A stretch of 64,000 bases of DNA from Ignavibacteriales bacterium (GTDB lineage Bacteria; Bacteroidota; Ignavibacteria; Ignavibacteriales; Melioribacteraceae). The position numbers were made by a program, and so were the translations under genes. This document shows, piece by piece, positions 1-64,000 of the stretch. The stretch lies in the NCBI GenBank assembly GCA_016177735.1, contig JACOUS010000023.1:1-64000 (forward strand), written 5' to 3'. Positions within the stretch are counted from its first letter, which is position 1. Each line of letters opens with the position of its first letter. The notes under the pieces were generated by a model. It did no database searches. It was not told the DNA's origin and saw nothing but the letters and a program-made list of their open reading frames with translations.

Positions 1-1
1 C

Positions 2-70
2 TGTATTTTATCCGAAATTGAGGCATTGAAGAAATGCTATCAATACACGGATAATAAAATTGTAGGTTAA
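2..70 (+). CDS. possible 3' end of a gene truncated by the window edge
   Basis: An open frame enters from the left edge and ends at TAA 68-70, giving 22 residues that start CILSEIEALKK. It may be the tail of an upstream cassette gene, because cassette genes usually stop just before an attC site. It is too short to assign a family or to be sure it is coding. Confidence 0.25.
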   Translation, partial: CILSEIEALKKCYQYTDNKIVG

Positions 71-130
71 AGCTGTCATATATTTTTTTGTCTCAAGCCT
101 GCTTGCAACAGGCAAGTTCGGATAAAACAC

Positions 131-146
131 TTAACGTTATATTGCT
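131..146 (+). other. integron-like core site upstream of the FRG gene
   Basis: GTTATATTGC (136-145) directly precedes the start codon of the FRG gene. Its exact reverse complement, GCAATATAAC (885-894), lies just after the stop codon of the same gene. In integron cassettes the R'' box after a gene pairs with the TTRRRY core at the start of the same cassette, which is the arrangement seen here. The rest of the attC to the left is not clear; only a weak GCCTG/CAGGC stem at 97-113 is visible. Confidence 0.45.
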
Positions 147-881
147 ATGAAAACAAAGACGAAATATTTAGTAGAAGAAATCACAAACTTCTTAGGATTT
201 ATCGAAATACTCGATTCTTTTGGAGATATAAATCCATTCGAATTAAGTTTATTTCGAGGTCAAGATTGTGATGAGCCATTGCTACCCAAATTGGCTAGAT
301 ACAAAGGCATTAGGGATAAGAGAAGATTTGAAAATGATTTATTTAAAAAATTTAAGAAACATTCTCTTTCTTACATAAATAATTCTTTTAATAGCGATTG
401 GGATTATTTATCATTGGCCCAACATCATGGTTTACCAACTCGTTTACTTGATTGGACTGAAAATCCATTAATTGCGTTATGGTTTGCAGTTAAATCCGAT
501 AATATTAAAAGTGAATATGCCGTTGTCTGGCAATTTGATCCTCCAACAGAAGATATAATTGGTTCAGATGAGCAAGCTTCTCCATTTGAAGGAGAAAGAA
601 CCAAAATTTATAATCCTAATCATATTTCCGATCGTATAAAAGTTCAATCTGGTTGGTTCACTGCTCATAAATATATTGCCAAGAGTAGGCGATTCGTTCC
701 TCTTGAGAAAAATATTAGATACAGTGATTGTTTATTTAAATTTATTATAGCAAAAAAATTATTTCCTGAAATTAGAGTTAAGTTGAATCACATGGGAATA
801 AATGCTTCGACAATATTTCCTGATTTAGATGGTTTATGCCAATACTTAGCTTGGTCTAATCTCAAAGCGGAGAGATTCTAA
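147..881 (+). CDS. FRG domain-containing protein
   Basis: A 244-residue protein with the FRG domain, named for its Phe-Arg-Gly motif. FRGQ lies at about residue 37, and the second conserved block LAQHHGLPTRLLDWTENP lies at about 90-107, followed by a hydrophobic helix. There is no signal peptide or membrane segment, so it is probably cytoplasmic. The biochemical activity of FRG proteins is not established; they often occur among phage-defence and mobile genes. The ATG lies 2 bases after a core-site-like sequence with no obvious Shine-Dalgarno, as in cassette genes that depend on an outside promoter. The gene is more AT-rich than the glycosidase genes, consistent with acquisition. The family call is firm; the function is unknown. 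Confidence 0.85.
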   Translation: MKTKTKYLVEEITNFLGFIEILDSFGDINPFELSLFRGQDCDEPLLPKLARYKGIRDKRRFENDLFKKFKKHSLSYINNSFNSDWDYLSLAQHHGLPTRLLDWTENPLIALWFAVKSDNIKSEYAVVWQFDPPTEDIIGSDEQASPFEGERTKIYNPNHISDRIKVQSGWFTAHKYIAKSRRFVPLEKNIRYSDCLFKFIIAKKLFPEIRVKLNHMGINASTIFPDLDGLCQYLAWSNLKAERF

Positions 882-887
882 AACGCA

Positions 888-1054
888 ATATAACAAGCGT
901 CTCAAGCGGAACGCTGTAGTCGATCGTAACATTTGTAGTTATAGTTTATTTGGTTTTTTGTTCAGCATTTGTGCAAGTGAATTTTATAATCAATAAATCA
1001 AGTTGTTAGTAGCGGACACTTCGTGGCGTCCGCTTAAACGCAACGTCGTTCATC
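888..1054 (+). other. attC-like recombination site following the FRG cassette
   Basis: The R''-like box ATATAAC (888-894) is followed by an L''-like arm AAGCGTCTCAAGCGGA (895-910). This pairs with TCCGCTTAAACGC (1029-1041), leaving C903 unpaired, and ends in GTT at 1048-1050. The left arm resembles the start of Vibrio attC repeats. Between the arms lies a longer variable stretch that includes a perfect AGCGGAC/GTCCGCT stem (1011-1017 and 1028-1034). At 167 bp it is longer than a standard attC. Confidence 0.5.
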
Positions 1055-1127
1055 GGACACGCCTTCGGCGTAAACGTCCGATGAATGGCACCTTGGTTCA
1101 CGTCACGCCTACGGCGTGCCGATGAAC
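1048..1127 (+). repeat. gene-less cassette body with nested hairpins
   Basis: GTTCATCGG (1048-1056) and its reverse complement CCGATGAAC (1119-1127) bracket about 60 bp without an ORF. Inside are CATCGGAC/GTCCGATG (1051-1058 and 1075-1082) around ACGCC-TTC-GGCGT, and a second ACGCC-TAC-GGCGT stem (1105-1117). Matching ends are what a very short cassette would show. No gene is visible between 882 and 1188. Confidence 0.4.
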
Positions 1128-1180
1128 TCTCGACTCCACCGGACGGATTGACCGCCGGTGAGTCGAAGGCGCCATTATAC
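1121..1180 (+). other. 60-bp attC-like site upstream of the PIN gene
   Basis: R''-like GATGAAC (1121-1127) and R'-like ATTATAC (1174-1180) flank a 15-bp stem formed by 1130-1146 and 1152-1166 with a 5-base loop (1147-1151). C1137 and A1143 are the only unpaired stem bases and both lie in the left arm. On the bottom strand these would be an extrahelical G and T, the recognition pattern of attC sites for integron integrases. The R' core reads ATT rather than GTT. TTATACGC next to it matches GCGTATAAC after the PIN gene. Confidence 0.6.
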
Positions 1181-1188
1181 GCATAAAT

Positions 1189-2199
1189 ATGGATGTAATC
1201 TTAGATACAAATATTTTACGAAAAGACTTTAAAATGACTTCTAAACTATTTGAAGCATTTCTTGTCTTTCTAAAGAAAACGGATTCTCGTCTTGTTCTAC
1301 CTGAAATAGTTGTTGACGAGATATTATCACTTTACAAAAGAGAGTTAGATGCGCTAAACAAAAAATATTCTGACGTAGTTAATAAAATATCAAATACGTC
1401 ATTTATAACAGCGCCAAAGCAAAACTTAAAAATTGATTTGGAGAAAGAAGTAACAGAGTTTAATAAACTAATATTGCATCCACCAAATATTTATCCTACT
1501 GTGATAATACCAAATAAGTCGGAACATCTTAAGGAAAGTATAAACATATTACTTTCTGCCCAGAAACCAGCTTCAGAAAAACGAAATGAGTATAGGGATG
1601 TTTTGATTTGGTTATCAATAAAAGAACATCTCAAAAAAAGAAAAAAACTTAATACTTCTTTCATTTCAGCAAATACCAAAGAGTTCAGTGACGAAAACAA
1701 TCAATTAGCACCGACGCTCATTGAAGAAGTAAATAAGCTCGGTTCTTGTCTAAATTATTATCCATCACTCGAAGAATTCTTGAAATGTAACGCTGATAAA
1801 ATTGAATTTATAGATGAACAATGGATTAATAATAATCTTGATTCTAAAGAAGTAATCAGACTGCTATCAGATACGCTAGAAAGAAGAGATTATAAAATAA
1901 CTCAATACTTAGAACGTAGGGAAGACAATATTACCGGAGAAATTGATATAAATGAGATTGATTATTCAGTGGACGATTATTTTGTGATTGATATTGACGA
2001 AGAGAATATCTTCTTACATCTAAATTTATTTTGCACAGTGGAAGTTGAATATTATATAAAGGAGTATTACGATCTTCTTTATGGGGAGTATGAAAAAGAA
2101 AGACATAGAAAACAAATTGAATTCTTAGCTGATTTTTCAGTAGAAATAGTTGACAAGGAAATTGTAGGAATAGAGCTAGATGATTGGGATTTTGCTTAA
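1189..2199 (+). CDS. PIN domain-containing protein
   Basis: A 336-residue protein that begins with the PIN-domain signature MDVILDTNIL. Asp6, Glu44, Asp137 (YRDVLIWLS) and Asp168 are placed like the acidic metal ligands of PIN nucleases. The N-terminal half is therefore a likely RNase fold; the C-terminal half (about 200-336) is acidic and unassigned. It resembles the longer stand-alone PIN proteins (DUF4935 type) more than short VapC toxins, and no antitoxin gene is next to it. It lies in the second cassette-like unit: ATTATACGC (1174-1182) precedes it and GCGTATAAC (2204-2212) follows its stop. No clear Shine-Dalgarno is visible. Nuclease activity is inferred, and the target is unknown. Confidence 0.8.
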   Translation: MDVILDTNILRKDFKMTSKLFEAFLVFLKKTDSRLVLPEIVVDEILSLYKRELDALNKKYSDVVNKISNTSFITAPKQNLKIDLEKEVTEFNKLILHPPNIYPTVIIPNKSEHLKESINILLSAQKPASEKRNEYRDVLIWLSIKEHLKKRKKLNTSFISANTKEFSDENNQLAPTLIEEVNKLGSCLNYYPSLEEFLKCNADKIEFIDEQWINNNLDSKEVIRLLSDTLERRDYKITQYLERREDNITGEIDINEIDYSVDDYFVIDIDEENIFLHLNLFCTVEVEYYIKEYYDLLYGEYEKERHRKQIEFLADFSVEIVDKEIVGIELDDWDFA

Positions 2200-2205
2200 A
2201 GTTGC

Positions 2206-2273
2206 GTATAACCAGCGTCTGCCAATGACCACTAAGGAATCATAGGCAGAAGTATGAGACCGAGCTGTTTAGC
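2206..2273 (+). other. possible attC-like site following the PIN cassette
   Basis: R''-like GTATAAC (2206-2212) follows the PIN stop by 6 bases. CAGC and TCTGCC (2213-2216 and 2218-2223) pair with GCTG (2264-2267) and GGCAGA (2245-2250), and GTTTAGC (2267-2273) may be the R' core. The length of 68 bp suits an attC, but the right arm is degenerate, so this is weaker than the site at 1121-1180. Confidence 0.4.
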
Positions 2274-2568
2274 TTGAGTATGTAGACGTTTTAATTGTTG
2301 TTCTTTGACAGACAGACCAAAAGATAATCTCAACAAGCTATTGCCGATATATCTGTTTGATTGCAAAAGCAGCAACCAAACCTCTTTAATCCGTCAAAAG
2401 AACGCCGGAGTAAATAAAAAGTCGCCGTTTTTTTTTTGCGGGTTGATCTTTAGTAACTTGAGACAACCTCAGCACATCGTTATCTGCAAATAAAAAAATC
2501 ATTACTTCAACCTAACAAACCCCGATACCGATGCGTCATACATATGAACAAAAGAGGGTATAAATAAA
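2274..2568. other. AT-rich gap with no supported gene
   Basis: The gap holds a T9 homopolymer near 2425-2440 and no conserved protein-like frame. GAGGG at 2553-2557 is a plausible ribosome binding site for the TTG start of the next gene. No promoter could be recognised with confidence. Confidence 0.4.
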
Positions 2569-3231
2569 TTGAACAGAATAATAAAATTTGGAGAGGATGT
2601 AGAAGGGTATGACATCCCTATTCTAAATGAGCGGGAAATAAGAGCCGCATCGGGAATATTATTTTTAATGATGTTTATTTCTATTCTGGTTGCTATTCTT
2701 AAAAATGATTTTGTAATGCTGAAGTATGCCACTACAATATTTTTTACGGATATCGCAATACGGGTTTTTGTTAATCCAGAATTTTCTCCTTCATTGATAA
2801 TAGGGCGTTTAATTGTAAGGAATCAAGTCCCCGAGTATGTTGGGGCACCGCAAAAAAAGTTTGCCTGGATGATCGGTGTATTTTTGTCGGCTACAATGTT
2901 TATTCTGCTTGTGATAGTAAATTCATACAGCCCGATAACGGGTCTTATCTGCTTCATTTGCCTTATATTTTTATTCTTTGAAGCGGCGTTTGGTATTTGT
3001 CTGGGATGTAAATTTTATCCGATCTTTTATAAAGAAAAAGCTAAATACTGCCCCGGTGAAGTTTGCGATATAAAATCAAAACAAGATATTCAAAAAACAT
3101 CCGGGGTTCAGATGCTTATTGTTTTTGTATTTATTGCATACATTTTTCTTGCGGTGTTTTTATTCAATGATAATTTTAGTAAAAAACCATATGACTTGTT
3201 TGGAATTGAGAGTTCTGCACAATCTGAATAA
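2569..3231 (+). CDS. DUF4395 domain-containing membrane protein
   Basis: A 220-residue inner-membrane protein of the DUF4395 family, recognised by FGEDVEGYDIPILNEREIRA at the N-terminus, the RLIVRNQ.PEYVGAPQKKFAW block at about 83-105 and a Cys-containing segment (CLGCKFYPIF and CPGEVC). Hydrophobic segments lie at about 27-45, 50-66, 101-120, 122-146 and 183-203. DUF4395 proteins have no proven function; they often neighbour thioredoxin or rhodanese genes and carry conserved cysteines, which suggests a redox role. The start is TTG 2569 with GAGGG upstream. A short ATG frame at 2544 stops after 7 codons and is not the gene. It is not clearly co-transcribed with its neighbours. Confidence 0.8.
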   Translation: MNRIIKFGEDVEGYDIPILNEREIRAASGILFLMMFISILVAILKNDFVMLKYATTIFFTDIAIRVFVNPEFSPSLIIGRLIVRNQVPEYVGAPQKKFAWMIGVFLSATMFILLVIVNSYSPITGLICFICLIFLFFEAAFGICLGCKFYPIFYKEKAKYCPGEVCDIKSKQDIQKTSGVQMLIVFVFIAYIFLAVFLFNDNFSKKPYDLFGIESSAQSE

Positions 3232-3290
3232 AAGATATATTTTAAATACAGTGTGATTATGCTGAGTAAAAGAATAATATCTCGCAAAGA

Positions 3291-3309
3291 CCCGGCAAAT
3301 ATTGCCGGG
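3291..3309. repeat. perfect hairpin after the DUF4395 gene
   Basis: CCCGGCAA and TTGCCGGG pair perfectly around an ATA loop, 60 bases after the DUF4395 stop. No U-run follows on either strand, so it is not a standard intrinsic terminator. It lies 13 bases before the duplicated glycosidase fragment. Confidence 0.5.
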
Positions 3310-3321
3310 CAAGCGCTGAGA

Positions 3322-3389
3322 AAATCATTCAACACTAATCTCATCAGCAAAGAGCCAGGCTTTTTCTCCGGCGCCTTTGTGCCATGCCG
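3322..3389 (-). pseudogene. duplicated 3' end of the GH29 fucosidase gene (remnant)
   Basis: These 68 bases match 4155-4222 with one mismatch (G3358 versus T4191) at a fixed offset of 833 bp. They encode, on the minus strand, the last 21 residues and stop codon of the fucosidase discoidin module (ending WLFADEISVE in the intact gene). Homology ends abruptly at 3390. The fragment has no start or upstream coding sequence and cannot make a protein. With the intact copy it brackets the HigBA module. Confidence 0.85.
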
Positions 3390-3440
3390 AATTGAGTTCG
3401 AAAAATTTCCCCTTGATTAAGGTAAGCCAATGGATTACAT

Positions 3441-3782
3441 TTGGCTGTGCTAATTACAATTGTAGAATTGCCCGAATATATAAAAAGAGCTGAGAAGCTG
3501 TTGTTAAAAGAGGAGAGGGATGAGTTGCTCTATTATTTATCCCAGAATCCCAAAGCCGGAACTTTAATGCAAGGAACCGGAGGCATAAGAAAAATGAGGT
3601 GGGCTTCTAAAGGTAAGGGCAAAAGCGGCGGTTCAAGAGTAATTTATTTTTTCTATAATGAAACCATTCCACTTTTCTTGTTAACTGTATTTAGCAAGAA
3701 TGAAAAAATTAATTTGAGTAAAGCCGAAAGAAATGAATTAGCCGAATTGGTAAAGGAATTAATAAAAAATTACAAGAGGTAA
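3441..3782 (+). CDS. higB: RelE/HigB-family type II toxin
   Basis: A 113-residue protein of the RelE/ParE superfamily, HigB2-like group. It has ELPEYIKRAEKLL at the N-terminus, a central G(T)GGIRKMRWA block, then the basic GKGKSGGSRVIYFF strand and LLTVFSKNEK, which match the family order. Such toxins are ribosome-associated mRNA endonucleases. The frame opens with TTG 3441; GTG 3447 is an equally possible start, and neither has a well-placed Shine-Dalgarno. The stop is 2 bases before the antitoxin start, so translation is probably coupled. Toxin-first order is typical of higBA. The pair lies between two copies of the fucosidase 3' end, which suggests it arrived as a unit. Family firm, start uncertain. 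Confidence 0.85.
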   Translation: MAVLITIVELPEYIKRAEKLLLKEERDELLYYLSQNPKAGTLMQGTGGIRKMRWASKGKGKSGGSRVIYFFYNETIPLFLLTVFSKNEKINLSKAERNELAELVKELIKNYKR

Positions 3783-3784
3783 TA

Positions 3785-4072
3785 ATGAGCTCTGCATATA
3801 AAAGTATTAGCAAAGGATTAAAGGAAGCGATTGAGTATTCAAAAGGGGATACTAAAGAGGCAAGAGAATTTAAGCCCCAACACATTGACGTAAAAAAGCT
3901 AAGAGAAAAAATTGGAATGAGCCAGCCTAAATTTGCTGCATCGTTTGGAATAAGTCTTGGAACCTTGCGCCATTGGGAGAGAGGTGACAGATATCCCCAA
4001 GGACCAGCTTTGATATTATTAAATTTATTGTCTAAAGATCCTAATACTGTGTTAGAAATTTTGTATACGTAA
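3785..4072 (+). CDS. higA: HigA-type helix-turn-helix antitoxin
   Basis: A 95-residue protein with an XRE-type helix-turn-helix at about 40-75: KLREKIGMSQPKFAASFG, then ISLGTLRHWERGDRYPQGPA, the typical LRxWExGxRxPxGPA antitoxin recognition helix. The N-terminal 35 residues are likely to hold the toxin-binding part. It should neutralise the upstream HigB-like toxin and repress their shared promoter. It follows the toxin stop by 2 bases. No terminator is seen before the convergent fucosidase gene that ends at 4158. Confidence 0.88.
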   Translation: MSSAYKSISKGLKEAIEYSKGDTKEAREFKPQHIDVKKLREKIGMSQPKFAASFGISLGTLRHWERGDRYPQGPALILLNLLSKDPNTVLEILYT

Positions 4073-4154
4073 GTTCTCTATCAATTCCCTTGTGTGCTCT
4101 CTGCATTAAACTTTTATCACAAAGGTTGCGGTGAAGGCGGAGTGAACACAGAAT

Positions 4155-4222
4155 AAATCATTCAACACTAATCTCATCAGCAAAGAGCCATGCTTTTTCT
4201 CCGGCGCCTTTGTGCCATGCCG
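4155..4222. repeat. direct repeat partner of 3322-3389 (intact 3' end of GH29 gene)
   Basis: This is the right-hand copy of the 68-bp repeat. It covers the stop codon and last 21 codons of the fucosidase plus 3 downstream bases. The left copy lies 833 bp away beyond the HigBA genes. Confidence 0.85.
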
Positions 4223-6383
4223 GACAAACTCCGATATTTTTCGCTTTCACACGAATGTATCTTCCCGAAATATTCTGCGGCTCGGATTCAAACGTTTTTA
4301 TAATTGCGCTCTTATCATTTTCCGGCGGAGTGTTTTTTAACTCGCTTAACAGAGTAAAATCTTTTCCATCTTTTGAAACAGAATACTCGACAGAAGCCGG
4401 CAGAAAGATGAACGAGCCGGCATCACTTAAAAACCGTGTGGAAATTTTATTGATCTTTTTTGATTTGTGCAGATCAATTACTACATCAAGATCATTTCCG
4501 TTAAATCCTTGCCATCTGCCGTCGTTGAAATTAGTTGTGCCGGCAATGCCGTCAACAAGAGAGTAAATCCCGCTTGCCTGATATTTTTTATCGTAATCCG
4601 ATTTGTATTCAATTCCGTATTTGGCTTTGTTGAAATTCATTTTGACCGGCAGACTTCTTTTGCCGCTGTTTGAAATTGCAATTGCGGTAACCGTTGTTGT
4701 TTTGTTCAAAGTAACTTCACCGGAATATTTTAATGATTGCTCATCCGGCTCTGCGCAGTCAAGTGTGTAATAGAATGTTACGTTTTCAACATCGCTTGTT
4801 AATTTGAAAGAGGTGCTATCGGCAAATGCCGCACCTTCCGGTTCAAATTTTATTTCAGGCGGAGCTTCGTACAAACCGAATGAAGCGAGTGTCGGGTTCG
4901 TGCGGCATTCATCAATTATAATTTTTATGCGGTTTGTCGTAACTGCCGGAAAGCGAAGCAGTCGTTTATAACCAATTGTTGTTGCTTCAAAAAATTGATT
5001 CCACTGTTTGCCGCCCCAATATTCGAGATGAAATTTTTCAATCCGTTGACCGGCTAAAATATTTTCTTGAAGCATTACGCGGTTAAAAGTTTTCTCTCCG
5101 TTCAATTCAATTTCTATCAAAGCTGAACTGATATTTTCTTCCGTTGTCCAGAATGTTTCAGGATTATTATCGAGAATAAATTTTATTTCGTTTCCTTTTC
5201 CCTCGTTTGATACTTTTGCAATTCCATCTACGGCTAAATTGTTTTTGAATGTTTCGTCAAGAATGTAACGCATGCCTTGCAAAGCTTTAATATCGTTATC
5301 GTGAATCAATCCGCGCTTATCGGGCGGTACATTTAAAAGCAGAACGCCGTTCAGCCCGACCGAGTTGTAATAAATATCAACAAGTTTGTACGGGGATTTA
5401 ACGAGTTCGTCATCATCTGTATTGTAAAACCAGCGCGGACGAATTGAAACATCGATCTCTGCCGGATACCAAATTAACGAAGATGCCTTCTCAATTTTAT
5501 TTCTGCTGCCGAGGTCTTCATCCATCAAATCGTGCGGAACAAATGCGCCGTCCAAAGATTGCTGCTGCGAGTTCGCGGCAATTGCTTCTTGATTTGTACT
5601 CGCGCCGGGCAAAACACTCCATTCGGTTTGTCTGCCGTAACCTGATTCCGTTCCAACCCATCGAACATCGGGACCCATAATTGCAATCACTGCATTCGGT
5701 TGAAGTTTGCGTATCAGTTGATAATAACTTTGCCAATCGTAAACTTGTTTCTTTCCGTTTGCACCTTCGCCGTTCGCGCCGTCGAACCAGACTTCGGATA
5801 TCCCGCCGTAGTTTGTCAAAAGTTCCGTCAACTGATGCATGAAATGCTGGTTATATTCCGGCGTGCCGTATTTTTCTTCGTGCATATCCCATGGTGATAA
5901 ATAAACGCCAAACTTCAATCCGGCTTCGCGGCATGCGTTGGACAAATCGCGTACGATATCACCTTTGCCGTTTTGGAACGGTGTGTTGGCAATACTGTAG
6001 TCTGTATATTTTGTCTGCCAGAGACAAAAACCATCGTGATGTTTTGTCGTAAGTATAATTAATTTTATTCCGGCATCTTTAAGAATTTTCACCCACTGTT
6101 TAACATCTATTTCAGTCGGATTGAATTTTGTGATGTCGGTGTTTCGCTGTCCCCATTCAACAACATCAAACGTATTTATTCCGAAATGGACGAAGCCGGT
6201 CATCTCAAGTTTTTGCCATTCATACTGCCGCGCTGAAGGAGTAACATTCGCGGCTTTCTGAATTATCTGCTCGCGTGTATCGCCGGCGTTGATGATAACA
6301 AAATTATTTTGTAATTGCTGGCTGAACGCAGTGCAGTTCATTAACAAGATTGCAAGTAGTAAGTATGTTTTAATGTTTCCCAT
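4158..6383 (-). CDS. secreted GH29 alpha-L-fucosidase with discoidin modules
   Basis: A 741-residue exo-fucosidase. The signal peptide is residues 1-21, ending CTAFSQ. The GH29 barrel spans about 35-345 with HFGINTF near 67-73, TTKHHDGFCLW at 112-122 and the nucleophile Asp201 in EVWFDGANG. A discoidin (F5/8C) module spans about 385-510, a chitobiase/hexosaminidase C-terminal-like module about 515-595 and a second discoidin module about 600-741 ending CPAWHKGAGEKAWLFADEI. The last module recurs in the GH163, GH20 and GH92 enzymes of this locus. It is the last gene of the minus-strand run, 37 bases after the cytoplasmic GH29. The expected role is release of alpha-fucose from glycan antennae or core in the periplasm or outside. 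There is no T9SS sorting domain. Confidence 0.92.
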   Translation of the reverse strand: MGNIKTYLLLAILLMNCTAFSQQLQNNFVIINAGDTREQIIQKAANVTPSARQYEWQKLEMTGFVHFGINTFDVVEWGQRNTDITKFNPTEIDVKQWVKILKDAGIKLIILTTKHHDGFCLWQTKYTDYSIANTPFQNGKGDIVRDLSNACREAGLKFGVYLSPWDMHEEKYGTPEYNQHFMHQLTELLTNYGGISEVWFDGANGEGANGKKQVYDWQSYYQLIRKLQPNAVIAIMGPDVRWVGTESGYGRQTEWSVLPGASTNQEAIAANSQQQSLDGAFVPHDLMDEDLGSRNKIEKASSLIWYPAEIDVSIRPRWFYNTDDDELVKSPYKLVDIYYNSVGLNGVLLLNVPPDKRGLIHDNDIKALQGMRYILDETFKNNLAVDGIAKVSNEGKGNEIKFILDNNPETFWTTEENISSALIEIELNGEKTFNRVMLQENILAGQRIEKFHLEYWGGKQWNQFFEATTIGYKRLLRFPAVTTNRIKIIIDECRTNPTLASFGLYEAPPEIKFEPEGAAFADSTSFKLTSDVENVTFYYTLDCAEPDEQSLKYSGEVTLNKTTTVTAIAISNSGKRSLPVKMNFNKAKYGIEYKSDYDKKYQASGIYSLVDGIAGTTNFNDGRWQGFNGNDLDVVIDLHKSKKINKISTRFLSDAGSFIFLPASVEYSVSKDGKDFTLLSELKNTPPENDKSAIIKTFESEPQNISGRYIRVKAKNIGVCPAWHKGAGEKAWLFADEISVE

Positions 6384-6420
6384 TTGTTTACCATTTGTTG
6401 TGATGTACAGAAGAATGAAG

Positions 6421-7854
6421 TCAGGAGACAGAAATTTTCAAAGTCCATGCGTAATTGCACGGAGGATTATTTCGTACGGATTCGGGAATAACAATTTCAA
6501 ATCCGTCGTTGGTTCTATTCCAATTTATTTTTGTGCCGGTTCCGAGTAAATCAATCTTTGCATTTTGTGCCGGAGAGAATTTTGTAAGAGTTATTTTTTC
6601 CGGCAATGAATTTTCATTTTCATCGGCAAGATAAATTGCATAAACAGTTCCGTCATTTAATTGAGTGAAGCAGATTTTATTTTCTTTGTACGGCTCAGCC
6701 GGGTGAGAATTGTAAATTGCTTCTCCGTTAACTTTCATCCATTCGCCGATTTTTTTCAAACGTTCGTATGCTTCGACTTCAAAATCACCTTCGGCAGTCG
6801 GTGCGGCATTCAATAAAAAGTTTCCGCCTTTTGCAACCACATCAACAAGTGTGTGAATTAATTTTCTCGCCGGCTTGTATTCCAAACCGGGTTCGTAACT
6901 CCAGCTTGGAGTCATCGGCATGCAAGTTTCCCACGGATAGGGAAGAGTTTTATCGGGCACTTGATTTTCAGGTGTTAGATAATTTTGCTGCAGACCCGGA
7001 ACGGCGCGGTCAACAACAATTAATCCCGGCTGTTTTACACGCGAGTTCTTCGCAATCAACGGCATGTTAATATCCTGATTTTGTACGCGGTGAATATTTG
7101 GGCTCGCATTTTTTCTTTCTTCAGCCAAATCTTTTTCGGAATAATAACGAACCCAGCATCCGTCGAGCCACAGAATATCGATTGAACCGTAGTCTGTCAT
7201 CAACTCATCAATTTGATTATGTGTGAACTCAACAAACTTCTGCCAGCGTTCGGGATATTTTTTTATATCGTAATTTGCATTGCGATCGGGTGCTGCGAAT
7301 CTCTGCCACCAGAAATAATCCGAATGCCAATCGGGTTTGGAAAAGTATGCACCGATCATAAAATTTTTCTTTCTGAACTCACTAAAAATTTCTTTGGCGA
7401 TGTCCGCTTTCGGATTTGAATGGAACGGACATTCTTCATCTGTAATTTTGTAATCGGTGAATTTGGAATCGTACATGCAAAAACCATCGTGATGTTTTGT
7501 AGTAAAGACAACGTATTTCATTCCGGCTTCTTCGGCAGCGTCCGCCCATTTTTCAGGATTGAACTTCACCGGGTTAAAAGTCTTCTTCAAATTTTCGTAT
7601 TGCCGTTTGTACTCCGTGTAGTTTTCAATTTTTCTTTTGCACCAATCTTCATCTTCCGAGCAGAGAGACCATGATTCGACAATGCCCCATTGACTCGAAG
7701 GCGCCCAGTGCATCAGCAATCCGAATTTTAGATTCTGCCACTCTTCCAATTTTTTCAGAACAAGCGGGTCGGTTTCGGGGTAATATTCTTTTGTTGCTTT
7801 TTCAATCTCAACTGCGCCGGCGTGCAGCGGCTCTTTCTTCCCATTTTCACTCAT
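6421..7854 (-). CDS. GH29 alpha-L-fucosidase, apparently cytoplasmic
   Basis: A 477-residue GH29 enzyme with a single catalytic domain and no signal peptide. Seen are LKFGLLMHWAPSSQWG (42-57), FTTKHHDGFCMYDSKFTDY (117-135) and DILWLDGCW with nucleophile Asp231, followed by a short beta-sandwich (about 390-477). The lack of a signal peptide suggests it acts on imported fucosylated oligosaccharides, in contrast to the secreted GH29 just downstream. The two are not close paralogues: spacing and sequence around the nucleophile differ (WFDGANG versus WLDGCWV). Substrate linkage cannot be read from sequence alone. Confidence 0.9.
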   Translation of the reverse strand: MSENGKKEPLHAGAVEIEKATKEYYPETDPLVLKKLEEWQNLKFGLLMHWAPSSQWGIVESWSLCSEDEDWCKRKIENYTEYKRQYENLKKTFNPVKFNPEKWADAAEEAGMKYVVFTTKHHDGFCMYDSKFTDYKITDEECPFHSNPKADIAKEIFSEFRKKNFMIGAYFSKPDWHSDYFWWQRFAAPDRNANYDIKKYPERWQKFVEFTHNQIDELMTDYGSIDILWLDGCWVRYYSEKDLAEERKNASPNIHRVQNQDINMPLIAKNSRVKQPGLIVVDRAVPGLQQNYLTPENQVPDKTLPYPWETCMPMTPSWSYEPGLEYKPARKLIHTLVDVVAKGGNFLLNAAPTAEGDFEVEAYERLKKIGEWMKVNGEAIYNSHPAEPYKENKICFTQLNDGTVYAIYLADENENSLPEKITLTKFSPAQNAKIDLLGTGTKINWNRTNDGFEIVIPESVRNNPPCNYAWTLKISVS

Positions 7855-7987
7855 TTTCTATTTCCATTTTTTTGATATTCGTCTGTAAAAAAAACACATG
7901 CGCGATACGTATGCACGTTCGCGAAAAACCCAAACGCGATATTTAATGCTATATACTGGATAAAAGACAAAACTAGAAACTATGTGT

Positions 7988-8066
7988 AAGTACGAATTAC
8001 GAAGTACGAAAAAAAATACGAAGTTCGAAGTTCGTATTCAAAATTAAGAATCCAGCATCCAGTAAC
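7988..8066. repeat. TACGAA-rich intergenic repeat after the GH163 stop codon
   Basis: The segment is built of TACGAA/TTCGAA words followed by TCAAAAT and ATCCAGCATCCAGTA. A shorter relative lies at 13787-13838, and the CATCC/CCAG part also occurs at 10391-10400. Each copy lies within a few bases after the stop codon of a minus-strand glycosidase. No gene is visible in 7855-8071. Confidence 0.7.
8008..8037 (-). terminator. terminator-like hairpin downstream of GH163
   Basis: Read on the minus strand, ATACGAA (8037-8031) pairs with TTCGTAT (8022-8016) and is followed at once by a run of eight U residues (8016-8009). The stem is AT-rich and only 7 bp, so termination may be partial, letting some transcription pass to the GH29 genes. 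Confidence 0.4.
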
Positions 8067-8071
8067 AAGAA

Positions 8072-10336
8072 TCATTCGATCACAATTTCATCCGTAAAAA
8101 TCCATGCTTTGAACGGATAGCCCGGATGCCAGCGCGGACATGTTTTCATGTTAACGGCTTTTACTTTTACATATCTTGTTTCTGTTGGATTAAAACTACA
8201 AGAAAAATTTTTTATGAAACTGTAGAACGGAGAAGAAGTTTCTTCTTTTGTAATTGGCGTTTCGTTTCTCATGCTTGAAACATCGCTGAAAATTTTTCCG
8301 TCTGATGAAACGCTTATCTCAAATTGTTCCGGGAAAAAGACCCACGAGAAAGAGATCTGCAAAAAATCAGCGCTGACTTTTTTTACAGTTGTGTTCTTTT
8401 GAAGATCAACAACAACCTCCATATCGTTGCCTTCAAAACCTACCCAATTGAAGTGATGATCTTCATCTCCGCGCATTCCGTCCGTTAAAGATTTTTCTCC
8501 GTTAGCCGGGTATTTCCAGTTCGCCTCGTTTAAATATTTTACCGGCTTGAATAGACCGAGCGGGTTCTTCATAATTTTTGAAAGCATAGTTTTGTATCTC
8601 GAAACATACAAATCAGCGTTAAGTTTTTGTTCGTTAACATGAACATCACCGGTTCGTTTACATCCGTCCAGAAATTCATCGAGCAGAATTTCTATTTTAG
8701 GATTTGCTTTATAACTACGCGCTTCATCTTTTATGAATGTACCCGAATCTCCTTCGCCGATAACTTTTGCTTGTTCGAGCATTGCATACTTTAAAGGAAG
8801 CCGTGCGGTTTTTACTCTTTCTAAAAATACTGAATTATTCTTCGCAGCTTTTTCTGCTTTGTCAAAAATTTTGTTGTACTGTTTTATCAACTCCGGTGCT
8901 AAATAATCTTGCATCGAATTAACCGGGTTATCGTATATCCATAATTTTGCGTTCGATTTTATCAGTGAACTTGTCATTAAATCAATATATGATTTTATGT
9001 GCTTGCCGGCTTTGCCGTAGTAACCGGAAAGAAAATCATTCATCACAGAATCAATATTTATTTTCGGATTCCAGAGAAGTTTGGCAATTAAGTAAGCGCG
9101 CAATTCGTTGAACTCGCCGCCCAATTGCCCGGAGCCTTGCTGGAACATCATCTTCGCTCCGTGTTTTGCGAACAATTGTATGTTCGGCTGAAGAACATGA
9201 AAATTAGGGAACGGGCTTACGTAATTTGTAAATTGAACAACATAATCCCACAGAAAAATATTGTTGGTGAGCTTCGACCATTCAATTAAATCTTGCGTGA
9301 AAGAATTTTTTGATGTATCGGTTTCGAGAGGATAAGTTCTGTAACACTCGATACTGCAAAGCATAATGTTGACATTCTTTTCGGGTCTGATTGCTGCCGG
9401 CGCTTTGCGCGAATATTGATAGGCAAGTGTAGAAATTATTTTACCGGGAAATTCTTTTGCAATCTTGTTGATAAAATTTAGCAATGAACCGGCGGGTGAA
9501 CCTTCTCGTTCATCAATTTTTTTGCATTCATTGCATTGACAGTTGGAGTAATTATCGTTCTGCGAAACAGACCAAATTTTTGCGGAAGGATTTTCTTTCA
9601 TTCTTCTACGCAATTCTTCAACAATAATTTTGAAGACACCGGGATTAGTTAAACACGGTTGTTCGGGAACGCGGAGACTATCGCGAAGTGCAAAATATTC
9701 GGGATGTTCTTTAAAATATTTTTCCGGAGGAAGAAGGGTATTAAATGTGTGAACAAACATGCCCCACATTTTTTTATCATCGCTGTCGGTAAGTTTGTGC
9801 CAGTAACAGTATTCGTCGTTTTCGGTTTCGTAGTAGTAAATATCTCTGTAACTGAACACCGGATTTTCAGAAATATCAATTTGAGGAAGTATAATTGAAT
9901 TTCTTTTGGGAATAACTTTGACTTTCGCGGAATACATTCTGCAGTTCAAATATTTTTCGAGAAAAGTAGAAACGGCATATAATGTGCCTTTGCGTTTTCC
10001 GGCAAAATAAATTTTGCTGCCGTCAGTTCGAATAATGAATCCGTCGTCTTCACGAATAGAAGATAAATCTAAATTTGCCGCACGATTGTTTGTGCCGATG
10101 ATTATTTCTTTTTCGGTTGATGGTACAGAATCATCTGCAATTGCAATTTGCGCGCCTGATATTTCTTTTACGTAACTCTGCAATTGATGTGCCGCAAGCG
10201 AATCCCAATGCGATGCGCTACACGAAAGAATAATTTTGTAGCCGCTCTTTCCTTTTGACACCAGCTCAATGCTTACACTTTTTGCGAACGATGCAGCGTA
10301 AACAAAAATTAGAATAAGTATAATTTTATTTTTCAT
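8072..10336 (-). CDS. DUF4838 / GH163 family protein, probable endo-beta-N-acetylglucosaminidase
   Basis: A 754-residue secreted protein. The signal peptide is 1-18 (ending ASFA), then an N-terminal domain like those before GH67/GH20 barrels (about 25-150), then the DUF4838 barrel (about 160-500) with the block WSVSQNDNYSNCQCNECK at 255-272, then a discoidin module at about 610-754 ending CPRWHPGYPFKAWIFTDEI. From memory, DUF4838 is the family of B. thetaiotaomicron BT1044, founder of GH163, which cleaves the chitobiose core of complex N-glycans. That activity is inferred here from family and from neighbours (GH38, GH20, GH29, GH92). The ATG at 10336 is preceded on the minus strand by AGGAGC. 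A repeat hairpin separates it from the GH38 gene. Confidence 0.85.
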   Translation of the reverse strand: MKNKIILILIFVYAASFAKSVSIELVSKGKSGYKIILSCSASHWDSLAAHQLQSYVKEISGAQIAIADDSVPSTEKEIIIGTNNRAANLDLSSIREDDGFIIRTDGSKIYFAGKRKGTLYAVSTFLEKYLNCRMYSAKVKVIPKRNSIILPQIDISENPVFSYRDIYYYETENDEYCYWHKLTDSDDKKMWGMFVHTFNTLLPPEKYFKEHPEYFALRDSLRVPEQPCLTNPGVFKIIVEELRRRMKENPSAKIWSVSQNDNYSNCQCNECKKIDEREGSPAGSLLNFINKIAKEFPGKIISTLAYQYSRKAPAAIRPEKNVNIMLCSIECYRTYPLETDTSKNSFTQDLIEWSKLTNNIFLWDYVVQFTNYVSPFPNFHVLQPNIQLFAKHGAKMMFQQGSGQLGGEFNELRAYLIAKLLWNPKINIDSVMNDFLSGYYGKAGKHIKSYIDLMTSSLIKSNAKLWIYDNPVNSMQDYLAPELIKQYNKIFDKAEKAAKNNSVFLERVKTARLPLKYAMLEQAKVIGEGDSGTFIKDEARSYKANPKIEILLDEFLDGCKRTGDVHVNEQKLNADLYVSRYKTMLSKIMKNPLGLFKPVKYLNEANWKYPANGEKSLTDGMRGDEDHHFNWVGFEGNDMEVVVDLQKNTTVKKVSADFLQISFSWVFFPEQFEISVSSDGKIFSDVSSMRNETPITKEETSSPFYSFIKNFSCSFNPTETRYVKVKAVNMKTCPRWHPGYPFKAWIFTDEIVIE

Positions 10337-10355
10337 CTATGCTCCTTGTTGATAC

Positions 10356-10394
10356 TGGATGCTTGTCCGAAGGAGTCCTTGGGACAAGTATCCA
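10356..10394. repeat. intergenic hairpin between GH38 and GH163
   Basis: TGGATGCTTGTCC (10356-10368) pairs with GGACAAGTATCCA (10382-10394) with one G-T pair. The loop contains AAGGAGTCCTT, itself nearly self-complementary. It lies between the GH38 stop (10406) and the GH163 start (10336), so it is in the 5' leader of GH163 as well as the 3' end of GH38. It could stabilise the mRNA or affect GH163 translation. Confidence 0.65.
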
Positions 10395-10405
10395 GCATCC
10401 GAGTA

Positions 10406-13400
10406 TTAAGGTTTAATTTTCAGTGTCATCACTTCGAATGTGTTCAGCGTTATTTTGCCGGCGGTTTGTTTTATTTCATCTTCATCGCCGTTGCTTATAA
10501 AGAACCGGGCATTTGAATTTCTTTTCCAGAGTAAACGCGAAGAGCTTGTTTTATCTGTCGGGTTGAAAATTCTTGCAATTAATCCGCTGCCATCTTTAGC
10601 CGGTTTTATTAAAGTTATTACAAGAGTGGAAGTTGAATCCAATTCTAAACTCTGTGAATAATTACTGCCTATGTCATCGGAATAAATAATGTGAAGCGGC
10701 TGTGAATTTTCTATTCCGAATTTATATGCATCGAAGTAATTGAATTTATCGTGAAGTATAAGAAAATATTTGAACGAATTAACTCCTTCTTGCGAGGCTT
10801 TAAAATTTGTATGCCACGAATTATTCATTGCCCACGAATATAATTGTGAAGAAGAAGATGTGTGCCGAGACCATTCTTTATCGGGTGAAGACATCCATGC
10901 TTCTGCAGTCATTCCGCCAAATTCAATAAAGGGAGCCTCTAACATTGCAAGAGTTAACCCGGTTTGATTATTTGAAACATCAACCCATCGTTGTTCCGTA
11001 AAATAATTTTTGTTGGAACCCGGCAGTTGATCTAATTCCGGTCGAATTACCGACCACGCCAAATCAACTCTTGAAGTAGGATTACTTATGTTTACCGGGA
11101 AAGCAAAGCGGATACTTTCTTTTGAATAGTCTTTTGTTTTATCAATAGTGTTTACTATTTCAATCTTGTCGAGATCATTGAAGAGAATAATTTCTTGCGA
11201 TATGCTATTTGTTCCGTTGGCTGTCGATTTTATGTTGATTGATTTCAGAACCGGACCATTTTCGAAATTGATTATTTGTGCGTTTGCTGCAGTAGAAGGT
11301 TTTTCTGCATTTTTCCCGGTGTGAATAAATTGATTGAGTAAAAAACCATTGCCCGTATCAACATAATTAAAATTATTGCCGCGTCTGCCGAGAAATTTTA
11401 TTGAGGCAGTATTTTCATCTATCGATAATGTGTAATAAGAATTAGAGAGCGTAAAATTATCCAGGGGAGAAATTTTCCCGCCATCGGTACCGCCTTTAAT
11501 CACTTTATATTTTTTTATGCCGAACGGAGGAATATTTTTTGCGGTGAAAACGAGGTCTCCGTTTTTTAATCTCTGCGCTGCAACCAAATTGCCGTTCTCA
11601 TCAATTAAAGAACCGCCGGATAATTTAACAGAGGACGGGATTCTAATTATACCAGATCGCTGCCACGACGAAGAATTGCACACATAAAAATGATCCAGGG
11701 CTTTATTTGTATTGTCGACTTTGCTCAAACTTTGTAAAAGTTTTTGCGCAAGGCTGTCTGCCTTAATTGCATAAGATTTTTTAATCTCCCATTGATCGGT
11801 AACAAATTTTATTTCGGGATCGGAAATACTATTCCATGCGCCCCACGTGTGTTCCGAGAAAAGAAGAACATATTTCCACGCTTCGTCAAATTCTGTTTTG
11901 GGATAATTATCTTTATTAAAGTGAGTGTATAAAATTTCGAGCTGAGTTAATAGTTCAGCGGTGTTTCGATTCATAGCAGATTCTTTTGCCGTAGAACCGG
12001 CGCCGTCTTCCCAATACGGAGAGAAGTCGCCGGAAAAAGTTGGAATTACACCGGCATATTTTTTTTCAAAGTCTTTAAACATTTCTACGTTAGCAGCTAT
12101 TTTAAACTTCGGGGTAACATGAGTATCGTTCCACTGTTTAACAAAATTTGAAAGGGAAGAATCCGGGAATCCGTTGTCTCCGCCGATATTATATCTTACA
12201 TGAACCATATCGTATGGGTAATTTTTTTCATCTAATTCATCAAGATATTCGGTGATCGGAGAAAAATCATCGCGTGTTAATCTCCATCCATGGAACCATG
12301 CATAACCTTTGCCGGCAAGCCAAATGAGAATTTTGTTCTTTCCGCTTGGCGATTGCCAATAGAATGGTTTGTCGCCCCACTCTTGAAGAGTATTTCCAAT
12401 TCTGTCAAAAGGATTTGGTCCGACCGAAAAATATTTTATTCCATTGTCTGCAAAAGCCTGAACAATTCCCCAAGTATAACCGGGTACATCGGAGATCATC
12501 GCACTTTCTATTTTTATTCCGATTTCTTTTTCCAGATCATTTGAATAATCGACAAGGCGGTACAACTCTTCGGGTCTGCATAATGCAGTCATTACATTAG
12601 CATACATTGCATCTATTCCAATCCATCCGTTTTTGACTGCATCAAAAAAATATTTTTTCTTTTCGGGAAAATTTTCCAGATAACTTTTAACTGCCCACAA
12701 AACTTCTATATTCCATTTGAACAATGCATCGTTTCCAAGCGCGGCGGATTTTTTTGAATACTCAATTGCTTTCTCAAAATTATCCCAATGTTTTTTCTCG
12801 ATTTCGGTTTGCAAGCCCGTATAGCCGATATCAACATGGGCATGAGGAATCAAGTAAAAAGTAATTTCCCTTGCCGGATTTATTTTTGTTGTGTAAGATT
12901 TTGTTCTTCCGTCGATAGTAATGTTAATGTTTGTTTCTTTTGGTGTCTTTGGTGCGGTGATGTTCAGCCAGAAGTCATTCATCCCAAGTTTTAGTTCGGA
13001 AGAAATATTATTGTTTTCAGAAACAATGGCGACGGATTTAGGCGAACTAAAATGGTCGATAGAAACTTTTACGCGCTGCAGCAAATTTCCTGAAGAATCT
13101 TTCGTCACTACTTTTTCGGGAGTGATTCTTGTTTTTGGAAGCAGCGGATACTGCATTGTCATATACCAATCTTTACTATTAGTTCCATCGCCTTTTATTT
13201 TTATCCTTGCATAATTTTGCCCGTTCAGTAATTCATAAGGAATTGTTAATGTCATGTATCCGAAAAAATCATTGACAGCATCAAGCTTACCGAATTTAAA
13301 ATCAAGCTTTGAACCGTTTCCCGAAGTTAACTGCCAATCTTTTTTTTCTTGACCGGGTGATGTAATAAATTCAAAAAGAAGATTTTCGTTTACAAATAAT

Positions 13401-13699
13401 GAAAATTTATGATTGGATGTTGAAGTGCCGGTCGAAAAACCGGCTATCCATGCAAAAGTAACGGATTCCCCTTTGTAATTTGAAGAAACGGTATCGGTCT
13501 TCCATTCGATGTAATCGTTATTATTTAAGCAGCGGATCAGCAGAGACAAATTTGCTTCTGGATGACAAGAATGATAAGCAAGATTTTCGCCGGCAATCTT
13601 TTCGGCAAAACCATTTACCCAAGTTGTCTGAGCATTAAGTAATAATCCGTAATAAGAAATAATAAAAAACATGCCTACAATTAATTTAGTTTGTTTCAT
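10406..13699 (-). CDS. secreted GH38 alpha-mannosidase
   Basis: A 1097-residue zinc-dependent retaining alpha-mannosidase. The signal peptide is 1-23 (ending LLLNAQ). An N-terminal beta-rich region (25-275) resembles a carbohydrate-binding or fucose-lyase-like module. The GH38 catalytic barrel begins at YLIPHAHVDIGYTG with likely zinc ligands His286, His288 and Asp290 and nucleophile Asp404 in MISDVPGYTW. The three-helix region (about 550-650) and the C-terminal beta domains (about 660-1097) complete the family layout. Family members trim alpha-1,2/1,3/1,6-mannose from N-glycans or mannans; linkage preference cannot be deduced. It lies between GH20 and GH163 on the same strand, consistent with a co-transcribed N-glycan set. 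Confidence 0.9.
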   Translation of the reverse strand: MKQTKLIVGMFFIISYYGLLLNAQTTWVNGFAEKIAGENLAYHSCHPEANLSLLIRCLNNNDYIEWKTDTVSSNYKGESVTFAWIAGFSTGTSTSNHKFSLFVNENLLFEFITSPGQEKKDWQLTSGNGSKLDFKFGKLDAVNDFFGYMTLTIPYELLNGQNYARIKIKGDGTNSKDWYMTMQYPLLPKTRITPEKVVTKDSSGNLLQRVKVSIDHFSSPKSVAIVSENNNISSELKLGMNDFWLNITAPKTPKETNINITIDGRTKSYTTKINPAREITFYLIPHAHVDIGYTGLQTEIEKKHWDNFEKAIEYSKKSAALGNDALFKWNIEVLWAVKSYLENFPEKKKYFFDAVKNGWIGIDAMYANVMTALCRPEELYRLVDYSNDLEKEIGIKIESAMISDVPGYTWGIVQAFADNGIKYFSVGPNPFDRIGNTLQEWGDKPFYWQSPSGKNKILIWLAGKGYAWFHGWRLTRDDFSPITEYLDELDEKNYPYDMVHVRYNIGGDNGFPDSSLSNFVKQWNDTHVTPKFKIAANVEMFKDFEKKYAGVIPTFSGDFSPYWEDGAGSTAKESAMNRNTAELLTQLEILYTHFNKDNYPKTEFDEAWKYVLLFSEHTWGAWNSISDPEIKFVTDQWEIKKSYAIKADSLAQKLLQSLSKVDNTNKALDHFYVCNSSSWQRSGIIRIPSSVKLSGGSLIDENGNLVAAQRLKNGDLVFTAKNIPPFGIKKYKVIKGGTDGGKISPLDNFTLSNSYYTLSIDENTASIKFLGRRGNNFNYVDTGNGFLLNQFIHTGKNAEKPSTAANAQIINFENGPVLKSINIKSTANGTNSISQEIILFNDLDKIEIVNTIDKTKDYSKESIRFAFPVNISNPTSRVDLAWSVIRPELDQLPGSNKNYFTEQRWVDVSNNQTGLTLAMLEAPFIEFGGMTAEAWMSSPDKEWSRHTSSSSQLYSWAMNNSWHTNFKASQEGVNSFKYFLILHDKFNYFDAYKFGIENSQPLHIIYSDDIGSNYSQSLELDSTSTLVITLIKPAKDGSGLIARIFNPTDKTSSSRLLWKRNSNARFFISNGDEDEIKQTAGKITLNTFEVMTLKIKP

Positions 13700-13786
13700 T
13701 TACGTCTCTCTCTGTTAGATGAAATTCATCTGTTTAATTTTCTCGATGCTCGATATTGGATAATGAATCTAACCCGAAACTATTAG

Positions 13787-13838
13787 TAAGTTCGAAATAC
13801 GAAGTACGAGGTTCGAATTCAAAATCCAACATCCAGTA
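13787..13838. repeat. TACGAA-rich intergenic repeat after the GH20 stop codon
   Basis: The sequence from AAGTTCGAAATACGAAG to AACATCCAGTATT is a shorter relative of 7988-8066. It ends at the base next to the GH20 stop codon on the minus strand. The rest of the gap 13700-13838 has no gene. Confidence 0.65.
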
Positions 13839-16100
13839 TTATTCAACAACAATTTCGTCGATGAACAGCCACGCATTTCCGCCAGCGCCCGGATGCCATG
13901 CCGGACATTTTTTGATACTCTCTGCTTTTACTTTTATATATCGTGCGGTTAGTTTATTAAACTCTACCGGAAAATCTTTGAGCAAAATTTCAGAATTCTT
14001 CTGCAGCACATCGTTGATAATGGTTTTTGTATCGTTGTAATTAATGTTGTCGTTCGAAAGAGAAATTTCAACTTTGTTTGGAAGGAAAATCCATCCGTTC
14101 GAGTGGAGCAAAAATCTTGGAATTACTTTTGTGATTTCCTTTTCGGTACCTAAATCGATTACACCTTCGAAATCGGTTCCTTCAAAACCTTGCCAGCAGC
14201 CATCGCGGTGATTTGTAGTTGCACGCACGCCGTCAATCAAGCCATTTTCGCCGGATGCTCTGTAGCGTTCGTCGTATTTATTTTTCAAGGTGATTTTGGA
14301 ATTCAAAGCTTTATGAAAATCGAACGATAAGTTGTATCTCTTACCGATAAAATTATTCTCTTTGGATGCTGCAATTTTTATGGAAATTGATTTGTTTACT
14401 TTTATTGGTGTAGTGTAAAGGTTGGAATTTATGTCCGGCTCGCTTCCGTCTTCAGTGTAACGAATCTCGATATCCTTCTGCCCTTGTGTAATGTTAACCG
14501 TAAATTCTTTTTTTGCTTCATCGTAAGTAGTAGAAGATGTAAACAATTTTGATTCGCGTCCGTACTGAATGCCGCGCGCAGTTAAATCGGCATAAGTTTT
14601 TTGAACGCGCGAATAGAACTCATCATAATCTTTGTTGTGCGGGTTGTTCCAGAAAACTTCTGCAAGTGCAAGCATTCTCGGAAAAATTTCGCCGTCAACG
14701 GTTTCTTGCGGAGAATCTTCCGTCCACAAATTAGCTTCGCTTCCGATGACGTATTTTTTTTCTTCTACCGTCAAATCATCCGGAGCCGGCACAAAAGAAT
14801 ATGCAATACGAAGATCGAAATCTTCCGGGTCGTGATTTAAATATGTATGCGATGCCGGCGAGCAAATTGTATAGTGTCCAAGTTTTGCAGCATCAATCGC
14901 ACCTTGAAAACTTTGCCATGATTGAACGATCATGCCATTGGCAAGCCCGCCTTGTAAAATTTCATCCCAGCCGATTACTTTTTTCCCTTTTGATGCAAGG
15001 TAATTTGCAATTCGTTTTGTGAAATAACCTTGAAGCTCGTGTTCATCTTTCAAACCTTCCGATTTAATTCTTGCCTGACATTTCGGGCATTCTTTCCATC
15101 TGTCTTTAGGTGCTTCATCGCCCCCGATATGAATATATTTTCCGGGAAATAAATTTGTTACTTCATCCAGAACATCTTGAAGAAAATAAAAAGTAGAATC
15201 GTTGCCGGCACAATAAATATCTTTATGCACGCCCCAAATATTGGATACCTCAAACGGACCACCGGCACACGAGTATTGCGGGTAAGCTGCAAGTGATGCA
15301 AGCGTGTGTCCCGGCATTTCAATTTCGGGAACGATGTTGATGTATCTGCTCTTTGCATACTCAGCAACTTCTCTAATATCTTCTTGAGTGTAATATCCGC
15401 CGTAAACTGTTCCATCGGCTTCTTTCCTCCATGCACCAACTTCGGTGAGTTTCGGATATTTTTTTATTTCGATTCGCCAGCCCTGATCTTCTACAAGACG
15501 CCAGTGAAACGTGTTGAACTTGTAGTATGCCATTATATCGATGTACCGTTTGATAAAATCTTTTGTCATGAAATGACGGCAGCAATCGAGATGCAATCCG
15601 CGCCAGCTGAATTTGGGTTTATCAACAATATTACAACTCGGAATTTCTACAGCGTTTCTGTCTTTCAAAGTTTTTACCGATGGAGGAATAAGCTGAAAGA
15701 AAGTCTGCATCCCGATAAACAATCCTTGCTCGCTTGCGCCGGTTATTTCAATTTGCTTTTCGGAAACGGTCAGCGTGTAAGCTTCCGTGTTTGATTGATC
15801 AAGTTTGCTGTCAACAGTTAATATTATTTTACTTTCGGTGTTTGATTCTTTTGCAAGCGTGAGCCCGGTAAATTCTTTTACTTGTGAAACGAAATACTCA
15901 TGAAGTTTATCGTTCTCTGCAGTAACGGATGTACTGTTCGATAACAAAAATTTTCCGGTGAGCCATTCAACTTTTTCGGGCAGCGGAATTAATGCCGTTT
16001 GATTTTCTTGTGCTTTCATTTCGTGCGGAGTTGTTAACATAATAATAAAGTATAGAAATAATAAAGGAATTGTCTTTGTGATTATTTTCTGTAAGTGCAT
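13839..16100 (-). CDS. secreted GH20 beta-N-acetylhexosaminidase with discoidin module
   Basis: A 753-residue exo-hexosaminidase that removes terminal beta-GlcNAc (or GalNAc) with substrate-assisted catalysis. The signal peptide is about 1-30 (ending MKA-Q), the GH20b domain about 35-158 and the GH20 barrel about 165-510, with FHWRLVEDQGWR (198-209), PEIEMPGHT (258-266) and the catalytic pair Asp328-Glu329 in HIGGDEAP. A chitobiase-like C-terminal module (about 520-600) and a discoidin module (about 605-753, ending CPAWHPGAGGNAWLFIDEI) follow. Many family members read HWHL where this one reads HWRL. It is the first gene of the minus-strand run and diverges from the symporter gene across a 0.4-kb control region. 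Confidence 0.92.
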   Translation of the reverse strand: MHLQKIITKTIPLLFLYFIIMLTTPHEMKAQENQTALIPLPEKVEWLTGKFLLSNSTSVTAENDKLHEYFVSQVKEFTGLTLAKESNTESKIILTVDSKLDQSNTEAYTLTVSEKQIEITGASEQGLFIGMQTFFQLIPPSVKTLKDRNAVEIPSCNIVDKPKFSWRGLHLDCCRHFMTKDFIKRYIDIMAYYKFNTFHWRLVEDQGWRIEIKKYPKLTEVGAWRKEADGTVYGGYYTQEDIREVAEYAKSRYINIVPEIEMPGHTLASLAAYPQYSCAGGPFEVSNIWGVHKDIYCAGNDSTFYFLQDVLDEVTNLFPGKYIHIGGDEAPKDRWKECPKCQARIKSEGLKDEHELQGYFTKRIANYLASKGKKVIGWDEILQGGLANGMIVQSWQSFQGAIDAAKLGHYTICSPASHTYLNHDPEDFDLRIAYSFVPAPDDLTVEEKKYVIGSEANLWTEDSPQETVDGEIFPRMLALAEVFWNNPHNKDYDEFYSRVQKTYADLTARGIQYGRESKLFTSSTTYDEAKKEFTVNITQGQKDIEIRYTEDGSEPDINSNLYTTPIKVNKSISIKIAASKENNFIGKRYNLSFDFHKALNSKITLKNKYDERYRASGENGLIDGVRATTNHRDGCWQGFEGTDFEGVIDLGTEKEITKVIPRFLLHSNGWIFLPNKVEISLSNDNINYNDTKTIINDVLQKNSEILLKDFPVEFNKLTARYIKVKAESIKKCPAWHPGAGGNAWLFIDEIVVE

Positions 16101-16495
16101 TTGCTAATCCTTATTTAGTAATTGGAATAATAACCAAACCGGCAAACCATTAATTGCTGTGCAAAATCTTCAGAAAAAAAATCAAAAAAGATTTTGAAAG
16201 TTTTTTAATAAAATAATCAATATTGATTAGAATGTAAAATTAGGGGAATGGAAGAGATAACTATAGCAGAATTTTGATTTTCTTTCTAAAAAATAATTAT
16301 TATCTTGCCGCCAAAGAATATGTTTATTTTTATAAAATAAAAACACTTCAAGCAATTGATGATTTTGAGTTACAAAAATAACTTTTACACCTCCACTCCG
16401 GTTTTACAAAAGAAGGAAGTAACAGCCGGATTTTTATCTATTAATTGTTCCTATCTTATAATTAACTTAACAAAAAAATCTTTCCACCAATTAGT
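16101..16495. promoter_or_regulatory. divergent control region between the GH20 and symporter operons
   Basis: A 395-bp AT-rich gap with no gene. Its clearest element is the perfect 16-bp palindrome TAATCAATATTGATTA at 16214-16229, about 115 bp upstream of the GH20 start, a plausible operator for a dimeric regulator of both operons. TATAAT occurs at 16457-16462, 46 bp before the symporter ATG, but without a matching -35 box. The promoters themselves could not be placed with confidence. Confidence 0.5.
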
Positions 16496-16507
16496 TTGGG
16501 AATAGGC

Positions 16508-18505
16508 ATGAATTTAACACTACTTGATTGGATAATAGTGGTACTCTGTTTATCGGTACTTTTCTTTAGTGTACGCTTAAGTAAAAAATTTGTTAAAAGT
16601 GTTGTGGATTTTCTTTCAGCCGGAAGAGCCGCCGGAAGATACATGATTACGGTTTCGCAAGGTATGGCATTTATCGGTGCGATTACGATTGTCGGGCAAT
16701 GGGAAATGAATTATGTAGCCGGCTTTGCACTTCGCTGGTGGGAATTTATTATGGCAGTTGTCCTTTTGTTCATCACTGTTTCAGGATGGGTTATATATAG
16801 ATTCAGACAAACACGCGCTTTGACAATTGCGCAGTTTCTCGAAATGCGCTACAGCAAAAATTTTAGAATCTTCGCCGGCATTCTGGCATTCATTTCGGGC
16901 TTGTTGAATTTTGGAATCTTTCCGGCTGTGAGTGCAAGATTTTTAATTTACTTCTGCGGATTTCCGCTCTCATTTAATTTTTTGGGAATAGAAGTCTCTA
17001 CTTTCCCGGTTGTGATGGCTTCATTCCTACTCATCTCTCTCTATTTTGTTTTTGCCGGTGGACAGATTGCGGTTATCATCACGGAATTTATTCAAGGTGT
17101 TTTTTCCAATCTAACTTTTCTTGTAATTATTGCTTTCTGTTTGTTCTTCGTGAATTGGGACCAAATTTTTCAGGCAGTAATCACGGCTCCCAAAGATGCC
17201 TCGCTGATTAATCCGTACAAAACAAGCGAAGTGCCCGATTTTAATTTCTGGTATTTCGTGATAAATGTAATCGGTGTTATTTACGTTAAACTTTCATGGC
17301 AAGGAACTTCCGGATTTAATTCATCTGCAAAAAGTGCGCATGAAGCAAAGATGGGAGAGGTGCTCGGCAATTTGCGCGACATTCCCAAATGGCTCTTTCT
17401 CGTTTTCATTCCGATCATCGCATATACAATTCTGCATCATTCCGATTTTAGTGCAATTGCCAACGATGTAAATCAAACGATGGGCACAATCGGTAATCAT
17501 GAAGTACAGAATCAATTAAGAATTCCTCTCGTGCTTTCAAAAATTTTACCGGTTGGAGTGATGGGTGCATTCATGGCGGTGATGCTGATGGCAACAATCG
17601 GAACACACAATTCATACATGCATTCGTGGGGAAGTATTTTTATTCAAGATGTAATTATGCCTTTCCGTAAAAAACCTTTCGAGCCCGCACGGCATTTAAA
17701 AGTTTTGAAGATCTCCATTCTCGGCGTTTGCTTGTTCATTTTCTTTTTCAGTTTGTTATTCCCGATGACCGATTACATCTTTCTCTATTTTGCAATTACA
17801 GCCGCAATTTTTGTGGGCGGTTCCGGTGCTGTTATAATCGGAGGCTTGTACTGGAAAAAAGGAACAACCACCGCGGCATGGAGTGCATTGATTACCGGTT
17901 CTGTTGTTTCAGTTATCGGAATTATTCTTCAGCAGATATATCCGGATTTCCCGATTAACGGGCAATATTTCTGGGGAATGTCGATGGGTGTTTCTACTCT
18001 TGTCTATGTGCTCGTTTCATTGCTCGGCAAACGTGAAGATTTTGATATGGATAAAATGCTGCACAGAGGAAAGTATGCCCTCAAAGAAGAAACCGTTATT
18101 GTTGATCAAGTTCCGGTGAAAGGATTAAAAATGCTCGGCATGGGAAAAGAATTTACAAAAGGGGATAAAATAATTTATCTCACAGCATACACGTGGACTT
18201 TCATCTGGATTGTTGTTTTTATCATCGGAACGATTATCAATCTCTCCGGCGATGTGCCCGATTCATCATGGATGTCTTTCTGGAAAACTTTTGTTTTGAT
18301 CAATCTTGCTGCATCATTCATAATAATAATTTGGTTTGCACTCGGCGGCATAAAAGATTTTAGAGAGATGCTTCACAGATTAAACACGATGGTTAGAGAT
18401 CATAAAGATGACGGAACAGTCCGCCACGAAACCCCGGAAGAAAAAATTGAATTAACAGGCGAAACCCTGACGAGTAATTTACAAACAGAACCAGTAAAGG
18501 ATTAA
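16508..18505 (+). CDS. sodium:solute symporter (SSS family)
   Basis: A multi-pass inner-membrane transporter of about 665 residues with roughly 13-14 hydrophobic segments, the SSS-type first helix (LLDWIIVVLCLSVLFFSVRL) and family motifs such as FLSAGRAAGRYMITVSQG, ALTIAQFLEMRYSKNFR and GTSGFNSSAKSAHEAKMG. It should couple sodium entry to uptake of a small sugar or related solute. In this locus the likely cargo is a monosaccharide or disaccharide released from N-glycans (GlcNAc, mannose, Man-GlcNAc or fucose); this is inferred from position only. ATG 16508 is preferred over the in-frame TTG 16496. The stop overlaps the upstream possible ATG of the esterase gene, indicating coupling. The cytoplasmic tail after about residue 640 is hydrophilic. 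Confidence 0.9.
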   Translation: MNLTLLDWIIVVLCLSVLFFSVRLSKKFVKSVVDFLSAGRAAGRYMITVSQGMAFIGAITIVGQWEMNYVAGFALRWWEFIMAVVLLFITVSGWVIYRFRQTRALTIAQFLEMRYSKNFRIFAGILAFISGLLNFGIFPAVSARFLIYFCGFPLSFNFLGIEVSTFPVVMASFLLISLYFVFAGGQIAVIITEFIQGVFSNLTFLVIIAFCLFFVNWDQIFQAVITAPKDASLINPYKTSEVPDFNFWYFVINVIGVIYVKLSWQGTSGFNSSAKSAHEAKMGEVLGNLRDIPKWLFLVFIPIIAYTILHHSDFSAIANDVNQTMGTIGNHEVQNQLRIPLVLSKILPVGVMGAFMAVMLMATIGTHNSYMHSWGSIFIQDVIMPFRKKPFEPARHLKVLKISILGVCLFIFFFSLLFPMTDYIFLYFAITAAIFVGGSGAVIIGGLYWKKGTTTAAWSALITGSVVSVIGIILQQIYPDFPINGQYFWGMSMGVSTLVYVLVSLLGKREDFDMDKMLHRGKYALKEETVIVDQVPVKGLKMLGMGKEFTKGDKIIYLTAYTWTFIWIVVFIIGTIINLSGDVPDSSWMSFWKTFVLINLAASFIIIIWFALGGIKDFREMLHRLNTMVRDHKDDGTVRHETPEEKIELTGETLTSNLQTEPVKD

Positions 18506-18516
18506 TGAGGAATTAT

Positions 18517-21021
18517 ATGTCGAAACTTTTTTGTGTTTTCTCGGCTCTATTACTTTTTATTTTTTCAAATGATGCAAACTGCCAGTCTTCCGATGCAGTT
18601 CTTTTAAAAGAAGGACTCGTAATAAAATTAGGAAGATACGACAGCAACAAAATTATTTCTCCGAATGCAGTTGCCGCCGCTGTTGAAACCGGCGAGTGGG
18701 AAACTCCTTCGGAAAATGAAGAAGTAGAATATAACGGCAAAGTAATCGGAACATGGAAAAAAGTTAGTGCCGATAAAGACGGATGGATCAAAGATGATTC
18801 GTTGATTAATGCATACGTTTATTTCCAATACAAATCCGATAAAGATGATATTGTAATTTTGGAAGGAATGGGGCACAGTATGGTTTACGTGAACGGCTCG
18901 TCCCGTTCGGGAAATCCGTACCGCACTCAAGATGAATACGAATCGTGGGCGCCGCGATTTGATTACTCGCTCATTCCGGTAAAATTGAAAAAAGGGATTA
19001 ATGAATTTTTATTTGAGTGCAACCGAGACGGTGTTCTGAAAGTTAAGCTTCATACCGGCAAACAAGGATTGATTTTGAACGACAAAGATTTAACCGTGCC
19101 TGATATTCTATTGAACCAAACTGCTGCTGCTTACGGTGCACTTCCAATCATTAATGCAACAGAAAAAAGTTGGAAAGGATTACTCATCAAAACGTGGAGT
19201 GAAAATTCTACTCCCGAATATTATCCGGTAAAAGAAGTTCAACCGCTTTCGATTTTCAAAACTCCATTCAACATAAAATTACCGGTTCAAAAAAATGCCG
19301 GTAAAATTAAGTTCAACATCGAGCTTGTTGAAAAGAAAAATGCCGATGAAAAAGTTTTAGCATCTACAAATATTGAATTGAATGTTGTTAGCGAAAATGA
19401 AACTCACAAAGAAACATTCATCAGCAGCATGGACGGGAGCGTGCAATATTATGCAGTTAATCCTCCGACAGATTTGAAAGGCAAGCCGGCATTGTTTTTA
19501 AGTCTGCACGGCGCCGGTGTTGAAGCAATTAATCAAGCATATTCATACGGACATAAAAATTGGGGTTACATCGTTGCGGCAACAAACCGCCGTCCGTACG
19601 GATACAATTGGGAAAACTGGGGAAGACTCGATGCTCTCGAAGTTTTCAACATTGCTAAAAAGAAATTTGATGCCGATCCTAACAGAATTTATTTAACCGG
19701 TCACTCGATGGGCGGACACGGAACATGGCATGTTGGTATGAATTACGCAGATCAATTTGCGGCAATTGGACCGAGCGCCGGATGGATAAGTATTTGGTCC
19801 TACAGAATTAAAGGGCTGACCGATTCGAGCGACGTGAAAAAAATGTTGACGCGTTCAACAAAACACAGCGATACTTATGCCTTCAGCACGAATTTAAAAC
19901 AAGACGGCATCTATATAATTCACGGCGATGCTGATGATAACGTTCGTCCCGATCAAGCTCAATCAATGATCGATAATCTTTCGAAGTTCCACAAAGATTT
20001 TAGATACCACGAAGAAAAAGGCGCGGGACATTGGTGGGATAATTCCGACGAACCCGGTGCGGATTGCGTTGACTGGCTGCCGATGTTTGAATTCTTTTCA
20101 CATCACGCAGTGCCCGGAAAAGAGAGAACAAAAGAGATCGATTATGTTACTGCTAATCCGGCAATCTCATCCAAAAATTATTGGATCGAAATTATAAATC
20201 AGATTGAACAGCAGAAACTGAGCAGAATTAATATCAAACTTGAAAGCGGCAACAGAAAATTTGTAGGCACAACGAGCAACATTGCAATGCTCGAAATCGA
20301 TGCTTCGATGCTTTCGAACGATAAGCCGGTATCAATCGCACTTGATAATCAGTTGATTACCGGAGTAGATATTTCCAAAGAGAGCAAAATAACTCTGAAG
20401 AATGAAAACGGAAAATGGTCTTTGAGCGATAAGCAAAGCGCACAAAATAAATACCCGGTTCGCTGCGGTAATTTTAGAGAAGCACTCAATTACGGCGTCG
20501 TGTTTGTTTTCGGAACTCACGGCGATAAAGAAGAAAACAAATGGGCATTCGAAAAAGCAAGATATGATGCAGAAAAAATTTGGTATCAAGGAAACGGTTC
20601 CGTTGAAGTTATTAAAGATGATGAATTCGATCCGGTGAAATATAAAGATAGAAGTGTGATTCTCTTCGGCAATTCAAAAACAAATTCTGCATGGAATTTA
20701 TTGTTGAAAGATTCTCCGGTTCAGATCGATAACAATAAAATAAAAGTGGGCGATAAAGAGTATAAGGGAAAAGATCTCGCATGTTTGATGATACGTCCGC
20801 GAAAAGAGAGTGAGTTTGCAAGCGTTGGTGTTATTGCCGGAACCGGCATCGATGGAATGAAGCTTGCAAATCTTGCGCAGTTCTCTCATCCGTATGTTAG
20901 TTTCCCTGATATCGTGATTTACAATTCCGGTGTGCTCAATTCCGATGAAGAGGGTGTGAAGTTTGCCGGTTACTTCGGCAACGATTGGAGTTTGGAAAAG
21001 GGAGACTTTATAAGCAAATAA
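18517..21021 (+). CDS. secreted alpha/beta-hydrolase (prolyl oligopeptidase-like or esterase)
   Basis: A protein of about 834 residues from ATG 18517, which has TGAGGA 5-11 bases upstream; the in-frame ATG 18505 overlaps the symporter stop and lacks such a site. The signal peptide ends near NDANCQS. Residues about 30-300 form beta-rich modules. The alpha/beta-hydrolase core has the nucleophile motif GHSMGGHGTW (about 395-404), an acid in HGDADDNV and the His in GAGHWWDN. The C-terminal 300 residues are beta-rich. The triad suggests an esterase or peptidase; in a glycan locus it may remove acyl groups from sugars or cut the peptide carrier. No substrate can be named. It is co-directional with the symporter and the GH18 gene. 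Confidence 0.75.
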   Translation: MSKLFCVFSALLLFIFSNDANCQSSDAVLLKEGLVIKLGRYDSNKIISPNAVAAAVETGEWETPSENEEVEYNGKVIGTWKKVSADKDGWIKDDSLINAYVYFQYKSDKDDIVILEGMGHSMVYVNGSSRSGNPYRTQDEYESWAPRFDYSLIPVKLKKGINEFLFECNRDGVLKVKLHTGKQGLILNDKDLTVPDILLNQTAAAYGALPIINATEKSWKGLLIKTWSENSTPEYYPVKEVQPLSIFKTPFNIKLPVQKNAGKIKFNIELVEKKNADEKVLASTNIELNVVSENETHKETFISSMDGSVQYYAVNPPTDLKGKPALFLSLHGAGVEAINQAYSYGHKNWGYIVAATNRRPYGYNWENWGRLDALEVFNIAKKKFDADPNRIYLTGHSMGGHGTWHVGMNYADQFAAIGPSAGWISIWSYRIKGLTDSSDVKKMLTRSTKHSDTYAFSTNLKQDGIYIIHGDADDNVRPDQAQSMIDNLSKFHKDFRYHEEKGAGHWWDNSDEPGADCVDWLPMFEFFSHHAVPGKERTKEIDYVTANPAISSKNYWIEIINQIEQQKLSRINIKLESGNRKFVGTTSNIAMLEIDASMLSNDKPVSIALDNQLITGVDISKESKITLKNENGKWSLSDKQSAQNKYPVRCGNFREALNYGVVFVFGTHGDKEENKWAFEKARYDAEKIWYQGNGSVEVIKDDEFDPVKYKDRSVILFGNSKTNSAWNLLLKDSPVQIDNNKIKVGDKEYKGKDLACLMIRPRKESEFASVGVIAGTGIDGMKLANLAQFSHPYVSFPDIVIYNSGVLNSDEEGVKFAGYFGNDWSLEKGDFISK

Positions 21022-21157
21022 TTGAGTTCAGCCTCAATTGAATTTAATCATCAAGCAGTAAACAATTGCGCTGCTGTTAGATGATTTTGATACGATGTGC
21101 TGCTGTTCGAAATCAACTTTACAGAATTGATTAACTACTACAAAACGGAATTGAATA

Positions 21158-22405
21158 ATGAAAAAAGTAGTATTTGTAAAAGTTGCAGTATTGATTTTCT
21201 TCCTCGCCGGTTTTAATCCGGCTTTGCAAAATTTAAAAGCAGATATTCCGCCTACCGGGAATAATAAAGTTGCCTATTATGTTTTTGATTCTCACGGACC
21301 CGATCATTTGCCTTTGACATCGTTTACCGATGAAGCAAATATTGTCGTAATATTTGAAGGAACATTATGGGAGTTGGCAGACTCGGCACATTATTCAACC
21401 GGATGGATGAAAAATGTAGTGTACCAGCATTACAGTGAAATTCTCAGAGATATCAAAATACTGCAAGCAAGAGGTGTGAAAGTTTTGATGAATGTTGACG
21501 ACGCTCCATCGTGGAGTACATTGACACCTTTCACTACTTATGATGGAACAAAATTAGATTACAAACAATTTGCAGAATTCATTAAGTCATGTGCAATTGA
21601 TTCGCTCCATCTCGATGGGATATCTCTCGATATTGAACATCGAGCAGCGGGCAATGCAGACTACATTGCTCTGCTAAAAGAAATCGGAAAATATTTCGGT
21701 CCAAATTCTTCGAATAGCAATTCACAAATGTACATAGCGGCAATCTATGCCGGGTATTGGGGCGAACCAGCTTCGGTAATCGGTAAGTCCAAAGATGTTG
21801 CAGCATATCTAAACTTTGTGATGGACATGGCTTACTTTAATTCTAATTACATCAGCCGATTTAACCAATGGGCAGATTATATCGGCGCTTCAAAAACTAT
21901 GATCGGTCTTCTCAACGATTATAATGATTTGGCTTTTACTACTTCAGCAGCAGCGTGGCAGCCGGCTTCAGGACCCAAAGCGGGCATAATGGTTTACGCC
22001 GCTAACAATCTCAAGTCGTACACCGATTCAGTATTTAAATCTCTTGTTGTGCCGGTAACAGATGTGAATGATAATGAAATTCATGAACAAGAAATTCCAC
22101 AAGAATTTGGGCTCGCGCAGAATTATCCCAATCCGTTTAATCCTTCAACAACAATTAGTTATACACTGCAAGTTCCGGGTTACACGACTTTAAAAGTTTA
22201 TGATGTTTTGGGAAAAGAAATAGTTACACTTGCTGATGAATATAAACAAGCGGGGAAATATTCAGTCGATTTTAATATAGCGCAGATTTCCAATCTGCGC
22301 CAAAATTTATCAAGCGGCATTTATTTCTACACATTAAGGGTAGGAGATTCATCGTCGCTTCGCTCCTCAGAATTTAAAACCAAAAAAATGTTATTAATAA
22401 AATGA
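21158..22405 (+). CDS. GH18 family protein with T9SS sorting domain (probable endoglycosidase or chitobiase)
   Basis: A 415-residue secreted GH18 barrel. The signal peptide is about 1-28 (ending LKA-D). The catalytic strand reads HLDGISLDIEH with Asp153, Asp158 and the acid Glu160. The usual first Asp of the DxDxE triplet is Ser156, a position where di-N-acetylchitobiase-like proteins also vary. The small size, NVDDAPSW strand and lack of chitin-binding modules favour an endo-beta-N-acetylglucosaminidase or chitobiase acting on the N-glycan core. A linker leads to a T9SS type A domain (about 325-415) with GLAQNYPNPFNPSTT, so it should be exported and anchored at the cell surface. The sorting domain has two unusual insertions. 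The stop overlaps ATG 22402 by four bases (ATGA). Confidence 0.85.
   Translation: MKKVVFVKVAVLIFFLAGFNPALQNLKADIPPTGNNKVAYYVFDSHGPDHLPLTSFTDEANIVVIFEGTLWELADSAHYSTGWMKNVVYQHYSEILRDIKILQARGVKVLMNVDDAPSWSTLTPFTTYDGTKLDYKQFAEFIKSCAIDSLHLDGISLDIEHRAAGNADYIALLKEIGKYFGPNSSNSNSQMYIAAIYAGYWGEPASVIGKSKDVAAYLNFVMDMAYFNSNYISRFNQWADYIGASKTMIGLLNDYNDLAFTTSAAAWQPASGPKAGIMVYAANNLKSYTDSVFKSLVVPVTDVNDNEIHEQEIPQEFGLAQNYPNPFNPSTTISYTLQVPGYTTLKVYDVLGKEIVTLADEYKQAGKYSVDFNIAQISNLRQNLSSGIYFYTLRVGDSSSLRSSEFKTKKMLLIK
22280..22300. repeat. perfect hairpin inside the GH18 sorting-domain codons
   Basis: GCGCAGATT and AATCTGCGC pair perfectly around a TCC loop. It encodes part of the stretch IAQISNLRQ, which interrupts the usual pattern VDFN..NLSSGIYFY of T9SS domains seen in the other sorted proteins of this window (for example VVNFNASNLSSGIYFY). 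It looks like a palindromic repeat accepted in frame. Confidence 0.65.
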
Positions 22406-25400
22406 AAAAAAATAAAAAAGTTTTTTACACTAATGACGGCATAACTGAGTTAAGCCAAATTCATGTTTGGATACTTTTAATTGCCACGACCTTTAGGTCG
22501 TGGTGTAATTATCTATTTCATGTTAACGGCTTTAGCCACAATTCTATGCAATTTGGGCTGAAGCCCTCGGCATTGAGGGACACTCTTATCCCCCGACATA
22601 TCACCGCGAAGCGGGATTCCGTTTACACGGAAAATGTCGGGGCAAGTGAAAAACAAACCTTGTTTAAATTCAGTTATTTCTCAAAAGTTGTGAATGGGTG
22701 GACTGTAATATTAATCTTATTAATTATGAGTGAGAATTTATGCGCTCAAAAAAAAATGACCACATATGTAAATCCATTAGTTGGAACTGACGGACACGGT
22801 CATACTTATCCCGGGGCATCACTTCCGTTTGGCATGGTGCAATTGAGTCCCGACACCGACACCGAAGGATGGGATTGGTGTTCGGGTTATCATTATTCCG
22901 ATAATTCAATAATGGGATTCAGCCACACACATTTAAGCGGAACCGGCTGTGCGGATTACGGCGATATTCTTTTTATGCCTACCACCGGAGAATTGAAAAC
23001 AGAGCCGGGTAAAAAAGATATTCCCGGTTCGGGCTACCGCTCACGCTTCAATCACAAAAATGAAATTGCAACGCCGGGTTACTACTCCGTTCTGCTCGAT
23101 GACTACAACATCAAAGCGGAATTAACTGTAACCAAGCGCACCGGATTTCATAAATATATTTTTCCGAAAACAGAAAGCGCCAACATTATAATTGATCTTG
23201 TTCACGGAATTCAGGACAAAGCAAAAGACGCACAGATAAAAATTATTGATAACAGAATAATTGAAGGATACAGAAATTCTTCAGGCTGGGGAAGAAATCA
23301 CACTGTTTATTTTTATGCTGAGTTTTCAAAGCCATTTAAATCATTCGGAATAGTTGAAGACGGAAAAATTTCGGAAGGGAAAACTTCAGCACAAAGCAGA
23401 GAACTAAAAGCATTTGTCGGATACAGTACTTCCTCGAACGAAACTATTTTTGTGAAGGTCGGCATTTCTCATTCAAGTCTTGAAGGTGCAAGAAAAAATT
23501 TGAAGGAAGAAATTGCCGGATGGAACTTTGACAAAATTAAAAAGCAAGCTGAAACAGAATGGGAAAAATCACTTTCAACGATTTCGATAAAAGATAAAAA
23601 CGAAAAGAACAAAACAATTTTTTACACGGCATTATATCATTCACTTCTCACTCCAAATATTCTTTCCGATGTTGACGGAAGTTACATCGGGATGGATAAA
23701 AAGATTCACGCCGCAAAAAATCATGAGATGCTCACGGTCTTTTCTTTGTGGGATACATTCCGCGCCGAACATCCTCTCTTTACACTTATCGACAGCAAAA
23801 AAGCGAATGATATGGCTGCATCGCTTGTTTCGAAATATGAAGAGAACGGAATGCTGCCGGTTTGGGAAATGGCATCGAACGATACATGGCAGATGATCGG
23901 CAATCATTCTATCCCGGTTATTGTCGATGCATATTTTAAGGGCATCAGAAATTATGATGTTGAAAAAGCTTTTGAGGCAATGAAAAAAACTGCGATGATG
24001 AATCATAACGGTTTGGATTTGTACAACGAGATGGGATTCATCAATGCCGATCTCGAACACGAGAGCGTATCAAAAACTCTTGAGTATGCTTACGATGATT
24101 GGTGCATTGCACGGATGGCAAAGGATCTCGGCAAAGTTGACGACTATAATTTTTTCATCGAGCGTGCAAAATTTTATGTGAATGTTTTCGATCCTTCGAC
24201 TTTGCTGATGCGTCCGAAAAAAAACGGTAAATGGCTCGAACCTTTCGATCCGTATTCGGTGAGCGGCAATTACACAGAAGCTAATGCATGGCAGTACAGT
24301 TTTTTTGTTCCGCAAGATGTAAACGGATTTAAAAAACTTATGGGCGGCGATGAAAAATTTATTTCGCGGCTCGATGATTTGTTCACTGTTGACCCGCAGT
24401 TAACCGGAAAATTTCAACCGGATATCACCGGGTTGATTGGACAATATGCACACGGCAACGAACCGAGTCATCACATGGCTTATCTTTATAATTATGCCGG
24501 CGTACCGCAGAAGACACAAAAGATAGTCCGTGAAATTTTATCGACACTTTACACGGAAAAACCTGACGGACTTTCCGGCAACGACGATTGCGGACAAATG
24601 TCGGCGTGGTACATTTTCAGTTCACTCGGATTTTACCCGGTTTGTCCCGGCGATAATAATTATATAATCGGCACACCTCTTTTTGAAAAAGCAGTAATCA
24701 ACGCGGGAGGAGGAAAGAATTTTACGATAGTTGCAAAGAATCTTTCGGATAAAAATTTCTACGTACAATCGGTAAAGCTGAACGGAAAAGATTATCCGTA
24801 TTCGTACATCAAACATTCGGATATAATCAACGGCTGCGAACTGATTTTTGAAATGGGTCCTTTGCCAAGCAATTGGGGAAAAGAAATTTCTTCGCGACCG
24901 GTTTCGGAAATCGATATTCCATTTACTGCTGTGCCGGTGCTTGCATCGGGCGAAAGAAATTTTAAGGACTCAACCGTTGCCGCTATTTCTTCAATTGATG
25001 GATCATCTAAAATATATTTTACTATTGACGGTTCCGATCCGACCACAAGCGGAAAAATTTATTCATCGCCGATCGTGTTGAGAAATACTACTTCGTTGAA
25101 AATGGTTTCGCTGAAAGATGGAACTTACAGCAAAGTAGTAACTGCAAATTTTAATAAAATTACCGAAGGAAAAAGTATAAAACTGAATACACAATATCAT
25201 CAAGCATACAAAGGCGGTGGTGATAACGGATTGATTGATGAGATAAAAGGGAAAGCAAATTTCCGCTCGGATGCATGGCAAGGATACGAAGGTGTTGATC
25301 TCGATGCTGTTGCTGATCTCGGTTCTGTTCAAAAAATTTCCGCGATTAAAACATCATTTCTACAAGACGTTGGTTCGTGGATTTTCTTCCCGACTTTTGT

Positions 25401-25632
25401 TGAGTATTATGTTTCCGCAGATGGGAAAAATTTTACTAAAGTTTTTGATGCAGAAAATGCTGTTGATGAAAAGAAGAACGATTCCGGCATAAAAGATTTT
25501 GAAAAAACTCTTAACGGAATTGAAGTACGTTACGTAAAAGTGATTGCAAAAAATGTTGGCGTCTGTCCGCAGTGGCATGTTGGCGCCGGCGGCAATGCGT
25601 GGCTTTTTGTCGATGAAATTGAAATAAAATAA
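22402..25632 (+). CDS. secreted GH92 alpha-mannosidase with discoidin module
   Basis: A calcium-dependent inverting exo-alpha-mannosidase. Numbering from ATG 22402, the catalytic region begins at YVNPLVGTDGHGHTYPG (about 121) and includes SFSLWDTFRAEHP-type sequence, GNEPSHH with the likely catalytic acid Glu687, and GNDDCGQMSAW with likely base residues Asp728/Asp729. A chitobiase-like module (about 835-915) and a discoidin module (about 925-1076, ending CPQWHVGAGGNAWLF) follow. The first 85 or so residues are encoded by palindromic repeat DNA (22479-22642). The true start may be TTG 22660 or GTG 22690, just before a signal peptide WTVILILLIMSENLCAQ. ATG 22402 overlaps the GH18 stop. GH92 enzymes mostly trim alpha-1,2 (also 1,3/1,4/1,6) mannose from N-glycans. 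Family firm, start uncertain. Confidence 0.9.
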   Translation: MKKNKKVFYTNDGITELSQIHVWILLIATTFRSWCNYLFHVNGFSHNSMQFGLKPSALRDTLIPRHITAKRDSVYTENVGASEKQTLFKFSYFSKVVNGWTVILILLIMSENLCAQKKMTTYVNPLVGTDGHGHTYPGASLPFGMVQLSPDTDTEGWDWCSGYHYSDNSIMGFSHTHLSGTGCADYGDILFMPTTGELKTEPGKKDIPGSGYRSRFNHKNEIATPGYYSVLLDDYNIKAELTVTKRTGFHKYIFPKTESANIIIDLVHGIQDKAKDAQIKIIDNRIIEGYRNSSGWGRNHTVYFYAEFSKPFKSFGIVEDGKISEGKTSAQSRELKAFVGYSTSSNETIFVKVGISHSSLEGARKNLKEEIAGWNFDKIKKQAETEWEKSLSTISIKDKNEKNKTIFYTALYHSLLTPNILSDVDGSYIGMDKKIHAAKNHEMLTVFSLWDTFRAEHPLFTLIDSKKANDMAASLVSKYEENGMLPVWEMASNDTWQMIGNHSIPVIVDAYFKGIRNYDVEKAFEAMKKTAMMNHNGLDLYNEMGFINADLEHESVSKTLEYAYDDWCIARMAKDLGKVDDYNFFIERAKFYVNVFDPSTLLMRPKKNGKWLEPFDPYSVSGNYTEANAWQYSFFVPQDVNGFKKLMGGDEKFISRLDDLFTVDPQLTGKFQPDITGLIGQYAHGNEPSHHMAYLYNYAGVPQKTQKIVREILSTLYTEKPDGLSGNDDCGQMSAWYIFSSLGFYPVCPGDNNYIIGTPLFEKAVINAGGGKNFTIVAKNLSDKNFYVQSVKLNGKDYPYSYIKHSDIINGCELIFEMGPLPSNWGKEISSRPVSEIDIPFTAVPVLASGERNFKDSTVAAISSIDGSSKIYFTIDGSDPTTSGKIYSSPIVLRNTTSLKMVSLKDGTYSKVVTANFNKITEGKSIKLNTQYHQAYKGGGDNGLIDEIKGKANFRSDAWQGYEGVDLDAVADLGSVQKISAIKTSFLQDVGSWIFFPTFVEYYVSADGKNFTKVFDAENAVDEKKNDSGIKDFEKTLNGIEVRYVKVIAKNVGVCPQWHVGAGGNAWLFVDEIEIK
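22479..22543. repeat. dispersed palindromic repeat, copy 1
   Basis: A 65-bp element opening AATTGCCACGACC and closing GGCTTTAGCCACAATT. It contains the hairpin CCACGACCT-TT-AGGTCGTGG and a smaller GGCT-TT-AGCC stem. The inverted relative at 47754-47816 has the same two hairpins and ends, and a truncated copy lies at 61667-61682. It resembles REP-type elements. It lies within the long open frame of the GH92 gene. Confidence 0.8.
22591..22642. repeat. three-way-junction palindrome upstream of GH92
   Basis: An outer stem CCCCGACAT/ATGTCGGGG (22591-22599 and 22634-22642) encloses two perfect hairpins: CCGC-GAA-GCGG (22604-22614) and TTCCGT-TTAC-ACGGAA (22617-22632). Just before it are GGGCT-GA-AGCCC (22556-22567) and CTCGGCATTGAGG. 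The density of exact pairing points to a mobile palindromic element or a structured RNA leader. Confidence 0.7.
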
Positions 25633-25706
25633 TTGTCCATAAAAAAAATCTTGTTTATTATTAGACTTGGTTTAAGAGAAAAAAGATAAAAAAGTAGTTT
25701 CTTAAA

Positions 25707-26885
25707 ATGAGTGAGAAAAAATTACTATCGTTTCATGCACGCGTTGTTAAAGATATTAATGAACAGCTTGTGCTAAAACTAATTCAAGAACACGAAATCA
25801 TTTCAAGTTCCGATTTAGTCAAAATTACAGGCATGCGTCCCTCCACGATATTCAACATTTTGAAAGAGCTGTCCGCGAAATCATTCGTTTCTTTTTACGG
25901 CAAAGGGGAATCAACTAAAAAGGGTGGAAAGAAACCGTACATTTGGACGCTCAATAAAGATGCGGCTTATGTTATCGGTTTGGATATCGAAGTTGGAGAA
26001 ATGACTACCATAATTCTTGATTTCAGCGGCGGAATAATTGCAAAAAAAAATATCAAGCTTGAAACCGGAAATACAGTTGATGAACTTGCCGCAAATATTA
26101 TTAATGTGGTTGAAGGTATAACTGCAGAGAACAACATCGATAAAGAAAAAATTCTTGGTCTCGGAGTTGCGTTTGCCGGAATTGTAGATTACCAAAAGGG
26201 TATTGTAATAATGTCGAGCGTTCTTCCCGAAATGAATTTTCCTCTGCTCGAAAAATTAAGCACACTGCCGTTTCCGGTGATGATTGAAAATAATGCAAAC
26301 GCTGCCGCAGTTGGTTTGAAATGGAACGGAAACGATAAAACCAAGAGAAATTATCTTACTATTCTTGTTGAGATCGATAAAAATGTAAGCGGTCTCGGAA
26401 TCGGAATTGTTATCAACGGTGAACTTTACCGCGGTGCATCGTTCAGTGCCGGTGAATTGTATCCTCATCTACCTACCTTAAAAGAAATTTTATCTACAAT
26501 CAGAAGCCGATTGATCGAAAGCGAAACTTTGAAAAACTATGCTTCATTTCTCGAATCAATTGATATCGAGCTTCTTCTTGCTGCGGCAAAACAAGGCGAT
26601 GAAATTGCCAAGCTTGTTTTTTCGATGATTGGAAATATAGTCGGGCAGACAATCGCACCGGCTGTTGCATTGTTAAACCCTGATACATTGATTATTACCG
26701 GTGTTATTTCCGAATTGGAAGAAGTAATAGTTGAATCGGTACGAAAGGAAATTGAAATGAGGGTGATTTCAATTACGAGTAATGCCTTAAATATAATTGT
26801 AGATAAATATCATCATTATTCTGTTGCTATGGGTGCCGCATCTTTAGTTCTCGAAGATTATTTCCGGCTTCCTACTGTTATGTAA
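25707..26885 (+). CDS. ROK family transcriptional regulator
   Basis: A 392-residue protein with an N-terminal winged helix-turn-helix (about 18-75, LVLKLIQEHEIISSSDLVKITG with the recognition segment MRPSTIFNILKELSAKSFV) and a ROK sugar-kinase-like domain (about 88-390), including YVIGLDIEVGEMT, LGLGVAFAGIVD and MIENNANAAAVG. The usual CxCGxxGCxE zinc motif of NagC/Mlc is absent: the region reads GASFSAGELYPHLPTLK. The kinase catalytic Asp of the NDANA motif is Asn, so it is a regulator rather than a kinase. The position between GH92 and the phosphorylase genes suggests control of this locus by a GlcNAc- or mannose-derived ligand. No clear Shine-Dalgarno precedes ATG 25707. Confidence 0.88.
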   Translation: MSEKKLLSFHARVVKDINEQLVLKLIQEHEIISSSDLVKITGMRPSTIFNILKELSAKSFVSFYGKGESTKKGGKKPYIWTLNKDAAYVIGLDIEVGEMTTIILDFSGGIIAKKNIKLETGNTVDELAANIINVVEGITAENNIDKEKILGLGVAFAGIVDYQKGIVIMSSVLPEMNFPLLEKLSTLPFPVMIENNANAAAVGLKWNGNDKTKRNYLTILVEIDKNVSGLGIGIVINGELYRGASFSAGELYPHLPTLKEILSTIRSRLIESETLKNYASFLESIDIELLLAAAKQGDEIAKLVFSMIGNIVGQTIAPAVALLNPDTLIITGVISELEEVIVESVRKEIEMRVISITSNALNIIVDKYHHYSVAMGAASLVLEDYFRLPTVM

Positions 26886-27239
26886 TTTAGAGGTGCAATC
26901 AGAAAGTCATTAAAAGCTATTGGAGCAGGCTAACCGGTTAACAATCTGTTTTTATTATGCCATCGTCAAAACAATCCTATAATCAATCTCTTAAAATTTG
27001 TAGAAAAGAATCGCACGAAAGAGTTATAGATTAATCGAAAATTTCAACAAGAAATAAACTATCCGCAAATTCATTCTACATATGCTGTTTAAGTGAAAAT
27101 TTCTAAAATTAACTTGCGTTTATGAATTAGAAACGCTTATTTTGCTGTTGAGTTAATTTCAGAATAAAATAAACAATTACTGAAATGAATTTGATAGAGT
27201 GCGATTTGTTGAAATACATTTTTTAGTGGAGTAAACTAA
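26886..27239. promoter_or_regulatory. leader of the phosphorylase operon with candidate operator
   Basis: A 354-bp AT-rich gap with no gene. TAACCGGTTA at 26931-26940 is a perfect 10-bp palindrome 45 bp after the ROK stop and resembles LacI/ROK-type half-site pairs. GGAG (27231-27234) is a good ribosome binding site for the GH94 start. The first bases after the ROK stop resemble those after the GH3 stop (36183-36206). Confidence 0.4.
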
Positions 27240-29669
27240 ATGAAATATGGTCACTTTTCAGATGACGGCAAAGAGTTTGTAATAACTAATGTAAAGACAC
27301 CTACACCGTGGATTAATTACATTTATAACGCGAATTATTTTGCAACAATCTCCAATAATGCCGGCGGAATAAGCTATTACAAAAATCCTCTTCACGGCAG
27401 AATTACAAGATACAGAATTAATGATGTGCCTCCCGACCGCCCCGGAAAATATATCTATATAAAAGATAACGACACCGGAGAAATTTGGAGTTTATCTTGG
27501 CAGCCGGTTGGAAAAAATCCGGAAGCGTATAAAGTTGCACACGGATTTGGTTACACACGTATCGATTCGAATATTGAAGGAATAGAATCTTCTGTTCTTT
27601 ATTTTGTTCCGCTTGATGATAACCGTGAAATTTGGAAAGCGACAATAAAAAATAATTCGGACAAGAAACGCCGTCTCTCAATTTTCGGTTATGTTGAGTT
27701 TGCACTCGGGCACGGATTAATTGATATTATAAATCAATGCGACGACCAGCATTTTAACCGCGTTTATTTTGACCAGAAGAGCAACTCACTATTTGCAACG
27801 AAGACGTATTGGGTTACGCAATCGAGCGGAACTCAGCAGCAAGAAAATAAAGAATGGGATCAGTGGGCATACTTTACTGTTAATCAACCGGCTGCTAAGT
27901 ACGAAACTTTGCGCGAACGGTTTATCGGTTTGTACAGAAATGAAAACAATCCCGAAGCTATTGAGACCGGAAATTTATCATGCAAGGATACTGATTTCGG
28001 GAATACAGTCGGTGCATTGCAGACGGATGTTGAACTTCAGCCCGGCGAATCAAAGGATGTAATATTTTCACTCGGCGTAATTCAGAAAACAGAATTCGAA
28101 CAGAAAAAAAATACAACTCCGCAATTATTTAATGATGTTAAAGTTGTCGATAAAGCACTTCAAGATGTAAAAACACGCTGGAATGATTTCTTTGATTCTG
28201 CACGAACAAAAACTCCCGATGACGAAGTAAATACTTTTATGAATTACTGGATACAGTACCAGTCAAAAGTAGCTTTTGACGTAGGCAGAGTCGCAAGTTT
28301 TTATTATTGGGGAATCAGCAGAGGTTTTGGTTTCCGCGATACATCTCAGGATGTAATTGCAGTAACAATTTCACAGCCGGAAAAAGCTTACGAGCGCATT
28401 TTATTTTTAGCACGCCAAATGTTTACCGACGGCAGAGCTTACCATCATTTTTATAACGACGGCAACGGCGAATTAACAAAACATTGCGACGACCCGCTCT
28501 GGTTTATTCTTGCCGTTACGGAATACATAAAAGAAACCGGGGATATTTCAATTCTTGTTCAAGAAGTACCGTTCGTTGATAGGAAAGAAGGAACCGTACT
28601 CGAACACTTGTTTGCAGTTGTAAAGTTTGTTAAAAATAATCTCGCGAAACATAATCTACCGGTATTCGGAAGAGGCGATTGGAACGATACTCTCGATTAT
28701 ATCGGCGGCGAAGACGGCGGCGAAAGTGTTTGGGGTGCAATGTTTTATGTTGCAATGCTCAATAGATTTATCGAACTGCTCAATCATGTAAATATTGACA
28801 GCACAGAAGTTGAAGAATTGAGAAACACAATCAGCGAAAGTATTGATCAATATTGCTGGGACGGCGAATGGTACATCAGAGCATTTGGTGCAAAAGATAA
28901 AAGAATAGGTTCGAAAGAAAATAAGTATGGAAAAATTTTCATCAACACGCAGAGCTGGCCAGTTATTGCCGAACTGCCGGATCAACAAAGATTGATATCA
29001 TCCCTCGACAGTGCAAAGAAATATCTCGATTCCGAAATCGGTCCGAAAATTTGTGCACCGGCTTTCCGCGAGATTGATTTGAACATCGGTCTGATTACAA
29101 GATGCGTTGCCGGTAAAAAGGAAAATGCCGCTGTGTTCAATCATCCCACTACATGGTTAATTCAAGCCGAGTGTATGATGGGCAGAGGCAACAATGCATT
29201 TGAATATTTCAAAAAATTACTGCCTAACAGCATCGATTCCGATATTTATCATGCCGAACCGTACGTGTACTCACAATATATTACTAGCGATGAACATCCC
29301 ACCGCCGGCAAAGCGAGCCATTCATGGCAGACCGGCACCGCGGCTTGGATGTACAGAATTTCATTCGATTATATTTTAGGAGTGAGACCAACTTACACCG
29401 GCTTGCAGATCGATCCGGCAATTCCGTCCGAATGGAAATATTTTGTTGTGGAAAGAATTTTTAGAGGAACAAAATATATTATCGAAATTGAAAATCCCGA
29501 AGGCGTTGAAAAAGGCGTGGTAAGTATTTCGATTGATGGAAATAGGATTGATGGAAATATTCTTCCCAGGACAAATGCAAAAGAATGCAAAGTAAAAGCT
29601 GTTATGGGAAAAGAAAACACGGTTGATTCGGTGAGCAATAAAAAAAACTATGATCTAAAATTAAAATAG
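27240..29669 (+). CDS. GH94 glycoside phosphorylase, probable N,N'-diacetylchitobiose phosphorylase
   Basis: An 809-residue cytoplasmic enzyme without a signal peptide. The N-terminus MKYGHFSDDGKEFVITNVKT matches the chitobiose/cellobiose phosphorylase family, followed by the beta-sandwich (to about 275) and an (alpha/alpha)6 barrel with FYYWGISRGFGFRDTSQD (about 345-362) and GRGDWNDTLDYIG (about 479-491), which holds the general-acid Asp. A C-terminal beta domain carries YILGVRPTYTGLQIDP. GH94 members split chitobiose, cellobiose or related disaccharides with phosphate to an alpha-sugar-1-phosphate. Chitobiose is favoured here because GH18 and GH163 act on the GlcNAc-GlcNAc core. It is the first gene after the ROK regulator, and GH130 begins 9 bases after its stop. 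Confidence 0.88.
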   Translation: MKYGHFSDDGKEFVITNVKTPTPWINYIYNANYFATISNNAGGISYYKNPLHGRITRYRINDVPPDRPGKYIYIKDNDTGEIWSLSWQPVGKNPEAYKVAHGFGYTRIDSNIEGIESSVLYFVPLDDNREIWKATIKNNSDKKRRLSIFGYVEFALGHGLIDIINQCDDQHFNRVYFDQKSNSLFATKTYWVTQSSGTQQQENKEWDQWAYFTVNQPAAKYETLRERFIGLYRNENNPEAIETGNLSCKDTDFGNTVGALQTDVELQPGESKDVIFSLGVIQKTEFEQKKNTTPQLFNDVKVVDKALQDVKTRWNDFFDSARTKTPDDEVNTFMNYWIQYQSKVAFDVGRVASFYYWGISRGFGFRDTSQDVIAVTISQPEKAYERILFLARQMFTDGRAYHHFYNDGNGELTKHCDDPLWFILAVTEYIKETGDISILVQEVPFVDRKEGTVLEHLFAVVKFVKNNLAKHNLPVFGRGDWNDTLDYIGGEDGGESVWGAMFYVAMLNRFIELLNHVNIDSTEVEELRNTISESIDQYCWDGEWYIRAFGAKDKRIGSKENKYGKIFINTQSWPVIAELPDQQRLISSLDSAKKYLDSEIGPKICAPAFREIDLNIGLITRCVAGKKENAAVFNHPTTWLIQAECMMGRGNNAFEYFKKLLPNSIDSDIYHAEPYVYSQYITSDEHPTAGKASHSWQTGTAAWMYRISFDYILGVRPTYTGLQIDPAIPSEWKYFVVERIFRGTKYIIEIENPEGVEKGVVSISIDGNRIDGNILPRTNAKECKVKAVMGKENTVDSVSNKKNYDLKLK

Positions 29670-29678
29670 ACTAACAGC

Positions 29679-30641
29679 ATGTTGAAACGCAATTTCAAAA
29701 ACCCGGTTGTTACACGAACAGATATACCCGATATTCATCCGCACCTCGTTGATGTTTCGTCGGTTTTCAACCCGGGTGCAATAAAATTTAACGGCAAATA
29801 TATTCTTCTTCTTCGTGTTCAAAATAGAGGAAGAGAAACGTTTATTGTAAAAGCGGAAAGCAGCAACGGAATAGATTTCAAAATTGATAACAAGATTGTT
29901 GATTTTAAGGGAATCGAAAAAGTCGCAGAAAAAATCTATCATATATACGATGCAAGAATTACGCGGATAGGAGACGTTCACTACATAATGTTTGCGATGG
30001 ATATGGATTGCGGATGCCAGCTTGGACTTGCGAAGACAAATGACTTCGAAGAGTTTGAATTTCTCGGAATAGTTTCCGAAGGAGATATCCGCAACGGAGT
30101 TTTATTCCCTGAAAAAGTAAACGGAAAATATTTACGCTTCGACCGTCCGAACAAAGTTCAGCTTGAAGGAGGACCTTCTTCCGGCAGCGCTATTTGCCTG
30201 TCTGAATCTGATGATCTGCTAAAATGGAAAACCGTTAAACCAGTAATGGGCGGTCGTTTCCATTATTGGGATGAAAATATCGGTTCGGGACCGCCGCCGG
30301 TAAAAACACGCGAAGGATGGCTCCATATTTATCACGGCGTTGCTATGCATTTTGCGAGTGCAAATATTTATCAAGCCGGCGTTGCGTTATTTGATCTCGA
30401 TGATCCTTCGGTTCTACTGTTTCGAGGGAAGTATAATATTCTTGAGCCGCGCGAATTGTTTGAACTAACCGGACAAGTTCCGAATGTTGTTTTCCCGAGC
30501 GGAATGATTGTGGAAGATTACGATGCCGAAGGTTTTGCATCTTTAAACAGCAAAGTGCTTGTTTATTACGGCGCCGCTGATACTGTTGTTGGTTTGGCTG
30601 AATCAACAATAAAAGAATTAATTGAAGCAGCGAAACAATAA
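29679..30641 (+). CDS. GH130 mannoside phosphorylase, probable beta-1,4-mannosyl-GlcNAc phosphorylase
   Basis: A 320-residue cytoplasmic five-bladed propeller enzyme. Family features are VSSVFNPGAIKFNGKYILLLRVQNR (about 27-51), HIYDARIT with the catalytic Asp (about 90-97), GPSSGSAI and HYWDENIGSGPPPVKT, with YHGV further on. GH130 enzymes cleave beta-1,4-mannosides with phosphate, giving alpha-mannose-1-phosphate. The most likely substrate in this cluster is Man-beta-1,4-GlcNAc, the disaccharide left after core release and mannose trimming, as for the Bacteroides N-glycan enzyme. A mannobiose activity cannot be excluded. It lies 9 bases after the GH94 stop and is presumably co-translated. 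Confidence 0.9.
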   Translation: MLKRNFKNPVVTRTDIPDIHPHLVDVSSVFNPGAIKFNGKYILLLRVQNRGRETFIVKAESSNGIDFKIDNKIVDFKGIEKVAEKIYHIYDARITRIGDVHYIMFAMDMDCGCQLGLAKTNDFEEFEFLGIVSEGDIRNGVLFPEKVNGKYLRFDRPNKVQLEGGPSSGSAICLSESDDLLKWKTVKPVMGGRFHYWDENIGSGPPPVKTREGWLHIYHGVAMHFASANIYQAGVALFDLDDPSVLLFRGKYNILEPRELFELTGQVPNVVFPSGMIVEDYDAEGFASLNSKVLVYYGAADTVVGLAESTIKELIEAAKQ

Positions 30642-30652
30642 TCGTTAACATT

Positions 30653-30744
30653 GTCATTCAATGGTCATTTGCTTTGCCGTCATTCAATTGTTTCAAAAAC
30701 AACCGAATGACTATCGAATGACAACTGAATGACTATCAAATGAC
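30653..30744. promoter_or_regulatory. array of seven GTCATTC/GAATGAC heptamers
   Basis: Left half: GTCATTC at 30653, GTCATTT at 30664 and GTCATTC at 30679. Right half: GAATGAC at 30705, 30716 and 30727, and AAATGAC at 30738, each exactly 11 bp apart. The two halves face each other in inverted orientation, directly upstream of the CBM9-like gene. One-turn spacing suggests binding by a multimeric activator, but a simple sequence expansion is also possible. Confidence 0.55.
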
Positions 30745-30759
30745 AATTTAATAACCATT

Positions 30760-31860
30760 ATGCTAAAACAATTATTTTTTATCGCCCTCATTGGCGCTTC
30801 TTGCCTTGCTCAACCGGTTCAAATTCCTTCCATTGAATTTTCCCCCAAAAAATATATTTGTTATTCTGCCGGAGAAAAAATTATTGTCGATGGAAAGTTA
30901 AGTGAATCCGCATGGGATAAAGCCGAATGGACAGATGACTTTGTTGATATCGAAGGTGCTATTAGACCGGCACCGCGCTTCCGCACAAATGCTAAAATGC
31001 TTTGGGACGAAAAATATTTTTACATGGCCGCAAAGATTGAAGAGCCGGATATTTGGGGCACGCTCAAAAACCGCGATGACATAATTTTTTACGACAACGA
31101 TTTCGAAATCTTTATTGATCCCGACGGCGATTCACACCGCTACTCTGAATTCGAGATGAATGCACTAAATACTGTTTGGGATCTTCTACTTGTTCAACCG
31201 TACAGAGATATTAACAAAGCAAATGTTCACGCGTGGGATATAAAAGGATTGAAGAGCGGTGTAAAAATTTACGGCACAATTAATAAACCCGGCGATAAAG
31301 ATAAATACTGGATGGTTGAAGTAGCGTTTCCGTGGGATGCGTTTAAAGAAATTGCAGATGTTTCCACTCCGCCAAAAGATGAAGACCAATGGAGAATAAA
31401 TTTCTCGCGTGTTGAATGGAAGACTGAAATTAAAAACGGGAAATATCAAAAAATTACAAATCCGGAAACCAACAGACCGTATCCCGAAGATAATTGGGTT
31501 TGGTCTCCGCAAGGAATTGTAAACATGCACTATCCCGAAATGTGGGGATACGTTCAATTCTCAAATGAAATTGTAGGCGGTAAAAAAGTTTCGTTCGTAG
31601 AAAGACGCGAAGAAAAAGCCAAATGGTTTTTAAGACAAATTTATTATAAAGAAAGAATTTACTTTCAGAATAACGGAAGGTTTACAAGCGATCTGAAAAT
31701 TTTGGGAATCGATTCGCAAACCGTTGAAGGATACGTTACGCCGGCGGTAATTGAGTGCACGGCAAACATGTTTGAAGCATCAATTCAATCAGAAGACGGC
31801 TCCGAAAAAATTTATATTAGAAATGACGGATTCGTTTGGAGTTCGACAACAAAGAAATAG
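30760..31860 (+). CDS. secreted CBM9-like carbohydrate-binding protein
   Basis: A 366-residue protein with a signal peptide (1-17, ending SCLAQ) and a family 9-like carbohydrate-binding domain (about 38-275): KIIVDGKLSESAWDKAEWTDDF, AKMLWDEKYFYMAAKIEEPDIWG, DNDFEIFIDPDGDSHRYSEFEMNALNTVWD and VEVAFPWDAF are the usual blocks. The C-terminal 90 residues are hydrophilic and have no recognised domain. There is no catalytic module. It may hold glycan or glycoprotein at the envelope for the nearby enzymes. It lies 118 bp after GH130 and is preceded by the phased heptamer array, so it may have its own control. Confidence 0.82.
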   Translation: MLKQLFFIALIGASCLAQPVQIPSIEFSPKKYICYSAGEKIIVDGKLSESAWDKAEWTDDFVDIEGAIRPAPRFRTNAKMLWDEKYFYMAAKIEEPDIWGTLKNRDDIIFYDNDFEIFIDPDGDSHRYSEFEMNALNTVWDLLLVQPYRDINKANVHAWDIKGLKSGVKIYGTINKPGDKDKYWMVEVAFPWDAFKEIADVSTPPKDEDQWRINFSRVEWKTEIKNGKYQKITNPETNRPYPEDNWVWSPQGIVNMHYPEMWGYVQFSNEIVGGKKVSFVERREEKAKWFLRQIYYKERIYFQNNGRFTSDLKILGIDSQTVEGYVTPAVIECTANMFEASIQSEDGSEKIYIRNDGFVWSSTTKK

Positions 31861-32060
31861 ATTTTGTTGTTGAATAACTTTAAGACTTTTCTCCGTGAAT
31901 CTCTGTATAGTTTCAGTGGAACTCTGTGTAATTAATTTATTTATTTCTTTTTTAACAGAGGATGTTGAGAAATTACAGAGTTCTGTAGAAAATTCTGCAG
32001 CATTTAAAATAAATTCTTCTATTCCGTTTAAAAAATAACCCTAAACATCTTTCACTATTT
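31861..32060. repeat. gap with degenerate ACAGAG/CTCTGT repeats
   Basis: Words such as CTCCGTGAATCTCTGT, ACTCTGTGTAA, AACAGAGG and ACAGAGTTCTGTAG lie in inverted and direct order between CBM9 and GH125. They belong to the same loose family as 56774-56835 and 61734-61810. No gene or clear promoter is visible. Confidence 0.4.
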
Positions 32061-33383
32061 ATGAACAAACGCCCGAAACCGGAAGACAGAAAATTCACGA
32101 GCGAAGCTGTCGAAAACATTATCGAAAAAGTTAAGCACTCGATTTCCGATAAAGTGCTGGCGCAGCTTTTCGAAAATTGTTTCCCGAACACGCTCGATAC
32201 AACCGTTCATTTCAAAATTGAAAACGGCAAACCCGATACTTTTGTAATCACTGGCGATATAAACGCGATGTGGCTCAGAGATTCGACGGCGCAAGTCTGG
32301 CACTATTTGCAGTTGGCAAATGAAGATGAAAAATTGAAAGAGATGTTGAAAGGTGTAATCAACCGCCAAACAAAATGTATTCTGATTGATCCGTACGCCA
32401 ATGCTTTTAACGAAGGACCTACCGGCAGTGAATGGGCAAATGATTTCACCGAAATGAAACCGGAACTTCACGAAAGAAAATGGGAGATAGATTCGCTTTG
32501 TTATGCGGTTAGATTGGCATATGGTTTTTGGAAAACTACCGGCGATACTTCGTGCTTTGATGAAGATTGGAAAAGTGCAACTAATCTTATTTTAAAAACG
32601 TTTATAGAGCAACAGCGAAAAACCAGCCGAGGTACCTACAAATTTGGGAGAGCAACTTCATGGAGTACAGACACCGTTCCCGGCAACGGTTACGGTAATC
32701 CAATTAACCCGGTTGGATTAATCGTCTCGGTATTCCGTCCTTCAGATGATGCAGCTATTTATCCTTTTCTCGTTCCTTCTAATTTTTTTTCCGTTGTCTC
32801 TTTGCAACAACTTGCAGAGATTTATCAAAAAGTTTTTAACGATGCTGAATTTTCTTCGTCATGTTTATCGCTCGCTTCCGAAATTGAAAATGCACTAAAC
32901 GAATACGCTGTAGGCAATCATCTAAACTTTGGAAAAATTTATTCGTACGAAGTTGACGGTTTCGGTAATAAATTATTTATGGATGATGCAAACGTTCCGA
33001 GTTTGCTTTCGCTTCCGTATCTCGGATGCTGCGATGTTTCAAATGATGTTTATCGGAGAACGAGGGAATTTTTATTCAGCAAAAACAATCCTTATTTTTT
33101 TAGAGGAAAAGCCGCCGAGGGAATCGGCAGTCCACACACGCTTGTAGATAAAATCTGGCACATTAGTATTACGATGCGCGCATTAACAAGCAGAGACGAT
33201 GAAGAAATATTTGAGTGCTTGGAATATTTGAAAAGAACTCATGCCGGTACCGGATTCATGCACGAATCGTTTGATAAAGATAATGCAGATGATTTTACGC
33301 GCAAATGGTTTGCTTGGGCAAACTCGTTATTTGGCGAATTGATTTTAAAATTATACAACGAAAAACCTGAACTGCTTAAATGA
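32061..33383 (+). CDS. GH125 exo-alpha-1,6-mannosidase
   Basis: A 440-residue (alpha/alpha)6-barrel enzyme without a signal peptide. Family hallmarks are [21 protein letters not shown] (about 61-81), [28 protein letters not shown] (about 121-148) and [18 protein letters not shown]125 enzymes are inverting exo-alpha-1,6-mannosidases acting on N-glycan or yeast-mannan fragments. Its likely cytoplasmic place suggests it trims imported core oligomannosides before GH130 acts on Man-GlcNAc. The ATG follows a 200-bp gap without an obvious Shine-Dalgarno. The length is typical of the family and key acidic residues are present. Confidence 0.9.
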
Positions 33384-33384
33384 A

Positions 33385-33552
33385 GATGCTATCTCAAAAG
33401 TAATTGTTCAAACTTGTCCGCCGAAGGAGGATAAAAATCTGTGTAAATCCCCCGCATAGCGGGGCAGGCTGTTTTTATCTGATTTTATCCGTGTGCCGTT
33501 CTTCCACATGGTGATGGCTATGCCATAAAAAATTATTTTTTGAGACAGCAGC
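33385..33552. mobile_element. MITE-like element with imperfect terminal inverted repeats
   Basis: GATGCTATCTCAAAAGTAATT (33385-33405) and the inverted relative AATTATTTTTTGAGACAGC plus AGC (33531-33552) bound a 168-bp segment with no gene. Inside are CCCCGC-ATA-GCGGGG (33450-33464) and ATGGC-TAT-GCCAT (33514-33526). It fills most of the GH125-GH3 gap. No flanking target duplication is obvious. Confidence 0.45.
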
Positions 33553-33605
33553 GAACTAATATCAAAACAACAGCATCTTATAAATAATTATTATTTGGAA
33601 CTGTT

Positions 33606-36185
33606 ATGAAACTAAAATTCTTTTTTGTACTTTTTACATGTCTTCAGTTGGTAATCTTATCTCAAGAAAAACTTCCGTATCAGAATCCTAATCTTCCTAT
33701 AGAAGAAAGAGTTAATGATCTTGTTGCGAGAATGACATTGGTAGAAAAAATTTCACAGATGGTTTACAATTCGCCGGCTATTGAACGGCTCGGCATTCCC
33801 GAATACAATTGGTGGAACGAAGCATTGCATGGTGTGGCGCGTAACGGCATTGCAACAGTTTTTCCGCAAGCTATCGGTTTAGCTGCAACTTGGGATAACG
33901 AATTGATGAACCGGATATCAACGGTAATTTCTGATGAAGCGCGCGCGAAGTACAACAAAGCTATAAGCAGAAACAAACGAGGAATTTATCAGGGCATCAC
34001 ACTTTGGTCTCCGAACATTAACATCTTCCGCGATCCGCGGTGGGGAAGAGGGATGGAAACCTACGGCGAAGATCCGTATTTAACCGGCGAGATGGCTGTT
34101 CAGTTTGTAAAAGGACTGCAAGGAAACGATTCAAAATATTTAAAGACGATTGCAACTGTTAAACATCTTGCGGTTCACAGCGGACCCGAACCGGACCGGC
34201 ATACTTTCAACGCAGTTGTGAGTGATTATGATTTGAGAGAAACATATCTGCCGCATTTCAAAAAATCCGTAATTGATGGAAAAGTTTATTCGGTGATGTG
34301 TGCATACAATAGATTTCGCGGCGATGCTTGCTGCGGAAGCGATCCGCTCATCCAGCAGATTCTCCGCGATGAATGGGGCTTCAAAGGTTTGATGGTTTCG
34401 GATTGCTGGGCTGTTCCCGATATGTATAACTTTCACAAAATAGTTGCAACGCCCGAAGAGGCTTCTGCGATTGCTGTTAAAGCCGGAACCGATCTGGAAT
34501 GCGGAAATGCATATCCTTCTCTCGGAAAAGCCGTGAAAGAAGGATTGATAAATGAAGATGAATTAAATACTGCCGTAAAAAGAATATTTACTGCGCGTTA
34601 CAAACTTGGAATGTTCGATCCGCCCGAAATGGTTCCTTTTTCTTCTCTCAATAAAATTGATACGCCGGAAAACAAATCCGCTGCACTCGAGGCGGCGAGA
34701 AAATCAATTGTCCTTTTGAAGAATGAAAACAATCTGCTGCCTCTTAAAAAAGATTTATCAACTATCGCTGTGCTCGGACCGAATGCAAATGATGTTGAAG
34801 TTCTTCTCGGTAATTACAATGGATTCCCTTCCGAACCGGTAACTCCTTTGCAAGGAATAAAAAATAAACTCGGCGATACAAAAATTATTTACGAACGCGG
34901 ATGCGAGCTTGCGGAAAATCTTCCTTCGTTCGAAGTTGTTGACGGAAATTATCTTTTCACTTCTGCCGATAAAAAACAACAAGGATTGCGCGGAGAATAT
35001 TTTGACAACAGAGATTTTAAAGGTGAACCGGCATTTTCACGAATCGATTCCAAGATAGATTTTGCGTGGTGGGACGGCGCACCCGATGAAAAATTTGATC
35101 CCGATAATTTTGGTGTGAGATGGTCGGGAGTTTTGATTCCCGAAAAATCAGGCGAATATTCTCTCGGCGGTTACGGATTCAACGGCTTCAAAATTTATTT
35201 AGAGGATTCTCTTCTCGTTAGTTTTGATGGTGAATTTGACCCGGTAAAAACATACAAGAATGTTAATCTCACTGGAGGCAGAGCATACAAAATAAAAATA
35301 GAGTTCTATAAGAAACTTCGTTATTCGTTCATGCAATTAATTTGGTCCGTGCCGGATGAAAATCTTGAACAACGAGCAATTGCAGCAGCACAAAAATCAG
35401 ACGCAGTAATTATGGTAATGGGTTTATCGCCGCGTCTCGAAGGCGAAGAAATGAAAGTGGAAGTAAAAGGATTTAAGGGTGGCGATCGTTTGACACTTGA
35501 TCTTCCCGAAACTCAATCAAAGTTCATAAAGAAAATTTATTCGCTCGGCAAACCGGTTGTACTTGTGTTGTTGAACGGCAGCGCGGTATCAATTAATTGG
35601 GAGAATGAAAATATTCCGGCAATTGTTGAAGCATGGTATCCCGGTCAAGCAGCCGGTACTGCAATTGCCGATATAATTTTCGGAGACTACAATCCATCCG
35701 GAAGACTGCCGGTTACGTTCTATAAATCTGTAGATCAACTTCCGGCATTCACCGATTATGAAATGAGCAGCAGAACATACCGCTACTTCAAAGGCGAACC
35801 GCTTTATCCGTTTGGATATGGATTGAGTTATACTTCGTTTACATACTCAAGGTTAGCGCTAACTAAAAAAGAAATTTGTCCGGATGAAACAACAATTCTT
35901 TCGGTTGATGTAACCAATACCGGAAAAGTAAAAGGCGAAGAAGTTGTGCAGTTGTACATAAAAGCAGAGAACGATAACAAAACAGTAAAGACACTCAAAG
36001 GATTTAAGAGAGTTGCTTTGAAACCGGGCGAAACAAAAAAAGTAGATTTCGAAATCACGCGTGATATACTTTCGCGCTGGATTAACGGAAAAAGTTTTTC
36101 AGTGGAAGCAGATAATTATACTTTAATGGTTGGCGGCTCATCAAACGGAAAAGATTTGTCTAAAATAAATTTAGTTGTTAAATAA
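33606..36185 (+). CDS. secreted GH3 beta-glycosidase with PA14 insertion
   Basis: An 859-residue GH3 enzyme. The signal peptide is 1-20 (ending VILSQ), the (beta/alpha)8 domain about 28-350 with GRGMETYGEDPYL, VKHLAVHSGPEPDRH and the nucleophile Asp266 in GLMVSDCWAV, the second alpha/beta domain about 370-740 split by a PA14 module at about 460-590, and a C-terminal fibronectin III-like domain (about 770-859). This layout is common in beta-glucosidases and beta-xylosidases; here it may remove a beta-linked sugar such as xylose or GlcNAc from complex glycans. The substrate is not determinable. It is the last gene of the plus-strand glycan run and is followed by a large hairpin. Confidence 0.9.
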   Translation: MKLKFFFVLFTCLQLVILSQEKLPYQNPNLPIEERVNDLVARMTLVEKISQMVYNSPAIERLGIPEYNWWNEALHGVARNGIATVFPQAIGLAATWDNELMNRISTVISDEARAKYNKAISRNKRGIYQGITLWSPNINIFRDPRWGRGMETYGEDPYLTGEMAVQFVKGLQGNDSKYLKTIATVKHLAVHSGPEPDRHTFNAVVSDYDLRETYLPHFKKSVIDGKVYSVMCAYNRFRGDACCGSDPLIQQILRDEWGFKGLMVSDCWAVPDMYNFHKIVATPEEASAIAVKAGTDLECGNAYPSLGKAVKEGLINEDELNTAVKRIFTARYKLGMFDPPEMVPFSSLNKIDTPENKSAALEAARKSIVLLKNENNLLPLKKDLSTIAVLGPNANDVEVLLGNYNGFPSEPVTPLQGIKNKLGDTKIIYERGCELAENLPSFEVVDGNYLFTSADKKQQGLRGEYFDNRDFKGEPAFSRIDSKIDFAWWDGAPDEKFDPDNFGVRWSGVLIPEKSGEYSLGGYGFNGFKIYLEDSLLVSFDGEFDPVKTYKNVNLTGGRAYKIKIEFYKKLRYSFMQLIWSVPDENLEQRAIAAAQKSDAVIMVMGLSPRLEGEEMKVEVKGFKGGDRLTLDLPETQSKFIKKIYSLGKPVVLVLLNGSAVSINWENENIPAIVEAWYPGQAAGTAIADIIFGDYNPSGRLPVTFYKSVDQLPAFTDYEMSSRTYRYFKGEPLYPFGYGLSYTSFTYSRLALTKKEICPDETTILSVDVTNTGKVKGEEVVQLYIKAENDNKTVKTLKGFKRVALKPGETKKVDFEITRDILSRWINGKSFSVEADNYTLMVGGSSNGKDLSKINLVVK

Positions 36186-36251
36186 TTTGGAGGGTGCAAT
36201 CAAAAAGAAGAATAAACTTTTTTAAGATTTTTTAAGCAATATTCTATTCTC

Positions 36252-36303
36252 AATAAACTTTGCGTTTTGGCACAAAAAAGGGGCAAAACGCCCCAAGTTT
36301 ATT
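36252..36303. terminator. large two-segment hairpin after GH3
   Basis: AATAAACTT (36252-36260) pairs with AAGTTTATT (36295-36303), and GCGTTTTG (36262-36269) with CAAAACGC (36284-36291). Inside, GGGGC/GCCCC (36280-36294) forms an alternative, mutually exclusive hairpin. It lies 67 bp after the GH3 stop. The following U-run is weak, so termination is possible but not certain. The rest of 36186-36504 is AT-rich with no gene. Confidence 0.5.
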
Positions 36304-36460
36304 CAATTGTAAAATATATTTCCTCGTAATCAGCAAATAATAAAAGAATAAAAGAAGATAAAGAACGGTATTGCGTTTTATTTTTTATTGGTTTATTTTT
36401 ATCTCGAAAAAACATATTGTTCCTATTAAGAGATTATTTTATTGTAAAATTTTTATAAAC

Positions 36461-36500
36461 CTTGTCTTTCCGTAAAAACGGAAAACAAAAAACAAGAGGA
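36461..36500 (+). promoter_or_regulatory. leader hairpin next to the TonB receptor ribosome binding site
   Basis: TTTCCGT-AAAA-ACGGAAA (36467-36484) is a perfect hairpin, extended by CTTGT (36461-36465) with ACAAG (36492-36496). The outer strand touches AGAGGA (36495-36500), the ribosome binding site of the receptor gene, so folding could modulate its translation. Confidence 0.4.
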
Positions 36501-36504
36501 ACAC

Positions 36505-39471
36505 ATGACAAAAAAAGTTATACAATTATTAGCTTACTGTTTACTTTTTCTACAGCTAATCAGCACGTCATTAATTTCCGCTCCTAACGGTAAAATAAAA
36601 GGGACAGTCAAAGACTCACAATCAAAAGAGCCGCTCCCTTATTCAAATGTTGTACTGAAAGGAACGAGTCTTGGCTCAGCAGCAGATTTTGACGGAAATT
36701 ATCTTATCCAAAACATACCTCCAGGCACTTACACTGTGCGCGCAACATATCTCGGTTACAAGCAGACAGAAATTAAAATTGAAGTGAGAGAAGGCAGAAC
36801 AACCGAGTACAATTTTGTTCTTGATGTAGAAAGTGTTTTGGGTGATACTTTAATTGTTACTGCACAAGCCGAAGGACAGAAAAAAGCTATTAACGAACAA
36901 CTCTCATCCATTGCAATTAAGAACGTAGTTTCTGCTGCAAGAATTCAGGAACTGCCCGATGCAAACGCTGCTGAATCGGTCAGCAGGCTTCCCGGCGTTT
37001 CAATTATAAGAACCGGCGGTGAAGGTTCTAAAGTTGTTGTTCGCGGTCTCTCGCCGCAATATAACCGTGTAACAATTGATGGTGTTGAACTTCCAGCTAA
37101 TGAGTCTTCCAACGATCCGACCAGTCATAGAACTGAGTTTAAAGAAAATAATGAACTATCACTATCGGGTGATAGAGCTTCGGATTTAAGCATGATCTCA
37201 TCAAATATGCTTGGAGGTATTGAAGTTATCAAAGCAATTACCCCGGATATGGACGCTACTGTATTCGGCGGTGTAGTAAACTTTTCTATGAGAAAGGCAT
37301 TTAAAAATGATTTCAATGCGCCAAGATTTGAAATTCTTACACAGGGTTCTCATAACAATTTGAAGAATACTTACAAAGATTATAAGGTAGTTGGCTCTTA
37401 TGAACAGCGATTTTTTGGTAATAGTTTCGGTGTTTTTGCCCAAGGTTCAGCAGAAAAAAAGAACCTTAGTGATCAGTCGTTGGTGGTGAATTATGATTAT
37501 TCTGGAACAATAGATGTTAATGAACGCGGATTTCCATTTTTTGTATCAATGACTCCAACAGATGTTTTAAGAAACCGCGACCGATACGGTGCAACTCTTG
37601 TATTTGATTACCTTTACGAAACCGGCAGTATCGGCTTTATGAACTTTTACAGCCGAAGTAATACAGAAGCGACCTTCAGAAAAGAGTCGTATTATTTATT
37701 GGATGATGATGCATATTACTCTGCTACACACTCAAAAACCGATCTAGATGTTATTAGTAATCTTTTGAGCATCAAACAAAGCATAGGCGATGTGGGGGTA
37801 GATATAAAATTATCCCATTCTTATGCTAGAACTGAAAACCCGGAGGATGTAAGTTTTAATTTCTGGCAGAACGGTGCCGGGTTTACTAACAAATACAATT
37901 CTTTGAAATATATGCCACCGAGACAAATTGCTGAAAATGTTTTTCGTAATCCTAATAATGCTGTTTTTTTCGACATATCCAACATTGGAAATATTTCGAA
38001 AGACAGGACTTACAATGCCGCACTCGATCTTTATACTGACTTTACAATTTCAGATGAACTTTCAGCTAAAATAAAAGCCGGTGGATCTTATCAACATAGA
38101 AACCGTTCTTATGATTATAACCAAAGCAGCGGTTCTGTATTTTATGATGACGGAGGCCAGGTTTCTTCGGCTATATTACGTGCTTACCCACAGTTTGGTG
38201 AAAGCATTACATTCACCGATTTTATTGATCACGATTACGATTACGGAAATTTTCTAAGAGGGGATTACGCGCTCGGCGACCCGCTTGACGTGGACCTAAT
38301 GTTGGATGTAATTAAGATTGCCAAGAAAAATCCAGGTGCGGGTAATGGAGGCGGATATAAGGTACACAAATTAGCAACGTTATTATATGATTATTCGGGC
38401 AATGAAGATAGAAGTGCTGTTTACGGAATGGCAACCTTTAATATCGGGCAGATGTTTACAATTCTTCCGGGCGTGCGTTATCAAAATCTTACTACAAAAT
38501 ATTCAGGTATCAGAGGCGAACAAATTCCGGGTGATATTCAATACACGAAAGCAGAAGAAAAACTATCACACGGTTATGTCTTGCCGATGTTTCATTTCAG
38601 AGTCAAACCTTTGGAATGGCTACAAATCAATTTTGCCTATACGAATACATTGAATTATCCCGACTACAACACAATAATACCCCGATTCTACATTGGTACA
38701 AATTATATTATTTACAACAATTATAGATTAAAACCGGCAACCTCTGAGAATTTTGATGTGATGGTTTCCATCTATTCGAACGAAATAGGACTCTTTTCGG
38801 TTGGCGGATTTAAAAAGCGTATTGAAGATCTAATTATTCCATACAGAACTTATCCAACAGATTATAGTGCTTATCCTGAATTATATGAAAAACTAAAAAA
38901 CAAAAAAGAGAGCTATACATTACATACATACATCAATAATCAGCATTCAATAGATGTACTAGGATTAGAAACCGAATGGCAGACCAACTTTTGGTATCTC
39001 CCTCAGCCATTCACTGGTCTTGTCTTGAATGTTAATTATACGCATATCTTTTCAGAAGCACAGTATCCAAGAATATTTAAAACTACTTACTTGGATTCTA
39101 ACTTTATACAGCAAACCAAGACAACAGAAGCTTCATACAAAACACGTTTGCTAAATCAGCCCAACGATGTTGTAAATATAGCTTTGGGATACGACTATGA
39201 AGGATTTTCAATGCGTATTTCATTGCTTTATAAAGCCGACATTTTCAAAAATCCTGACTTTTGGCCTGAGAAGAGGATTCATTCTGATGAATACTTGCGA
39301 TTCGATCTCTCCGTTAAGCAAGAACTTCCCTGGTATGGCATTCAGGCTTATTTGAATATCAATAATATTAACGGCAGAGACGATACTGATATAAATGAAG
39401 TATCAACTTTTACTGCTTGGCAACAAGATTACGGTATGACTGCAGATGTTGGCCTGCGTATAAAATTTTAA
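36505..39471 (+). CDS. TonB-dependent receptor with CarboxypepD_reg domain
   Basis: A 988-residue outer-membrane receptor. The signal peptide is about 1-25. The N-terminal carboxypeptidase regulatory-like domain is at about 29-113 (GKIKGTVKDSQSKEPLPYSNV, ending YNFVLD). The plug is at about 135-255, with ELPDANAAESVSRLPGVSI, VVVRGLSPQYNRVTIDGVELP and GGIEVIKAITPDMDATVFGG. A 22-strand-type barrel follows to the C-terminal DVGLRIKF with terminal Phe. It should import oligosaccharides or another large ligand using TonB energy. The plug sequence resembles the saccharide group (TonB_sacch-like). No SusD gene follows; instead a T9SS-exported beta-helix protein does. AGAGGA precedes ATG 36505. Confidence 0.9.
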   Translation: MTKKVIQLLAYCLLFLQLISTSLISAPNGKIKGTVKDSQSKEPLPYSNVVLKGTSLGSAADFDGNYLIQNIPPGTYTVRATYLGYKQTEIKIEVREGRTTEYNFVLDVESVLGDTLIVTAQAEGQKKAINEQLSSIAIKNVVSAARIQELPDANAAESVSRLPGVSIIRTGGEGSKVVVRGLSPQYNRVTIDGVELPANESSNDPTSHRTEFKENNELSLSGDRASDLSMISSNMLGGIEVIKAITPDMDATVFGGVVNFSMRKAFKNDFNAPRFEILTQGSHNNLKNTYKDYKVVGSYEQRFFGNSFGVFAQGSAEKKNLSDQSLVVNYDYSGTIDVNERGFPFFVSMTPTDVLRNRDRYGATLVFDYLYETGSIGFMNFYSRSNTEATFRKESYYLLDDDAYYSATHSKTDLDVISNLLSIKQSIGDVGVDIKLSHSYARTENPEDVSFNFWQNGAGFTNKYNSLKYMPPRQIAENVFRNPNNAVFFDISNIGNISKDRTYNAALDLYTDFTISDELSAKIKAGGSYQHRNRSYDYNQSSGSVFYDDGGQVSSAILRAYPQFGESITFTDFIDHDYDYGNFLRGDYALGDPLDVDLMLDVIKIAKKNPGAGNGGGYKVHKLATLLYDYSGNEDRSAVYGMATFNIGQMFTILPGVRYQNLTTKYSGIRGEQIPGDIQYTKAEEKLSHGYVLPMFHFRVKPLEWLQINFAYTNTLNYPDYNTIIPRFYIGTNYIIYNNYRLKPATSENFDVMVSIYSNEIGLFSVGGFKKRIEDLIIPYRTYPTDYSAYPELYEKLKNKKESYTLHTYINNQHSIDVLGLETEWQTNFWYLPQPFTGLVLNVNYTHIFSEAQYPRIFKTTYLDSNFIQQTKTTEASYKTRLLNQPNDVVNIALGYDYEGFSMRISLLYKADIFKNPDFWPEKRIHSDEYLRFDLSVKQELPWYGIQAYLNINNINGRDDTDINEVSTFTAWQQDYGMTADVGLRIKF

Positions 39472-39591
39472 ATGCTCAAAAAAGGAGGCTGCCTATGAGC
39501 TGAAGAGAAGGTGCTTTTCCCGAACAAGTTTTTGCGGCTAAAAAAAAAGAAGGTTCGTTTCAATCAACAACATTATAAGGAGTATAACATT

Positions 39592-41361
39592 ATGAGAAAG
39601 CTGTACGCTTTTATTGTAGTACTGGGGATAGCGCTTTTAACCGCTATGCCAAATAAAATTTCTGCGCAGTCAACTACCGATACAGTTTATATTCCGGGCA
39701 GTCAGTCACTGCAGATAAGCAATATTATCAATGCCGATACATCTGTTACCGCGAAACGCGTTTATGTTCTCGACCGCGGCGCTATCTATTATATAGAAAA
39801 GGCATTTGAAATTACCCACTCTGCAACTTTTATTGCTAAAGGAGTCGCATCCAAGAGACCTCCTGTTCTCGCACCGGCAATTCGTGCAGATAATTCATCT
39901 GAAGAATGGTTCTTCAAATTTATTAAGCCGGGAATCAAGATTGAATTAAATGATTTGTATTTACTCTCCATGCGCTCCGATGGTAAAACACTTGGATGGA
40001 GCCGTGCACTTCATATTGGTTCAAATAATATTTCCGTAAAATTGAGACGCGTAGTTTTTGATGCGTTCACAGAAGCCGGCATTCGTGTTGATGGAGCTAA
40101 GTTTGTTAAACTTGATGTTCAAGACAGCCATTTCAGAAACTTCATTCATTCTACTTCATATTTTGGAGGACAGCCGTTCCTCACCGGCGGTTTGGATCAT
40201 CCTGATTCTACAGTTTTCATCAATAATACATTCTTTGCTTGCAACTCATATCTTTTCTCTGTCCGTGGATATGATCCTTATTCAGTTTTTGAACACAACA
40301 CGGTTATTTACGGTGCTGTTAACCCGTTCTTAATTCGCCAGGCATCGAACTTATATTTGAAAAATAATCTTTTCTATGCTTCACATGCTTGGGGCGGCGA
40401 TCCTGAACAAGTTATTGGCGGCTGGTTCTTCAATTATCCCGATACTGCATCGTCAAGTATTTATATGATTAGAAAGAAAATGACTTATAAGGGTATTTCA
40501 ACAACCGGTCCGGAAGCATTTGTTGATGCAGCTAACGGTATTACTTCTGCAATGTTTGATCCCTCAAAGAGATTAAATATTACTGTGAACAACGCTTACC
40601 ACTTCCCTGAAAAACTTGTAAAATATTACAATGATTGGAATGATACAGTCACAGTTGCAGACAGCGTTGAGTTATTGTCGGGTAAAAAGGTATCGTTGAC
40701 ACGCAAACTTAATTTAGCGCGCTGGATATATGATCTCGGTATTGAAGTACTTGATTCACTTACAAATCCAAACTCATGGGATTATTCCCCGCTTATTTCA
40801 GTTGCTAATAACATAGATGCAAATCCGGGTTTTACCGATGCTGGTGTTGTTGGACATGTTGATGAATTGATCGGATATGTAAACAGAATTGCTTCACGTA
40901 AGCTTGATAACCCATGGCATTACCAACTCAACTTCCCGCCGAAATGGCCCATTCCTGAAAACCTTGCTTACTCAAATACAACATTGCAAAGTGCAGGTGA
41001 TGACGGATTTGCAGTTGGTGATTTGAACTGGTTCCCGGCTCAAAAAGCTCAGTGGATTACAGATGTTGAAGAAACCGAACAAGTTTCTGCTGTTCCGACT
41101 GAATATACTTTGTCGCAAAATTATCCGAACCCGTTCAACCCGTCAACAAAGATTACATTCAGTTTGCCGCAAAGACAAAACGTATCGTTGAAAGTTTATA
41201 ACGTTATCGGTCAGTTGGTTGCAACACTTGCAAGCAAAGAATTTGAAGCCGGTACACACGTAGTTAATTTCAATGCTTCTAATTTATCAAGCGGTATTTA
41301 TTTCTATACAATGAATGCCGGTGATTACACTGTTACAAAGAAAATGATGCTCGTAAAATAA
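39592..41361 (+). CDS. T9SS-exported beta-helix surface protein
   Basis: A 589-residue protein from ATG 39592, which has AAGGAG upstream; the frame is open from 39511 but lacks such a site there. The signal peptide ends near NKISAQS. Residues about 30-290 contain repeated short beta-strands with Asn turns typical of pectate-lyase-like right-handed beta-helices (VFINNTFFACNSYLFSVRGY, FEHNTVIYGAV, LYLKNNLFYA), similar to DUF5123/DUF4957-type proteins. The T9SS type A domain (about 500-589) has LSQNYPNPFNPSTK and ends KKMMLVK. No catalytic residues could be assigned. It lies 120 bp after the TonB receptor and before a terminator, so the two probably work as a receptor and surface-glycan-binding pair. 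Confidence 0.8.
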   Translation: MRKLYAFIVVLGIALLTAMPNKISAQSTTDTVYIPGSQSLQISNIINADTSVTAKRVYVLDRGAIYYIEKAFEITHSATFIAKGVASKRPPVLAPAIRADNSSEEWFFKFIKPGIKIELNDLYLLSMRSDGKTLGWSRALHIGSNNISVKLRRVVFDAFTEAGIRVDGAKFVKLDVQDSHFRNFIHSTSYFGGQPFLTGGLDHPDSTVFINNTFFACNSYLFSVRGYDPYSVFEHNTVIYGAVNPFLIRQASNLYLKNNLFYASHAWGGDPEQVIGGWFFNYPDTASSSIYMIRKKMTYKGISTTGPEAFVDAANGITSAMFDPSKRLNITVNNAYHFPEKLVKYYNDWNDTVTVADSVELLSGKKVSLTRKLNLARWIYDLGIEVLDSLTNPNSWDYSPLISVANNIDANPGFTDAGVVGHVDELIGYVNRIASRKLDNPWHYQLNFPPKWPIPENLAYSNTTLQSAGDDGFAVGDLNWFPAQKAQWITDVEETEQVSAVPTEYTLSQNYPNPFNPSTKITFSLPQRQNVSLKVYNVIGQLVATLASKEFEAGTHVVNFNASNLSSGIYFYTMNAGDYTVTKKMMLVK

Positions 41362-41372
41362 TGATGAATGTA

Positions 41373-41411
41373 ACCCCGGTTTTTACTACTCATGTGCCGG
41401 GGTACGTTTTT
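41373..41411 (+). terminator. intrinsic terminator after the receptor/beta-helix operon
   Basis: ACCCCGG (41373-41379) pairs with CCGGGGT (41397-41403) and is followed by ACGTTTTT. It starts 12 bases after the stop of the beta-helix gene. Confidence 0.75.
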
Positions 41412-41838
41412 AATCTTCTCTTAGAAAAATTTTTTGATGCCTCCCATAAACTTCGGAAGGAGAGTTCGTACAGAGTTGAGATTCAGTTGGACTCTCCCCC
41501 GAAGGATTTATATAAAAACAAAAACTCGAACTCACCAGTCATCTCGTTACAATTTTTTAACTCTAACAGTACACTGATTAAACAGATACAACTGATTGGA
41601 ACAGATTAAATTCGTTTGTGAAAAAAATCAGTTTCTATCTGTTCGGTCAGTCAAGTCTGTGTGCTATTTGTGATGAGCCGGAACGACACTGATTTTAATT
41701 ACAAACTTTTCAATTCCTCTCCTCTTATTGACACAACGATAAAATTAATTAGATTTGCTGCAATAAATTTTGAACTGCTCATTCGGTGCATAAAAAAATT
41801 TCGCGGGCAGATAAAAAAAATTGCCGGTAATAAATCCA
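41412..41838. repeat. repeat-rich gap with no supported gene
   Basis: CTTCGGAAGGAGAGT (41451-41465) faces ACTCTCCCCCGAAG (41491-41504). A second area (about 41573-41660) has ACTGATT, ACAGAT and TATCTGT words in both directions. Open frames here consist of this repeat DNA and have no protein-like features. The promoter of the sensor operon must lie in or near this stretch but was not recognised. Confidence 0.45.
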
Positions 41839-43158
41839 ATGGCTTTTAGGAAGTTCAAAGATATTCATTATTACGTAGGGGGAATAATAATTCTCACCGC
41901 TGCTCTCTACTTCTTATTCTCGCGGACGAATCAAAACAACTCCGGCAAAGAAAACTCAACTATAATTTATCTTGCCGGGCACATCACCAACGCACATCAA
42001 ATTGTAATAGATAATTTCAACAAACTGCAGAAAGGCAGAATAATTGTAAAAACAGTTAACCTGAGTTTCAAGAAATTCAGTACGGATGAAAAAAAAGAAC
42101 TCTTTGCAAGATTTTTACGAAGCGAGAGTGACAAGATCGATATTTTTTTGATAGACCAAATTTGGGTGCCGCGCTTTGCAAAATGGAGCGAGCCGCTCGA
42201 AAAACATTTTTCGTACGGCGCACGGCAAACGTTAATGCCAGCCGGACTCGAATCGTGCAGCGACGGCAAGCATCTCGTTGCAATTCCGCTGTTCCTCGAT
42301 ATTGCAATGATGTATTACAGAGAAGATTTATTGCGCGGATACACAGATTACGTTTCAGTTAAAAAAAAATTAGATAACTCAATTACGTGGGAAGATTTTA
42401 CCAAACTCGGCGAGAGTTTGAAAAAAGAAGGCAGACCGTTTTACACTTTTCAAGGAAAAGCTTACGAAGGTTTGATGTGCAGTTTTATCGAACTGATGGC
42501 TTCACAAAACATGACTCTTTATAAAAATCGCAAACTTCAACTGAACACTCCCGAGGCAAGAAAAGCTTTACAACTTCTTGTTGACCTCGTTCATAAATAT
42601 AAATTATCTTCGAGCCGTGTGATGGAGTTTGAAGAAAATCAAAGTTACGATTACTTTGTTGAAAACGACGGATTCTTTTTGCGCGGCTGGCCGAATCTCG
42701 GCTGGCATTTCAAACCGGATTCTGTGCAAGCGGTTAGAATTTCCAACATGCGTAAAACTTTGCTGCCGCATTTTGCCGGACAAAGAAAAACTTCAATACT
42801 TGGCGGATGGAATATGATGGTTTCCAAGTTTTCAAAAAATAAACCGGAAGCAATTCAATTTATTAAATATTGGATCGGCGAAGAAGCTCAGAAGATTATG
42901 TATGAAGTCGGGGGATTTCTTCCGGTTAATAAAAATCTTTATGTTGACGAAGCATACGTAAAAAAGCATCCCGAACTTTTGCTTTATAAAGAAATTATTC
43001 CGAAAGGATTCCACAGACCGTTTTTGAGAGACTACACAAAAATATCGGGAATAATTTCCAGCTATGTTAATCAAGCTCTCTTCGGCAGATTAAATGTGAA
43101 TGAAGCGTTGAAACTTGCCGAAGATAAAATAAATTCCGATTTGTTGATAATACAATGA
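41839..43158 (+). CDS. membrane-anchored family 1 extracellular solute-binding protein
   Basis: A 439-residue protein from ATG 41839. One N-terminal transmembrane helix (about 10-28, YYVGGIIILTAALYFLFS) lacks a lipobox Cys, then a sugar ABC-type solute-binding fold follows: TIIYLAGHITNAHQIVIDNFNKLQ, IDIFLIDQIWVPRFAKWSEPLEK, LVAIPLFLDIAMMYYREDLL, then FLRGWPNLGWHF and GGWNMMVSKFSKNKPEAIQFIKYW. No permease or ATPase genes are near. Its last four bases (ATGA) overlap the start of the histidine kinase, so it is more likely a periplasmic sensor subunit that presents bound sugar to the kinase than a transporter part. The ligand is unknown; an oligosaccharide is likely from context. Confidence 0.85.
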   Translation: MAFRKFKDIHYYVGGIIILTAALYFLFSRTNQNNSGKENSTIIYLAGHITNAHQIVIDNFNKLQKGRIIVKTVNLSFKKFSTDEKKELFARFLRSESDKIDIFLIDQIWVPRFAKWSEPLEKHFSYGARQTLMPAGLESCSDGKHLVAIPLFLDIAMMYYREDLLRGYTDYVSVKKKLDNSITWEDFTKLGESLKKEGRPFYTFQGKAYEGLMCSFIELMASQNMTLYKNRKLQLNTPEARKALQLLVDLVHKYKLSSSRVMEFEENQSYDYFVENDGFFLRGWPNLGWHFKPDSVQAVRISNMRKTLLPHFAGQRKTSILGGWNMMVSKFSKNKPEAIQFIKYWIGEEAQKIMYEVGGFLPVNKNLYVDEAYVKKHPELLLYKEIIPKGFHRPFLRDYTKISGIISSYVNQALFGRLNVNEALKLAEDKINSDLLIIQ

Positions 43159-44624
43159 CAAAGAAACGAAAAAAATTTTTTAAGATCGATTTCCGTCTGC
43201 TTCTCTTTCTATTAATTTTGATAATCGGTGCACAGCTTGTGCTTACTTTCTATTCGCAAAATGCTTTCCATTCTTTTTTAATCAGCACTCAGGATTGGTA
43301 TCAAAATTTTTCCGTTAAGAGAATTGCAAACCTCACTTCAACTTCGCTTGAACTGCTTGTTGAAACACAGATCAGCAAAAAGAATTTAGACCCGGTCCAG
43401 AAAAACAGAATCATAAAAAGTTTTGATATAATTTTCAGCCAGCACATTATGGAAAAGAATGCAGAAGAAATCTGCTTGTTTGTTTATTATCAAAATAAAT
43501 TTGTTCCGGTTGATGACGGGCACGCACTTTTCTCGATCATTGCCGATGAACGACCATCGGTTATCGACACAGTTAATTACCCCGAAGCGCAAAAACTTTT
43601 TTATTCGATTAAAGACGATTTGATTCAATCGGAAAAAATGCGCGTTGTTGTCAAAGACGAAAAAGAATTTTATGTCTTCGCACCGTTCGCGCCAAACGGA
43701 GAATTTCTCGGCGTGCTGTATATGAAAGTGATTCCGGATTTCAACCCGATTTCGAACGAGTTTGTCGGCAGTTATAATAATGCGGCAATCATTTATGTTC
43801 TTCTTGTTTCCGCCGGCTTGATTCTGATATACATTGTTTTTTCATATACTCTTAATGAAAAAGAAAAAGCACAAGAGCTTGCTTACCGCGAACATGAAAT
43901 GTTGATGAAAGAAAAAATCGAAAGAGAGAAAGAGAACACTTTTACGAGAAGAATTTATCATGCTTATCACAAAGCCGAAAAGGTGATCGGGTTCATTAAT
44001 ATGGACCTCGAACTTCTCAAAAGCCGGAATGTTGACGAAATAAAAGAAAGGGTGCGCAAGTATTCTAATTTTATCGGGCGGGTTATTTATGATATGAAAT
44101 ATTACGATCCGCCGATTCACAGTATAATCAATCCGATCTTCCAAACGGACATTAACGAGGTCTGCAGATTTATTATCGACAATCTCTTTCTGCGTATTTA
44201 TAAATCTTCGAAGATGTTTGCCTTCAAAACCGATTTTGATGAAAATCTGCCGGTAATAAATGTGAACGAATATGTTATCTGGGAAGTTGTTGAACCGATT
44301 CTGCAAAACAGCATAACGCACAATTCCGACCGCAAAATTGAAATTAGCGTATCAACAAAATATGATGCGGTAGAAAAAAAGATTTTTATTTTTATCGCCG
44401 ATAACGGAAAAGGAATTTTGCCCGAACTGCTTGAGAAGAGCGAAGAAAAGATTCAGAAATTATTTCTTGAAAATGTTTCGACGAAAAATCTTGTTGACGG
44501 GCAGTACGGCTTCGGGTGTTACATTGCACACACGCTTGCGGTCAAATACTGCGGATGGAATATGAGTGTGCAAAATCTTTTGCCCGAAGGTTGTATGTTT
44601 GCAATCGAAATTTCGGTTAACTGA
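43155..44624 (+). CDS. membrane sensor histidine kinase
   Basis: A 489-residue kinase. TM1 is about 13-33 and TM2 about 210-232, enclosing a periplasmic sensing domain of about 175 residues. A coiled linker (LNEKEKAQELAYREHEM) leads to a dimerisation region with RRIYHAYHKAEKVIGFINMDLELL, which replaces the usual HELRTPL H-box; His residues are present, but the phospho-acceptor is not certain. The ATPase domain has an N-box (EPILQNSITHN), a G1 box (IADNGKGI) and a G2-like GQYGFGCYIAH. It overlaps the solute-binding gene by four bases and precedes the sigma-54 regulator by 49, forming a three-gene signalling operon. It probably phosphorylates that regulator in response to the bound ligand. Confidence 0.85.
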   Translation: MTKKRKKFFKIDFRLLLFLLILIIGAQLVLTFYSQNAFHSFLISTQDWYQNFSVKRIANLTSTSLELLVETQISKKNLDPVQKNRIIKSFDIIFSQHIMEKNAEEICLFVYYQNKFVPVDDGHALFSIIADERPSVIDTVNYPEAQKLFYSIKDDLIQSEKMRVVVKDEKEFYVFAPFAPNGEFLGVLYMKVIPDFNPISNEFVGSYNNAAIIYVLLVSAGLILIYIVFSYTLNEKEKAQELAYREHEMLMKEKIEREKENTFTRRIYHAYHKAEKVIGFINMDLELLKSRNVDEIKERVRKYSNFIGRVIYDMKYYDPPIHSIINPIFQTDINEVCRFIIDNLFLRIYKSSKMFAFKTDFDENLPVINVNEYVIWEVVEPILQNSITHNSDRKIEISVSTKYDAVEKKIFIFIADNGKGILPELLEKSEEKIQKLFLENVSTKNLVDGQYGFGCYIAHTLAVKYCGWNMSVQNLLPEGCMFAIEISVN

Positions 44625-44673
44625 ATTGAAGTGGTAAAAAAAATTAGTACAAACAATTTACAAAAAGAAGACA

Positions 44674-46122
44674 ATGGAAAAAATTAAAATACTTTTGATA
44701 GAAGACGAAGAGTTTGATGTTCAACGTGTTCTGAAAACAGTTAATCTTCAATCCGAACAATTGGAAATAGCAGAAATAGTTTCAGACGGCAAAAGCGCGT
44801 TGGAATTGATCGAAGCCGAACCAAACCGTTTTGATGTTGTTATCATGGATTTCCAAATTGCCGGCGGATTGATGGGCGAAGAGTTGATAAGCGAAATAAA
44901 AAAAATTAGTCCGTGCATGCAGATAATTGTTATCACAAAACTCACGCTTAACGATAACCGCTTCGAATTTGCAAACCGGCTTTTGAAGATCGGTGCATTT
45001 TGGTACTGCACAAAATATCCGACACACATTATGGAGTACATTTATCAACCGACGGATTTTTTGATCAGCATTCACAACGCATATCAGAAAAAAATGCTCG
45101 AGCTCGGCAAGTTCGAGTATGATAAAAAGATGAGCAGCAACATCGGCATAATCATGGAATCGAAAAAAATTATCGGTTCATCGGAACAAATAAAATTGTT
45201 GAACTCGATGATAATGAAATATGCATCGCGCGATGTGAATGTATTAATTTACGGTGAATCCGGAACGGGCAAAGAACTTGTTGCGTACAATCTTCATTAC
45301 AACAGTCCGAGAAAATTTGAAAATTTTGTTAGGATAAACTGCGGCAGTATTCCGCACGATTTAATCGAGAGCGAACTTTTCGGATACGAAAAATTTGCTT
45401 TCACCGGTGCGAACAAAGATAAAAAAGGTTTGTTCGAAATTGCCGATAACGGAACGGTTTTTCTTGATGAGATTGCCGATCTGCCTCTCAACACGCAGTC
45501 AAAACTTCTGCGTGTTCTGCAAGACGGAGAAATTGAAAAGATCGGGCGTTCGGAAACAATTAAAGTTAACGTGCGCGTAATTGCCGCATCAAATAAAAAT
45601 CTTGAAGATGAAGTCCGCGCAAAAAGATTCCGCGAAGATTTGTATTACCGTCTCAACATTATTCCGATTATAATTCCCCCTTTGCGCGAGCGGAAAGACG
45701 ACATAAAGGAATTACTCAACTTTTTTATTTTGAAATACAGCGACTCTCTGCGTTTGGATAAACCTATTTTCAGTGATGAAGCAGTAGAGGAAATTATGAA
45801 TTACGGCTGGCCCGGCAACGTGAGGGAACTAAAAAGTTTTGCGCAGAGAATTCTTTTCATCGATTCGAACACAATCGGTGCAGATGTTGTGCGCATATCG
45901 CTAAACAATCTTCATCTTTCACACAAAAATGAAGATGCAATACTCGATCATCTTTTTGATGTTGAGAAGATTCTTTATCTGCGCGAGTTTGAAAAAACCG
46001 CACGCTCAAAATATATTCAGTTTGTAAGAGAAAATTCATCGAGCGATAAACAAGCTGCAGAGAAACTCGGCATAGCTCAGCCTAACTTTTCAAGATTGTG
46101 CAAAGAGCTTAATCTCAAATAG
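44674..46122 (+). CDS. sigma-54-dependent response regulator (NtrC type)
   Basis: A 482-residue regulator. The receiver domain (1-125) has the acidic pair Glu10-Asp11, phospho-acceptor Asp59, Thr88 and Lys114. The AAA+ domain (about 168-400) has Walker A GESGTGKE (194-201), Walker B VFLDE (262-266) and arginine-finger region VRVIAASNKNLEDEVRAKRFREDLYYRLN. The C-terminal Fis-type helix-turn-helix (about 440-482) ends DKQAAEKLGIAQPNFSRLCKEL. The sigma-54 contact loop, normally GAFTGA, reads FAFTGA (241-246); the codons are TTT GCT TTC ACC GGT GCG. Partner of the upstream kinase. Likely targets are sigma-54 promoters of nearby glycan genes; one candidate lies about 100 bp after its own stop codon. 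Confidence 0.92.
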   Translation: MEKIKILLIEDEEFDVQRVLKTVNLQSEQLEIAEIVSDGKSALELIEAEPNRFDVVIMDFQIAGGLMGEELISEIKKISPCMQIIVITKLTLNDNRFEFANRLLKIGAFWYCTKYPTHIMEYIYQPTDFLISIHNAYQKKMLELGKFEYDKKMSSNIGIIMESKKIIGSSEQIKLLNSMIMKYASRDVNVLIYGESGTGKELVAYNLHYNSPRKFENFVRINCGSIPHDLIESELFGYEKFAFTGANKDKKGLFEIADNGTVFLDEIADLPLNTQSKLLRVLQDGEIEKIGRSETIKVNVRVIAASNKNLEDEVRAKRFREDLYYRLNIIPIIIPPLRERKDDIKELLNFFILKYSDSLRLDKPIFSDEAVEEIMNYGWPGNVRELKSFAQRILFIDSNTIGADVVRISLNNLHLSHKNEDAILDHLFDVEKILYLREFEKTARSKYIQFVRENSSSDKQAAEKLGIAQPNFSRLCKELNLK

Positions 46123-46222
46123 GATATATCATATTTATATAGCCTCATATCAATCTGATATTTTTTCTCTCCTCATTAAAATTAAAATCCGCACACAGTA
46201 AATCTTTTTGCAAAATTTTTTG

Positions 46223-46238
46223 TGGCACACGGATTGTC
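46223..46238 (+). promoter_or_regulatory. candidate sigma-54 (-24/-12) promoter
   Basis: TGGCACACGGATTGTC fits the consensus TGGCAC-N5-TTGC with a single change: the -12 element is TTGT. GG and the -12 dinucleotide are separated by the required 10 bases. It lies between the sigma-54 regulator gene and the SGNH-like gene, about 108 bp upstream of the likely GTG start. Confidence 0.4.
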
Positions 46239-46268
46239 TTTGTTTTACAAAATTGTATTTGCTTCGTG

Positions 46269-46307
46269 CCTTTGTGATAAATGGAACAGAAACATTTATC
46301 ACAAAGG
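46269..46307. repeat. perfect 15-bp inverted repeat upstream of the SGNH gene
   Basis: CCTTTGTGATAAATG (46269-46283) and CATTTATCACAAAGG (46293-46307) are exact inverted copies around a 9-base loop. It lies just downstream of the candidate sigma-54 promoter, so it would be in the 5' leader. It belongs to the loose CTTTGTG/CACAAAG repeat family seen elsewhere. Confidence 0.65.
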
Positions 46308-46345
46308 ATCACAAAGAATTTTCACACAGACTAACAAAAAATTTT

Positions 46346-47716
46346 GTGAAAAATTATAAAGTAAGAATAGCCGTATCGATAGCCGCGTTTGTTTTCCTTT
46401 CGCTTGCAGCGCTGGAAATTATGTACTCGATTTTAAATTCCGGCGAGAACAATTTTTTTCTGCTTAAAGAAGGAACGAACGGAAAGGAAGTAGTTTTCAA
46501 TTATTCGCTGCTCAATAAATATTACAACAACGTAACATCAACTCCGTATAATTTTTGTACATCGTTTGATCTGAAAAAGCACGGGAATGTTTACAGAGTT
46601 TTTTTACTCGGTGAAGCGTCTGTTTCCGGCTGGCCGTATTCTACAAACCAATCACTGCAAAAAAAGATTGAAAAGATTACCGGTGAAAATCATAAAGGTA
46701 AAAGTGCCGAAATAATTACGCTTAGTTTTGCCGGTTTCAATTCATCGCAAGCGCTTGATCTCGTTAAAGAAATTTTTGAGTACAAACCCGATCTTATAAT
46801 TATTTATACCGGGCACAACGAATTCTACGGTTACAACGGATGCACAACAACTTACGGCAAAACAAATTTATTCATAACCGAGGCGGTTGAAAATATTTTT
46901 ATCAGATCGGGAATCATTAAAACAATTTCATACGACAGCAAATACGACGATCTCGAAGTATTGCTTCCGTTAAATGCCGGTGAGAAAATTTTGCATCCCG
47001 ATCAGAAAAAGTATGTCGAGATAAAAGAACAATTCTTTACGAACATTTCCAAGATTGCATCGCTCTGCAAAGAAAACAAAACAGAATTAGTAATCTCAAC
47101 TTTGGCAGATAATTATATGCTTCCGCCGGTGGGTGTAATGAATCTCAGCGAAAATATCAGCGCCGATTTGATTTACAACAACGCACGCATGGCTTTGATG
47201 AGAGACGGTGATCAAAACGAAGCATTGAATCTTTTTCAGAAATCGAAAGACATGGATGCGCTCCGGCTTCGCATTCCCGAAGAATTCGGCGCGGGTATCA
47301 AACAAATTTCTTCGGAACAGAAAATTCTTCTCGCCGATTTGAAATCTGAATTTATGAAACAAAGTACAAGCCGGATTCCCGGCAACGATCTCTTCGGCGA
47401 TTACTTTCATCCGAATGAAAAAGGATTAGAAATAATTGCACGCGTTTATGCCGAAATTATTCTTGATAGAATTGGCAAAAATAAAAGTGCCGTACAAAAC
47501 GAAACAGAAACTGACCAATTCACAAAAGATAATTCGATTGAAACGGCAGGTGATTTACTGCTTGCGAGAATGCGGATTGACAGGTCGCTCAACTTATTGA
47601 AAGAGCAGAATTTTTTTCAAAGCAGTGAGTGGATCCCAAATTCAAAATATCGTTTTGAGCAAAATAAAAATTCCGGTTTTGAGCCGGTGCATGAAAGTTA
47701 CAATATGGGAGAATAA
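46346..47716 (+). CDS. membrane-anchored SGNH/GDSL hydrolase-like protein
   Basis: A protein of about 456 residues from GTG 46346. The open frame extends to 46208, but the added part is encoded by the hairpin DNA. An N-terminal TM helix (about 5-28) anchors an SGNH-type domain: block I reads VFLLGEASVSGWPY (about 86-99, GEAS instead of GDS), block II-like LSFAGFNSSQALD, block III IIYTGHNEFYG and block V DYFHPNEKG (about 352-360). The fold suggests an esterase or acyl-hydrolase of envelope glycans; similar proteins often carry TPR regions. The C-terminal 90 residues are hydrophilic. It follows the sigma-54 regulator and may be its target. Confidence 0.7.
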   Translation: MKNYKVRIAVSIAAFVFLSLAALEIMYSILNSGENNFFLLKEGTNGKEVVFNYSLLNKYYNNVTSTPYNFCTSFDLKKHGNVYRVFLLGEASVSGWPYSTNQSLQKKIEKITGENHKGKSAEIITLSFAGFNSSQALDLVKEIFEYKPDLIIIYTGHNEFYGYNGCTTTYGKTNLFITEAVENIFIRSGIIKTISYDSKYDDLEVLLPLNAGEKILHPDQKKYVEIKEQFFTNISKIASLCKENKTELVISTLADNYMLPPVGVMNLSENISADLIYNNARMALMRDGDQNEALNLFQKSKDMDALRLRIPEEFGAGIKQISSEQKILLADLKSEFMKQSTSRIPGNDLFGDYFHPNEKGLEIIARVYAEIILDRIGKNKSAVQNETETDQFTKDNSIETAGDLLLARMRIDRSLNLLKEQNFFQSSEWIPNSKYRFEQNKNSGFEPVHESYNMGE

Positions 47717-47753
47717 TTCTTTGAAGAAATAAATCTGCATTGATTTGTTTTTG

Positions 47754-47816
47754 AATTGCGGCTAAAGCCAACATATTGTTAAACAAATAAACCGCGACCT
47801 AAAGGTCGTGGCAATT
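47754..47816. repeat. dispersed palindromic repeat, copy 2 (inverted)
   Basis: A 63-bp element with ends AATTGCGGCTAAAGCC and AGGTCGTGGCAATT, the reverse complement of the family member at 22479-22543. The arms are conserved while the central spacer has diverged. It lies 38 bp after the SGNH gene and 92 bp before the second TonB receptor. Confidence 0.8.
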
Positions 47817-47907
47817 GAAAAAAGTTAATAAAGAGATTTGCGCAGCAGAATTAAATGGGGATAAACAAATAAGCATTCAGCAAATACGATTTATCAAGGA
47901 GTAAATA

Positions 47908-50664
47908 ATGATTTTTCGAGAGAGGATACTCCCGTTTTTCATAATTCTATTTTTCTTTTTCTGTTTTAAAGCTTACGCACAAACCGGGAAAATTGCCGGA
48001 AGAGTTATTGATGCCGATACCGGAGAACCATTACCGTTTGTTAATGTTCTAATCGAAGGAAAACAAATCGGTGCGGCGACTGATCTTGACGGCTACTACG
48101 TAATATTAAATGTACGACCGGGCGAATATTCTTTGAAAGCTTCCGCAGTCGGATTTCAAAGCGTAACGGTTCAGCAAATAAAAGTTTCGATAGACCTCAC
48201 GACAAAAATTGATTTTAAACTTTCGCAAGCAAGTGTTTCGATCAGCGATCAAATTGTTATCACTGCACAGAAACCGCTTGTTGTAAAAGACCTCACTGCA
48301 TCCACTGCAAATATCGGCTCAAAAGAAATTGCTTCTCTGCCGGTCACGGAATTTGAAGATGTATTGAGACTTCAAGCCGGGTTTGTCGGCGGCACAGTAC
48401 GAGGCGGCAGAAGAGGCGAAATTGTTTACGCGATTGACGGCGTGCCGGTTACCGATGTTTACGACGGAACAAATATTATCGATGTAGGCGCGAACGTAAT
48501 TGAAGAACTTCAATTTATCAGCGGCGCATTTAATGCCGAGTACGGCAAAGCTCTCTCTGCTTACGTTAATCTTGTTACAAAAGAAGGGGAAGAGAAATTC
48601 ACCGGCTCGTTCTCAACTTATTTCGGCGGACACCTCAGCAGTAACACAAATATTTTTCGCGATATTGATAACTTCAAACCGCTCTCGATCAAAAATTTTG
48701 AAGGAACTTTTAGCGGTCCGATATTCGGCAGAACGCTTTCGTTCTTTCTCAACTCGCGTTATAATTATTCCGGCGGATGGATCTACGGCAGAAGAGATTA
48801 CAATCCGTGGGACATTACTTACAATCTCGGACCAACCGATAATCTTCTTGAAAGATACCGTATCGAAAAAACCGGCGGCGGCGAAATTGTTCCGATGAAC
48901 TGGAACGAAAAAAAATATTTACAAGGCAAACTCACTTTCATTCCGGCTCAAGGTCTTAAAATAAATTATAACTACTTATTAGATAAGAACGAATTCAGAG
49001 AATACGATCATTCTTATTCGTTAAATCCCGGCGGCGATTACAAAAGATTTCTAACCGGTTTAACAAATATCTTATCGATCACACAAGCGCTCGGTTCGTA
49101 CAGTTTTTATCAAGCTAATTTTTCTTACATGCACAACGAGTACAAACATTTTGTGTACGAAGATTATAGAGATCCGCGTTACACAAATAGTTTGCTCGAA
49201 GATCAGGAACCGACCGATGTGCCGAGCTTGAATACCGGCGGAACAAAAAATCATAACTTCAGAAGATTCACCGGCACATATAGTGCAAAGATTGATTTTA
49301 CAACACAGCTTACAAAAGCTCATTTAATTAAAGCCGGCGTTGAATATAATTATCACACACTTTATCACAGCGATGCGCGCTTGCTTCAGCCGGCAGATGT
49401 TCTTCCTCCGCAGTCAACGGGAAATCCTTTCGTGCAATTATACATGCCCGACCCGAACAACCCGAATGAAAATTTGGCAATCGATACTTACTTGCGGCAT
49501 CCGGTGGAATTCTCTGCATACATTCAAGATAAAATTGAATTGATGGATTTGATTGTAAATCTCGGCATCCGCTTCGATGCATTCATGCCGGATGGAAATC
49601 TTCTGAACGATCCGGCCGACCCGAATATTTATCAACCGCGCAAACCTGAAAACATTGCAAAGTCTCTCGATGAAAGAAGAACATACTGGTACAAAAAGCC
49701 AACGAGCAAATATCAAGTTAGTCCGCGTCTTGGAATTGCATTCCCGATTACAGACATGGGAGTGATTCACATTTCGTACGGACACTTTTTCCAGATTCCG
49801 AACTTCCAATATTTGTATGCGAATCAGGAATATAAATTCGGAAGCGGAACCGGAAATTTGGGAGTTGCCGGCAATCCCGATTTAAAACCTGAACAAAGTA
49901 TCAACGGCGAAATCGGTTTGCAGCAGGCAATCACGGAAGATTTAACAATTGATATAACCGGATTTTTTAGAGATATCAGAAATCTTACCGGTACACGTTC
50001 CGATGAAATTGTTATGTACGGCGGTTCGAGCAGATATCATCAATATAAAAATACAGACTTCGGATTTGTGCGCGGCGTTGTTCTTTCGGTCGATAAAAAA
50101 TTCGGCGCCGGATGGTCTGCTTCGCTCGATTACACTTTGCAGACTGCAAAAGGAAATGCATCCGATCCGCAGGCAATACGAAATCAAATGGTCAGCGGTC
50201 AACTTCCTGAAATGCAATTGATTCCTCTCGATGTTGATCAGACACATACGGTTAATGCAACGTTTATTTATAACTCGCCGGACAGATGGGGATTCAGCGT
50301 AATCGGAAATTACGGAAGCGGATTGCCGTACACTCCGCGCGATTCAAAAAATATTTCCAAACTTCTTACCAACAGCGAATTGAAACCGGCAACTTACAAT
50401 CTCGATTTGCGTGTTTACAAAGATTTCATTTTCGGGAATATTCGTTTGAGTCTTTTCTCTCGCATCAATAATCTTCTAGATATTCTAAACCAACAATACG
50501 TTTATAACGACACCGGTTCTGCCGATTCAACGGAAAAAGAATATCAGTACGGTCAGCTTGATCTGCCTTCGCTTGTAAATACGCTCGATGAATATTACAG
50601 AAATCCTTCATACTACTCCGAGCCGAGAAGAATCGAGTTCGGGTGTTCAATCTATTTTGAATAA
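47908..50664 (+). CDS. TonB-dependent receptor with CarboxypepD_reg domain
   Basis: A 918-residue outer-membrane receptor. The signal peptide is 1-24 (ending FKAYAQ). The regulatory-like domain is at 25-113 (GKIAGRVIDADTGEPLPFVNV, GYYVILNVRPGEYSLKASAVGF). The plug is at about 125-230 with IASLPVTEFEDVLRLQAGFVGG and RGEIVYAIDGVPVTDVYDG. The barrel ends RRIEFGCSIYFE. AAGGAG lies 8 bases before ATG 47908. It starts a run of six same-strand genes for surface proteins and two glycosidases. It is not a close copy of the 36.5-kb receptor. The ligand is probably an alpha-glucan-like saccharide, judging by the GH66 gene downstream. No SusD gene follows. Confidence 0.9.
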   Translation: MIFRERILPFFIILFFFFCFKAYAQTGKIAGRVIDADTGEPLPFVNVLIEGKQIGAATDLDGYYVILNVRPGEYSLKASAVGFQSVTVQQIKVSIDLTTKIDFKLSQASVSISDQIVITAQKPLVVKDLTASTANIGSKEIASLPVTEFEDVLRLQAGFVGGTVRGGRRGEIVYAIDGVPVTDVYDGTNIIDVGANVIEELQFISGAFNAEYGKALSAYVNLVTKEGEEKFTGSFSTYFGGHLSSNTNIFRDIDNFKPLSIKNFEGTFSGPIFGRTLSFFLNSRYNYSGGWIYGRRDYNPWDITYNLGPTDNLLERYRIEKTGGGEIVPMNWNEKKYLQGKLTFIPAQGLKINYNYLLDKNEFREYDHSYSLNPGGDYKRFLTGLTNILSITQALGSYSFYQANFSYMHNEYKHFVYEDYRDPRYTNSLLEDQEPTDVPSLNTGGTKNHNFRRFTGTYSAKIDFTTQLTKAHLIKAGVEYNYHTLYHSDARLLQPADVLPPQSTGNPFVQLYMPDPNNPNENLAIDTYLRHPVEFSAYIQDKIELMDLIVNLGIRFDAFMPDGNLLNDPADPNIYQPRKPENIAKSLDERRTYWYKKPTSKYQVSPRLGIAFPITDMGVIHISYGHFFQIPNFQYLYANQEYKFGSGTGNLGVAGNPDLKPEQSINGEIGLQQAITEDLTIDITGFFRDIRNLTGTRSDEIVMYGGSSRYHQYKNTDFGFVRGVVLSVDKKFGAGWSASLDYTLQTAKGNASDPQAIRNQMVSGQLPEMQLIPLDVDQTHTVNATFIYNSPDRWGFSVIGNYGSGLPYTPRDSKNISKLLTNSELKPATYNLDLRVYKDFIFGNIRLSLFSRINNLLDILNQQYVYNDTGSADSTEKEYQYGQLDLPSLVNTLDEYYRNPSYYSEPRRIEFGCSIYFE

Positions 50665-50684
50665 TTCTAATTGCGGATGATGTT

Positions 50685-53600
50685 ATGAAAAAAATATTAA
50701 ATATCTCACTGACTTTTCTCATCACGATTCTTTTGCCGGCACTTTTGTCTGCACAGATTCAAAGAGGAACTTACACAGAAAGAAAAGTCGGTGTTCACAG
50801 AGGAAATAGAGTAAGTACAATTTTCAGCAACTACGGAGTAATTGGTCAGCCCGGCAGTCAAGGACCCATGGTAGCATGGAAAGACGAACGAAACGGTTAC
50901 GTCGGTGATGTGTCGATTGTTGTCGGCATGCAATTGCCATATGCAGATTATTTGAAGAATGGTTTTAAAGATGGCGTGATCGATACAATTCATTCGGTAG
51001 TAATTTGTCCGGTTGACCGCCCCGGCGGATTCGATTACTCGCCCGATCAAAGTGTGCATTGGGGGTTCGAACCGATACCAGGATTTTCAAATCCATCTAT
51101 TGACGAACTCGATATGGGTGTTGCAATGAGTCATCAGCCCGAAACGTGGCCCTCGATTTGGCCCGATCATCCCGACTGGCTCGATGAAGACGGAAATTCG
51201 GTTTGGAACGGATACTTCGGCAAAGGAAGAAAGAATGCAAATCAAGAAAGTTATTTCTGGATGGATGATAATCCCGATTCGAAAATGTTTTTGTATCACG
51301 GCTTTCTTCCCGATTCGACAGACCCTTCGCGGCACGGACACGGCTTGCAAGTAAAAGTGAGAGGAATGCAATGGGCATCACCGGTTGCGCAAGACTGTAT
51401 CTTCTGGCTTTATGAAATACGCAACGACGGCACTACAACTTACGATCAAGTTGCATTCGGTGTTGTTGTCGGAACGCTTGTCGGCAGAGCGCTCGGCGAA
51501 GCTGATGACGATGTTTCGTTTTTTAATATCGGGGAATCGATAACATACAGTTACGATTTTGATCACTACGTTAATCCGGCAGCAATGCCCGATTGGCAGC
51601 CGAACCCGAGTGCGGTTGGGTATATCGGTTATGCATTTCTGGAATCGCCCGGAAGAAAATATGACGGCATCGATAACGACGGCGACAACAATGATTTGCT
51701 ATCCGCATCAGCAAAGAAATTTGTTGAAGATGATTTCTCGCCGCGAAGAATAAGAGCCGGCAATAAACTTGTTCTTATCGATAAAGCTACGTACAAAAGA
51801 AGTGTTGTAACCGTTCCTTCGTACCCAACAACTTTTGTTTCGATGGGAAAAGAATTTAAAATAATTCCCGATACAACTATGCTTGCCGAAGGGAACATAA
51901 TGACCGGCACAAGCAATGTTAATCCAAATGCGAATGACGGTTACGATAACGATCTCGACGGTTTGATCGATGAAAATTATCAGGTGCATTTTCATCAGAT
52001 AAAAAGAAATACAAAAGGTGAGATATTAATTAATCAGTACAACCCGCTTGCATACGTTGATTATGTTACCGGCGAAGGAATCACCGATAAACTTATTGAT
52101 GAAAGAAGAGATGATCTTGTTGATAACGACGGCGATTGGGTGAGAGAACTTGACGACTTCGGCGCAGATGGAGTTCCAAATACAAACGATGCCGGTGAGA
52201 ATGACGGCTTTCCAACTCCGGGCGAATCGCATTTCGATCAAACAGATGTTAACGAGTCCGATCAGATCGGTTTGACAAGTTTCCAATATTTTGTTCCTTC
52301 GACAGACATCGATATGAGCGATGAGGAGGATATGTGGCGGCGGCTTGCACCGGGTTTGTTCGAAGTGCCGAACTCGATTGTTAATAACGTTGCAGTGAGA
52401 GGCGAAGACGGAGATTTTATTTACGGATCCGGTTACTTCCCGTTGCTGCCGAAAGAATCGCAATGGTTTTCGCTCGCACTTTTGTTCGGTGATGATTACG
52501 AAGGTGTAGTCCGCAACAAAAAAATTGTGCAGCAAATTTATGATGCCAACTACAGCTTTCCGCAAGAACCGGATATGCCGGCAGTAACTGCTGTCCCCGG
52601 CGACGGTCTTGTTACTCTTTACTGGGATAAAAAAGCAGAAGATTCCTACGACTACTATTTACAGGAAAAAGATTTTCAGGGATATAAAATTTATAAAAGC
52701 ACAGATCCGAATTTTTCCGATGCGATGACGATATCGAATGCTTACGGCGAACTTGTCGGGTACAAACCAATCGCTCAATATGATTTGAACGACGGCATTA
52801 GTGGTCTCTTCAATTATGATAGAATACTTTACGATTTGATGAACGGTGTTCCGTTTTATCTCGGCAGCGATACCGGAATTAAAAACACTTACGTTGACCG
52901 TGATGTGATAAACGGAAAAACTTATTACTACGCTGTTAGTGCGTACGATAAAGGCGATGTTGAAAGATCGATTCCTCCGAGCGAGAATTCAAAATATATT
53001 TATTATGATTTCAACAATAGAATTCACACGGATAAAAACACGGCGGTAGTTGTTCCGCAAGCACCGGTTGCCGGCTACGTTCCGCCGGAATCGGGTGTTA
53101 AAATGGAACGCACTGCCGGTCAATCAACTGCAAATCCTTTTGTGGAAATTGTCGATCCGACCGAATTAAAAAATACAACGTACGTGGTAACATTCAGTGA
53201 TTCGGTTAAACACGGAATTAATGTTGCCTATGCCTACACGGTTACGGATTCTGCAAGCGGCGAAGTTGTAATCAATAATAACAAAAGAATCTGGTCATCC
53301 AACGCGGATATATTTGCCGGCATCCGCATTTCGACAAATCCGGTTTATCAAAATCTCGACAGCTTACGTCTCGATCAGCAATTGAGCGGATGGAATACCA
53401 TTGACACGTCAAACCTGAAATACACAACAACAATTTTCGAGTACACACAAAAGAACATCCGCGGAATAAGATATCCGTACGATTACATGTTTGTATTTCA
53501 TGATGATTATGAAGTGCGGTCGTCGAACCTTGTAAATGTTTTCGGCAATCCTTCTCCGCTGAAAGCAAGAAAAACAAATTTTGATATTTATGACGTTACC

Positions 53601-54191
53601 GATAAAAATAATCCGGTAAAGATTGAATACGCATTTATTGACCGTCCCGGTGCAAAAGCAGATACACTCTCGCACTACGATGCGGTGATTTTATCTAACC
53701 ATGACGGAAGCACAATTGGATGGCGTGTTGTATTTCAGGGAACAACTGCAAAAGCACCGGCTGAAGGCGATACTCTGTTTTTGAGTTTCCAAAAACCGCT
53801 TTCGGACAAAGATGTTTTTGTGTATCGATCAAAATCCGTAACTGCAGATAACAAACTTGCCGAAGAACAGATGGATCGAATTCGAGCCGTGCCGAATCCG
53901 TACGTTGTTTCCAACATGTTTGAAAAACCGCTCGGTGCAAATCTTTCGGGAAGAGGCGAGAGATTAATTTATTTCACGCACCTTCCGGTTAATGCAAAAA
54001 TTTCGATCTATACAGCCAACGGAAGTTTGGTGCGCACTTTAGAACACGACGGCTTTACTCAAGACGGTACAGTTCATTGGGATTTGCGCACAAGCGAAAA
54101 TCTCGATGCCGCTTTCGGAGTTTATTTCTACGTTGTGGAAGCACCTAACATTAACAAAAAGAAATTCGGCAAACTGGCAATCATAAAATAA
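50685..54191 (+). CDS. large secreted protein with fibronectin-like region and T9SS-like C-terminus
   Basis: An 1168-residue protein with a signal peptide (1-23, ending LLSAQ). It contains acidic calcium-binding-like turns (DGIDNDGDNND, DGYDNDLDGLIDE, DLVDNDGDW), a fibronectin type III-like segment near 640-760 (PAVTAVPGDGLVTLYWDKKAED) and a C-terminal beta-sandwich of about 90 residues resembling FlgD-Ig/T9SS domains (RAVPNPYV, AKISIYTANGSLVRTLEHDG, ending KKFGKLAIIK). No enzyme family is recognised. In Ignavibacteria such proteins often sit between a TonB receptor and a PorV-like gene, as here (21 bp after the receptor, 20 bp before PorV). It is probably a surface lipid- or glycan-associated partner of the receptor. 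Confidence 0.75.
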   Translation: MKKILNISLTFLITILLPALLSAQIQRGTYTERKVGVHRGNRVSTIFSNYGVIGQPGSQGPMVAWKDERNGYVGDVSIVVGMQLPYADYLKNGFKDGVIDTIHSVVICPVDRPGGFDYSPDQSVHWGFEPIPGFSNPSIDELDMGVAMSHQPETWPSIWPDHPDWLDEDGNSVWNGYFGKGRKNANQESYFWMDDNPDSKMFLYHGFLPDSTDPSRHGHGLQVKVRGMQWASPVAQDCIFWLYEIRNDGTTTYDQVAFGVVVGTLVGRALGEADDDVSFFNIGESITYSYDFDHYVNPAAMPDWQPNPSAVGYIGYAFLESPGRKYDGIDNDGDNNDLLSASAKKFVEDDFSPRRIRAGNKLVLIDKATYKRSVVTVPSYPTTFVSMGKEFKIIPDTTMLAEGNIMTGTSNVNPNANDGYDNDLDGLIDENYQVHFHQIKRNTKGEILINQYNPLAYVDYVTGEGITDKLIDERRDDLVDNDGDWVRELDDFGADGVPNTNDAGENDGFPTPGESHFDQTDVNESDQIGLTSFQYFVPSTDIDMSDEEDMWRRLAPGLFEVPNSIVNNVAVRGEDGDFIYGSGYFPLLPKESQWFSLALLFGDDYEGVVRNKKIVQQIYDANYSFPQEPDMPAVTAVPGDGLVTLYWDKKAEDSYDYYLQEKDFQGYKIYKSTDPNFSDAMTISNAYGELVGYKPIAQYDLNDGISGLFNYDRILYDLMNGVPFYLGSDTGIKNTYVDRDVINGKTYYYAVSAYDKGDVERSIPPSENSKYIYYDFNNRIHTDKNTAVVVPQAPVAGYVPPESGVKMERTAGQSTANPFVEIVDPTELKNTTYVVTFSDSVKHGINVAYAYTVTDSASGEVVINNNKRIWSSNADIFAGIRISTNPVYQNLDSLRLDQQLSGWNTIDTSNLKYTTTIFEYTQKNIRGIRYPYDYMFVFHDDYEVRSSNLVNVFGNPSPLKARKTNFDIYDVTDKNNPVKIEYAFIDRPGAKADTLSHYDAVILSNHDGSTIGWRVVFQGTTAKAPAEGDTLFLSFQKPLSDKDVFVYRSKSVTADNKLAEEQMDRIRAVPNPYVVSNMFEKPLGANLSGRGERLIYFTHLPVNAKISIYTANGSLVRTLEHDGFTQDGTVHWDLRTSENLDAAFGVYFYVVEAPNINKKKFGKLAIIK

Positions 54192-54210
54192 ATTTTACCC
54201 GGAGATTGTA

Positions 54211-55221
54211 ATGCGGAAAGTTTTAAAAAGTTTATGTGCGATAATTTTTTTACTCCCGATTTTAATTAGCGGTCAATCGAAAGTTGGCACAACAGCCGGC
54301 AACTTTTTAACGATACCGGTTGGTGCACGAGCTTCTGCAATGGGTGGTGCGTTTGTTGCCGTGGCAGATGACGGAACGACCTCGTACTGGAATATCGGCG
54401 GGTTATCACGATTGAAACAAGGTGAAGTTTCGCTTGCATACACACAATGGTTTGTCGGTACCGATCATAACTGGATTAGTCTTGCAATTAAAACGGATGC
54501 GGATAATGCAATCGGTATCAGTATTAATCAGCTTGATTACGGCGAAGAGGAAATTACAACTGAAAGAAGACCCGATGGAACCGGGCAGATGTGGAGCGCT
54601 TCGGATATTTCAATCGGTCTTTCGTATGCAAGAAATTTAACCGACCGTTTTTCAATCGGCGGAACGGTAAAATATATCCAGCAAAAAATTTGGAATGAAA
54701 GCGCATCGTGTTTTGCTCTTGATGTCGGGCTTCTGTTTATCACACAGCTCGAAGGAATGAAAATCGGAATGAACATTTCAAACTTCGGAACGGAAATGAA
54801 GATGGACGGAAAGGATCTCCGCCAGCCGGTTGATGTTGATCCTTCTCATACCGGCAACAACGAGCATGTTGTTTCAATACTTGAAACGGATAGTTGGAAT
54901 CTTCCGCTCACTTTTACGCTCGGCGTTTCTTATGAAGCAATCAGCAGCACCGATTGGAAATTAACACTTGCAACAGATGCGGTTTATCCAAACAATAACA
55001 ACAGCTACTTGAATGTTGGAACCGAACTCGTTTGGAATAATCTTTTCTACGCGAGAACCGGTTATCATTCGCTCTTTAATCAATCAGCCGAAGAAGGACT
55101 TTCAATCGGCATGGGAATCGGCTATTCGTTCGGTTCGTTCAGTGCAAGAATAGATTACAGTTATATGGAATACGGAATTTTTGAAGGTATATCCCGCTAT
55201 GGGGTCTCTATCTTGTTTTAA
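54211..55221 (+). CDS. PorV/PorQ family outer-membrane protein
   Basis: A 336-residue outer-membrane beta-barrel. The signal peptide is about 1-21 (ending ISGQ), then the family signature KVGTTAGNFLTIPVGARASAMGGAFVAVADDGTTSYWNIGGL, which is the FadL-like hatch region, then alternating amphipathic strands to RYGVSILF with terminal Phe. PorV is the T9SS shuttle that hands sorted cargo to the attachment complex; paralogues such as this one may serve particular cargo or a receptor complex. GGAG precedes the ATG by 8 bases, and it lies between the large secreted protein and a sorted carbohydrate-binding protein. Whether it is the main T9SS PorV or a locus-specific paralogue cannot be told from here. 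Confidence 0.85.
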   Translation: MRKVLKSLCAIIFLLPILISGQSKVGTTAGNFLTIPVGARASAMGGAFVAVADDGTTSYWNIGGLSRLKQGEVSLAYTQWFVGTDHNWISLAIKTDADNAIGISINQLDYGEEEITTERRPDGTGQMWSASDISIGLSYARNLTDRFSIGGTVKYIQQKIWNESASCFALDVGLLFITQLEGMKIGMNISNFGTEMKMDGKDLRQPVDVDPSHTGNNEHVVSILETDSWNLPLTFTLGVSYEAISSTDWKLTLATDAVYPNNNNSYLNVGTELVWNNLFYARTGYHSLFNQSAEEGLSIGMGIGYSFGSFSARIDYSYMEYGIFEGISRYGVSILF

Positions 55222-55250
55222 TCAATCACTTAATTAACATGGGAGAAGGT

Positions 55251-56765
55251 ATGAAAAAAATCTTTTTACTTTTTACGTTTATACTATATAGTATAACACT
55301 CGCCCAAACAAATATTCCAGTTACTTTTAAAGTAAACATGAACATTCAAAAAGAAGAAGGAAATTTTAATCCTTCTACGGATGCTGTTTATGTTAGAGGT
55401 AATTTCCAGAAAGCGGTCGGCGATACAACAGACTGGGGCGGAACAACTTTCACAACTGCGGATCCCGATGGCGATATGATTTATGAAATCGTGATCAATT
55501 TTCCGGAAACAACTTCGGGAAGTTCCTACCAGTACAAATTTGTAATTAACGACGGCGGATGGGAACCGTTCGAACCGCCCAGAGCAATAACTGTCACTCC
55601 GCCTTCGATGGTTCTTCCGGTTGCTTACTGGAACAACGACAGCGTTGTAACAAAGTATGTTTACAACACACTCAACTTCACTGCAGATTTATCCGAGATT
55701 TACGGAACCGGCGACGGATTTTTTGATCCCGAACAAGATTCTGTAATTATTCAAGGATTGACATGGAATAGTACCGTATCACTTATCGAAGGACAAAGAA
55801 AGATGGTCGAAGATCCATTCAGCCCGGCAATCTTCACAACCACCTTAAAGATTAGAGCGGTTGAAGGTGATTCAACAGATTGGAAAGCAAAAGCATTCCC
55901 CGACGGAAGATTTTTTAACTGGGGATGGGAAGTTCAAAACTCACGCCGGTATCATGTAACTCAAGACGGCGCCGAAGTAAATGTGCCCGTATTTAAAACC
56001 GATATTTATCCGATGAAGCCGGCATTAACGCAAAATGTTACGGCTCTGTTTCAGGTTGATGTTAACGGTGCTCTTAACAGATATACCGATCATGCAATTG
56101 ATCTTTCCAAAATTTTGTTTGTAGGTGTTAAAGGACAAAACTCCGTACTCGGAAGCTGGGGCGGCGGTTGGGTGCCGGATGATACTCTGGAAAGCAACAG
56201 AACTTTATGGCCACTCAACGATAGCGGAAAGAACGGCGATAAAGCTGCAGGCGATAATATCTGGTCGCGTCAAATAGTTTTTCCGGCTGGCAATACCGGC
56301 GGACCAAGTTTGTTCAAATACGGAATTTATTATACCGGCGTTGAAGGCGATGCACCGGCTGGCAATTCTCCGATGGACAACGAATTTGATTCCGGCGATC
56401 ATTCTATCAATATAAAAGATCTGCCGAATATTGAAATACTTAATAAGTTCGGTACGTATTCTCCTATTACTTCTGTTAGAAGAATTGATAACGAATTACC
56501 GGCTAACTATACATTGGAACAAAATTATCCAAATCCTTTTAATCCTTCTACAACAATTAAATATTCTGTTCCAACAAACGGCATGGTAGAAATCGCAATC
56601 TTTAATATTTTAGGAGAGAAAGTTGCATCACTTATTAATGAAGAACAGACTGCCGGTTCTTATGAAATAAAATTCAATGCGTCATCAATGGCAAGCGGAA
56701 TTTATTTTTATAAATTAACAAGCGGAAGTTTTTCACTAACAAAGAAGATGCTGCTCGTTAAATAA
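55251..56765 (+). CDS. T9SS-sorted protein with starch-binding-like modules
   Basis: A 504-residue protein from ATG 55251, since GGAGAAGG directly upstream is the ribosome binding site; the in-frame ATG 55239 would overlap it. The signal peptide is 1-18 (ending ITLAQ). Three beta-sandwich units of about 120 residues each start FKVNMNI, FTADLSE and FQVDVNG and have the VYVRGNF...W......D.DGD.IYE pattern of CBM20/CBM48-like starch-binding modules. A T9SS type A domain (about 420-504) carries LEQNYPNPFNPSTT and ends KKMLLVK. It likely holds alpha-glucan at the cell surface, in the way SusE/SusF do in Bacteroides, though without sequence proof of homology. It precedes the GH66 gene. Confidence 0.8.
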   Translation: MKKIFLLFTFILYSITLAQTNIPVTFKVNMNIQKEEGNFNPSTDAVYVRGNFQKAVGDTTDWGGTTFTTADPDGDMIYEIVINFPETTSGSSYQYKFVINDGGWEPFEPPRAITVTPPSMVLPVAYWNNDSVVTKYVYNTLNFTADLSEIYGTGDGFFDPEQDSVIIQGLTWNSTVSLIEGQRKMVEDPFSPAIFTTTLKIRAVEGDSTDWKAKAFPDGRFFNWGWEVQNSRRYHVTQDGAEVNVPVFKTDIYPMKPALTQNVTALFQVDVNGALNRYTDHAIDLSKILFVGVKGQNSVLGSWGGGWVPDDTLESNRTLWPLNDSGKNGDKAAGDNIWSRQIVFPAGNTGGPSLFKYGIYYTGVEGDAPAGNSPMDNEFDSGDHSINIKDLPNIEILNKFGTYSPITSVRRIDNELPANYTLEQNYPNPFNPSTTIKYSVPTNGMVEIAIFNILGEKVASLINEEQTAGSYEIKFNASSMASGIYFYKLTSGSFSLTKKMLLVK

Positions 56766-56773
56766 TTTTTACC

Positions 56774-56835
56774 TTTATGTCTTTGTGTCTTGGCGGCGAA
56801 AATTATTTTTACCGCCGGGGCACGGAGACGCAGAG
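56774..56835. repeat. imperfect palindrome of the CGGAGACGCAGAG family
   Basis: TTTATGTCTTTGTGTCTTGG plus CGG (56774-56796) faces CCGCCGGGGCACGGAGACG plus CAGAG (56812-56835). This is a common dispersed repeat in genomes of this group. It makes a false open extension of the next gene up to 56785. Confidence 0.6.
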
Positions 56836-56856
56836 AGAATTTGGAGAAGCATTGAT

Positions 56857-58932
56857 ATGAGAAAACAAATTTTACCCACACGTATCTCATCAACTGTTTG
56901 TTTGATGATGGCACTTTTCTTTTTTTCTATTAATCAGCTCAATGCAGAACCGGCAAACGGAAAAGTTTTCCAAAATATTTATACGGACAAATCATCATAC
57001 AAACCGGGTGAACACGTTGTTTTTCAAGTTGATTTTTTTGAGAACGTGTCGAACAAAATTATTCATGTCAATTATCTCTATTTAACGGAAAAAATTCACG
57101 AAGAAGAATTCAACATCACTCAGCCGCAGAAAAATTTTAGCTGGAATTGGCTGCCACCCGAAACAGATTACAAAGGTTATCTCGTTGAAGTAAGTTTGAT
57201 CGAAAACGGTGCAGCGGCTGAAGCAGTAAATATTGCCGTAGATGTTTCATCCGACTGGCGGAAATTTCCGCGTTACGGTTTCCTTTCGGATTTCTCGTTG
57301 ATTCCGGATGATTCAATCAAATCGGTAATAAAAAATTTAACACGCCATCATATCAACGGACTTCAATTTTACGACTGGCATTACAAGCATCATCAGCCGT
57401 TGAAAGGAACTGCTGATAATCCGGCATCATCATGGAAAGACATTGCCAATCGGACAAATTATTTATCAACAATTCTTTCTTACATAAATGCAGCCCATTC
57501 TGTTGGAATGAAAACGATGGCTTATAATTTAGTTTACGGTGCTTACTCTACTGCTTACATGGACGGCGTAAAAGATGAGTGGGGAATTTATAAAGACAGA
57601 ACACACACAGCGAGATGGGGTTACGATTTACCCGATAACTGGGCAGCGGATTTAATTTTTATTAATCCGGGCAGCGAAGATTGGAAGCAGTACATTTTTA
57701 AAGAAGAAGCAAAAGTTTTTCAAGCAATTCCTTTCGACGGCTGGCATGCAGATCAAGTGGGTGACCCCGGAACGGTTTACGATTATTCCGGAAATTTTTT
57801 GCCTGTTGGAAATTTGTTCGAACAATTTTTAAAAGACGCGAAGAAAAATCTTGGTGTTGGTATCGTGATGAACGCGGTTAATCAATACGGACAAACCGGA
57901 ATTGCACGGACACCGATGGATTTTCTTTACACAGAAGTTTGGAACCCGAACAACAATTATTCCGATCTTATTCGGATTATCAACAACAACAATAATTATT
58001 CTGCCGATAGTTTGCAGACGGTTTTAGCGGCGTATATCAATCATGATTTATCCGGCAGTCCGGGCAGTTTCAACACCCATTCTGTTTTGTTTGCCGATGC
58101 AGTAATTTTTTCAGCCGGCGCTTCTCATCTCGAACTTGGCGAACACATGCTCGGTCACGAATATTTCCCGAATAATAATTTGAAAATGAAAAGCGATTTA
58201 AAAAGTGCGCTTATAAATTATTATGATTTTCTTACTGCGTACCAAAATATACTTCGCGATGATGTCGAAAATATTTCACTCACGGTTGAAGCAGTTTCCG
58301 GTGTCACTCTTTCGAAATATCAAAGTCCCGGCAAAGTTTATTACTTCGGAAAGAAAAAGGAGAATAGAAAAATTCTGCACTTGATAAATTTTGCCAACGC
58401 TTCAACACTTCAATGGGTTGATCAGCAAGGAATACAAACCGAGCCGAAGTTGACACAAAATTTCAAAATAAAAATTCCGGCTGCAGAAAAAATAAAGAGT
58501 GTTTGGTTTGCTTCACCCGATACACTAAACTGTTCGCCGGTACAATTTAATTTTACTTCTTCGGAAGGATTTATCGAAGTTGACGTGCCTTCGTTAAAAT
58601 ATTGGGATATGATTGTTATCGAAATCGAAGAAGGAACATCATCAATCGGACAAAGCAAAGGCGGGATAATCGAAAATAATTTTTACCTCGGTCAAAATTA
58701 TCCTAACCCTTTCAACCCGAAAACAATTATTCCATTTAAGAGCGGCGGCGGAGATATTATTCTAAAAATTTATAACGTTATCGGCGAAAGAGTTTATCAA
58801 AAAAATTTAAGCGTTGCGCCGGGTTATAACATCGTTGAATTCAACGGCACGACGCATTCAAGCGGAACATATCTTTACACGCTTCAATACGATGGAAAAA
58901 CTCAAACAAAAAAAATGAACCTACTGAAATAG
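56857..58932 (+). CDS. GH66 dextranase family protein with T9SS sorting domain
   Basis: A 691-residue secreted enzyme from ATG 56857 (GGAGAAG upstream); the longer frame from 56785 is repeat DNA. The signal peptide ends near NQLNAEP. An N-terminal Ig-like domain (about 35-130) comes first. The GH66 barrel (about 140-500) has GLQFYDWHYKHHQPLKG, TMAYNLVYGAY, FDGWHADQVGDPG with the likely nucleophile Asp, DFLYTEVWNPNN with the likely acid Glu, and GASHLELGEHMLGHEYFPN. A C-terminal beta domain and a T9SS type A domain (about 600-691, LGQNYPNPFNPKT) follow. GH66 covers endo-dextranases and cycloisomaltooligosaccharide glucanotransferases; no CITase-type insertion domain was noticed. It likely cuts alpha-1,6-glucan at the surface, next to a starch-binding-like protein. 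Confidence 0.88.
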   Translation: MRKQILPTRISSTVCLMMALFFFSINQLNAEPANGKVFQNIYTDKSSYKPGEHVVFQVDFFENVSNKIIHVNYLYLTEKIHEEEFNITQPQKNFSWNWLPPETDYKGYLVEVSLIENGAAAEAVNIAVDVSSDWRKFPRYGFLSDFSLIPDDSIKSVIKNLTRHHINGLQFYDWHYKHHQPLKGTADNPASSWKDIANRTNYLSTILSYINAAHSVGMKTMAYNLVYGAYSTAYMDGVKDEWGIYKDRTHTARWGYDLPDNWAADLIFINPGSEDWKQYIFKEEAKVFQAIPFDGWHADQVGDPGTVYDYSGNFLPVGNLFEQFLKDAKKNLGVGIVMNAVNQYGQTGIARTPMDFLYTEVWNPNNNYSDLIRIINNNNNYSADSLQTVLAAYINHDLSGSPGSFNTHSVLFADAVIFSAGASHLELGEHMLGHEYFPNNNLKMKSDLKSALINYYDFLTAYQNILRDDVENISLTVEAVSGVTLSKYQSPGKVYYFGKKKENRKILHLINFANASTLQWVDQQGIQTEPKLTQNFKIKIPAAEKIKSVWFASPDTLNCSPVQFNFTSSEGFIEVDVPSLKYWDMIVIEIEEGTSSIGQSKGGIIENNFYLGQNYPNPFNPKTIIPFKSGGGDIILKIYNVIGERVYQKNLSVAPGYNIVEFNGTTHSSGTYLYTLQYDGKTQTKKMNLLK

Positions 58933-58951
58933 CTTTCACATACGAGGACTT

Positions 58952-61651
58952 ATGAATTATTCTCTACTTATCGGAATCTCATTCTGTTTAACCGTTTCTT
59001 ATTCTTTCGGTCAGAAAAAAATATTTGAAACAAATAAATATTCTCTCAACCAAAATTCTGTGAGGGAAGGAAAGTACGAAGCCGTTGCACCGGATGACTA
59101 CACAATCAAATCAAATTACGACGGCGTAAACATACAAGGATTGATGAGACCGGTTAGTTTCAAATTCAGCATCAACGGTCTTGATAACGAACGCGCACCT
59201 TCTCAAGACCATTCGGTTTATTTCAATCCTGTAAACGGAAAGTATGTTACGCCGGTCTTTAAATTTGCCCAGCCCGATCCTTCAAATATTTCTGCTCTCA
59301 CAAATAATAATGATTACTTAATGAAGAAATCGGAATTTGATGTTGTGTTCAGAGTTGATATGAGGGATGTTTTAAAATCATTTGATGAAAAAGGATATTA
59401 CCAAACTTACGACGGTGCGTTAATCAAGAAAGAAAATTTTAACGGTGTTTACGTTGCCGGCGATACTGAACCGCTAACATGGGAATTTACAACTCTGCAG
59501 AATCGTTCCGATCTAAAAATGAATGATGAAGATGGCGATGGTATTTTTGAAGCTCTACTTCATTTTAAGAATAATCCGTACAGAGAAGCAGACGGCAGCG
59601 GCTATGCAGTGTGGAAACTTCAAAAAGAATTAAAAGAATATCCTTCGTTTCATTCCGGATTAACTTTGCTGAATGCGCTTTACAACATGTCGCTCGAAGA
59701 AATGATTTTTAATGTACGTGAAGACGGTGCATTCAGTGCGGGACTAAAATGGCCCGGCGTTTGGACACGCGATATTAGTTACAGTATTATTCTATCTCTT
59801 GCAGCCGTAAATCCCGATGCATCGAAAGCAAGTTTGATGGCAAAAGTTAAAAACGGAAAAATAATTCAAGATACCGGAACCGGCGGTTCGTGGCCTGTTT
59901 CTACAGACCGCATGGTTTGGGCGGTTGCCGCGTGGGAAATTTATTGCGTTACCGGAGATATGAATTGGCTCAAACAAGTTTTCCAGATAATAAAAAATTC
60001 CGCAGAAGCGGATTTGAAAACTGTAATTGATCCGGTTACCGGATTAGTTTACGGCGAATCATCTTTTCTCGATTGGCGCGAGCAGACTTATCCCGGTTGG
60101 ATGGATCCGAAAGATATTTACAAATCGCAATGCCTTGGCACAAATGCTGTCAATTATCAAACATATAAAGTGCTCGGAGAGATGGCAAAAATTCTTGGCG
60201 AAGAAAGTGAAAAATATTTTAACACTGCCGGGCAGATCAAAAACGGACTGAAAAAATATTTGTGGCTCGATGATAAAGGTTACTTTGCTCAGTTTTTATA
60301 CGGCAGAAATTATTTTTCCACATCACCGAAAAGTGAAACACTTGGCGAAGCGTTAGCAGTTTTATTTGATATTGCAGAGAACAGAGATGCTGAATCAATT
60401 ATAAAAAATACTCCGGTTGGAGAATTTGGTGCACCGTGTGTTTATCCGCAAACGCCGGGTATTCCGCCGTATCATAACAACAGCGTATGGCAATTTGTAG
60501 AAACTTTTTGGACGTGGGCTTCAAAAAAATCGGGCAATGAAAAAAGTGTTGAACACGGACTCGCTTCCATTTTCAGAGGTGCGGCTTTGTTTTTAACCAA
60601 CAAAGAAAATATGGTAGCTTCGAACGGGCATTATAACGGCACGGAAATAAATTCAGATAGACAACTATGGAGTGTTGCCGGCAACATCGCAGCCGTTTAC
60701 AGAATCTTGTTCGGTTTGGAATTTCAAAAAGACGGATTGATTATCTCGCCGTTCATTCCCGAAAATTATGCAAGTGAATACACTATCGAAAACTTCAAAT
60801 ACAGAGATGCCGTTTTGGATATCAGCATTAACGGTTTCGGTTCACAGATAGAAAAAATTATTTTCGACGGCGCTGAAATCAAATCAAATAAAATAGATGC
60901 CGGCTTGAAAGGGAAGCATACGGTTGAAATTTATCTTGCCGGAAATAAATCAGCCGGCGAAATAAATCTTTCCGAGATCATCTTTGCGCCGGAAGCTCCC
61001 AAAGCTAAAATTGAAGGAAATATTCTCCAATGGAACTTTGCCGGTAAAAATTTATTGTACGTTATTTGCCGCAACGGCAAAAAGATTTTTGAAACGCGTG
61101 AAAATAATTTTGATATAAAAAATTATTCCGGCTATTCGGAATTTCAGGTAAAAGCCGTTGATGAAAACGGACTCGAATCGTTTTTGAGCGAACCGGTTGT
61201 TGTTAATAATAAAATGTTAGTTCATGAATACGAACCGGATAAAAAATACGGCATCGAAAATGTGCACAGAAATTTCAGCGGCGGCGGATACATTGAATTA
61301 TCAAAGACAAACAATGCTGCTGTAGAATTTAATGTTACTGTAGAAAATGAAGGCAAGTATGCAGTTGATTTCCGTTATGCCAACGGTTCCGGTCCGCTAA
61401 ATACAAAAAACATGTGTGCTGTGCGTTCGTTAATTGTTGATGATAAAATTGAAAGAGTAATTATACTTCCGCAAAGAGGAGATGATGTTTGGGATAATTG
61501 GGGCTATTCAAATTCCCTCATATTGAATCTCGAAAAAGGAACTCACACTTTTAAATTGCTTTTCAAAGATTATAACAACAATATGAACGAAGAAATCAAC
61601 AGCGCATTACTGGACAATATGCGGTTGATTCGTATGGGTGATTGCGATTAA
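58952..61651 (+). CDS. secreted (alpha/alpha)6-barrel glycosidase with carbohydrate-binding modules
   Basis: An 899-residue protein. The signal peptide is about 1-20 (ending SYSFGQ). A starch-binding-like module (about 128-215) has FDVVFRVDMRD, VYVAGDTEPLTWEF and DEDGDGIFEALLHF. A six-hairpin barrel (about 230-630) has KWPGVWTRDISYSIILSLAA, GGSWPVSTDRMVWAVAAWEIY, GESSFLDWREQTYPGW and LWSVAGNIAAVYRILFGL. A C-terminal CBM6/35-like domain (about 750-899) has YEPDKKYGIENVHRNFSGGGYIEL. The barrel resembles MGH1/debranching-type glycosidases, but I cannot assign a GH family number. The context with GH66 suggests action on alpha-glucan oligosaccharides. The start has GAGGA 8 bases upstream and is 19 bp after GH66. 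Confidence 0.78.
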   Translation: MNYSLLIGISFCLTVSYSFGQKKIFETNKYSLNQNSVREGKYEAVAPDDYTIKSNYDGVNIQGLMRPVSFKFSINGLDNERAPSQDHSVYFNPVNGKYVTPVFKFAQPDPSNISALTNNNDYLMKKSEFDVVFRVDMRDVLKSFDEKGYYQTYDGALIKKENFNGVYVAGDTEPLTWEFTTLQNRSDLKMNDEDGDGIFEALLHFKNNPYREADGSGYAVWKLQKELKEYPSFHSGLTLLNALYNMSLEEMIFNVREDGAFSAGLKWPGVWTRDISYSIILSLAAVNPDASKASLMAKVKNGKIIQDTGTGGSWPVSTDRMVWAVAAWEIYCVTGDMNWLKQVFQIIKNSAEADLKTVIDPVTGLVYGESSFLDWREQTYPGWMDPKDIYKSQCLGTNAVNYQTYKVLGEMAKILGEESEKYFNTAGQIKNGLKKYLWLDDKGYFAQFLYGRNYFSTSPKSETLGEALAVLFDIAENRDAESIIKNTPVGEFGAPCVYPQTPGIPPYHNNSVWQFVETFWTWASKKSGNEKSVEHGLASIFRGAALFLTNKENMVASNGHYNGTEINSDRQLWSVAGNIAAVYRILFGLEFQKDGLIISPFIPENYASEYTIENFKYRDAVLDISINGFGSQIEKIIFDGAEIKSNKIDAGLKGKHTVEIYLAGNKSAGEINLSEIIFAPEAPKAKIEGNILQWNFAGKNLLYVICRNGKKIFETRENNFDIKNYSGYSEFQVKAVDENGLESFLSEPVVVNNKMLVHEYEPDKKYGIENVHRNFSGGGYIELSKTNNAAVEFNVTVENEGKYAVDFRYANGSGPLNTKNMCAVRSLIVDDKIERVIILPQRGDDVWDNWGYSNSLILNLEKGTHTFKLLFKDYNNNMNEEINSALLDNMRLIRMGDCD

Positions 61652-61666
61652 TAGTTGTCTTCTTAA

Positions 61667-61810
61667 AATTGCCACGACCTTCAGAGGCTGTTGCAAAACT
61701 CACTGCGTACTCTGCCGTGCTGGGCGCCCGGACCTCTGCAGTTAAAATCCGCCGCGGCGGATTAACGCAGAGAGCGCAAAGGATGCGCAAAGATTCGCAG
61801 AGAACTTTAG
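61667..61810. repeat. composite repeat: truncated palindromic element plus GCAGAG hairpin
   Basis: AATTGCCACGACCT (61667-61680) is the left end of the dispersed element seen at 22479. It is followed by a hairpin with CTCTGC (61734-61739), ATCCGCCG (61747-61754), CGGCGGAT (61755-61762) and GCAGAG (61767-61772), and then GCAAAG words. It fills the gap before the parvulin gene and opens a false extension of that gene. Confidence 0.6.
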
Positions 61811-61860
61811 AGCAGATTCTAAATCTTCGAATAGTCAAAAACAAATATTGTATTTCGACT

Positions 61861-63696
61861 GTGATTAAAAAAAATAAATACTGCCCGGCTCTACTTTTCT
61901 TTCTATTATTATTTGTAGAAGTTAATTACTGTCAGTACGTAGAAGATAAACCAATTGCATGGGTCGGGAATTATCCTATTTACGAATCGGAGTTTGTAAA
62001 AAGATACGAACTTACTCCGCAATTTAGGAAACAAGTCAAAGGTTACGAGCAGACTTTAAAAGCGGAATTTTTATACACGCTGATAGCCGAAAAACTTTGG
62101 GCACTTGAAGCAGTTGAAAATCTCAGCGATACAAGTTCATCATTTCAGATTGCTTACAGTGCGATTGAAAAAATGTTTGTCCGCGATGCATTGTATAGAA
62201 AAAATATTCTCGACTCAATTGCAATCTCGCAAGATGAAATAAAGTTCGGACTGCAGAGACAATCGCAAGTTTTACATATCAAATATCTCGTAGCAAATTA
62301 CAAAACGGAAGCGGAAAATTTGCACGGACTTCTTTTAAGGGGATTACCGTTTGATTCTCTTTGGGCAGGCAGAGTAAAAAATACGGAAGAAACAAAACCG
62401 GTTGAAATAACTTACGGCGATATGGTTCCTTCAATAGAAGATTCCGTTTACAGACTGCAAGTAGGCGGATTTACAAAACCGATTTACACTCCGGAAGGAT
62501 GGCACATCTTTTATCTCGCAAATAAATCTCAAAATATTTTTGATGATCAAACAAAACAGGAAGAAGCGGCGAAGAACGTAATCAAAAAAAGGAAAGAGAA
62601 AATATTTTATAACCGGTTTTTGCAAAATACTCTTAAGGGCGCAAAAATTAATTTCAGCAAAGGACTTTTTGATTTGCTGGCAGAAAAGATTTACATGTTC
62701 ATTCAGGGAAAATGTGTTGATGAAAAAGAACCGCGGAAACTTCCATTCTTTTTTTATCAAGCTGATGTTGTTGAATTTTATAACCGTATCGGCAATTTAC
62801 AACCGCAAGCTAATTTTATTTTATTTGATACGAAGCCGGTTACCATAAAACAATTTTTAAGCGAATTATTTTTTGAGGGATTGACAATCAACTCAACTCA
62901 AAAAGAAGAAATTAGAAAGGAGATCAATAAAAAAGTTATTGAATATATTAAAAGAGAACTGCTTGCGCGCGAAGGCTACCGTCTCGAATTAAATTTACTC
63001 CCCGATGTTCAAAACGAAATGAGAATGTGGAAAGATTATTATTTTCAACAGACTTTTGTGAGCGAAAAAATTTACAACAACACAGTTAGTGATTCAGTTC
63101 TTCATCAATACTTTGCGAATAATTATCAAAACAAAATTACTTCGGAAGTGGTGCGCGTTTCTTATGTATTTAACAATGATGTGAAAATTATCCGGGATGT
63201 AATTGAGAAATTGAAAACCGGTGGAAACATTGAAGAACTGCACAGTCAATATTCTTTGGATTTTCAAGAACTCACTTCGAACGAGTGGATTTCTTACACT
63301 CAATTAAAAAACTTACTGAACATGAGTGGAGAGATTCCGGCGAATGAAATTTACGGACCGTTAAAAATAGACGGCGGCTATTTGATTTTGAAGATCAACG
63401 AAAGGAAAGAAATAAAAAATGAGACGCAGAGTTTTAATTCCGTCAAAAATAGATTAAAGAATGAACTGCTGGTTAAACAAAACGAACAGAGTCTTTTGGA
63501 AAAAACAGCGGCGTTGACAAACAAGTACGATATAAAAATTGATATTGGTGTTCTGAACTCAGCACAAGTTACCAATATTAATTTGATGACAATTAGGAAT
63601 ATTGGTTTTGGCGGAAGTATCACGGCAGTGCCTATTTCACCGCCCAATTTTAAATGGATTGAACTGCCCTCGGTCCGGCTTAAGCAATTGCCTTAA
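61861..63696 (+). CDS. SurA-like periplasmic parvulin (peptidyl-prolyl isomerase)
   Basis: About 611 residues from GTG 61861, where a good signal peptide begins (PALLFFLLLFVEVNYCQ); the frame to 61642 is repeat DNA. The N-terminal region (about 25-130) resembles SurA-type chaperone helices (WVGNYPIYESEFVKRYELT). The first parvulin-like domain (about 130-225) has SQVLHIKYLVANYKTEAE, GLPFDSLWAG and the YRLQVGGFTKPIYTPEGWHIF block. A second, more divergent domain (about 435-530) has VVRVSYVFNNDVK and GPLKIDGGYLILKINE. It should assist folding of outer-membrane proteins or T9SS cargo. It stands apart from the glycan locus and is followed by a strong terminator. Confidence 0.85.
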   Translation: MIKKNKYCPALLFFLLLFVEVNYCQYVEDKPIAWVGNYPIYESEFVKRYELTPQFRKQVKGYEQTLKAEFLYTLIAEKLWALEAVENLSDTSSSFQIAYSAIEKMFVRDALYRKNILDSIAISQDEIKFGLQRQSQVLHIKYLVANYKTEAENLHGLLLRGLPFDSLWAGRVKNTEETKPVEITYGDMVPSIEDSVYRLQVGGFTKPIYTPEGWHIFYLANKSQNIFDDQTKQEEAAKNVIKKRKEKIFYNRFLQNTLKGAKINFSKGLFDLLAEKIYMFIQGKCVDEKEPRKLPFFFYQADVVEFYNRIGNLQPQANFILFDTKPVTIKQFLSELFFEGLTINSTQKEEIRKEINKKVIEYIKRELLAREGYRLELNLLPDVQNEMRMWKDYYFQQTFVSEKIYNNTVSDSVLHQYFANNYQNKITSEVVRVSYVFNNDVKIIRDVIEKLKTGGNIEELHSQYSLDFQELTSNEWISYTQLKNLLNMSGEIPANEIYGPLKIDGGYLILKINERKEIKNETQSFNSVKNRLKNELLVKQNEQSLLEKTAALTNKYDIKIDIGVLNSAQVTNINLMTIRNIGFGGSITAVPISPPNFKWIELPSVRLKQLP

Positions 63697-63723
63697 TATT
63701 CTTTGGTGCCTCCCAAAGCAAAG

Positions 63724-63772
63724 CCCGGAAAATTTTTTTGAACTATTCAGAATGTTTCCGGGTTTTGTTTTT
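63724..63772 (+). terminator. intrinsic terminator after the parvulin gene
   Basis: CCCGGAAA (63724-63731) pairs with TTTCCGGG (63755-63762) and is followed by TTTTGTTTTT. It lies 28 bases after the stop codon. Confidence 0.82.
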
Positions 63773-63895
63773 ATCAGTTCAAAAAAAAATTTGATAAACT
63801 GTTAAACCATCCCGATTGTTTTTAAACTATTATTTCACTTAATTAACATCAAATCATAATATTTTATTAATAAATAAAACTGCAAGGAGTTAGCT

Positions 63896-64000
63896 ATGGC
63901 TCCAAGTAGACCAGCCGAAGCCAAAGAGGATCATCAACAAATTACCCGTGAATTAAAAAAAATCATCAGTCTAAACAAAAACGATTCAGCACTAATCTTA
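63896..64000 (+). CDS. 5' end of an unidentified gene cut by the window edge
   Basis: ATG 63896 is preceded by AAGGAG (63884-63889), and the frame stays open for 35 codons to the edge. The visible N-terminus, MAPSRPAEAKEDHQQITREL, is hydrophilic and helical with no signal peptide, so the product is probably cytoplasmic. A terminator lies upstream, so it has its own promoter in the AT-rich stretch 63773-63883. The family cannot be named from 35 residues. Confidence 0.75.
   Translation, partial: MAPSRPAEAKEDHQQITRELKKIISLNKNDSALIL

Follow-up and report, generated by a model that had tools for sequence, protein, structure and literature searches.

Cassettes and sites at the left end of the window

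The window analysed here is the whole stretch of 64,000 nucleotides, bases 1-64000 of contig C27, so that base 1 of the window is also base 1 of the contig. Its left end carries, all on the forward strand, a recombination-site repeat (1-136) into which the contig edge cuts, followed by two cassettes with a folded, gene-less unit between them. The first cassette (137-1048, from T137 to G1048) encodes an FRG-domain protein of 244 aa (147-881) that matches the PADLOC candidate defence family PDC-S15 with 282 bits. Its R' GTTATATTGC (136-145) is paired with R'' GCAATATAAC (885-894), which starts 4 nt past the end of the gene at 881, and the attC of this cassette, attC1 (885-1048), has the 3' end ACGTCG. 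The junction of a circular FRG cassette would be attC1 joined to its own TTATATTGC. The second cassette (1175-2304) starts with TTATACGC (1175-1182) and encodes a PIN-domain protein of 336 aa (1189-2199; PIN_12); the partner GCGTATAA lies at 2204-2211, within the 9-mer TGCGTATAA at 2203-2211 (+1028), just past the PIN stop. The site behind the PIN gene (2204-2304) is the left ~100 bp of an attC type that recurs in C9, C19 (two), C7 and C2. The shared repeat stops at 2304, and in C19 the same type extends for ~480 bp up to the next cassette, so the site in the window, and with it the right end of the cassette at about 2304, looks truncated.

The first-pass annotation of this DNA had proposed an integron-type cassette array in which each gene starts beside the reverse complement of its own downstream site. 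Both pairs of core-like sequences that it quoted are present, and the arrangement is true of the FRG and the PIN cassettes. Of 300 shuffled 6-kb sequences, 57 contained a partner of the FRG 8-mer at some position, so that a single pair is weak evidence. This is one of two points in favour of dismissing the array as a chance set of inverted repeats, a single 8-mer partner not being rare in AT-rich DNA; the other is that Rfam gave nothing above threshold. The arms of attC1 were paired as well in 46 of 2000 shuffles, and those of the site 2204-2304 paired no better than chance (548 of 2000). Against the chance reading, R'/R'' complementarity bounds not only the two cassettes of the window but also those at eight other loci of the genome, where the partner again lies behind the first gene (chance 1 to 26 of 300 for each, counting a match anywhere), and R'' immediately follows the first gene or operon in all nine first cassettes tested.

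Homologues of attC1 point the same way. One, at 84% identity, is found in a named Melioribacter MAG (L146) next to a complete integron integrase with attI, where the order is intI, attI, one cassette and then the attC1-like site ending ACGTCG|TTATATGG; a second, at 75%, is in contig C44 of the same genome as the window. With a homologous attC beside intI and attI in a relative, and with intact integrases in the genome itself (see below), we regard a chance origin as extremely improbable. A genuine, if short, integron cassette array of an Ignavibacteria-type bacterium begins the window, and the proposal of an array stands on the cassette-end signature, the apparently folded attC sites, the attC1 homologue and two intact intI genes. 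That such an array lies outside the usual hosts is true as well, but it is not new, as integrons have been recorded before in Chlorobi and Ignavibacteriae (PMC9024848).

The gene-less unit

The unit of 126 bp at 1049-1174 is a multicopy insertion placed exactly at a G|TT junction, in the window at G1048|T1175. Excising it in silico restores the canonical junction ACGTCG|TTATACGC, and removal leaves a plain G|TTATA junction at all three loci where it occurs, namely the window, C44 (94% identity) and C10 (98%). The C44 copy occupies the same place as that in the window, while the C10 copy lies inside an attI on the other strand; each of the three copies has TATAA on one side, and no target duplication was seen. 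The region 1049-1175 folds from end to end (-44 kcal/mol, z -7.7). No match to the unit was found in the plasmid collection.

A hairpin noticed earlier at 1121-1180, with a 15-bp stem and the bulges C1137 and A1143, is sound (-17.8 kcal/mol, z -4.8, not equalled in any of 200 shuffles; arm pairing equalled by 2 of 2000 shuffled pairs), and it belongs to the inserted unit, within which it covers 1119-1174. The sequences that had been taken to bracket a gene-less member of the array, GTTCATCGG (1048-1056) and CCGATGAAC (1119-1127), are likewise present, but an insertion describes the unit better than an ordinary array member does. It is either a gene-less cassette with an A at its crossover or a palindromic PATE-like element. 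The complementarity of GTTCATCGG and CCGATGAAC, the presence in the stem of both bulges expected in attC and the precise insertion at G|TT at three loci argue for a cassette, and gene-less cassettes are already known (PMC11014356, PMC6557892). On the other hand, the unit ends A|TT and not G|TT, it folds as a single structure, its C10 copy sits on the opposite strand within an attI with TATAA always on one side, and TTCATCGG-type repeats occur within it too. We therefore put an ordinary gene-less integron cassette, as opposed to a foreign palindromic element derived from IS200/IS605, at slightly below even odds.

The 136-bp site at the contig edge

The repeat at 1-136 has its crossover at G136|T137; its ends (1-29 and 85-136) are conserved and its middle is variable, and it contains an imperfect inverted repeat (3-20/113-130). 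The genome holds seven copies, all of which diverge at AACG|TTA into different cassettes, and across 396 genomes of the phylum the site was found only in this genome and two relatives. We considered it as an attI and set this aside because it follows IS91-like sequence or an RYYYAAC box, and the attI of the lineage differ (..AGTAATAG|TTR). Window 1-136, which the contig edge interrupts, probably forms the attC-like right end of a recombinase/IS91-like unit present in multiple copies.

One could instead take it for the terminus of an IS91-like transposon with insertion specificity for the G|TT of att sites and not for an integron recombination site at all. The site does lie 3' of the C-terminal end of an IS91-like transposase in C9a, C29 and the relative G034, and the left ends of the putative unit adjoin attI in C17, C18, C25 and C36. 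We nevertheless think this rather unlikely, given the attC-like imperfect inverted repeat with conserved arms and variable middle, the GTTCAAC that the C9b site follows, which is the exact complement of GTTGAAC at the left end of the unit, and the sites in C9b, C7 and C31, which have no transposase and still head a cassette. The 136-bp site may also be both, that is, the attC of a transposase-carrying cassette.

Integrases and attI sites

Two integron integrases with the IntI-specific domain were found in the genome, in C25 and C17 (431 and 427 bits, cut-off 265), as open frames of 334 and 332 aa. Named relatives of the genome's integron integrase are from Melioribacter sp. (81% identity), a member of the Ignavibacteriota, from Stygiobacter electus (72%) and from other Ignavibacteria or Bacteroidetes MAGs. 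Both genes lie at contig starts and are followed by an attI-like ..CAGTATAAGTAATAG|TT or ..CAGTATAAGTATAAG|TT, after which comes a unit that begins with TTGAACGAAGCC. An attI of the ..AGTAATAG|TTR type, with a G|TT crossover, is found behind intI in C17, C25 and relatives, and not at the window itself. In C25, 35 residues of the TTGAACGAAGCC unit can be read as the N-terminus of a tyrosine recombinase (our own reading). The same type of left end also terminates contigs C18 and C36, and the assembly breaks there would be accounted for by such a unit if it occurs in multiple copies. A search with the recombinase N-terminus across 58 relatives gave matches in the genome itself only, at 1e-5, and therefore no full recombinase/IS91-like unit was seen. 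The missing part upstream of the window is probably intI (deleted or whole), attI and a recombinase/IS91-like unit that would end in the 1-136 site.

The array had originally been described as having no visible integrase. This holds at most locally, since the array starts at the contig edge and the DNA upstream of it lies outside the assembly, and the genome as a whole has two complete integrases at other contig edges and at least eight deleted copies. As two intact intI genes are present, the missing integrase is largely an effect of the assembly, and we dropped an integrase-less array as the final statement. A CALIN is defined by two or more attC sites that lack a neighbouring integrase; the window contains attC1 and the truncated last site in an array that abuts the contig edge.

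An intI above the cut-off was detected in 25 of the 58 genomes searched, this one included. Where attI was readable, the gene is co-oriented with the cassettes and attI lies ~90-190 bp past its stop; an intI oriented towards its cassettes is known from Treponema (PMC3607928).

Dispersed platforms with a deleted integrase

At least eight loci of the genome carry one shared deleted integrase, of which the promoter-like start and the first codons are kept and the core is removed. The shared deletion is present in C9b, C31, C7, C22 and C18, and its left part in C9a, C42 and C29; upstream of the C9b, C7 and C31 sites the deleted intI measures ~270 bp. All copies retain the TTGACA start, a -10-like hexamer and the first ~15 codons. 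The motif TTGACA-N17-TAAATT (10/12 consensus) points towards the cassettes, as a consensus match only, four such matches being found against 2.3 expected in shuffles. Every member of the deletion series (C9a; C29; C9b, C7 and C31; C22, C42 and C18) has the promoter and leader at its left and, at its right, an att site with cassettes, and six of these loci have a verified first cassette. Together with the others we count ~14 att-led loci (C27, C44, C9 (two), C7, C29, C31, C22, C42, C2, C17, C25, C18 and C36), a number obtained by similarity and by eye in a draft assembly in which several contigs end in these repeats and C12, C40 and part of C41 are masked (N). The anatomy of these loci, the copies of their parts and the exact divergence at G|TT can be observed directly in the contigs. 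The small arrays headed by most of these loci often hold defence-like genes, and among those of the first cassettes are FRG (PDC-S15), HEPN, TIR and a methylase with a CfrBI-type restriction enzyme, and the second gene in C44 resembles SIR2 by eye. IS91-like sequence adjoins some of the platforms, but in relatives the left ends of the platform copies differ.

Four platforms with identical 136-bp sites carry different first cassettes, suggesting exchange or insertion at G|TT after or together with copying of the platform, although gene conversion or recent duplication could also keep the four sites alike. A comparable case is the closed genome G048, in which one full-length intI was found, along with five attI-type sites and a matching R'' at four of these. 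Its copy at 137084 comprises 246 bp of the integrase end and the attI region, with one mismatch relative to the home copy, and diverges 4 nt beyond the crossover into a different first cassette. G048 is closed, yet has several attI-type sites, and therefore the pattern is not merely an artefact of draft assembly.

We read the scattered loci as integrase-deleted satellite platforms, probably served in trans. An intact IntI would place cassettes into the docking site of every satellite and take them out again, with G|TT as the point of exchange, and the retained intI promoter would drive the first cassette; as intI and the cassettes share their orientation in this lineage, this promoter reads towards the cassettes. 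Recombination itself, trans action, promoter use and the route by which platforms are copied are what we infer. An alternative is ordinary decay, in which the scattered arrays are old integron copies that have lost their integrase (CALINs) and in which exchange has ended. Each of the eight deleted integrases is a dead gene, truncation has affected several of the sites (the first attC of C29 and window 2204-2304), and CALINs are commonly viewed as degraded integrons (PMC9024848). We consider decay unlikely in view of the identical 136-bp sites that precede differing first cassettes on four platforms, the near-identical 246-bp attI copy with a different first cassette in G048 and the two intact integrases still in the genome. 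The best explanation as a whole, to which we assign a probability of roughly 0.75, is that window 1-2304 is the right part of a small array in a Melioribacteraceae-like genome of the Ignavibacteriota, in which an intact IntI would act in trans on dispersed, integrase-deleted satellite platforms. The wider proposition, that a single lineage within the Ignavibacteria keeps a multi-site integron and not one long, mostly silent array, has in our estimation about an even chance. In it one or two intact integrases would serve dispersed deleted platforms in trans, and each platform, with its promoter, leader and docking site retained, would present one or a few cassettes, often of defence type, near a promoter.

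Several further loci were noted during this work. More cassette arrays occur at contig edges in L051 (C43) and L067 (C19:77800-80817), with very long attC (~480 bp in C19). The start region of intI, TTGACAAAAAACCGAACTTGAATTAA.., is also found as solitary pieces of 46 to 100 bp before other genes (L024, reverse complement, around C13:1463-1508, C15:83419-83464 and C28:124148-124247), and these look like a reused promoter fragment. The relative G050 has three attI-type platforms with cassettes (L289, L290 and L291), and no integron integrase passed the search there. In G001:C89 (L280) a broken intI still leads an attI and a cassette, and a second, intact integron locus is present in C111 of that genome.

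Comparison with known systems

Class 1 integrons have a conserved left segment before variable cassettes and a sul1-type right segment. The loci described here resemble them in the conserved left segment with variable cassettes after it, and differ in that this segment is a deleted intI or the 136-bp site, that no sul1-type right segment follows and that the orientation of intI is opposite. With the sedentary chromosomal integron of the Treponema type (PMC3607928) they share intI, attI, attC-bounded cassettes and transcription of intI towards attI, but there is one long array there and many dispersed platforms in one genome here. Like CALINs, which an IntI is able to mobilise in trans (PMC12444791), they are cassette arrays without a neighbouring working integrase; unlike CALINs, which are defined without an attI or platform, they keep the leader of a deleted intI, an attI or a conserved lead site, and their platform sides are copies of each other. 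Delta-attI gene cassettes (PMC12901181) and attG insertion (Loot et al. 2024, as cited in PMC12444791) are similar in that attI-derived sequence occurs off the home platform and IntI acts at non-classical sites. Those cases involve resistance cassettes and integration into genomic sites other than att, whereas here the intI end with attI recurs as a new chromosomal platform.

More than one intI occurs in 22% of complete genomes that bear intI, and four complete integrons in one genome are notable in K. pneumoniae; ~14 att-led loci in one genome are well above these surveyed figures (PMC9024848). The usual picture is one platform with one array, integrase-less clusters being decayed leftovers. 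If our reading is true, many short arrays behind kept integrase starts would offer another means of having many cassettes available for expression at the same time, and a trans-acting IntI would become testable in a natural setting. No description of such a genome was found in the literature searched, which is not proof of absence.

Genes to the right of the array

Immediately right of the array lies a gene for a DUF4395 membrane protein (2569-3231) that is not recognisable as a cassette. It is followed, 1.1 kb right of the array end, by a RelE-like toxin gene and then an HTH antitoxin gene (NadS/MqsA-like) at 3441-4072, and no cassette ends were found for this pair. Most of the remaining window (4158-63696) appears by eye to be devoted to glycan degradation, with fucosidase-, hexosaminidase-, GH92- and mannan-related enzymes, TonB-type outer membrane proteins and C-terminal sorting domains.
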